In this document: positions 1 to 64,000 of the stretch, in pieces
How the letters are laid out: each line of letters opens with the position of its first letter
Numbering within the stretch: the first letter of the stretch is position 1
NCBI RefSeq assembly: GCF_040436345.1
Contig: NC_133230.1
Location: 11,976,197 to 12,040,196 of the forward strand
DNA length: 64,000 bases
From: Pagrus major
Taxonomy: Eukaryota > Chordata > Actinopteri > Spariformes > Sparidae
Reading direction: 5' to 3'
Translations under genes and position numbers: made by a program
Notes under the pieces: model-generated
Seen by the model: the letters and a program-made list of their open reading frames with translations, nothing else
Told to the model about the DNA's origin: nothing
Database searches by the model: none

Positions 1-198
1 CCAGTTTTGGTCCTTCTGACTCATAAATTAAGACTGTGACACATAAAGTAAGTGTGACACACTAAATTAAATCTAGCAACAGTGATATAACTCCTTATCT
101 GATGCAAAGTCGTACATTTCAAGCTGATAACTTACTCGCTCTCACTTTCTTCGTATTTTAAATAAATTCTGAAGAATATTATTTCCTCTTTCCTGCAG

Positions 199-1077
199 GT
201 ATGCTGGATTCCTTCTGGGACTCACCAACACATTTGGGACCATTCCTGGAGTCTTGGCACCGATTGTTACAGGATACTTTACTGAAGATGTAAGTCTCTA
301 AAAAGTACAGACTTTAATTACCTGCAGATGTGTTAAGACATCAATAGGAGGTGACAGACTGAGAAACAGAGTTTCACACATAATTGATTTACCCGGTTTA
401 GATATTAGGGACATTCTTTTGCTGAAGTGTTACATGGCTGATCTTTAATATTTTATATATATATATATGCAAGATAAAAGGTTAGTTTTGATATCCGGAA
501 ATTAAGTACGTGTCAGAGTCGAAAAGCCAGTGAAACAAGACTAAAGTCTAAAGATAAGTTTAGTTTATTATGAGAAGGAGCACATTAAATTGAAGGCGAT
601 ATTATCTTGTCTTCTAATACAATATATACTTATATATACTATATAAGCACTCAACAAAACAATCAAGGTTCAATGTTCTGCTTGATTGTCATTAGACAGT
701 ACAGGATTGTGCAATGAAATGCAGTTGAAGCTTCACCGCTACATACACAGAAACAGATATTCAAATAAATTAGACCTTTTTTTTAATAATAAATGGTCAA
801 TAAAATAGAACAAGGTGTATAAAAGAAGCACTGAAGGAATAAACACTGTACATAACAGGTCACTGAGGTAGTGCACCACTGATGTCTCTTCTTCTTCTGT
901 GGTTGTCAGCACACCCTGGCAGGCTGGAGGAAGGTGTTCTGGTTGGCAGGCGGGATCAACATCGGCGGTGCTCTCGTCTACACCATATTCGGCAGCGGGA
1001 AGGTCCAGCCGTGGGCCATCACAGAGGAGGAGAGAGAAGAAGCTGAGAAAAAGAGGAGCAGGTCTATCTCCACATAA
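199..1077 (+). CDS. slc17a5: Sialin-type solute carrier SLC17A5, last two coding exons (partial)
   Basis: Two exons are visible, 199-289 and 910-1077, each with a good AG acceptor; the first ends in a GTAAGT donor and the second in a TAA stop. The first encodes YAGFLLGLTNTFGTIPG and following residues, the conserved transmembrane segment near the C-terminus of SLC17 transporters. The second encodes a last membrane span (WLAGGINIGGALVYTIF) and a charged cytosolic tail rich in E, K and R. SLC17A5 (sialin) exports sialic acid from lysosomes by proton symport. Both segments resemble human sialin as I recall it, although human ends in a histidine-rich tail instead. The next gene being EEF1A matches the human 6q13 neighbourhood and supports SLC17A5 over other SLC17 members. 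A fish-specific sialin paralogue cannot be excluded. The rest of the gene lies to the left of the window. Confidence 0.85.
650..735. repeat. LINE-like 3' tail fragment in the SLC17A5 intron
   Basis: The stretch ending in GTGCAATGAAATGCAGTTGA resembles the short 3' tail of teleost non-LTR retrotransposons. It lies in the last SLC17A5 intron with AT-rich sequence on both sides. Assignment is from memory of the motif only. Confidence 0.3.
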
Positions 1078-3069
1078 AACAGGAAAACAACACAAACTGA
1101 AGTGGCAGACGTTGCACAGTTTTAAAAGACATTTTAACCCAGTGTACAGAAAAGCTGATTTAGAGGACTACCTACCGAGATATTTGCAGTATTCACACTT
1201 AAGGAATATGAAGAGCACGAGAGTCGTACCTACATTTAAATAACTGGACCAGGATCGTTTGATCGAGATTCATTTACAAGTGGTTTCGACAGTGTTTGAA
1301 GAGTTTGTATCAAAAATATGCACCTATGTTTCTACAGTAATTCCAGCAAAGACATAAAGGATTTTAAAGCAGTTTTACACATCAGAATTTTATTTACGGC
1401 ACATTTTTAAAGTTAGTGTGAGACAGCAGACAGATGGAAACACTACATCAACACCTGCTGGATATTCACTGCCTTTACCAATCAGGAAGCTGTGATTGCT
1501 TTTACTCTAGTTCTGTTTCCTGTTGTTGAATGTCACATACTTTAACTATTACATTCTGATGTGATATTTGCATTATATAATACATGGACTTTACGGTACC
1601 TCAGGTTAGACCAAAACAAATCAAATCATGTGATTTCTTTTTAGTATGTTTGAAACTTTTTTACAGAGAAGGATTTTAAGGTGCTGCTCTGTTTTCTGAC
1701 CACTTCTGGGCTGTCTAGTAGGACCAAGAGAAGCACTTTTCACATATCAAAATACACCAAAAGCCTTATATTTCATAACAGTGGCAACATTTCTAGGAGA
1801 TGGTTTTCATTCAGTCTTCAGAAAGCCACTGTTCTTTCGTTTCTTCCGTAAACCAAAGCAACTCCTACTGCCAAGACTGGAATATTTGTAGTAAAAGTGC
1901 CACAAGTTCTGACCTACTTTTCGCGTGAATTTGCAGTGTTTTTAATTGTTTTTCCGAGTTTACTGCCTGTTTTTCATAATTCCTTCAACTACAAGAATCA
2001 TTCTTTTTTATGGAAAATGTATGTTTGCAATTTCATCACACTGTGATTGTAAAAGATATGTTTTTTTAAATGGATGCAATAATTTATTTACCTTGTCAGT
2101 GCTTTGACGATGTGTGATATTGTACAAATGTGTTGAATATGTTTATGTATTACAACTTGTTTATTGAACAAACAGAACTTGATTCCTCATCAAGTTTGTT
2201 TTACAAAGCAAAACTAAAATTTGTGGAATCTAGGTTGAGTCATTTGTCACATTTTTTGTGTCCGTCGACACTATTGTGTTTGTAACAGATTGTTGTTATC
2301 TTATTGTCAACTACAGGAAGCAAAGTTAGACAAAGAGGTAAAAACCTTCATGTAATTGTTGCCAGGTACAAGACATTTCCTGTGTTACTGAACCAATCAT
2401 GTTGAGGTGATGTCTATCTGCTGCAGCCTCCTGAGGTGACACAAACGTAGTTTTTTGTGTTGTGTCTTTATTCTAATGTTGCAGATTCAAGTGTCCCATC
2501 ATGGCTAAAGATATGCAAAAGTGTTAAGGAGATCAGCATAATCCTGAGTTCAAATTCCTCCAGCACAACCACACATACCCTAAAATAACACATACCCCTT
2601 CAGGTTTCATATCACTGTTTAACAGTTTGTCTTCTTAATCTTATGATGAAGAAATTTGGTACGTTTTTGACCTAAAAACAACCAAATTGACCAAAACATA
2701 AGAATCTGCTTCAGACATCACTAGGAAAACACTTCTCAGCGATAATACTGAAGACAAGTGCTGAGTGTCGATGTCTGTTTTGGTTTTGCTTACAGTCACA
2801 ACATTGTATTTCCTCCTGGAGGGCAGCTCTGTTTACTCTGTCTGCAGAGGTTGTGTAAATCGCTGAGGAAACACTGTCTTGTTTGAGTCGATACCACAGG
2901 ACCTGGATTTTTCACTGGATTTTGAACACAGTCAGCAATAAATACCCGGTCAAAGAGCAACTTTATATACTTCATTCAATCAGGAAGTTACATTGAGATC
3001 AAGATAGGTATAAAAAGAATAAATAATACAGCCATGTTATGTAAAACAGTCACACCTGAAGTCAATAAA
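1078..3069 (+). other. SLC17A5 3' UTR and downstream flank
   Basis: No coding signal follows the SLC17A5 stop. AATAAA hexamers at 2937-2942 and 3064-3069 are candidate polyadenylation signals, which would give a 3' UTR of about 1.9-2.0 kb. Which one is used cannot be told from sequence. Confidence 0.4.
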
Positions 3070-5660
3070 ACCTCACACCGAAGTTTTTGAAATGCCACAT
3101 TGATACCAGTGTGTCAAGTAGGGGTCGACCCTGTAAATTACTCCAGATAAATGGGCCAAAATACTGGAAAGCTGTCCTTCCACCAGGTCTTTGGCTGTTT
3201 AAAGGCACTAAATTCCTCTCTGCAGCCACTAGATGGCGCAAGAAACTAAATACGAGCAGTGACCTCAGGGCTGTCAGAATGGAAAAAGCAAAATAACAAA
3301 AAAAGTAGAAAACAAAGAAACAAAACTTTTTTAATTAACAGTTGAACATAGTCGTGCATGTTAGTAAGGGATACTTTCAGGATGTTTTTTTATTTCAGTC
3401 AAGCTTTTCAACACTTTTTAGATGATTCATCTATAATTAGTCTAAAGAATTAACAATATTAGCATGTTTAGCATTGGTATTTAAAATATATCCCTATAAG
3501 CTTTATATATAAATGAACCACAGAGAAATATATCAGACAGCAAGTTGGGTAGTCCTTAATCCACAGAAACAAAAAGTGGGTATAGACTTGTGTTTATATT
3601 TATGTGTAGCCTTAATTATTGATTAGTTTTCCCCCCATGGAAGTACCTAAGTGGAACAGAGACGTGTGTCCTGTTTGAAATGATCCATCTCAATACTGAC
3701 ACATGGATCATAGTTTGCTAACAGGGTGCAGCTCTTGTTGCCAGGTTGGTGTTGAAGCTTGCATCAGACTTTTTGATGAATGACCCGGAAGTCCACTATG
3801 AATTCCGAGCGGTGTAACGGGATTTATCTTCCCCCCCTTTTTGCTACTCACATGTCCTCCTACTATTTGATTCCACTCACTGGTTCTTAATCCACGGAAA
3901 ATTCACTCTGTCTTCTTTAAATGACTTCTCTTAATATTGTTTAATTTGAAATTTAGCTGGCTCAATTTGACTTTTTTTCCCCTTTTTTTATCGGCGGGTT
4001 TATTAGGGTATTTACAGTCAAACCAACGGATTTGTGCAGCAGCCAGCTAGCCAACATTAGCGCTTTAATTAGCATGTGAATCTTTAGCTGCTCCACCAGC
4101 TAAATGTCACGTTTATTGTGTAAATATTGGCCTCATACTCGGCCTTTCGCGACTATAAAACAACAGACCTCAATGTGTTTTTAAAACTCAAACAAGCCTT
4201 ATTTAAAAGTTAAATCAGTGTTACTGTTGAAGCTAGCTAGCATGAGGTCATGTTGGCATTGTGTGACTCACTCTTGCCAATGAATGTTTGATGACAGTGC
4301 TGTTATGTGGCTGTCCTGTAAGAGCAAATATACACTGCATTCGTGTAGAATACATTATTAAAGCCAAGAAAAGCCATTTATTCTGCACATAGAAAATTCA
4401 TTCACCCCCTGCAGTATGTCACACTTCATAAAACAGCAGTTTGTCTCACTATTTTTACATTTATGTCCTTTTCAGTTTCTTTTAAATTCCATACTTGAGT
4501 CCCTTACGCACCTCTAACGTCAGAAATGTTGTTAGAAATCATTTCAAAGCTATGAGCAATATTCTCAAGAGACCACTGCTGAGCCAGGATTATTGATTAT
4601 TTGGCTTCCTGTGAAGTATTTATAATAAACTGATCACGAAAAACACCCTCTAAGTATTTATTGAAAGGAAGTCCTGTTCATTTTATAGTGGCAGTACTTT
4701 ATCCCTTTCCCTCAATTTCCTATTATATTTTTTGCTTTACCACAAACCTGTAAAAGTGAGAAATAGCTGAGAACAGAGCTGGTTTATAATATATCACACA
4801 TTACTTGACCAGACACCTCACTACCTTTATTTGAAGCAGGATGCACATTTGTTCAAAAATAAAAGATAATTGTAGAATCTAAAAATCAATAAATACATTT
4901 TTTGATGACATTTTAAACATGCAGTCAGGACTAACCGGTGTTAATGCTCAGAGGTTCATCAAATACACTCCATATATCAGTGACCAAGCATTTGGAGCAG
5001 AAAAAACATACACTAAATCACAGGGAAAAAAGTAAAGTCACGTTTATTTGTATTTATGCTTTACAGATCCACAACAGCTACTTTATAAATCCAGCTCAAG
5101 CATATGGTTGAAAAAAAATGGAATAAGTCTTGAAAGAAGAAGAGACCTCCCCTTGTATACTAGCCAGAGGGTGCAATCAGTGCCAGATGTGTGTGAAATC
5201 TCCTGCAGCCACTAAAGTAGAAGCCAAACCTTTAACCAAGCCGCTCGGTAGCCTGGAGGCTCTGATATGCATGAGACAAACACTTCTCCTCAACACTGCA
5301 GGTGTGAAACAAATGCAGACGATAGCCCGGACACCAAAAGGCTGTTTGCAAGTGTTAGCTGGACACGGCTGTGTGTTGCAAATGCACCTTATTTGCATGA
5401 ACTGTTCCCCTGGGTTGTGATTTTAATTGCATACAGTGTGCTGTGCTGACATTGCTATTTAGATTGACTTACCCTAAACTCTGCTTGCATGCACATGAAT
5501 GCCAGTGCTGTGGGATTTTGTGAATGTTGGCACCGATCAGAACCAGTCAGTGCCTTTTTTTTTCTGCACCCACACAAACATCAAGTCACGTTTCTTACAG
5601 TTGGCAAATTAAGACAACTCTGAAGTACCAGGACTAAAATGATGATGCTGCCCACCACCA

Positions 5661-5734
5661 TCTATCTATCTATCTATCTATCTATCTGTCTATCTATCTA
5701 TCTATCTATCTGTCTGTCTGTCTGTCTGTCTGTC
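5661..5734. repeat. Tetranucleotide microsatellite (TCTA)n then (TCTG)n
   Basis: A near-perfect run of TCTA units with occasional TCTG changes passes into TCTG units. It is a simple-sequence tract and probably length-variable. Confidence 0.95.
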
Positions 5735-5851
5735 AATGAGAAGTTCACCAGTAGTTTCAGCAAAAACTGATTCAAGTAATAATTTTTAAATGCTGACGGG
5801 TTGAAATATACGTTTTTTTTGACAAAACAAGCAAGCTAGCTGTGGTTTTAA

Positions 5852-5901
5852 GATAACATAAAACTTTATTGATCCAGCACCTGGGAAATTCAATTGTTAC
5901 A
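5852..5901. repeat. LINE-type tail motif
   Basis: ACTTTATTGATCC followed by GGGAAATTC is the sort of tail seen at the 3' ends of many fish LINEs. Only the tail is recognisable, so this is a tentative call. Confidence 0.35.
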
Positions 5902-6034
5902 GTAGTTCAAGAAACAGATAAAGCGAGACAATGAAATAGAAGGAAAAAAAAGATAGTAAGGACAATAAATTCTCTATACACCTTTCACATATACACACGT
6001 GATGGATGATTGTACCCCACTGCACGATAGGACA

Positions 6035-6150
6035 TTTCCCTGACCTCGACCCCATCCGACGCCCTTGGGATGAACTGGAACCTCAGGCCTCACCATCCAA
6101 CATCAGTGGCCGACCTCAGTCCCCTCGTGCCTGAAGAGGAGCAAACTGTA
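6035..6150 (+). mobile_element. Tc1/mariner transposase 3' remnant
   Basis: The translation contains DLDPIRRPWDELEPQASPSN, close to the catalytic-glutamate region of Tc1-like transposases (D-L-N-P-I-E-x-L-W-D-E-L). The remnant covers only the C-terminal part of the transposase, has an altered core motif and has no matching upstream catalytic region or terminal repeat nearby. It is a dead DNA-transposon fragment. Confidence 0.6.
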
Positions 6151-8744
6151 AACAAAATGTATCGTCTGCAGGATAAGCCTCTTTAGATGCATCGTGTTCT
6201 CAAGACATTTTATCAATTATTGGGTGGTTCATACAGAAAAGGCACAAACAAAATGACAAATAATGAAACGTAACAAAATTACTGTCATTACAGTAAAGGC
6301 TACTTTGAATAATCCTAAAGATTTGACGGATTTAATGTTAAAAGGTGAATCAAAGAGTTTTAACATGCTCCTGTCTGAGAGAGCAGTGCACGAGGCGGAT
6401 CCTCAGAGGAACATGGCTATTATGACTGCAATCAATAAACTGGGTGGTTAAAAATTAATTGATAATGAATCAATGAAAGTGTCTCCTGGCATTTAAAGAC
6501 AGGAAATCAAAATGTCTCTGTCTGCACTAACAAACAGCAGGTTCTTCTCAGTCCATGGTTAAAATGTTCAGATCTCTCCTGTTGCTATAACCACCACACA
6601 TACCAGATGACTCATCACTGACGTGCTGCCAGTCGGGCTGTTGAATCACACTCTCCCTTTCACACACATACACACACATTGGCACTGACACACACACTCA
6701 TACGTCCCCCTCTCTCCTCGAATTTAGTGCCTGAAATAAGAGCACAGCTGTTGTACTTTGCTCTGTTCAGCCATCAGATCATTAGCAGATATTTCTTTAT
6801 GAGTCGAGCTGTGACTGAGACACTGCATGGGCATACAGGCGTGCACAGACTTTAAATGTGCACATATAATAATATTGTGGCAATAATGCACCTTAACGTT
6901 AGGTTGCCAACCGCTGTAAAACGTGAAAATAGGAATGAAGAAAATGCAGACACTAGCTAACTAAGCGACTCCCAGTTAGTGGCTTCTACGGTCGCGCAAA
7001 ATCATGTTGGAGGAGATGATGGACGAGAGCGACACTCGATCTGTAGTGCAGGTAGAGATCCAAATAAGGTTTTTTCACCACTGGCACCTATGGTGTTCGG
7101 CGCTTTACGATAAACAACTACGACAATACAAGAATGGAAAGACACTGACAGTGATGAAACATTCACCTCCCCTGACATGCTGGTAAAACAGGTCAAGTAG
7201 TCAGTGTCCGTCTCTGTCATGTTTTTAGCGCCTTATCTTAACCCTAATTAGTCATCACACTTCAGCTGCCTTTTAGTGAAAGTAATTTACTTTAAACAAG
7301 GTGTTTAGACTCAGGGGATGTTTTACAACTGCCACTTAACTCAGGCATTGAGGCTATGGTTAAGACCTCCTTTCAGGAGACGTATGGCTTTCAGGGGAAG
7401 AGGCCTGTCCACATTTTTGGCCCCTCAGGTGGAGAGAGAGCTGTCACTGTTGAAACTCGCACAACCAGCCAACTCCTGTGAGAATTTTGTTTGAGAATTT
7501 TTCTTTTCAACATTTACCATCATGTTTTTTTATATATATCTTTGTACACATGTATACAGACATGTGCCTAGACCACAAAGTAACGAGTCAAGATAAAAAT
7601 CTGCTATGTTTTTGTCCAACATTACTTTACAACGGCGACAAAACAGACAACAACCTGTTTTCTTTCTTTGCTTTTTTACTCATAAATCTATTTTATATTT
7701 CTTCATATATCCTTTCTCAATCGAGATAGATTTATTGAGTGTTAAAATTAGTATTTTACAACAGAAAAAGTACAGAATTCAGGCCCAAATTGGCTTTTAG
7801 TCAAGTAATGTCATTGCATTAATAGTCTTCACTTTTATCTCCAAAGTCTTTTTATGAAACAACACACCTGAGTCACCTGAGAGCCAATTTGGGCCCTAAA
7901 TGTTGCACTTCTTATGATGTAAAAACATAGAAATCTAAAAGAACATCTAAATTATGATTTATGTCACTTATTGATGGACGATACATAAAGAAACCAGACA
8001 CAATGTCAGAGACGACCCGATGAAGACAAGATAGCCAAAAATGTAATTTAAATGTCAACACAGTAGTTCAGACAAAGAGCTGTTTAAAAGGGCTCTGCTG
8101 TTGCTAATCTATAACACACCATGTCGTACTTGAGCTAATTTAAACTTGCTCAGGCCACATTTTTAAGGCTGTGGTTATGAATGGATGTTGCTCAACACTG
8201 TGCCAAGCTGTGGAGTGAGAAGATATTTAAAGGTACATTATGCTTCGTGATGCACGTTCAGAACTAAAGGCGTAGTTCTTGACATACAGCCTTGACATAC
8301 AGGTTATGAAGGGGAATTAAAACACCGAAAAGCCAGTTTCAAATCAAGCATGAACTTAGTGAGTTATATATGCCTGCAGAAGACGTCTGTGTGTCTGATT
8401 TTAGGAGGGATTTCTCTTCAGTAATTAAACAATAAATAAATACTTTTAACAAGATGTCTGCCTGTAAGTGCTTTTTAATAACTTAAATGTTCCCTTAAGA
8501 CTCCAGCAGAGATAATCACCCTTCTGCTCATTTTACCCTCACTTTTAATGACTCTTAAAGCAAGTTGTTGCCCTCTTCCTGAGCCCCCAGTTGTCTTATC
8601 GCCTGCCTCCCTCGTTGCCCTCGTCTCGGCCAGTCGCTCCACTTCCCCCCTCGTGGTCGCTCAGCTCTCCGCTGAGTGAAGCCGGCAGCTGCCAAGTCCA
8701 AGTAGCTGTTACCTGAACTGGAGTGAAAGCAGAGCGAGTCGTTA

Positions 8745-8781
<37 letters not shown>
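8745..8781. repeat. Dinucleotide microsatellite (GT)n(AT)n
   Basis: An uninterrupted GT run passes directly into an AT run. Confidence 0.95.
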
Positions 8782-9216
8782 ATTGTGTGTGAGGATGCCG
8801 GCTGCCTCTATACTGGGCAGCGGGCCACAGTGATGGTGGAAGAGACAGAATCTGACCTCCTGACCTGCAAGTAGCATCCCAGTGACAACACAGGCCTTTT
8901 TCTTAACTATTATATGCTGATTTTTTAGCTTTTTGATCAGTCAAATTAATGATACACTTCACCCTGACGACATCATGCTTAACTCGCCTGTTCTCATGTA
9001 AACGACCAGCTGATAAGGTGTCTCCAACACAGCATGAGTCTGAGCTCCCTGTTTGAATGCAAATCTCTCTCAGATTTAGATAATCTTGTGAAGATGATGA
9101 GTCGTCCCAGTATTACCAGCGGGTGGGAGACCGGGAGGAGGTCCGAGGGGGCTTTGTGCTGAGCTGTCTTGACTGTATGTAAATAACATGATTTAAATGG
9201 TGATTTTTTTTTAAAC

Positions 9217-9478
9217 TAAAGGGGCACCATGTAGTTTTGGAGAAGAAATTCAAACTTTAGAAATGCAGTTTTAATATTTACAACAATAATGAGCTCATAG
9301 TACAAACTGAGGAATGTTTATCTCTTCCATAAGTGAATAAACAAGCTGTTCTCAGAGGAAAACAAAGTTTAAAGCTGGAAAGGTGGCAGGGCCCGCCACG
9401 TATAAACAAAGGAAAACAGTTTGTTTATTTCGTTTGTTTAGACATAAACTTCTCCACGACTACATAGTGCACCTTTTA
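9217..9478. mobile_element. 262-bp non-autonomous DNA transposon (MITE) with terminal inverted repeats
   Basis: The left end TAAAGGGGCACCATGTAG and the reverse complement of the right end TAAAAGGTGCACTATGTAG match over roughly 29 bp, both finishing GTGGAGAAG or TTGGAGAAG. The inside has no coding capacity. It belongs to a short-element family I recognise as common in percomorph fish. A clear target-site duplication was not seen. Confidence 0.7.
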
Positions 9479-9996
9479 TGAGAAAATGTGCAGAGAATAA
9501 TCATTGCCAAGCATAAATAAAGTGAATAATAAATAAACAAACCCTAAATTATAGGGAAAAAAACAATTTTAATCATATTTTTTTTCACTTAATGGTGTTT
9601 TATCATCATTTCCAGCCTGACACGGTGTATTTACAGTTGACCAGCTGAAAAAAATGTGACACCAGGAAGTCAAAACAACTCCCAAAGACAACAGTGAGTT
9701 CCTATCAAGCAGCTGATCGCCGAGGAAGTCGTGTGAGAAATATTTAATTAAACTATCCACCGCACAGCCCTGCGCCTCGCACCGCGTTGTTCTGGCTCAT
9801 TCTTATTGTCTTCACTACGGTGCCTCTTTTGTCGATGAGTTTGAGCGCACAAAAATCCCAACAAATCCCCGGTGCGACAACATACATGTTTCAGGCGGTT
9901 CATCCGGTGGCGTGCTGACGTTTTTCGCAGGAATGTGTGTGATTTGCGGGTCCGCACCGGGGAGGGCGACGGGAAGTCAGGCCGCCTCCCATTCAG

Positions 9997-10036
9997 TATA
10001 AAACCTCCCGGTCCACCCATACTCTTCCTCTTTCTG
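9997..10036 (+). promoter_or_regulatory. EEF1A copy 1 core promoter: TATA box and TOP-type start
   Basis: TATAAAA at 9997-10003 lies about 25-30 bases before a pyrimidine tract (CTCTTCCTCTTTCTG, 10022-10036). A start at a C in such a tract is the 5' terminal oligopyrimidine signature of mRNAs for translation proteins, which ties their translation to mTORC1/LARP1 control. The start site itself is inferred from spacing. Confidence 0.7.
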
Positions 10037-10086
10037 TTACCTGGCTAGGGGCAGCAGCTTTGGCCGTGAAAAACCCAGAAACACCG
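10022..10086 (+). other. EEF1A copy 1 non-coding leader exon
   Basis: The leader runs from the inferred TOP start to a consensus donor GTAAGT at 10087. It splices over an intron of 892 bp to the acceptor at 10978, 11 bases before the ATG. A separate leader exon with a long first intron is the standard vertebrate EEF1A1 layout. Confidence 0.65.
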
Positions 10087-10932
10087 GTAAGTTCCAGCTT
10101 TGATTTCATATGGTAGGAAAGGCGAGCGGGACCGCGGGCCTGGTACCTCCTTTTGTGGCGCTTAAGAAGATTTAAGTGAGAAGTTCTGGTCCGATTATTA
10201 GACTCGTTTTTCATCCTGAACTTTGCCTTTTCCCCGTTATGTAACTTCACACAAACCTGTGGCTTTTTTTTAAAAGGGGAAAAAAAACACGAATAAGCAT
10301 TAAAGGTTAACATTAGCTTTCACGTGTCGTTTGCTAACTCACATTTTGATTGTGCTGCTGTGGTTGACTTGAACTTTTTAACAAAAAAAAAAGACGATAA
10401 CGAGGGAGGGAAAAGGAACAAAGAGGACACGGGAGTAAGCGGAGATCCGAGGATGCTTGGAAAGGCATTTCTTCTCCCCCCTCCTCCCGTGAAACAACTG
10501 CACATATCCCCCCCCGGCGACAGGTGTGGGGGAGTCCGGACGAAATGGCTTCTGAATATTCGGCGATCTTTGTAACTTTATCCGACGTGGCCCACTGGAG
10601 TAACACGTGTCTCGCCTGGCCTGTGGCCGAGTGGAGGCCTAAAGCAGCCGCCGCCTGTCCGCGGCTCAAATCCCGTAAACCGTTATCCAGCAACGAACGG
10701 AGGCTTTATAACTAACTTCGACATTTTTGAAAATTGAAGTTTTCATCGCCATTTTAAGCACTTACAAAAACATTACCTCCGTGGCGTTGCTGCTTAGTTT
10801 GGTTTTCAAGTTGAGGCCGGCCCCGAAACAACATGGCTGAATCTAACGGTTTATTTCCTCCCTTGTAAGCACACTTGAGTACAATTATAAACAAGGCTGA
10901 CACAAAATGGCGAACTGAAGAATGGAAGCTAA

Positions 10933-13355
<2,423 letters not shown>

Positions 13356-13568
13356 ATGGTCGTGCAGGACATCCAGCAACAAGAAGTGTGCCGGCAGCAG
13401 CGGGCCACCCCTTACCCCCATCCTGGATCATCTTCTCTGAGGCAGAGTTCTGTACTCAAGGACTGGCTTATGCTGATTAAAACCCATCGCAAAAGTTTTC
13501 GCAGGAAAAAAGAACTACGTGGCATTGTCACTTACCTGAATCACATGACAGTGCTTCTTCTCAGTTAA
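13356..13568 (+). other. In-frame open 3' UTR segment after EEF1A copy 1 (70 codons, conserved basic peptide)
   Basis: Directly after the TGA the same frame begins again with ATG and stays open for 70 codons to a TAA at 13566-13568. An internal ATG at 13470 starts MLIKTHRKSFRRK, which is also encoded after copy 2 and, shortened by two codons, after copy 3. The stretch could be a translated downstream ORF, a rare readthrough tail, or an RNA element that happens to be open. The stop context TGA-A is not the known strong readthrough context (TGA-CTAG). That the frame is open and matches between copies is seen directly; translation is inference. Confidence 0.55.
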
Positions 13569-13647
13569 GTTTTAAGTTGGAAATGGTTTAGAACTGTATC
13601 TTGATGTTAAAATGCCACATTAATTGGAAAGAAAGCTGCTGGTAACT

Positions 13648-13658
13648 AATAAAATAAA
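13648..13658 (+). terminator. EEF1A copy 1 polyadenylation signals
   Basis: Two overlapping AATAAA hexamers (13648-13653 and 13653-13658) lie about 300 bases after the stop. Copy 2's promoter elements begin only about 145 bases further on. Confidence 0.8.
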
Positions 13659-13801
13659 TGTCTTTGAAAAAATTGAAATTGGCTTGTCTTTATCCTTTTT
13701 AGTGCTGCAGTTGCTTTAGTTCTTGGCCGTCACAGGCGAGCTTCTGCTGTGATGCAGCTGTTTTTGACCATGCTATCTGTGTGCCGTGATACACTTTTCA
13801 G

Positions 13802-13953
13802 CCAATCGCCTCGATAGGAGTTATGCCACCCCAGCCAATAGCACCCTTTTATTTTAGTCTGACAGCAACAAGAGCATGCACAGCCCTCCCTCTCCTCTGG
13901 TTCAGTATAAAAACTCTGGACACATCACATTCTGTCCTTTTTTCCCTTCGCTC
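13802..13953 (+). promoter_or_regulatory. EEF1A copy 2 promoter: two CCAAT boxes, TATA box, TOP start
   Basis: CCAAT occurs at 13802-13806 and 13834-13838, TATAAAA at 13906-13912, and a C-initiated pyrimidine tract (CCTTTTTTCCCTTCGCTC) starts at 13936, 30 bases below the TATA box. It shares CAGTATAAAA with the copy 1 promoter. This is a classic strong TATA/TOP promoter, so copy 2 is expected to be highly and broadly expressed. Confidence 0.75.
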
Positions 13954-13987
13954 TAATCAGGGACGTCTTGTTTATTGCTGGGCACAG
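13936..13987 (+). other. EEF1A copy 2 non-coding leader exon
   Basis: The leader runs from the inferred TOP start to donor GTACGTG at 13988. It joins, over a 1,072-bp intron, the acceptor AG at 15058-15059, leaving TAACTCGCA before the ATG. Copy 3 has the matching CAACTCGCA. Confidence 0.65.
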
Positions 13988-15062
13988 GTACGTGAAATGT
14001 CATCCTTTTTTAAAATCTCTAGCTCATCTTTCCAGCTAAAAATGCACAGCTTTAAAAAAAGAGGCTGCGGTATTATTCAGGGCAGGGAATAGAAACTGCA
14101 TATAATGGCTGCAGTCAGAAAAAATCACTGCCTGGATCTAGACTACAGAAAACAGATGCTGCATGGCTGTCTTTCTTAGAATAAGGTATTGTTAAATATA
14201 ATTGGTAAACATGCTGGCTCACCTCAATGTCTTATCCAGATTTTTTTTGTATGGGATGTCGTGATCTGTTCTGCTGATTCACCGAGGCTTTAACATACTG
14301 ATGATCTTAAAAAAAGGAAACACAAATTCAAGAGCCGGGCTGTGATCTTTAAACTACATATGAGGAGTCAGATTTGTCTTTTGCCAGTCATGGTAGTCCT
14401 TTTCTTTATCCACGTGAACGCGCATGCTTCCACCCCAGTGCTGGGGTGTACGGTGTCTGTATGTGTGCGCGCGCTTGCATCAGTAGGTAACATGGCGGCT
14501 CTGCGCACACGGCGCAACATGGAGGCCCGGCATCCAGCACATGGCGCGTGACTCACCAGCGCCAGTGTCGCCTTTCCGGTGGCGTGAACGAGCACCGAAA
14601 ATGACTTTGAGGGAAAAGAGAGAGAGTCGTTTCTGTTTCGTTATTTTTTTTTTAACACGTTTGTTTTCCTAACGCGTCTAAATGTGACGCCTTTGCACCA
14701 ACACGGCGACATTTTGAACGCGACGTTGTCTTGGTTACGGTTTATGCCGCAGTTGCGACAAGGTTGAGAAACGGGCAAAGATGTTCACGGTGAAACATGT
14801 CCGCCTGTTGTCCATTAAGGTTGTTCAGAGACAAACATGTCTGCTTTTATTTTAAGTGCGTATAACTCCCCCGTATTGTGTTTATAATCTGATAAAGCTA
14901 CTCAACGTTAGCTATCGAGTATATACAGCTGAGTCATATGAACCCAAATGGTGGTTCCGCTGCGCTTCACCTCGCAACGGAGACATTTTTTTTATTTATT
15001 ATTAACCAGAACTATTAATGTATACAGTCAACATGACTCCCCATGTTGTTTATAACCAGTAA

Positions 15063-21656
<6,594 letters not shown>

Positions 21657-21863
21657 ATTCTCATGCAGGACGTCCAACAAAGTGTCGTGTCTCAGCAGCA
21701 GCGGGCCGCCCCATCCCCTCTTCTTCCCTGCCACCCAGCGCCGTCTTCTCTGAGGCAGAGCTCTCTACTCAAGGACTGGCTTATGCTGATTAAAACCCAT
21801 CGGAAAAGTTTCCGCAGGAAAGGAAGGCTTGTGCCTTTTAGGGGAAACTATGATCATAATTAA
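21657..21863 (+). other. In-frame open 3' UTR segment after EEF1A copy 2 (68 codons)
   Basis: The EF-1 alpha frame continues open after TGA to a TAA at 21861-21863. It shares with copy 1 the block SSLRQSS(L/V)LKDWLM followed by LIKTHRKSFRRK. Within the 26 shared codons the copies differ at four sites, three of them synonymous and one Val/Leu. An internal ATG lies at 21783. Whether it is translated is not shown by the sequence. Confidence 0.55.
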
Positions 21864-21877
21864 GTTGAAACCAAAAC

Positions 21878-21883
21878 AATAAA
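21878..21883 (+). terminator. EEF1A copy 2 polyadenylation signal
   Basis: AATAAA about 220 bases after the stop, shortly after the conserved 3' UTR block. Confidence 0.75.
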
Positions 21884-22126
21884 AATCTTAAACATTGCCA
21901 AATGAATATGTTTCTTTGTTGTTTCATTACTATTTATTGATTGCAAACTAGCTGCATTCCTTCGAAAGCTTCGAACAAGCACAGCAGAGTATATTCTCAT
22001 TATAATAAAGGAGTATATGAATGTGCTTTTTGATATGTATATAGTTAATAGTTACAGAGCTACAAATGTGTTTTAAAAAGAGATACCAGGTGTAAACGGT
22101 GTGGCAGAAGTTTTTAAGGAGTGCCT

Positions 22127-22394
22127 TATATAACAATGTACAAGAACAAACTGGCAAAACTGGTTGTCCGAGAACACTTGACGAACCACAGATATGATTA
22201 TAGTGGGTGGAATTGTGCAACGCCTATCACAACTTGATGCGCAAATTCATGTAGACACAGATCAGCAGGAGGAGGAGGAAAAGGCGTTGTTCTGACTTTA
22301 CCTTTCACACAAATAGCAAGCGAATGAACTGTTAGATCAGTAGACGACGGCCATCCACCACCTCCATCTGCCACATCCACACCCCTTGAACCAG
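22127..22394 (+). promoter_or_regulatory. EEF1A copy 3 probable promoter and leader exon, without the TOP layout
   Basis: A consensus donor (CCAG then GTGAGT) at 22394/22395 marks the likely end of a non-coding leader, 672 bp before the acceptor at 23065-23066. The only TATA-like motif is TATATAA at 22127-22133, and no C-initiated pyrimidine start lies 30 bases below it. The 5' end of the exon is therefore undetermined. The contrast with copies 1 and 2 suggests different regulation. Confidence 0.4.
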
Positions 22395-22671
22395 GTGAGT
22401 TTAAACACTAATATCTTCAGATTTGACATATGAACACATATAACACGTGATGAAGTCTTTTGGTTTCCATTGTGGGATAAAACTAATTTCTATAGCTCAA
22501 TTATGATTTGTAATGGCTTAATAAAACTCTGAAATGGTTTCAACCATGTGCAGTGGCTTCCCCACAGGTGTGATGGTTTCTTCCATTCTGTGCTACCAGT
22601 TTAAAAACTTGTGTGTGTTTAATATTAAGGAAGGATTATCCTAAATATACATTGTAGGTGGAGGATATTAT

Positions 22672-22835
22672 ACAATGGTGGAAGTAACTAAGTACATGTA
22701 CTCAAGTACTGTACTTAAGTTAAATCTGTTCTGGGGTATTTCCAATGTATATATGCTAATTTAAAATTCTAGTTAGCAGTTGTACTTTTTACTTGAGTAA
22801 AATATGTTTGACTTTAAGTATCTTTATAGTGTGGT
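22672..22835 (+). mobile_element. hAT-like 'ACTCAAGTACT' repeat fragment
   Basis: AATGGTGGAAGTAACTAAGT followed by TGTACTCAAGTACTGTACTT is the start of a repeat found several times in this window (34908, 41700, 51480, 60200). Its outer end CAGTG(G/A)TGGAA resembles hAT terminal repeats. It lies in the leader intron of EEF1A copy 3. Confidence 0.6.
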
Positions 22836-23066
22836 ATTGCTAATTTTGCATACTAAGGCATAAAGTTCCCGGATACATCTCACCCACGTGTTCGGTTTGA
22901 CGTAGCTAATCATGTGGCAGGCTAATTAGCAGCTAACGTTAGCTACCTGCTAGATAGCTACTTTAAATAACCTTTGGGAGTCTGTTTTCAACTCTCAGAT
23001 GAATTCAAACCTTCAATTTTTAATGTCAAAGTCGACTTAACTCCTCTTCATGTTGGTTAAAATTAG

Positions 23067-28078
<5,012 letters not shown>

Positions 28079-28216
28079 ATTCTCATGCAGGATGTCCAAC
28101 AAAAAGTCACGTCTCAGCTACCATCCTCTCTTCATCCCAACACAGTCTTCCGGCTTATGCTGAACCATCGCAAGAGTTTCCGTCGGAAAGGAAGGCTTGT
28201 CTATTATGACAATTAG
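28079..28216 (+). other. In-frame open 3' UTR segment after EEF1A copy 3 (45 codons)
   Basis: The frame stays open from the TGA to a TAG at 28214-28216. It starts ILMQDVQQ, as after copy 2, and ends MLNHRKSFRRKGRLVYYDN. Relative to copy 2 two codons are missing after ATG-CTG, which keeps frame. The HRKSFRRKGRLV block differs from copy 2 at five nucleotides, all synonymous. Confidence 0.6.
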
Positions 28217-28230
28217 GATGAAATCAAAGT

Positions 28231-28236
28231 AATAAA
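28231..28236 (+). terminator. EEF1A copy 3 polyadenylation signal
   Basis: AATAAA about 150 bases after the stop, just after the conserved 3' UTR block; the 3' UTR is the shortest of the three. Confidence 0.75.
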
Positions 28237-28639
28237 AAACTTAATCAAACCAAGTGAAGATGTTTCTGTCCTTGTTCCACAAATTTTGTCCTTTTTTTAT
28301 GAACATCATTTACCAATCTGTAAGCAGCTTTTGACAATCTTTAGACGTCTTTCACTCATTTTTGTTCTTAACTCAAGAAAAGCAATGTTTGCATTTCACA
28401 AGAGCACAAACTTTTAACGGTTCTACTCCAATCCATGCTCTAAGTGGAAATTTACTTACACTTGGTGAAGACTTCATGAAGAGGTTGTAGATCATTGAAG
28501 ATCATTGTACACATTTAGCAAACAGACTGTACATAAACAATCAGAGACTCATATTTACACAAAGTCTGGTATTAAATAAATTATCAATTTTGTCTAATTG
28601 TCACATGTATTCTACAAATGTAGATTTCCCTCCATAATA

Positions 28640-29720
28640 TGAATAGTCTTTCTTTCTAACTGTTGGATAGATTTCCATTACATTTGTACATGAAGACATT
28701 CATGGTGCCCAGAGGGTGAATCATACTGCCTTTGTTGATCGTCTAGCGCCACCAGAGGGTACACATTTTCATATGCTCTGTGAAATATCTCAACATCTAA
28801 TACATTAGCACATTTCAGCCATATATTTTGTACACAGGTGATCATGACACCTACAAGCAGTCCCCTGACTTGTCCTCTAACACCGCCATGAGGCTGACGT
28901 TTGTGGTTTTGAGTGAATGTCCCTAATATCCATCAAATTTGGACACTTTCATGTCACGCTCAGAACGAATCCTGGTGGTCCCCTGACTTTGACTGATTTC
29001 CATCATCAGGTTAAAACAGGTCCAACAGAGTGCTGTGGGGATGAAGTCATTTTGTATGCCAACCCGGAAGATAGCATCGCTCTGGTTCCCTCGACAAAAA
29101 GCCTATTAGATTTTTTAATTGGATCATTACCAAAAATAAGTCCAAGTTTATGATACTTATGATACACGTTTTGTTCAGCGAGATAATCTTCACAGATGAA
29201 CACCACTTTTGTGATTTTTGAAGCGTAAATTAAATCGCAAGAAGTGAAAAAGCTAATGCTGCGCAGACTACAGTGTGGCCGCATGACTTAAACGTCACCA
29301 CAACTGAGCGTCTTACTAAACAATTACTGTACATGTTTTCTATGAACTGATCAATGTACAAGTTGTAAAGTTAGAGTCAGACATTTAACCAAAAACCAAT
29401 TCAAACAACTCATGGACTTTGAGACGAGCGAACCATATGTGCAAAATGCTAACTGATTTTCTGGTTTTAAGACTCAAAACTACAGCACTCTATAATGACA
29501 TAAACATATTAATATTACAGTATTAATTATAATAATGACATCCACATCAGCCTGACGTATCTATCTATAATTTGTGTTTAGTTCTAGCTAGAAAATGTTA
29601 GCATGCTACTATGCTAAACTAGCATTGTAAACATTACACCAGCTCAACATCAACATTTTGAGCATTTTAGCATGCTTATGTTAGCTTTTAGCTCAGTACA
29701 GTAACACAGGGGTGTGAGTG
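28640..29720 (+). mobile_element. Nested interspersed repeats between EEF1A copy 3 and cGAS
   Basis: The outer parts (about 28640-29000 with CTAGCGCCACCAGAGGGT, and 29500-29720 with AATGTTAGCATGCT) match two ends of a long fish repeat I recognise. Between them, about 29010-29490, sits a second repeat containing GGTTCCCTCGACAAAAAGCC and AACTCATGGACTTTGAGACG. The order implies insertion of one element into another. No coding frame is supported. Confidence 0.55.
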
Positions 29721-30225
29721 AAACTTTTAGCCTTGTTAATACGTGAATACTTTAATTAATTTGTGTTTGTGTAATCTTGTACTTAATTTTAATTGATCTA
29801 AGGTGAAATAAGTAAATAAATAAGCAAGCTTATCTAACAGTAGCACAGAGCACATTAACCCAACATTATTTATTAGCTCTGAGCCATTTCCTGTTTCTTC
29901 TTAAATATTTTAATGATTAGATGGCTTCATCAAAACAGATGTGATTTTACATGCCTGACTGTTTGTTCACTATAAGATGTTCCCTTAAATGGCAACCTTC
30001 CGGTAGTAGGTAGGTACTTATGTAACCTGGTTTTAAAGAAATCATAGGGTGTGTCTGGTTGTGAAACAGGAATACACAGGTCAAAGTAGTCCAGTGTGGT
30101 TGTGTGTACTTCATAACTGGTCAAAGTCGCCTGGCAGTATCATTTTTCAAAGGAGGGATTGTACAACTGGTGACATTTTTAACCTTTAAGTGGCTTTAAC
30201 ATGAATCCAGAGACAGATATCCACT

Positions 30226-30261
30226 GAGGAGGAGTAGGAGGAGGAAAAGGAGGAGGAGGAA
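30226..30261 (+). repeat. GGA-rich purine tract
   Basis: GGAGGA units with AGTA and AAAA interruptions make a one-strand purine run directly before the putative cGAS promoter element. Confidence 0.85.
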
Positions 30262-30285
30262 GCCATCCTCAGATTACATTTCATG

Positions 30286-30303
30286 GAAATTGAAAGTGAA
30301 ACT
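30286..30303 (+). promoter_or_regulatory. Interferon-stimulated response element upstream of cGAS
   Basis: GAAATTGAAAGTGAAACT is three GAAANN units in tandem; the last two form a consensus ISRE (GAAANNGAAACT) bound by IRF factors and STAT1-STAT2-IRF9. It lies about 80 bases before a consensus splice donor and 1.35 kb before the cGAS start codon. Mammalian cGAS is interferon-inducible, so the placement makes sense. The motif is seen; its activity is inferred. Confidence 0.65.
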
Positions 30304-30319
30304 AAAGAGCTGATGGAGA

Positions 30320-30379
30320 TCAACAACTATCGCACAATATACCCCGTCATCATTTGCAGCGGACGCTTCTTGAACACAG
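30320..30379 (+). other. Putative cGAS non-coding first exon
   Basis: AACACAG then GTGAGT at 30379/30380 is a consensus donor just below the ISRE; the next good acceptor on this strand is TTGTCTGCAG ending at 31616, 21 bases before the cGAS ATG. The 5' end is not determined. A frame from the ATG at 30283 would meet a stop soon after this splice, so the exon is treated as leader. Confidence 0.45.
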
Positions 30380-30660
30380 GTGAGTTAAAGATGATTAATA
30401 CAAGAAATCAATTTAGTATCTATATCTATCATGTTTACCGTGACAATGCTGAAAGGTTGAGAATGTTCACCATCTGAAGGGCTTTTCATCTCACAGTTAC
30501 TCAGAGCCGGTGCTTGTTTTGTGAATCAGCCGTGGCAATATTAAATAATCTATTGTTTTAAATGAATTACGATGATCAAAAGATGATCAAAAAGGAAAAA
30601 CAACGAATCTTTAAATCTGTGATGCACGAGCCATGAAATGTTTTTGCATAAAAAATAACT

Positions 30661-30950
30661 TAAAGGTCCAGTTTGTAGGCTTTAGTGGCATCTAGCAGTG
30701 TGGATGCAGATTGGAACCAACTGAACACCCCTCATCTCACCTTCCCCTACAGTGGTTGTTAAGAATACAAAAATAATGTGTTTATCTACTGAATTATACA
30801 GCAGAAGGAATACAGTAACTAATGTGAAAAACAAACAAAAGGGAATAAAGGACAAAAAGGGGGAATATACGTATATTTAAAATAAAAACATGACATCGGT
30901 TCGGATCATTAGGACCCGCTCCCTCTGTAGATGTAAAAGCTCATTCTATA
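30661..30950 (+). mobile_element. Inverted-repeat element relic, TAAAGGTCCAG family
   Basis: The left end TAAAGGTCCAGTTTGTAGGC and TTTAGTGGCATCTAG, plus the block AGGACCCGCTCCCTCTGTAG near 30912, belong to a very common percomorph short transposon. The middle is replaced by AT-rich sequence and the right terminal repeat is missing, so it is a decayed copy. Confidence 0.65.
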
Positions 30951-30959
30951 AAGTTCTGT

Positions 30960-31410
30960 AGTAATGAATCCTAAAACACAGAAACCAGTCAGCATTTTTG
31001 CACGTCTGGTTCCCTCGTCTCAAAGTCCATGAGTTGCTTGAATTGGTTTATGGTTAAATGTCTGTGATAAGGTCTGTGGTTACCACAGGCTTAAGATATT
31101 TACAGGTTTTGTTCTACACCATAAAACTACATCATTTAATGTCCCACAATTTAATTATAAAGTGCTTATGGACTAAAACATCTACTCACTAGTCCTTCTT
31201 TACAGGCCGATTTCAGGTACAAACTATTCTAACTAACATATATCATAACTCATAGAGCTTATTTTCAGCAAATAATCCAAAACCCAATTCAAAAAATCCC
31301 GTAAGCTTTCTGTCGAGGGGAACGAGGGCTTTGCTAACGTTGCCCTTCAACTTCAAAATACTCTGTAGCGGGAGAAAAATGTTTGTTCCCGCTCATGTTG
31401 TTCCATGAAT
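30960..31410 (-). repeat. Inverted copy of the repeat at 29010-29440
   Basis: CTCAAAGTCCATGAGTTGC near 31020 is the near-exact complement of the block at about 29394-29433, and TGTCGAGGGGAACGAGG near 31312 complements the block at about 29087. The two copies face each other about 1.6 kb apart. Confidence 0.6.
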
Positions 31411-31564
31411 CACACATATGATGTTTTTCTCCATTTAAAAGCTGAAAATCACAATAAATCTGACCACATTAGTGAATACACAGGACCAGCTCTACGAGGT
31501 TTAAGTCATGTGTTTCAGCTAGTGTAGAAGCAGAAATTGGCATCAAAATGTAAGTCTCAAATTG

Positions 31565-31606
31565 TGAGTACTTGAGTAAATATACTCAGTTGCTTTCCAC
31601 CTCTGG
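31565..31606. mobile_element. hAT-like repeat terminus beside the cGAS splice acceptor
   Basis: GTGAGTACTTGAGTAAATAT through TTTCCACCTCTGG is, in reverse complement, the CAGAGGTGGAAAGCAACTGA end of the ACTCAAGTACT repeat. It stops 10 bases before the AG that opens the first cGAS coding exon. Confidence 0.55.
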
Positions 31607-31637
31607 TTGTCTGCAGTTATCTAAGGCTGAGACGAGA

Positions 31638-34521
31638 ATGGACGGAGAAGACAGAGATGTGAACCTCAGAGAGGGCAGTCCGGCTGAAGCACGGCAGCGA
31701 ATACCCGACGCCAGAAGAAGGTCGAACACTCCTCAGCTCACACCAGCAAGACAGAGACTGAAAGTTCAGCAACAACAAGCAGGTAGAAATCTGAAAACAC
31801 CTGGAATCTTTTTGTTTGCACTGTTTCTGGCTGTCGATTGTTGAAATGCTTGTAATTCTTTTGGAGATCTGGAGGAGTTGTTGATCTTGTCTCCTCTGTA
31901 ATGTCCACTTTATTGAATCACAGAGGAGGGACCCAGAGTGGTCGAGGAACCGGTCTCCGTCTCCCCGGAGCTGGCCAGCTGGATCAAAGTCAACGCCAAA
32001 GACCTGAAGATCCGGCAGACGGACCGCCGCTGGGCCGCAGAGGTGGTTAACGACTTCAGAGAGAACCTGCTGAAGTTCCTGAGGAGCAGCAGCGATCAGC
32101 CTTTCTTCCAATCAGCTGAATTCCTCACCACCGGCAGCTACTTCGAGAAAGTGAAGGTATATTTTCTACTGCAGATATTCTTCTTGCACACTCGTACAGT
32201 TTATAACGATTGCCTGCCTGAAACCAGTTGCATTAATTGCCTGAACACCGTGTCTGTGTGTTGAATCTCTGTTCTCCTGCCTCAGATCCACAACCCCGAT
32301 GAGTTCGACATGATGCTGAAGCTTCAGGCCCCGTCGCGCCTCAACATGACGGAGCTCGACGCCGGCCTCTTCTACCGCCTCGATTTTGCTCGGCCGACCC
32401 GGAGCCCCGTGCAAGTCTTTCTGCTTGAGAATCAGCGCACGCTTTCATCCAGCAAGGTCCTGACTGAGATGTTTCGCCTCGTCCGCAAGTTCCTCAAGAC
32501 CTACAAAGGTGGGATCACCGTGTGTTATCATTTTGAGCCAATCATGTGATTTCTCTCTCTTCATTCTGCTGATGTTTTATATTTTGTCTACCACACGATC
32601 GAGCTACTAAAGGCGCCTGTCTGTTTTCACTCTTCTTTGGCTCCAGTGCCTGACGACTGCTGTCGCTGGGAGGTGAACAGGAAGCGTCCGAACTCTCCGG
32701 CTGTGACTTTATCTCTGTTCAGGACTGAATCCAACAGTGACGAGCTGATCTCTGTGGACGTGGTTCCTGCTCTGGAGGTAAACATTATGTCTGTACAGTT
32801 TTAAAATGACAGACACGACTGAAAAGATAAAGGAAATATGGAGAATTTAAATCATCACAAACCAGTTTATCGCTGCAACCTTAGCAGTGGTATAAGTAGT
32901 CATATCTGTAAAAGCAGCAGCAGTAATAGTGGTAGAATGAGTATTTGTATGGATGTTGTGTACTGATGTGATGGCAGCGGAGGCATTAATATGATGTGAC
33001 TTAACATTTGCCCTTGTTCCTGTATGGAGGTTCACCCCTCTCAGGGCTGGCCGCTCGCTGTCCGTAACGGCCCAGATGTGGACAACTGGCTGGGAAAGAA
33101 GGCTCGCCAAGAAATCAAAGGTTTACCCATTTACTTTGTACCGAAGAGGCTCAAAGGACGAAACCTCAGTGAGGAGGCCAAAGGTAGAGAAACTTCTGTC
33201 ACCTCTGAGGTTCAGATATGTGGGACTTTAATTCACGTGCCATTCATCTTATACACAACTCCAGTGTGAGTGTTTGTGTACCTGTACGGTGAAATCAGGG
33301 TGTTGTGTCTTTCTGTAACAGAGAGCTGGAGGATTTCTTTCTCTCACGTCGAGAAGAAAATCATCACGAGCCACGGCAACAAGAAAACCTGCTGTGAGAG
33401 CAACGCCACCAAATGCTGCCGGTGAGTCACTTTATTCTCACATCGTCCCAATTTCTTTGTTTATCTAATCTTCCTGTTAGCTGTGGAGACCGTAAGCTAA
33501 TGTGGTAGAAGAACGAGTTATCATTTTTGAAAAGGAAAACATATAAATGATAAATGATCCATCTTCTCTCTGGCAGTAAGCAGTGCTTGATGCTCCTCAA
33601 GTCTCTGATTGAGGGCCTGAAACAACGTTTTCCCAAACAGCTGGAGGACCTCTGCTCGTACCACGGGAAAACGGCCTTCCTCCACACCCTGTCCATCAGG
33701 TAACGTCTTTACTATCATCCAGATATCAGGATTATCAGAGCAAGACTGGAAACAGTAGCGCCGGTAATGGTTGAACAGCACAATGTTGCTCCGTCACTGC
33801 TGCATGTGTAAATAAGCTTATTATATCAACTTAAAAGGTAATGATATGTCAAATTTGTGTTCATAACGTGTTTCTGCTGCCCCCAAGTGGCCAAAAGAGT
33901 CAGTTATTGAAGGTTTATAAATGTATCTCAATGGACTAACAGATCACAATTTTCTTGCTATTTTCTGACATCTGAATCTTAAATTGATCAATAAATAACA
34001 TTATAATTAATAAATTAATTAATGGCACAAATAATCAGGATTGGTTTAGTAGCACTGAATATAAAAACTACTAATAGAAATCTGTATCATAATCTGACAT
34101 CTTTCCCTGCGTCTCGCCTCTCAGGTTCAACGACGCCATGTGGGCTCGTCAGCAGCTGCCTTCCTGCTTCCTGCACCTCCTCGGGGCTCTGGAGGACCAC
34201 GCACGCAGAGGCGTCCTCCCTCACTTCTTCGTCCCCAGCTGCAACCTCTTCTCCACGGCCGTCTTCCCCAAGAGAGCGCTGGCTTTCCTCGTCAACGCCC
34301 TGGAGGAGCAGAGGAGGTTAGGCCTGCCCCTGCTGAAGCCTCCTGCTCCTGTCCCATCGATGATGAGACTAATGAGTCCTTCAGCAGATTTACCCACAGA
34401 GATGTCTGCAGAGAAGTCACCAACACTGACTGCAGTTTACTCTCTGGACACTGCACTCGTGAATAAACTGGTCGTAGTGGTTGCTGTAGCTTTGGTTTGT
34501 GTCCTATTTCTGTGTAAGTGA
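31638..34521 (+). CDS. cgas: Cyclic GMP-AMP synthase (cGAS), 501 aa, with hydrophobic C-terminal tail
   Basis: Coding exons: 31638-31782, 31924-32156, 32286-32508, 32647-32777, 33030-33183, 33322-33421, 33577-33699, 34125-34521. cGAS senses cytosolic DNA and makes 2'3'-cGAMP, which activates STING. The nucleotidyltransferase GS motif is [10 protein letters not shown] (117-126); the metal-binding acids are E132 and D134 in EFDMM, and D238 in ISVDVV. The zinc-thumb residues H313, C319, C320 and C327 keep the spacing of human H390/C396/C397/C404, and S356-Y357 match the human nucleotide-stacking SY. The basic N-terminus is short (about 65 residues against about 160 in human). After the usual C-terminus the frame continues about 65 residues and ends in a hydrophobic run, [16 protein letters not shown] (485-500), flanked by Lys484 and Lys501. 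Mab-21 paralogues were considered, but the zinc thumb identifies cGAS. Fish can have two cGAS genes; which this is was not resolved. Confidence 0.92.
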
Positions 34522-34861
34522 TGGGAAACAGATACACAATGCAGACTATATCAAATATCATATATTCCATGGTGATAAAGATGGTTTTAACTGTTTGTAA
34601 TGTAAAAGGAAAATAATTATTTCTGTGTCGTAATCTATAAACATGTTGTGACACGTTTATTTTCCCAATTCTTTCATTCCTTATTATTTATTTTTTTGTG
34701 TATTTGGTTAAAAAAAGTCAGTTTTTATTTTTGTTTTGGTGTTTAGTTGTGTTTTTGTAACTTTCAATGTACTGTCATCTTCTGTAAATTAAAAAAATGT
34801 ATTAATCACATGTAAAAGTCCTGAATGAAACTCGGTACCTTGTATTGTTGATGGAATAAGA

Positions 34862-34867
34862 AATAAA
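34862..34867 (+). terminator. cGAS polyadenylation signal
   Basis: AATAAA 340 bases after the cGAS stop and before the next repeat. Confidence 0.6.
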
Positions 34868-34907
34868 GGGTATTAAAAAAGCCACAGTAATAGTAGGATT
34901 ATATACA

Positions 34908-35365
34908 GTGATAGAATGTAACTAAGTACATTTACTCAAGTACTGTACTTAAGTACAATTTTCAGATACTTGTACTTTACTATATTTCCATTTTCTGCTA
35001 CTTTATACTTCTACTCCACTACATTTTTGAGGCAAATACTGTACTTTTAATCGACTACATTTATTTGATAACTCAAATAAGTTACTAGTTACTAGTTATT
35101 TAGTAGTAGTAGTGCATTTTTACATGTATCTATTTTATTGGCAACCAGATTAATAAGACTGATTCCGATCGTCTGAAAAAGGCAAAATATGAGATCCGAT
35201 AATCAATAAAGTTATAGTATACAATATATACATACTTGTAATTATATGTTTTATTTATTTTTACTTAAGTTAATTTTTTTGCTCGAAAATTACTTTTGAT
35301 ACTTAAGTAACAGAATATATTTTAACACCATATCTTTACTTATACTCAAGCACGACTTTTGGGTA
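34908..35365 (+). mobile_element. hAT-like 'ACTCAAGTACT' element
   Basis: Begins CAGTGATAGAATGTAACTAA and TTTACTCAAGTACTGTACTT, continues through CTTCTACTCCACTACATTT, and ends in ACTTATACTCAAGCACGAC. It is non-coding and fills most of the gap between cGAS and RPL11. Confidence 0.65.
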
Positions 35366-35641
35366 CTTTATACAGCATTGCTCGATTAATTGATTAGTTA
35401 ATGAAATTTAGTACCTTGTTTTGTTGATGCTAATCAGCAATAATTTTATGTTTATGTTAATTATCATGTTAAACCAGTGGGAATGTTTAGTGCTTTTGCT
35501 TCAAATTATTTAATATTATTTTTATTTCATTTCATTTTATTCTATTTTATTTTTTATTGAAGCTTTTAGTGTAAAAAGAAAACGGAACCCTCACGCAGTC
35601 CCGCGATGTTCCCCCCCGAGCTCATACGCGGCGAACACACC

Positions 35642-35681
35642 GCTATAAATTCCTTTCGCCGGAAACGTAACGTCCTCTTCT
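35642..35681 (+). promoter_or_regulatory. RPL11 core promoter: TATA-like box and TOP start
   Basis: TATAAAT at about 35643 lies roughly 31 bases before a C-initiated pyrimidine tract (CCTCTTCT, 35674-35681), as expected for a ribosomal protein mRNA. CCGGAA (an ETS-type site) lies between them, and the start codon sits inside AACATGGCGG, a YY1-type sequence. Confidence 0.7.
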
Positions 35682-35692
35682 AGTGATCCAAC

Positions 35693-39301
<3,609 letters not shown>

Positions 39302-39330
39302 AGGACCACCATTTGATCTTGTTTGTAACA

Positions 39331-39336
39331 AATAAA
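39331..39336 (+). terminator. RPL11 polyadenylation signal
   Basis: AATAAA 30 bases after the stop, giving the very short 3' UTR usual for ribosomal protein genes. Confidence 0.85.
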
Positions 39337-40597
39337 ATGGAAAAAAAGACTCCTTGTCTTGTGTTTCCTTTTTTCCCCTGTAGTTTGTAAGAGGACGTCT
39401 TATTACATTTATATTTGCTTCATATATTGTTGTGATGTGCCCACATTGCCATAATAAGTTGGGACTCTTGTGACCGGACCTCATTCAGTAGTCAGTCAGT
39501 TTTAGTGACTGCTTGTAGTGTGAGTTTCAGCCACATGTGGGCAGTAATGGTTCACATGTCAGATGAGCTCACTGCTATTTACAGACAGTCCTCTGTAACT
39601 GAATCATCTCCCTTTTTAAAGATTCAGGCTCTGCTCCAAGAGACAGTTTATTGAGCCCAACAAGAACTGATGTGAAATGACTAAAGATAACTGCAAACAA
39701 ACCTGCAAAGAGTTTTTTTATTCCCTTCTCTGTGGGGTGACCTGACATCTGAGCAGGGGTGGAAAGGATATTTACTTTCACATGTAAACAAGTTCATGTG
39801 TCATGTTTTTTTCCACACGTGGAAATGATAATCCTTCTGTGATTAAAAACCCATCACACAGAGCAGACAGACATTTCCCAGCAGCTCAGTCTCCATAAAA
39901 AGGAAATAAAACTCAAGAGTCGACATGTTTTTGATCAGTTTGGCGTTTATTCAGTGAAACCCCACAGAAACCAACCAGCACAGAGCTCATCCAGTGCCAA
40001 GAAGGAGACAAATACAGAGGGATTCAGCCGATCGAATGAGTCAGATTAGCCTCATTGTATCTCTTGATAAACTATCATTAACTCTAAATGTGCTCCACAG
40101 CTGTCGGCAGTATTTTCCAATTGCTGGAGTCTCACCGGTTCTTCAGTTGGTAGTTTGTCTTCGTTTCAGTAAAAATTAGACCTCAGAAGAAGGTGAATGT
40201 TGTTTTACACAAACACAGGTGAAGGAGTAAGAAATTGTCACACATTTCTACCCATATGTTGTCTTTTTTTGTTACATTTTTCAGTTTTTTATACATTTTT
40301 TAAATATTTTATATCGTTTTTTTAATCAGTCTTCCTTGTTTTTTTGGTAAAGTTCATAGTTTCTAGTTTCACGATCCTTGAAAGCATTAGTTAATTTGTA
40401 ATAAGGCCCTTTTAAGCCCGTATAAGATGCATGTTAACATAAATAACGCCATATTAGTGTTAAAAATAGCATTATAAACATTTAAAAGCAGTTTACGAGT
40501 TTTTAAACTTGTTATGATACAAATACGAACACATTTAATACATTTAATTCACTGATGTCTTTGTTAAACCTTTAAGTTTTTATGTTGCTTATTAAAG

Positions 40598-40850
40598 GTG
40601 CAGCATGCAAGAATCGGCCACCTGTCAAATTCATACTCCAAACAAACAAACAGGAGCGGCATATCACCACAGTACCCGCTAACTGCTGCTACATTTAGCT
40701 GCCTTTAGCTAGTTAGCTCAGTTAGCCGTGCAGCTAGCAGTTCGGACTGGGGGGGGTGTTGGCACAGGAGCTCTCGACTGGGTTGGCCTAGCTGGTTAGC
40801 ATGCTAACTTCAGTAGATATCTCTGCAACACAATACACATCACATTATTT
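40598..40850 (+). repeat. Interspersed repeat (AAAGGTGCAGCATGCAAGA family)
   Basis: AAAGGTGCAGCATGCAAGAA, CATACTCCAAACAAACAAAC and TTAGCTGCCTTTAGCTAG are consecutive blocks of a fish repeat I recognise from memory. Confidence 0.5.
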
Positions 40851-41699
40851 TGATATTTTTTGTTAGTTTTTTAAACGTTTTTGCAGCCACCAGATCTAAA
40901 GTGAAAAAAGTGCCTTATTAAGGTTAATAAATCCTGAATGCAGCATCTTAAAAGGGCTTCAGTAACTAATGCTTATTTCAAGGACCTTAATATAAAATCA
41001 AAGATCCTATAAACGATTACATTTTTAAAGTTATTTTCCATTTACTTCCTTTTGAATCTCACCTGTGTTGTCGAGTTCACGCTGCCTTCCTCTTGTGTTC
41101 ACATCTTAATCCTCTTCCCGCTCCGTTGCACTTATAAAATCTTTATTCGTAAGTACTACATCTATATTTTCATTTAGTTAAGCTACACTGCTCCTGTCAG
41201 ATATCCATCAAATAAATAAAAACAATAAACAGTTTTGTTTATTGCCGGCCTGCTTCTATCTTCTATCCTCATGAGAATATTTCAAGTGAGAAAATCGATG
41301 ATTTTTTGCAGTTTTTGTGTCAGAATTGGCTCATTTCCTGTCGCGGCCACACGCTCCTGTCATTCACTCGTCACATTCACACTTTTGTTTTCACAGTTGG
41401 ACATCACACACTCTGCCTAGATACATCTTTGTACACAAACTGCCAGTGGATTCACAGTGACGCTTTGTTCCAACCCAGACCCGTCTCTGTTCCCGTCTCT
41501 CCATCTTCCCTTGTCCTCCTCCTCCTCCTCTTCCTCCATCACCTCTCTACCTCCACCTGCCCCTCATCCACCTTTACTCCTGTTTCCATCAGTGTAAAAC
41601 CTCCTGAGGTCACTTTGGATCATTGCAAGCTCTCTCATTTCTTGCAAAACCAGCACACTTCCATCGTTTTGTATCTGGATCGTATTTTAAATTAGCATC

Positions 41700-41965
41700 G
41701 AATTTCACTGATGTAACTAAGTACATTTACTCAAATACTGTACTTAAGAACAATTTTGAGGTACTTGTACTTGAGCAATTCCATTTTCTGCTACTTCAAA
41801 CTACAACTCCACTACATTTATTTGATAACTTAAGTTACTAGTTACTTTGCAGATTACCTGCTGCATCAGAGCCAAAATCAAGTACATTTAATATCAAATA
41901 CCTAAAACTTTTTACTCAGTATGACTTCTGGGTACTTTTTACTGAACTGTCTAATTGTAATCTTT
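41700..41965 (+). mobile_element. hAT-like 'ACTCAAGTACT' element fragment
   Basis: GATGTAACTAAGTACATTTA, CTCAAATACTGTACTTAAG and ACTCCACTACATTTATTTGA repeat the order seen at 34908-35365. Confidence 0.6.
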
Positions 41966-42091
41966 CTCTTGTGGAGGTCAGACGTCGAGTAAATATGTTT
42001 TTTAGTAATCCTAAAATCACGTCTGGAAGGATTGAGGACCAATGCTTCAGCTAAACAAAATCTCTAATTTTCTTATTTCTAAATAAGTATT

Positions 42092-42097
42092 TTTATT
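42092..42097 (-). terminator. Candidate KLHL31 polyadenylation signal
   Basis: AATAAA on the minus strand about 200 bases past the KLHL31 stop. Nothing else distinguishes it in this AT-rich stretch. Confidence 0.35.
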
Positions 42098-42296
42098 TTT
42101 GATTTGTTTTCAATTAAATATATTTTAGTTTAGTTTAGTTCTATGAGGAAAAACTTGACGGTACCGTTTTATCTCTGTGTAAAATTCTTTGAGTAATTAT
42201 TTACAGACTGTAAGTTTCAGAAACAGAAAAAAGAGCAGTTATGATCCAGATGTTCTCCAGAGGTTAAACCTCTCCTCGAGTCTGTTCTCCTCGCCT

Positions 42297-45200
42297 CTAT
42301 GCTGTGATGATTTGTGAAGGGGCCACACTGCTCTCTCTGCTCCGGTTCTTCTGCTGCTGCTCCTCGTTGGCGGGGGTGTTGCGGTGCTGCTGCCGACGTG
42401 GCGCGTGGCGAGGCGGAAGGGTCAGGGTGCAGCAGGACACTCCCACCGTGGGCTCGGGCAGATCCTCCGCCCTGGACCAGCTGTCTTTGGCCGGGTCGTA
42501 CTTCTGGACGGCTGCCTTGTAGCGCTTCTCCGCCTCGTTCCAGCCCCCCAGGAGGAACAGCTTCTCCCCCAGCGGGGACAGACCGGCGGTGCTCACGCCG
42601 AGCGGCAGAGGGGCGGCTCGGCTCCACGTGTTGCTCTCTGGAGAGAAGACCTCCACGGAGAGGACATCCACCCGCTCACCTCTAGGCCCCAGCTGGCTTC
42701 CACCAACCACATACACCTTCCCTCCGAGGGTGGCGGAGCAATGCCATCCGCGAGGTGTCTCCAGGGAGGTGGTCTCCATCCAGGTGTCGCTCTCCACCTT
42801 GTAGCACGCCACAGAGCGGGAGTAGGCGCAGTTGATGTACCCTCCGGTCACCAGGATGTCTCCAGAGGGCAGGGTGGCGCTGGAGTGGCAGCAGCGGGGC
42901 ACCTCCATGGGCGCACGCATCTGCCAGGTGTTGGAGGAGGGCAGGTAGCTCTCGGTGGTGGCCAGCAGACCCTCCACGTTGCGTCCGCCAATGGCGAACA
43001 GGCGGCCGCCGCTGGCTGCCAGAGAGAAGTGGGTGCGGCGCTGACGCATGCTGGCCAGGTGGAGCCAGGTGTTGAAGCGAGGGTCGTATCTGGTGGAGGC
43101 AAAGGGCAGAGGGAGAGTCATGTTTAGAGGGGTTCATCCAGGGCCCGGTCGCCAACCAGCACCAACCTCAAGTGACTCTGGGTAACGTGGCCTCCTGAAC
43201 GGTTAACTAAAGGTTCTGTAAACTTTAACTTCTCATGCAGCTCCCCGAAAACCTGACAAGTACTAGAAAACAATATATTTTTATTTATATATTCTAACAG
43301 GTAAGATCTGACCCTTCCTGTCCTCGTACCTGCTGAGGGTGCTGACGGCGTGTTTGGCCTGGTTGCGGGCATCGTTCTGGTCCTCTCCTCCGGCCACGTA
43401 CAGGAAGCCGTCCATCACGGCCACACACTGGTTGAAACTCTTCGCCGGCAGCTGGGTCTGGTGACGCCATGAGGCGCCTCCTTCACGAGGGTCCCTCCAC
43501 AGCACCTGTGCCCCGAGGTCAAAGGTCAGCGAGGGGTTTCCTTGAGTTTCTTGTAGTGAATAAAGATACACAGAGCACTGACCTCGCGGCTGAGAGCTCT
43601 CTCAGTGAGTGATGGTCGACCTCCGATGGTGAGCAGAGTCTGCTGACTGGCGCGAACCTGCGTGCGACGGGACTGCAGTGTGTTCTGCTGGTAGGGCAGC
43701 AGGTGGTAGTTCATCGCGTCCACCAGGAGGCGGTGACACTGCGGGTCCATCATCATGCGGGGCACCGGCTGGATCTGACTCACCAGCTCGCTGGCCGGGA
43801 TCGTCTCGAAGCGGATGTGAGACAGGAGCTCTGCGGCGTGAGCCTGACGAGAGGCGTCGAAGTCGAGCCACCTCATGGCCAGCTGGAGGACAGAAACGAT
43901 CCCAGTGAGGAGGACAAAATGTAACGTGATGTTTTATGATTGTCTTTGTATCACATATTTTACAGCGTATCTCAGTATATTCATGTTCTGAAGTCGGGCC
44001 CTGACAGACTCACATGTGGTCCAGTTTATAAATACAACTATCACTGCTTCCCTACAGCTGCTCGTCTATTTAGGCTCTGTAATGGAGTTGTATATTAATA
44101 AACTTTTACGTACAGTAAGTTCCACTTGGTGGTTTCTGATCACAGTCGACCTGCATGCGAATAACTTTGATACATGGAACTGTGTTTTGCTCTCGGCAGC
44201 TGGTCTGAGGTCTGTTTTTAGGCCCGGATGAAAATAGCAGGAATGTCCAGAGGGTCGACGAGTTAATCCTGGAGGCAGCGGTCGCCTCCTAGAAGACCTG
44301 GCTGGTCTCCTCAGCGAGGAGTGTTGTGTACTCAGTAACTGATCGCTAGAATCTTTTGAGTTGAATTTGGATTGACGGAAAAGTAATTCAGAAGCTGACA
44401 GCTCATCAACCTAAATTTAAACCTTGAGTTTGACCTCTGACCTGGAAGGCGGTGACCTCTGAAGGCAACAGCAGCGTGTCGTCCTGCAGGAAGGCACAGA
44501 TCTGCTCCAGGGTCAGCTGGGTGAACAGCGGCGTGTCGGCGAACTGCACAAAGTTCTCCAGGACGAAGCGGCGGGCGGCGTCGCACACGGGCAGCAGGCC
44601 GTAGGCGGCAGCGATGTTCCAGATGTAGACGCAGGTCTGCACGTTGAGCTCGGCCAACAGGAAGTCCATGCACATCTTGAGGAGCTGAGGGATCTGCAGG
44701 GTGGCGGCGGCAGAGGCGGTGCATCCGATGGTGTAGAGGGACATGTGGACGCGACCCAGGTAGGCGAAGGTGATGACGTTGGCCAGGCCTGCAGACAGAG
44801 GGGACGAGAGCGAGACAGACGTTTATTCAGCGCTCAAATGTTAGCTGAACATAAATGTAATTGTTAAATATACAGTTGAACGGTGTACCTAGAGGTGAGA
44901 GCGAGGGCAGCTCCAGACGCTTCATGCCCGGGTCTTTGGCCAGAATCTCTCTGAAGTACTGACTGACTGAGGAGATGACCAGCTTGTGGACGTCAAAGGC
45001 TTTTGTCTTACAGGCCAACTCCAGGTCAGTCAGAAACCTGAGAGGAAGAGCAGGCGGACACACAAGTTGAGACAATTTTAAGTATATAGCCCGCTTTTTT
45101 TGGGGTACAATAAATTGGAAGACTACGTTTCTGTAAGTGCCAGAGTTTTGTGTGTTTTACTTATTTATTATTTATTTATTTACATATTGTAATTGTATTC

Positions 45201-45622
45201 TATTAAAATTGGATCATACTGTAGTTGTACTGTACCTTAACCATTGCATATAAGAATTGTAAAGTATTGATTACGACACAATGAAATTACAATCAGAACG
45301 TGACGTACTTCTCCTGCCGCATCTTGCTGAGCTCCTCCAGCAGGGCGTTTCCATGCAGGGGTCGTGTCAGCTCGCTGCCCAGGCCGAGGCCTCTCTCTCC
45401 GGGCTTGATGACCGGCGGTGGCAGCGGCAGGTTGAGGCTGTTCAGCTGAGCGATGTCCAGCGCCGCCATCTGCTCGATCTTCCTCACCCCACTCTCCATC
45501 ACCACCACACCGTCACCACGGCTCTCCACCTTCATCTGGACCAGGGGGGTCTCTATGGCCTCCTGAGTGATGGTTTCCATCGCAGGCTTCTTCTGACGGG
45601 AGGCCTTCTTCTTGGGGGCCAT
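42297..45622 (-). CDS. klhl31: Kelch-like protein 31 (BTB-BACK-Kelch), 692 aa
   Basis: Six coding exons on the minus strand: 45622-45309, 45037-44889, 44788-44442, 43882-43583, 43505-43330, 43089-42297 (TAG stop). The start MAPKKK matches human KLHL31. Order: charged N-terminus (1-104), BTB domain (about 105-210, SFDVHK-like [11 protein letters not shown]), BACK domain (about 215-320), and six Kelch repeats (about 350-650) with paired glycines and trailing tryptophans: [86 protein letters not shown] and [13 protein letters not shown] are identical or nearly so to human as recalled. KLHL proteins are CUL3 ubiquitin-ligase adaptors; KLHL31 is known from skeletal and heart muscle. At 692 aa it is longer than human (634) because of a longer N-terminus and a Gln/Arg-rich C-terminal tail. 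Confidence 0.95.
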
Positions 45623-46229
45623 CGTTGGACTGTTGTAAGGTTTTAGCCTTAGTTTGTTAAAAATGGTTTCCTACAGTAAGTAGGGCTCACTGAGCTGACT
45701 TCTTGACAGACAGGGACACTAGTTCACTTTCTAAAAATCCGGCTGATCAATGAAATTGAAATGAAAAGTGCAAAGTGCTGACTTCCTTTACAGACAAAAG
45801 ACTAGCGTTTTGTTTTTGGCTCGATGTTGTGGCTTTGTATCGCCTTCCTCTGAAGAATACTGGGTGGGGTTTGGGATTTTTGGGGATTTTGTGGGTGGTT
45901 TCACTTCAACACAGCACACAGCACCTGAAAAAAGAAGAGGACAAGTGTGTTATTCGCAATTGAGGACACAATCTGTACAAAGGTAACCCAGTGTGTCCCC
46001 GATAAACAGCTGAAACACACCCAGGCAAGGAGTTTCCAAACTTTAAATCACAGTATTGTTTTCATGGTCACTGGAGGACACAACAAACCCTCTGACAGAT
46101 GCACATTGCTCTGCTAATCTCTGAACATCAAACAAGACAACAACAAACAGACAGAGGGCTGACGCCTTCTCTTAATCCCACTGAGGATCACCTACAAACT
46201 GTCTCTATGAGCCAACAGCGGTGTGATTG

Positions 46230-46500
46230 ACAGGTGCAAATGTCCTTTTTTGCGAGGCCGACCAGAAATGAAGCTCAGGGTCGGGTTTGTGGTTTACAGG
46301 GGCCCCCCGTCATTCACACATTATGCATTTCAAGCATAAAGCGACCGGGGAATCTTATTCACGATCGTAATGAGCCGCGCTCTGCTGACTGCAGCAGATC
46401 GGCGCAGCGAGGACTGTAACAGAGAGTGTTGGGATCACATTTTAATGCTGATATAGAGAGGAGAGAGTATCTGACATAAACAAACTATATAAATAGTGTG
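46230..46500 (-). promoter_or_regulatory. Candidate KLHL31 promoter or leader region
   Basis: Read on the minus strand, CTATTTATAT (46485-46497) is one base off the MEF2 consensus and also TATA-like. It is followed by mixed GC-rich sequence with CAGCAG blocks and CpGs, unlike the AT-rich surroundings. Position, about 0.6-0.9 kb upstream of the ATG, and the known muscle expression of KLHL31 make it a plausible promoter. No splice pair was established. Confidence 0.25.
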
Positions 46501-46549
46501 TGTGGAGTTAAATTAAGGGGGCATACGAGGGGTATTTCTCAATAGAGTC

Positions 46550-46800
46550 CTAAAACCCGGAAGTAAGATGACCAGAACAGCCAAACCATGATGGTTCCCT
46601 GACCCAAACCAAGTGGTTTTTGTACCCAAATCTAACCAGGTCATAAGCAGAGCGTTGTGACGAGAGAGGACTAAAATGTTTTGGCCTAAACAAACGTAGA
46701 GTAGCAACATGAAGAAACATACAGCTGTGGTTTTGCAGAAACACTTAGCTTTTGTTGTGGGACAGTTGCGGGATAATGCTTACTGCTAAACTACTTTTTA
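46550..46800. repeat. Interspersed repeat (CCCTGACCCAAACCAAGTGG family)
   Basis: CCCTGACCCAAACCAAGTGG, TACCCAAATCTAACCAGG and GACGAGAGAGGAC match blocks of a fish repeat from memory. Confidence 0.4.
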
Positions 46801-49800
46801 GCATGTATCTAAAATGGTGAGCTACAGAGATAATAGCGAAGAGTAGGGACATCTGCTAGTAAACAGCATCAGGAGACGATGACCTTTGTTCCTGGCTCAC
46901 AGGTTGTTGTTGTTCACCTGAACCCATCGCAGAGACCCTCTGTGTCAGGTTGGGACTCAAAAGTAATCCCACTACCCCACACATGCATACATCTCCTCCT
47001 ACCCCTCCTCTGTCGATCTGTGTCTGAACTTGGCTCTTCTTAAATAGCCTCTCTTGGCTCGCTGGTCATCAGGCTCCACACATGGACCGACCGGGGGAAG
47101 GAGATGGGATCGTACAGGACGCAGCAGCAGCTGTTGTCGGTGTCATATGAGGGGCTCACAGTTACAGACCACAGAGGCTATTTGGGATGTTGCAATCGCC
47201 CTTAAACAGTTGAAACGGCGACGTCCTGAACGCTGTAGGCTCTCATTACACCACAAATTAACTGAGGAGAGGAGATACTGCAGCATGAAGACTGTAATCT
47301 ACAGTTTAGTTTGTGTTTTTTTGTAAGCAGCGAGAGTTTCTGTGAGTGTGACCCCTCAGTCTGATGATCACATTAAATTAAACATGAGGGTAGGTGATGA
47401 TTTCAGACAGGAGGGGCAGGATGATGACAAAAACGCTATCGAAAATCCAAAAACAACACGGTGACAGATACTCAATATTCTTCCCACAACTTCAGCACAT
47501 TTCATTTTACCAATTTATAGACAATACAGACACTTGTATTGATTTTAGTTCAGATAAATATCACTATCATGCGGGAAGCGTTAAAACATCAGGAACTATA
47601 ATATCAATACAATGTGGAATATTACTTTTCACTCTTCAAAATCATTTGCAATGCTAAATTTCCAACATTATGTGCAATGCTACTTCAGTCATGTCAATAT
47701 CACTGCATGTACTATCTTTGATTTAATGATTTTAATTAAGTTTGTTTGTTTTTTGTCAGCAGAGTGTCATTACTCCAGCAAATCTCCCGGTTTTGTTGAG
47801 ATGATGAGAAGATGGTGATTCCACCAATTTGCAGCATGCTCGAGGTAAACACCCTTAATGAGCCTGTAAATCTGTACTTGAGGACAATCTGAGAGGATGA
47901 GAGGGGCTAATAACAAATACAATCAATCTATTGCATTTTCAATCTTTAAAGCGGCTCTTTTTTACAGTTTTTTGTCATTTACATGCATTAATCACTTTTT
48001 TACTGGCCATATGTGAGCTGGTTGTAACGTGATGTGACCTTCCCCGTCTCTTTCGTTGACTGTTCAAGCTGTACAAGTTGTTTAAAGCTGCTGGACTCTG
48101 GATTTCTTTGTGAAGGACTCAGGTCACAGGTCACACCTCTCTCCGCTCCGCTAACGTTAGTTCAGAAATGGAGTCCGCCAACATAAACTAACGAGCGGCT
48201 TCGAACACAACGCAGAAGATCCACGGGGCTCCTTTAACAATGTGTTGGACATCATAAGATTTTCATATGTTTCTGCTACAGCTGTTATAAATGTGGAGAA
48301 AAAAAGCACGATATTCGCCTGACTGTGTAGAAGTATACCGTAAAATCACAGCCTCTGCACCGCCTCTTGTTGGCTTGTAAATAATCTTTGCTCTGCAGAG
48401 TTCAGCCTACAGAAATATCTAAGACCAAGGTCGGTGCAGGGAGCAGCTGCTCTGTCACCCACCATACTGGGAACCAGACCTCACCACCACGACCTCCACC
48501 ACCAAGACAACAGCACAACGCCTCATTGTCAACCAACGAAACACGGTGGTACGCTCACAATTGAATCATTTCACTTATTGATTGAATGCAAAGGATACGC
48601 CGTCGTCTTCTGCATTTTATACATTAACATAAAAAAACGCTTTTTAAAAAGCATCACTGAAAAACGGTGAATTAATTCAACTTTGGCTGATAGTTATTTC
48701 ACTGTTAACATGGTTTATAAAGCATTTCATTGTTTGTTAACAGTAAAATAACAATTATCTATCTTTAATTGCCTAACAATGATTACTATAAAGTGTCACT
48801 AATAACTCCTAAAAATAATAGTAAATTAGACGTGGTAAAAAATGCCACACAATTAAGGACTAAATAACTAAATTTTAAGGAAACAGACTTGTAAATTAAA
48901 GTGTTATGCACATTATCTATGTCATGAACTACATTATATGTTATTCTCAACTGAGAAACGTTGCATATTTTAAAAAATGTAACCGGACACAGGTCAGATC
49001 TCTGTCTGTCGACCCAGATCCAAACAAACAGCTGGATGAGAATAAATACAAATATTAAAGTGATGATTATCAGAGACTCAAATGATTCGGACAGATTTCA
49101 GATCAAAATCTACAATAGCTAAAACATTTACAGGCCTCTGCGATCCTTTAGACCACAACACATGGATCCATACGGTGTAATTAATGACTCTGAAAGATGT
49201 TCATGTGACCGTCCAGCTGGACAGAAACTGAGCTGAGCTTGAATCCTCGCCAGCGTCTCGACACGGACGCGATCACAACACGTGTGCTGCAGTGAAACAT
49301 CGAGCAGCTTCTTGATTACGAGCAGACGTTTATTTGCAGCTTTAACTTATTCCGACTGCAACCAAGCTAACCTTTCTTTTGTTTTTAATGGTAGATTAAT
49401 GTTTAAATTCACAGTATTCATTTGTGGTCATGTGTCACTTCAAATAGGAAGATAAACTGTTTTAGTGTGACAGCAGAGGAAGATACGGTGGTAATCTAAG
49501 CACTTGGGGCCCTGCTTCAAGTCCTGGCATTTTATTTTTAGACACCGACCTCAGTGTGAATCTGCTCCAAGTGTTTCGAGCTTTGCAAAGAAGCTCACGT
49601 TTGTCAAGTAACATAAATCAAAGCTCTGGGATCAGATCCTGCACAACAACACTGTCCTTCCAACATAAATGACATAACTGGTGGCTTTCACATCGGAGAA
49701 CTGAACAAACACATTCTCATGTTTCTATTTCTGAGTGTCTGAGGTTTGGCTGTAGTTTATGATGGAGATTGTTCGCTAATGTTAGCAGAGTGGGCTGCAA

Positions 49801-50159
49801 CTGCTAGCATTTCTGTAAGTAAGTTGTAACATAGCGGACTTTAAGCGTAATTTGGAGGATGCTGATGAGTGAGTTATAGCTTTTTCCTTGTTCTACATGA
49901 CGTAATAAACATAAGTACAATATTCACTCTCTTTTAACTGACTTTGACGAACTCATGAGGGACTAATCCCGCCTTTTTTAGCTGCTAAATGCATCACAGT
50001 GTTCACTAGCTAGTCGCTAACTGTGTCTGTCTGCTGTTTGTTGCTGAGCGGGTCGTGTACAGTGAATTCTTAAAAACATTTTCTTGCCTGCTGTGTCTGA
50101 AAGTGACGCTATGAGAGCAGTGAGAGTGAACCAAAACAGTAAAGTTTCCAAAACAACAG

Positions 50160-50360
50160 GCTAAAAGATGCTAAAACATACAGCATTCTCCTAAACAACT
50201 GAAGTAGATGGGGACTTGTGCTGCAACGCTGTTTTGCTGTGAAGCTCCAGAAATGTTTCGTGGACTACGAACCGTCACCTGACTTTCCATCAGCGTGAGG
50301 GTGCCGAGATAATGATTGATAATAATTTTCATTTTTGGGTGAACTGTTCCTTTAAATTAA
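50160..50360 (-). repeat. Rearranged copy of the repeat at 19660-19990
   Basis: TTCGTGGACTACGAACCGTC and GTTTTGCTGTGAAGCTCC are the complement of the 19700 copy. The adjacent block ACAACTGAAGTAGATGGGGA is in the same orientation as at 19790. Its outer end GGGTGAACTGTTCCTTTAA is the usual family terminus. Confidence 0.55.
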
Positions 50361-50528
50361 AAATATGAATTATAGCTGATTTATGTGCTAATAGTGTTGA
50401 TACACAGCAAACATCACCCTGTGTGCCCCTCCCATCACTCTGTAGCTACAGCCGAATTCCTCTGCGTATCTCATGAGTGTATTTATAGCTGCTGACCATC
50501 ACTACATGTATGCGCTTGTGTGTATTTT

Positions 50529-50548
50529 GTGTGTGTGTGTGTGTGTGT
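50529..50548. repeat. GT dinucleotide microsatellite
   Basis: A short perfect GT run. Confidence 0.9.
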
Positions 50549-51479
50549 TTAACAGCTAAGGATTGGATGGCGAAGGACGAACACCCCCCTGCAGTGTAAC
50601 ATCCCACCAGCAACTGGCTTCGCATTGTTTCCACTCAGCAGTGAAACAGAAGTATCACTAGTTAAGACGATGATGTCATCAGACGGATCGAAGTACTCAC
50701 GTAAAAATACTGTGTTACAAGTAAAAGTCTCACATGCACTTAAAGTATCGTTTTCAGAGACTTATAGTATCATACACATGTTGTTGTTTAACATTTTATT
50801 ATTTTAATTGCAGCCGTTTCACAAAACTGTATTTCTATTTTACGTGTAATTATTTTATCTATCATATATTCTGACATAATTGCACAGTTTTGGAGCTTTT
50901 GGACCTTTAACTACATTATTTTACATTCAATTTTTTGTCTCCCCTTTTCTTTGTTTTGTTTTGACTCCATGTCTCAGGTATAAATACATGTTGATTTGAA
51001 TATTATTACTGAAACATTAACAGACAAGTGCAGTAAAAAGTACAATATTTCTGTCTGAAATGCAGCAAGGTACCATTATATGCGGAAGGTGGGAGGTAAC
51101 GACGTACAAGTACTTTCTGACTGCACTTGAATAGATTTTTCTGGTATCTGTACTTGAGTATTTCTTTTCCTGACAACTTTTTACTTTTCTTCATCATATT
51201 TTAACACAATTATCTGAACTTTCTAATCCTTAGATTTGTAAAACAGGCTCGTTACTTGCTCGGTTTTAATGTGTTCGAGGGGAGTTATCGATTATTTATG
51301 ACGCTTCACCAACCCAAATTTGACGTCCTGGGACTGAGACTCAGCAATCAATTATCTTTGTGGTGCGTTTAGGAGCAGCTGGGACAAATCCTGCTGACTC
51401 TACCTTTAAGTTTAATAGTCTTTGAATTATATTAATATGACGTGAGCTTCAGTTAGCTTTGCACTGTAATGTCCCTCAG

Positions 51480-51635
51480 AGGGAGACTTTTTACTTTGAT
51501 ACTTTGAGTACATTTCAGAGCCTGTACTTTATTACTTTTACTTGAGTAAAGAAGATGAATCAGTACTTCTACTTTTTTAAATATCAGTACTTCTACCTGA
51601 GTAAAGAACGGGTGTACTTTTGCCACCTCTGATTA
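51480..51635 (-). mobile_element. hAT-like 'ACTCAAGTACT' element fragment
   Basis: TTACTTTTACTTGAGTAAAG and the end TGTACTTTTGCCACCTCTG are the complement of the family's left end. Only this end is clear. Confidence 0.55.
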
Positions 51636-51952
51636 TACGGAAGCACTCAACTAAAGTACCTCAAAGTTGTACATGACAGACTGTAACAGTTTTCATTTGT
51701 ATCAACTTTAAAGGTTAGTAACAGCAGATTTTAAGACACAAAGGTGCCTCAGCTCCTTTACGTCTTGACTCAACCAGCTGTAATCTGGTCAAATGAGATA
51801 TTTTACCTCTTTCTCCCTCCTTGTTCCTGCTCTTCTTCCCTTCGTTTTCCTTTCAGCTTCTCTCTTACGACTCTCTTTTAACTTTCCTTGTTGTTTTCTC
51901 ACAGGTTTCTTTTTGCTTTGTCCCTCTGTCCTCTGTCAGTCTGCCAGACTGC

Positions 51953-51975
51953 TGTGTGTGTGTGTGTGTGTGTGT
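51953..51975. repeat. TG dinucleotide microsatellite
   Basis: A short perfect TG run inside a CT-rich region. Confidence 0.9.
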
Positions 51976-52264
51976 CTCAGCATCAGAGGGGAATCAGGGT
52001 CCTGACCGACGCCGTGACGTACGATTCATCTCCCCCTCCATCTACAACACGACCACACCTCCTTCAGCCTAAAGCAGACTCTTCTCTCCACCTCCAACCT
52101 CCACCTCCTTTTCCAAATACAGCCACCTCTCGTCGTCCTCCCCTCCAAAAATAACCCTGAAGAGGCCGGTTCTCCTCTCGCCCGCCTCCCCCCTGATGGC
52201 CTTCAGGCTTCAGTCTTGTATATCTGTGTTCTCTGTTTGACTGTTAATCTCACAAATTCAATCA

Positions 52265-52400
52265 GTATTCAGATCCTGTAAAGTGTTGATACCACACTGT
52301 GAAAGTACTCCACCACAAGTAAAAATCCTGCATTCAAAACCTTATGTAAAGTTAGTATTTGAAGTATTGTGTGTACTCATTGTGCAGTAAAATGTTCCTT
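52265..52400 (+). mobile_element. hAT-like repeat fragment (AGTATTCAGATC end)
   Basis: AGTATTCAGATCCTGTAAAG, GTACTCCACCACAAGTAAAA and ATCCTGCATTCAAAACC parallel the left end of the element at 60200 (GAAGTATTCAGATC, ACTCCAGTACAAGTAAAAGT). Confidence 0.5.
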
Positions 52401-53559
52401 ATCAGATGTTTTTGGATTAATATTACTGCTGTAGATGTTTAAGGTTGAGCTCATTTTAACTACTGTTGGATTTGTATGGAGGACTGAAACTGCCAAAATC
52501 AAAAATAAATAAATAAATGGCTCAATAAATGATTAAATTAAAATATGAAATTAAATGCACCAAAATTAATATCAAAAAGCCATAAATTATTTAGAAAATG
52601 TGATGTGAATTGATATTTCTGTTTTAATTTACCTCTGTATTTATTTACATTGTATGAATTACCATCTTATTTAATTTGGTGTTTTAGTTTTTAATTTGTT
52701 CATATGTAATTTATTCATTTACTTACATATCTATTTCTGTATTATTGAAGATGGGCGGTGTGAGCAAGGGGACCAAAGTTAGGGGGACGGCCCTCTCATA
52801 CTTTACACCCCTGACCCACATTCACCTGGATGAAACTTCTCAGGTGTGTAGTGTTGATCAAAATGAAGGCTGAGTTTGAAGATGGGTGTTATCAGACTAC
52901 TGAGTACATTGCAGCTGGTGTGATCCCATTGCAAGATTGTCTCAAGTATTTATTATTGTTGTTTTTATCTTTATCGCATGGTATTTTATTCCATTTTATT
53001 TGTTTTAATCATCGTTTAACCATATTTGAAAAGTGCCTCATAATTGAAGTTTATTAAAGTCGCAACTTTTAGGTCCCCCATGGGGATTTTTTTTTTTTTT
53101 TTACATTTTAAAGATAAACCATTAACCAACGACTCGTAAAACACAACACGTTTATTTATAATGAAAGTACGTTAATGTTTTCACTTGGATTCTGTCTGTT
53201 TTTTTGTTTTGATCTACAAAGAAATCAAATAGAAACAAATAAAAACAAAGGAAGTTCGGGTATATTTTGATTTTCAAGGGTTAACATTTGTCTGTGTAGG
53301 AAAATAAACTCCGTCAAATGAATTGACGTGTTGTGTTTCTCTTCCTGGCAGCAGGTAAGGTTACACAGTAAATGATACTAAATGCTAAATCAGCGTTTTC
53401 GCTGACGTCAGACTGACAGGTGTACCCAGCGTGCGCCGTCAGCTGTGCTGTGACGTAGTTCCGTCTGTCATGACTCTCCTCTTAATGTTCAAACTTTCCC
53501 TTTTTATGAATTAACCTGAATAAATTAATCGTGAATGTACTTCTTTACTTTGTTTAATC

Positions 53560-53714
53560 CTTCGGTCGTAATATTATTATTTTTAAGCGCCTCTAACCCG
53601 CCTCTGCCCGGCTGTAGCGCTCACTGGACCGGCGGAACCTTCTCCGCTTTCCCCCTTTTTCTCCGCTCGGTCAGGATGAAGTAGCTTCCGGGCGACAGGG
53701 TACCAGCAGTAAAC
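53560..53714 (+). promoter_or_regulatory. ELOA promoter region (CpG-rich, TATA-less)
   Basis: GC- and CpG-rich sequence rises sharply above the AT-rich flank and continues into the first intron. The start codon lies in AACATGGCGG, a YY1-type element often found at TATA-less housekeeping promoters. No exact start site can be assigned. Confidence 0.5.
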
Positions 53715-56700
53715 ATGGCGGAGGAACTGCTGGAAACAGTGGATAGACTTCAGGCTCGGCTCCGGGAGAATCCGGAGCCTCGAAAGGTAACGACCGAGCG
53801 GGTCGACACGGACAGATTCGGCGTTTAGCACCGATCAGCTCGTGAAATGCGACGGTTTGTCTCCGGCGGCCGAATCGGAACCGAAGTAACGGCGCCGCTC
53901 GCGAAAGTCGCAACCGTATTTTAAATGCTGCGTTTGAGGGCCGCTGTCAGGCTCGGTCTTTCTAAAAAAATTGTAAAACAGCTTATTTTTTATTTTTTAT
54001 TCATGTCGTGTTTTTTTTTATTTACAGTAAATCTCTATCAAGAAAAAGATACGCAATCAAAAATGTACTTAAAACGTAAACCCCCTAACCCAGAAGCAGC
54101 ATGGAAATATACTACTCAGAATTAGTTAGAGATATTGGGATATTTTTTTGTTGTTTGTTCTGTGACACATCTGAGTTTTTATTTTGTGTTTTGTGAATAT
54201 TTTTGATCCCCAAAAGTATTTTGACACATTTCATTTGACCATGCACGTCCATATATGTACCCATATCCCAATAACCCTAACTAATTTTGAGACATGTAAA
54301 GCAGCGATAGTCGAAGTACTCATTATGTTTACATATTAATTTATTATAACTATCGATTAATTTTGCAGCTGGTAGACGTGGCATATTTTGATTTTTTTTC
54401 TATTTACTGCTGGGTAGCTTGTGAACTTCTAACTTGGGAAGAGAATCGTATCTGAACACATCATAATACATAACTGTATCTATATTTAGTGCCTAAGAAA
54501 TTTTACATACGAACAGTACTTGATTAAATCTACTTGTCTACTTTCTACCATTGACCAACAGTAGTGTTTTTTTGTAATGGTAGTTTTACTTATAAATCAA
54601 GTGGTTTAATGGTAGAGAAGAAAATCAACCTGTGTCAAAGTAAACAAACAACACAGGGATGAAAACAAAGACAGCTTACCAATTACCTTTTATTACCAGT
54701 TTATTAACATAAAGAAAAACGTAAAAACCAAGCAATATATACACACTATATACACGTTTTGCCTTTAACTTACAGACATGACCGAGGAGGACAACTGCAC
54801 ATGATAATAATTCATAGTTGTAATACACACATGATGTGTAGCAATGTACTTAAGAAAAGTATAATAAATGTATTGCACCCTTTTTAAAAAAAGTAATTAA
54901 TTAAGCTTTTGTAAGGATCCATGTCAACACAATGCTTTGTTGAACTTGTGTGCTTTGGATGTGAATCACTGGTGCCCATCTTTCAGTTTCAGCATTTCCG
55001 ACAGCCCGTGAAGGCATCGTGTGCTACGTCACGATAATTAAGGGGTTTTTAACTTGTTATAACGTACTTCTTTAACCGCGGCTTTTAGCTAATATTAAAA
55101 CCTGTCAGCTTGGTATAATAGCCGCTCGTAGATGCTCTACCTGTTGTTAAAATAATAACAATAACCACAACATAATTGATCTCAGAGCGAAACTCGGTGG
55201 CCACAGTAGCTGTTAGCACGTTTAGCTAACAAGCGTAAGTCAGTGCGGAAAGTAACGAGAGTCGCAGCGAGTCCAGGCCGCTAATGTTACACTGATTTAT
55301 CTCTTTTCAGCTCACATCGCTGCTCCACATCACCGCAGGCAGGTGTGCTCCGAAAATAATGGCATTTAAAGGCGGATACGTGATAATTAACTAAATTTCC
55401 GAGCGGCCCTTTGTTTGATTTCTTTATCGAAATGCAGCCGAGCTTCTCAAAACAAAGCGGTCATGAGCTGTGTGAGAGGTTTGCTCTGCAGGAGACGTGT
55501 TCCTGTTGTCAGAAGTAATGATAATAGTGGGAATAAATAGTTAAATCACAGCTCAGTGGGTTTTTAAAAACACCCCTGTCCCGTTAGGCCACGACATCAG
55601 TCAGTCTGCATGACGCAGGGCTGGTAAAAAGCTGCTGTTTCCACTAATTAACAGAGAAAACACTGTTAATTATACATGACTTAAGTTAATATGAGTCCAC
55701 ATGTGAGAGTATTTGTACACTATATGATAATAATAATAATATATGAGAATAATAAAAGTAATAATAATATGCAAAAAAAAATATATTGCAGCTTTAAAAC
55801 AGTGTTTACAAAGTGCTTTGACAAACAAGCAAAAGCAGGAAACTCGGGAAGATAATATTACAGGATAAACAGTCAACAGTCAAGTCAAACACAAGGACGC
55901 CACGTCTAAAGCGAGTTAAAACAAGAAGGCAGGACAGAAAATGTAAGAACACAAAGAGTCGAAATGATTAACTACAAGAAAAAATCAATAAAAGCGATAC
56001 AACACGCAAAATCACATAAAAAGAAAGCAATAAAGGTATAAAATCTAAAGGGTGATAAGAAGACGACACTCGAAATTAGTTAGGGATATTGGGATATCAC
56101 TGGGTTTCCCATGATTGTTCATTCTGTGACATATCTGAGTTTTTACATTGTGTTTTGTGAATATTTTTGGTCCTCGGTGACACATTTCATTTGACTTTTA
56201 TTGCATCTCCATGCACATATCCCCAACATCCCTGACTAATTTAGAGTAGAGTAAATCGTCCTGAAGGGAGAACAGTGGGTGAAACTGAACCTGTAGCCAA
56301 AACAAACCCGTCCTCTATCATGCAAACAGTTATGTTAATTTGTTTTGTTTAAAGTGATTAAGTAACAGCTATCGTGAGGATTTGTTTAGAGAAATAACAG
56401 ACAGTGTATCATGATGCAGATGAAGAGTTTTGACGCCTCCATCCTGTCTTTGTTATCGTAATAGTTAAATTTAATGTCATGATTATCCCGATAATCATCA
56501 AAATATTCTTCAGACTTTAAATTAGAAATTGCATTTAAATATACTGGAATCACTTAAACCTTAAATGTTGGTAACTTCGTCTCTCTGTCGTTTTGTAGTT
56601 TGGCATCAGTATCATTTACACACATCAGATTTAACTTGTTTTTGTGGGGGATACAATATGCGAGCCATTAGACAAATAAAGTGTGTATCCTGTTTGAATT

Positions 56701-59700
56701 GTGCACTGAACTACAGATATGACGTTCTGTCAATTTAAAAGGTAACTTTCCAGGTCAATAAAGTCGCAGTTTGTTGTAATTAAAGTAAAGTATCATCTAG
56801 TTTTGTGTTAAACGCTCAGTGAGCTACATCGTAACGCTCATCGACGTCACCAACGCCAACATTGCCGCCAACTCTGCACAGAAAAAGTATCAAGAAAGGT
56901 GAAAATCACAGTAAATCTGCTCATATTGACAACTGCAGTTATGTGAAAGGAGAGTTTGTCAGTTCTGTGAGCTGCTAATATACAGGAGAAGATGTGACGC
57001 GTTTTGGTGAGCGTTCAATGAAACGACATCACGAACACAACTGTTGGCTGTGTCTTCCTTATAATGATGTATTTCCACAGTCTTATATTTCATTAGCTTT
57101 ATGACGGACTGCGACTTTGATTTGGAAAATTATCTTTTAAATGGACAAACATAATGTGTGATTCATGGCGCAATCAACCATTCACTACCATACAAAGTTT
57201 TTCTGTAATAAGGTCCCATGGGGCAAACTGGAAGGGGCGTGACATCGGCTCTCTGTAGGACTAGACATCAGCGAGCTAGACAGCTTTTTTCAAGTCATTC
57301 ATGTGAGAATATTCACGATTATCTTGATTTACAATCATCCTGACAATGAAAATTCACCACAATCAACATGTTGTGTTTTTTATCGCGATCCGAAATCAAT
57401 CCTTTTATTTAAGTTTGCCACAGCCCCTTTAATGCCATGATTGTCCTCTAAATGATTACATTTGTCTCTTGTCTTTCAGCTACTGAAGACTTTCAAAAGA
57501 CTGGGGGAACTTCCCATGACTGTGGACATACTGGTGGTAAGTGTTGCTTCAGTGTCAACATCCACTTGATTTGATAAAGAGGAGAAAGTTGATTCTGCAG
57601 TGGTGACATTGTTCAAGCAGAGGAGGGTGGAGTAAATGCATTCGACTGTGGGTGAGAATTGGAGCTCTGCTCGGCACAAAAATGTTTTTCCTGTCAGGTG
57701 AGATTTATGCCAATAATCAGCGCAGCCTCAACATGTTTCTGACCAATCAGATCGCTCGGCTGCTACAGCTTGATGGCACTGCAGCTCACACTTCTCATGT
57801 GATATCTACCTGCAATGAGACTGAATACATTTCTTTAGCTTTGCCTCGTATTGTTGAATTAAATAAGTAAATCTGTGCTTGGTTGACAGAAGGAGTCATC
57901 AGTGTCTTTATTTTGTTTTTTCTTAGGAAACTGGAGTGGGGAAGACTGTGAATTCTTTCAGGAAACATGAAGTAGCCGGAGAGATGGCAAAGGGCCTCGT
58001 AGCCAAATGGAAGAAACTGGTTCCTCAGTCTGCAGACAGGTGTGTTCTGCTGAACTCACATGCACACAGCAGTGAGAAGTGGAGCGATCCTCTGCTTTAG
58101 CCCTCACTATACTTCATGTTTCTGTTCCTGCAATGGTCACATACGACAGAGATCTTCAACCAAGCTTTAAATCAGGAGCCGTTATCTACTCACGCTCATG
58201 TTTCGTAGTCCACAAAACGTTTCTGCAGCTTCACAACAAACAATTGAAGTAGTCAAGGACAATCTGACCCGTTTGCAAAGAAATCCACAGTCCAGCATCA
58301 TTTAACAACTTCCACAGGCTTGTATAGGAAACAGAGAGAAACGGGGAAGGTCTCATTTTTCATGTCACGTTACAGTCAGCTCACATATGGCCAATAAAAA
58401 AGATTAATACAGATTAATTACTACAAACTTTAACGTCGAGCCCCTTTAATCAACTATACATTTACCATTTATTAATCATTGTTATTATAAAGTGTTCCCT
58501 TGATTTCTCTCATCAAACTTGTGTTAAAGTACTGTAGATGAGTCAAACAGTGTTTCTCTCCACCACAGACCCCCCAACAGCCACGTCAAAGAAGCTTCAC
58601 GGTCACACTCTCGAGGCCTGGAGGCAGTCGGAGGAGGAGGAGGAGGCCACAGACACACCCGCGAGCCCTCTCCTGACGAAGAGCCCTCCTACATGGAAGA
58701 GGAGGATGAAGAGATGGACGTGGAGAGAGGCTATCACACGAACTACTCGCCCTCACCTCCTCAACACGAGCAGTACAGCCCTCCACGGCGAGGAGGCTAC
58801 CAGTCGGACGAGTACGAGAGCCCCGAACCTGAACCTGAACCCGAACCTGAAGCTGAGCCTGAACCAGAGCCTGAACCTGAACCCAGTCCCCCTCCTCCTC
58901 GCAAAGAGGTCCGCCACATCAAACCAAACAAAGAACCCAACAAAAACCATCATCATGGTTCCCACGGTGACAGAAACAGGGACAGAGATGAGGAAAGGCG
59001 GCAACGGCATGCACAGATGAGCAGCGATCGAGGAGGAGGAGGTGAGGGGAAGAAACGCAGTGCAGACAGAGAGCGAGCGCAGAGTCCAGTACAGAAGTCT
59101 GCAAAGCACAGCAGGAAGTCCACCACACATGAGAGTAAGAGGGAGGAGAGGAAGAGAGGAGGAGATGACGGTGAGTGTTTCGCTGTTTCTCGTCGATATG
59201 AAAGCTTTAGAGCAAGAAACATTGTCCTCTTTGTCCTCTGCATGGAGCTCAGGCACATACAGTGCCGACCCTCCTTCCTGCCAGAGTTAGAATAAATATT
59301 AGATCAGACTTAAAGATTTTAAGGAATAAATAAAACTCCCTATCGTGGGTCTGACACAGTTGTAGCATCAAACAATGTACAGTTGGTTTGTTTGTCTGTT
59401 TGTTGGTAGAGTTTAGTTACAAGACCAAAAGCCTGTGATAGTTTAAACTGTGAACACTCAACAGAAACAATTGCATTTCATCAACTTCTAATTAGTACGT
59501 TCGCCAATATAATCAATATAATCAGAATGAGGTTATTCGACATTTATCTGTGCAGCTCTGTGCACCAGTTAAGATGTTCCTGTTTTATCGGTGCACAAAA
59601 TGTGGTCACAACAGAGAGCAACATCCTGTTCCAGTTAACTGAGATATTGCAGATAGTAACTCTGCTGATAGGAAACAATTGGCTTATAAGCAAAATGAAA

Positions 59701-62700
59701 ACGGTTTCCTAAAGTGCAGCAAGTGTTTCATCCATCTTTTTATTCTTTCTTCTTTTCCCCTTCCTTCAGTTTTTTATATTTGCTCTTGTGCATGTAAAAG
59801 ATCTTGAAAGTTATAAAGGTCAATGTCGGCACCAACAGAAGTTCCTCTCTCCCACTGCTCCTGAACGCCTCATCAGTAGTCTCGCCTTTGAATCCATGAC
59901 TTTGTGACGTCACAGAGTCGCACATTTGCATGATTTATGCCTATTGGCTGATTTGGCATGTAGGAATTGATTTGGCACAGCTGCTCTGTTGTTGTTGTTG
60001 TTAGTGGTGCTGGCTCAGGCGTGTGTGAGCTGACCAATCAGAGGGGGAATACAGAGCTGCAGCACTGGACAGTATGAGAAAACTGATGTGTTATGAGCAC
60101 TAAAGCATGTAAACCTATTCTAGTAGTAACTCAAAATAAAATTATGAACCTGAAAATGAGCACAATATGTCTGCTTTAATATTAAGTACCACAAACAGTC
60201 AGTGGTGAAAGAAGTATTCAGATCTTTCTACTTAAGTAAAAGTAGCGATACCACAGTATAAAAATACTCCAGTACAAGTAAAAGTCCTGTCGTCAGTACA
60301 AAAGTATTAGCATTAAAATATACTTAAAGTTCCAACAGTGCTCATAATGCAGAACAGCCCATTTAATAATTATTTATGTTTTACTGGATAATAATTATTG
60401 ATGCATGAATGTGTTCATCACTCAGTCTTACCTGCAGTTTTCGATCTTTATATAGAGAAAAGACAAGGTATCAGTACCTGTCTAATAATGACAATATTGT
60501 ATTGTGCTGTATTATTATTGTTTTTGTATAACTGATATTCAGTGAAATTAATATAATCAAACAAAAAACAAATAATTTTATTGAAGCTTATTTACTTCTT
60601 AATTTATTCAATAGAAAATTCCCTCCTCATCACTTTTAAACAGTGAAATACTGACGGCCCGACTTCAAAACATCAAATGAACACAGGAAAGTCATTCAAG
60701 TCATCATGTCTCAAGTCAGTTCACATCCAAATCTCTGTTCTGCAGAGAATCAACACCTCATATAAAGCACTGTTTAATAATTAACTTAAGAAAGCGTGGT
60801 CGTGCCTCCTTCTGCACACACTCAGTATTTTCCGCAGTAGAAAGTAACTTCAAATTATTATTACTCAAGTTACTTTACTTAGTTACATTCCATCACTGCA
60901 AACGTGTTGGTTGAAGTTAAGCTGAAACGGGAACTGAAGAAAGGTAATTCAAATTTAGCATTTTAAGAATTTTAATCGAAATGTCAAACATTTGCTGCTC
61001 TTCTTTGACACATTCTACAGTAAACTGAATATCTTTGGGTTTGAATCACCTTGAGCTTTGATTTTATCAACCAAAAAATCAAAAAATATCAGGAACCGTC
61101 AGAGTAATTGTGAGCTGCAGCCCGTCCTTAAAGCTACCAGCAGGCTCAGGGTTACTTGAAAGGTTTCACCATCTCATAGGTGTCAAATGTAAAATTCCCA
61201 CGATTCACTGAATCATTTGACTTTTCTTTCTGCCTCTGTGTTTCCAGGGCGACCGCGGGCGCCGAAGGACTCTCCTTCCAAGGAGGAGGAGGAAGACTAC
61301 GAGACTCCCACCATGTCCTTTGAGTCTTTTCTCACATATGATGCCCCGACGTCTGTGAAGAAGAAGAAGAAGCCATCATCGTCTGACCGTCTGTCACACA
61401 GTCGACCGTCTCACTCTTCATCCTCTGTGTCGTCCACCCATCGTGCACGCACCCCTCCGCCTGCGCCCTCCTCCTCCTCCTCCTCCTCTAAAGCGAGCAA
61501 AGCTAACGGCACTCAGAGCACCAAGAGGTCTCATTCAGGCTCCAGTTCAGCTGCAGCAACACCAGAGAAACCAGAGAAACGCAAGAGGGTAAGAACAGCA
61601 GCTGAGTGGGATGATCTGTGAAAAGATAACATTACAGATTATCATTCATGATTTTCCATTTTTATTGGTATTTATCAAGACAGTTCAGAATGTAGGTTAA
61701 CTATCTACCATTCCTTATGAGCATGAGGGTTAAAGGGACTATAATCGATATTTTATTCATGAAATCAAATGTAAATATGGACAATGATGATGAGTCTACA
61801 GACAGTTACCACCAGAATCTGCAGCTCCTGTTGGCTTTAAAAAGTTTTACAGTGAGTTTTACCTGATAGTTTGTAGTTTTTCTGTTCTGGTTCACTCTCA
61901 CTGCTCTTATAGTGTCACTTACAGCCACAGCAGGCAGCTGTTTTCAGGGAAAAAGCTTGAAAAGTCTCCTATGCATGACCTGCTCAACACCAAACAGACA
62001 CAGTTAGCAACTAACTGGTGAACATAGTGGAGCATTTATCTTACTTTGCGAGGCAGAACCAAAGAAGCTGAGTGATTCGGTCACAAGTGGACAGCTTTAA
62101 GCCCGTCAATTCACACCTGGCATTAATTCCAATTTTTTGTACACAAAGAAATATCTTCATGTACGATGTTTGCCGAATCAATAAGTAGGTCTGAATAGTT
62201 AAGAATTTGTTGTAGACAGTGTTTCACAAAGTTTATGAAGTCACACCTGACGCACCAAGTCTCTAAATTGAGAATTTTTTAAGGGAGTCTGGGGACTTTT
62301 TCCACGGACAACAAAGAAATATCATTTATTAGTTACTGTTTACTGTATTTGTGAATTTAGACATGTTTACCGTCAATATGTTAGATTTTAAAATCGGTGT
62401 TGTTCAAACAGCTGCGTGGAAGTATGACCTCAATGCATCTTGGTGATGATTTCAGGATGACTTATAAAGACTTTATTGAGCTTTGCGCTCATCAATATTT
62501 CTCTCCAGGAACCAACGCCGTGTTTTTATTAAGTAGAAATGTTAGTTTCCTAGCAACAGTAGCTTATTTCACCGTCAAGATAATTCACAGGAGTAACCTG
62601 CAGATTTCAAAGGGTGGGAAATTGAGAGCGATTTGAAAGAGCAATGAAAGCTCTTTGTTGTTTTTCTGACACAAACTCAAGCTTTGCAAAATAAATGCCA

Positions 62701-63881
62701 CTGGAAACAGAGAAACAGGTCGCCTGGCTTTGTCCAAAGGTTAAAAAAAAAAAAACACCTTGAAAGCCAAGTTAGCTGCAGTAAGAATATTTCTCAAAAT
62801 GTCAAACCTTTCCTTTAACTTACTGTGTTATTTGACCGCTTTGCAAACATCTTAATTGCCTTCATTTATCATTTATTGTACACATGCCTCTTACTTTGAA
62901 AGGTTGTTTGCAGGCGGTGTTTGTTGATGTTGATGTGATTCTGTTTGCAGGTGGTCGAGGCCGTTCCGACTCTTCCTGAAATCCCTCTGCCAGCGATTCA
63001 ACCCAACTACAGACCTCTGCCCTCCATCGACGTCACACCGCTGTCCCCTCAGAGACGGAAAGGTAAAACTCTCACCTTATTTATGAAACTTCATAGTTGT
63101 TCCTTTTAAACACGATGACATCACATAACATATAACTGTAACTGTAAAGCTGTAAACCTCTGAGGGAAGAATGTAGTTCTTCCTGACGGTTTTCTTGTCA
63201 GTGTAAGCATTTCTGTGTCACCCTGCCCGACCTTCACTCCCTTCCTCACTTTCAGTTCCTGTCTGCAACGACGAGGAGGATGCCGGCTTCACGGGGAAGA
63301 GATTCAACTCTAAGATGGTGGTCTACTCGGGATCGAAGACCTCTTACCTGCCCAAGATGATGACTTTGTACGAGCAGTGCATCCGTGTGCTGCAGAACAA
63401 CATCGACTGTGAGTGGAGCTGCTGTTTATTTTTTTATATTCACATGAACAAAAAAAGCTACAACAACAATCACAGAGTTCCCACTAGATGGCAGTAGAGC
63501 ACCTGTAGATACTATAAAATAAGCCCCAAAATGTGTTAACACTATTATTTTTTATTCTACATTAAATGTCAATCCAATGAATTTCATGTGGAGTAGCGAA
63601 AAAGAGGGCAAGGCTCACCACAAAGGTTAAAAGATAACAAACTCTACGGGATTACCTGATTAATACTCGATCACCATTATGTACTCTTCTGTGGTCACTC
63701 TGCACTCCACCCAGCTATTATCTCAAGTTGAATAAAACAAACAAACACCACAGCACAGGTTTGACTGCTCTGTGCTCTTTTAGCCATCGCTGAGGTGGGT
63801 GGAGTGCCGTTTGAGATCCTGGAACCGGTGCTGGAACGATGTACACCAGAGCAGCTGTATCGCATCGAGCAGAGCAACCAG
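53715..63881 (+). CDS. eloa: Elongin A (transcription elongation factor), first eight coding exons (partial)
   Basis: Exons: 53715-53786, 57480-57536, 57927-58039, 58569-59170, 61248-61588, 62951-63062, 63256-63408, 63784-63881, together 516 codons; the gene continues past the window. Elongin A with elongins B and C stimulates RNA polymerase II elongation and also acts in a CUL5 ligase for stalled polymerase. Residues 1-80 form the TFIIS N-terminal-like domain ([36 protein letters not shown]). Residues 82-432 are low-complexity and charged, with a Gly6 run, a Glu-Pro repeat (167-186) and the conserved [13 protein letters not shown] and ALPAIQ-like [23 protein letters not shown] (469-478) fits the elongin BC-box T/S-L-x3-C-x3-L/V, followed by [17 protein letters not shown]. 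The disordered middle is much shorter than in human as recalled. RPL11-ELOA adjacency matches human 1p36. Confidence 0.95.
54120..54287. mobile_element. 168-bp inverted-repeat element, copy A
   Basis: AATTAGTTAGAGATATTGGG at the left and CCCAATAACCCTAACTAATT at the right are near-complementary ends of about 25 bp. A second copy of the same length lies at 56074. Both are in ELOA intron 1. Confidence 0.75.
56074..56243. mobile_element. 170-bp inverted-repeat element, copy B
   Basis: Same ends as copy A (AATTAGTTAGGGATATTGGG and CCCTGACTAATTT) and matching interior blocks (TGTGTTTTGTGAATATTTTT, ACACATTTCATTTGAC). The copies differ by substitutions and small gaps, so neither insertion is very recent. 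Confidence 0.75.
58190..58260 (+). repeat. Fragment of the 19660-19990 repeat family
   Basis: CATGTTTCGTAGTCCACAAA and GCAGCTTCACAACAAACAAT match the family core seen at 19716. It lies in the third ELOA intron. Confidence 0.5.
60200..60898. mobile_element. hAT-like non-autonomous element with both ends, 699 bp
   Basis: The left end CAGTGGTGAAAGAAGTATTC and the complement of the right end CAGTGATGGAATGTAACTAA form imperfect inverted termini of the hAT type. The eight bases outside each end (CAAACAGT, CAAACGTG) agree at the first five, a possible decayed 8-bp target duplication. There is no transposase frame inside. It lies in ELOA intron 4. Confidence 0.6.
61735..62110 (+). repeat. Interspersed repeat shared with 20460-20840
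   Basis: ACAGACACAGTTAGCAACTA, CTGGTGAACATAGTGGAGC and CTCACTGCTCTTATAGTGTC are blocks of the same family. It lies in ELOA intron 5. Confidence 0.55.
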
Positions 63882-64000
63882 GTAACACACACACGTCTGT
63901 CTGTGTTTGTATTCTTATGAAGATCCTCATCGACTTAATGCATTGCCCAACCCACTGGTGTCAGACCTGGGGGTCCCGAACACCGCTAGGGGTCGCCAAA

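Follow-up and report, generated by a model that had tools for sequence, protein, structure and literature searches.

The window analysed here, a 64,000-nucleotide stretch of Pagrus major contig NC_133230.1, contains three tandem EF1A genes, which we call c1, c2 and c3; EF1A copies elsewhere in the genome are labelled C15, C1, C21 and C19. The initial annotation had reported that the TGA of c1 is followed at once by an ATG and by 70 open codons up to a TAA, with equivalent in-frame stretches behind the other two genes. Rereading of the sequence confirmed this arrangement for c1 and placed in-frame stretches of 68 and 45 codons behind c2 and c3, with the motif HRKSFRRK in all three. The features of the three tails are as follows.

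13234..13355, + strand: last coding exon of c1, ending AAG AAA TGA
13353-13355, + strand: TGA stop of c1
13356..13568, + strand: c1 in-frame extension of 70 codons (13356-13565) plus TAA (13566-13568)
13458..13472, + strand: KDWLM segment of c1
13485..13508, + strand: basic core HRKSFRRK of c1, 43 codons past the TGA
21654..21656, + strand: TGA stop of c2
21657..21863, + strand: c2 in-frame extension of 68 codons plus TAA
21798..21821, + strand: core HRKSFRRK of c2, 47 codons past the TGA
28076..28078, + strand: TGA stop of c3
28079..28216, + strand: c3 in-frame extension of 45 codons plus TAG
28166..28189, + strand: core HRKSFRRK of c3, 29 codons past the TGA

The c1 extension begins ATG GTC GTG and contains KDWLMLIKTHRKSFRRK, and HRKSFRRKGRLV is present in the tails of both c2 and c3. 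Downstream of the EF1A array, an ORF on the + strand (window 34138-34518) has a match to Mab-21_C (Pfam E 1.1e-9); as cGAS-like genes presumably adjoin EEF1A1 in human, this may be a conserved EEF1A1 neighbourhood. A second ORF, on the - strand (window 42297-43118), carries several Kelch repeats (Kelch_1 E 6.4e-39) and has the appearance of a KLHL-like exon.

We searched the genome (785,883,843 bases in 25 contigs) with an EF1A exon as the query, an approach that gives a lower bound on gene number, and recovered at least seven EF1A genes, three of them in the window and a single one on each of C1, C15, C21 and C19. A last-exon query returned the same seven. The core H-R-K-S-x-R-R-K is found in the EF1A frame in five of these seven genes, 29-47 codons past a TGA and on three chromosomes. 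The two unlinked carriers, which had not been seen when the locus was first annotated and serve as an independent check on the tail, continue past their stops in an open and in-frame manner as MLCYSADPKVSQGRTSVIQLHPTIGYFNVIIKDWLIITMHRKSIRRKEKTSRSLRRHS (C15) and TLCWAVAPSAHHGRRHLLHTIVSVWSIITMHRKSRRRKKNKYHIVGD (C1). The stop codon is TGA in all five block-bearing copies. The block was absent from the C21 and C19 loci in a six-frame scan, which also found no out-of-frame core there; a single unrelated stretch of basic residues turned up in the C15 locus. The C21 copy, which we take to be a putative eef1a2, ends in TGA and has a 17-codon extension without the block. The C19 copy (18578851-18579225) is a divergent EF1A, its 78-residue exon being 69% identical to that of c1; it ends in TAA and also lacks the block.

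Comparison of the five block-bearing copies narrowed what is common to the tails. The ATG immediately behind the TGA is present in c1 and C15 but is not a general feature, being replaced by ATT in c2 and c3 and by ACG in C1. We therefore rejected a downstream ORF starting at this codon, as three of the five copies do not contain it. KDWL is likewise present in c1, c2 and C15 and missing from c3 and C1. Searching the genome itself with the block pattern matched c1, c2 and C15 and one place on C5, and we regard the C5 match as chance because a backward control alone gave three matches. Degenerate patterns for the core and the block had no match in three scans of viral sequences, and no match was obtained in phage and plasmid sequences. 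The core pattern matched 22 bacterial or archaeal sequences, none with KDWL in a flank, and we read these matches as chance. In human, the EEF1A1 3' UTR presumably contains the motif MITMHRKTFRRKGE in frame, with 40 codons before its HRK, which accords with the initial annotation; we treat both as leads.

To assess constraint on the core, we compared its eight codons across the ten pairs that can be formed from the five copies. Read in the EF1A frame, the core contains 28 synonymous and 7 non-synonymous codon differences, small counts drawn from related copies whose pairs are not independent, so that the statistics on the core are strong indications rather than proof. All seven non-synonymous differences fall at codon 5, which encodes F in c1, c2 and c3, I in C15 and R in C1. 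In the other two sense frames, 0 synonymous differences were accompanied by 30 and 31 non-synonymous ones, and in the antisense frames the corresponding counts (synonymous plus non-synonymous) were 4 + 31, 16 + 15 and 0 + 30. A codon-type pattern of substitution behind the stop is thus seen in the CDS frame only, across five copies of one genome. We also permuted the columns of the core alignment 1,000,000 times, with smaller runs in agreement. Seven invariant residues out of eight were reached in 8 runs, the synonymous fraction in the EF1A frame was matched in 13 runs, and the best of the three frames was matched in 166 runs. When a single tandem copy was combined with C15 and C1, the permutation gave P values of 0.016 (c1), 0.001 (c2) and 0.0006 (c3), and the three tandem copies alone gave P 0.0005.

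We then calculated Nei-Gojobori proportions pooled over the ten pairs, using the EF1A 78-aa exon of the same copies as the reference. The core had pS 0.651 and pN 0.066 (0.600 and 0.000 with codon 5 left out), and the exon had pS 0.549 and pN 0.115. One pair, C15-C1, goes the opposite way, with a pS of 0.10 in the core against 0.60 in the exon. Chance similarity, or a relic of recent duplication, might be considered for a small motif in related copies that was picked for its conservation. However, the two copies found afterwards (C15 and C1) agree with the tandem ones, the permutation results argue against chance, and neutral sequence should have drifted, because the synonymous proportions of the exon between copies on different chromosomes are 0.57-0.66; we consider this account very improbable. 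From these data, the core is very probably conserved as a peptide. The excess of synonymous change that was proposed as a sign of coding is seen in the core among the five copies of this genome, and the proposed conservation of amino acids in the EF1A frame is borne out for this genome, with added support from C15 and C1. It does not extend over the whole 70-codon stretch: as judged from sequence, the clearly constrained part is about eight codons, HRKSxRRK. For the block from KDWLM onward, it is this core that carries the signal, while KDWL is not a constant part of it (two of the five copies do not have it).

The initial annotation had named a constrained RNA element as the main alternative to a peptide. 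Such an element, a hairpin or protein site acting in stability, localisation or processing, would make the open frame incidental. Several observations are in line with it. The tandem copies could form a UUUCC/GGAAA triloop hairpin; the c3 stretch is somewhat stable (z -2.44), its fold being equalled by 2 of 200 shuffles; within the core, CAT, CG in the first two Arg codons and the final AAA are unchanged in all five copies; and C15 and C1 have few synonymous differences. Against this, across the five copies the hairpin loses 6 of 25 cells, which by our reading of the alignment fall in C15 and C1, and no pair is changed on both sides. Its pairing holds in 76% of cells compared to 48-72% when the position is slid, and a shuffle control is uninformative here because the 3' arm is invariant. 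The consensus fold of the five copies (RNAalifold) has no pair inside the block, and single-sequence folds of c1 (z 0.37) and c2 (z -0.12) were unremarkable relative to shuffles. Compensatory change, which would have pointed to RNA structure, was therefore not seen in the block, either in the hairpin or in the consensus fold. An RNA signal should hold back synonymous change as well, yet the pooled synonymous positions of the core are as variable as those of the EF1A exon, and the block showed no conserved fold. An RNA element is therefore disfavoured as the main alternative, and we regard it as quite unlikely.

Searches for known RNA families gave a similar picture. No Rfam model matched at its gathering score anywhere in the window. 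Under lax settings there was no match at E up to 5 in the c1 and c2 tails (13300-13700 and 21640-21900), and none at E up to 1 in the C15 and C1 loci; the c3 region (28050-28300) had six matches, all below the gathering score. Two C/D-box snoRNA families match the - strand at 28062-28139 with 28.9 and 23.6 bits against a gathering score of 55 (E 0.001 and 0.0004 when 251 bases were searched), probably by chance. Rfam includes SECIS models, and none was among the matches for the window or for the lax searches of c1, c2, c3, C15 and C1. Selenocysteine recoding of the UGA was rejected, as no SECIS appeared in any Rfam search of the window or the copies. A splice route around the stop was also rejected, since the one possible acceptor identified by eye in c1 (TCTGAGGCAG) would shift the block into another frame. 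A weak nine-pair helix was drawn by RNAalifold a few bases behind the stop (alignment A2 columns 14-47, -0.4 kcal/mol), with a positive covariation term; three of its pairs are changed on both sides and several are broken, so that its support is poor. A stem at this position could in principle aid readthrough.

We next considered the sequence that separates the core from the stop. The linkers are 43 (c1), 47 (c2), 29 (c3), 39 (C15) and 30 (C1) codons long, and in all five block-bearing copies the path from TGA to core keeps the EF1A frame and is free of stops. An open path says little by itself, because shuffled sequence is often equally open: under dinucleotide shuffling, the probability of an open path to the end of the core was 0.17 for c1, 0.27 for c2, 0.49 for c3, 0.22 for C15 and 0.30 for C1, and a stop-free linker alone is expected by chance with a probability of 0.20-0.56 per linker. 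That five different linker lengths preserve the same frame has a probability of (1/3)^5 = 0.004 if the copies are independent, which the tandem ones are not fully. Between c1 and c2, the linker in the EF1A frame has pS 0.30 and pN 0.16, a difference that is not significant (P 0.08), and pN exceeds pS in both remaining frames. When linker and core were aligned together without regard to frame, 100% (c1-c2), 87% (c2-c3) and 71% (c1-c3) of the sequence fell in phase, and 54-76% in the seven pairs that involve C15 or C1, indicating no peptide-level conservation of the distant linkers. Together, the amino-acid-level pattern of change and the frame that all five copies share across five linker lengths exceed chance.

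The main rival explanation for how the core is reached is a separate short downstream ORF that would start at an ATG before the core and encode a basic peptide of 18-32 residues independent of EF1A. An in-frame ATG does lie 1, 3 or 5 codons upstream of the core H in all five copies, at one place in the tandem and at another in the unlinked ones, and amino-acid-level constraint on the core is what such a peptide would require. However, the context of this ATG in the tandem copies, CTT ATG C, is poor by the Kozak rule; KDWL, which lies upstream of the tandem ATG, is also common to c1, c2 and C15; and a downstream ORF does not predict the open linker in the EF1A frame that all five copies have. 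In contrast, a free linker with a fixed net frame is the prediction of UGA readthrough into a short functional motif. Because the linker varies yet stays in frame, we favour readthrough over a separate downstream ORF, which appears unlikely. The original proposal of either a downstream ORF or a rare C-terminal extension thus gains amino-acid-level constraint in this genome, and of its two forms we prefer the extension.

On balance, we think it probable, if by no great measure, that the core is reached by readthrough of the UGA and acts as a tail. The data suggest that ribosomes sometimes read past the EF-1 alpha stop to make a functional tail, with the 3' UTR of EEF1A1-type genes encoding a short basic C-terminal motif in the EF1A frame that selection would maintain at the peptide level. 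A few of the ribosomes would pass the UGA and cross the linker, where sequence would hardly matter but frame would, to yield EF1A with a basic tail. The level of readthrough would be low, because the stop context is UGA A rather than the efficient UGA_CUAG (the four bases after TGA are ATGG in c1, ATTC in c2, ATTC in c3, ATGT in C15 and ACGT in C1, and CUAG follows UGA in none of the five block-bearing copies), but the very heavy translation of EF1A would compensate for this. Several observations count against this explanation: the stop context just described; the core pS of 0.10 for C15-C1, which also fits RNA constraint; the P of 0.016 that c1, C15 and C1 alone give; the weak linker signal; the variation at codon 5; and the ATG close before the core in every copy, which a downstream ORF would require.

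Of the proposed steps, what the tail does is the least certain. Like the AMD1 C-tail, it might act on the readthrough ribosome or its product, either by causing a stall within the exit tunnel or by marking the product for degradation. A tail that retargets EF1A is another possibility, in which the basic motif would direct the protein to the nucleus or to a membrane, or serve as a kinase site with its S flanked by basic residues. Counting His, 6-7 of the 8 core residues are basic, a free linker followed by a short conserved motif fits a linear sorting signal, and LDHB and MDH1 gain a peroxisomal signal by readthrough (PMC5868278, PMC12802902). On the other hand, the tails had no Pfam match at the curated cut-off (three weak matches, E 0.058-0.17) and the c2 tail had no match in PDB, and we hold retargeting to be a minor prospect. 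By analogy with known systems, we instead favour arrest or degradation of the readthrough products, possibly with feedback on EF1A synthesis. The near-cognate tRNAs in competition with release factor are brought in by eEF1A, so that readthrough at its own stop could be a sensor that limits EF1A synthesis. In this feedback loop, plentiful eEF1A with near-cognate tRNA would increase passage of the UGA, the HRKSxRRK tail would stall the ribosome or be destroyed, and EF1A output would fall, by an arrangement that would predate the split of fish and tetrapods; we offer the complete loop as speculation that is unlikely to hold in every part.

EF-1 alpha is one of the most abundant proteins of the cell, and few mRNAs of animal cells are translated as heavily as that of EEF1A, so that even very rare readthrough would give many tailed molecules or stalled ribosomes. 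If the readthrough tail is real, a central translation factor joins the few vertebrate genes with conserved readthrough tails, and the EF1A tail would tie in with the published stall on EEF1A2. EEF1A1 may have escaped notice because reads from its many copies map ambiguously. A literature search for the tail as peptide or DNA strings found no paper with them, and titles and abstract openings, drawn mostly from outside subscription journals, contained no report of EEF1A1 readthrough, a result that does not establish its absence from print.

The closest known system is AMD1, in which readthrough into a conserved tail leads to arrest through a clamp of K117, R121 and F124 and a hook at R125 (PMC13025110). 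The EEF1A tails resemble it in being conserved in-frame ORFs behind the stop of a housekeeping gene and in being rich in Lys, Arg and Phe-type residues. The AMD1 tail is 127 residues long and arrests the ribosome at its second stop, its key residues being the last ones (PMC13025110), whereas the EEF1A tails have 45-70 residues, and 8-19 codons separate the core from a second stop that varies between copies (TAA in c1, c2 and C1, TAG in c3 and TGA in C15). Candidate arrest residues are thus not found directly at a conserved second stop as they are in AMD1; F at codon 5 is not retained in C15 and C1.

Closer by descent is EEF1A2. In the sections of PMC13025110 that treat the stall survey, aggregated ribosome profiling places stall peaks past the CDS of EEF1A2, MAPK10 and SACM1L in both human and mouse, with raised nucleotide conservation just upstream of the stall. 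There, EEF1A2 belongs to the genes with footprints behind the CDS, outside the 12 genes picked by readthrough evidence (PMC13025110). EEF1A1 is not named in these sections, and as the survey excluded ambiguously mapped cases (PMC13025110), we infer that it was dropped by this exclusion. The likeness is that of a paralogous gene with ribosome peaks past its CDS (PMC13025110, same sections); the difference is that in P. major the C21 copy, the putative eef1a2, has the 17-codon extension and not the block.

Other systems share single features with the EF1A tail. LDHB, MDH1, MAPK10, SACM1L and VDR acquire a C-terminal addition by reading the stop as sense. Several functional readthrough genes use UGA_CUAG, and the cases in the available part of that source do not include EEF1A1 (PMC5868278); the block-bearing EF1A copies do not have this context. 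Counting against an EF1A tail, a study that used mass spectrometry to look for readthrough peptides across 28 human primary cell types lists LDHB and MDH1, but not EEF1A1, in its section on readthrough (PMC12802902). Downstream ORFs, finally, resemble the EF1A tail in having coding potential within a 3' UTR, but their frame can differ from that of the main ORF, whereas all five block-bearing EF1A copies keep it.
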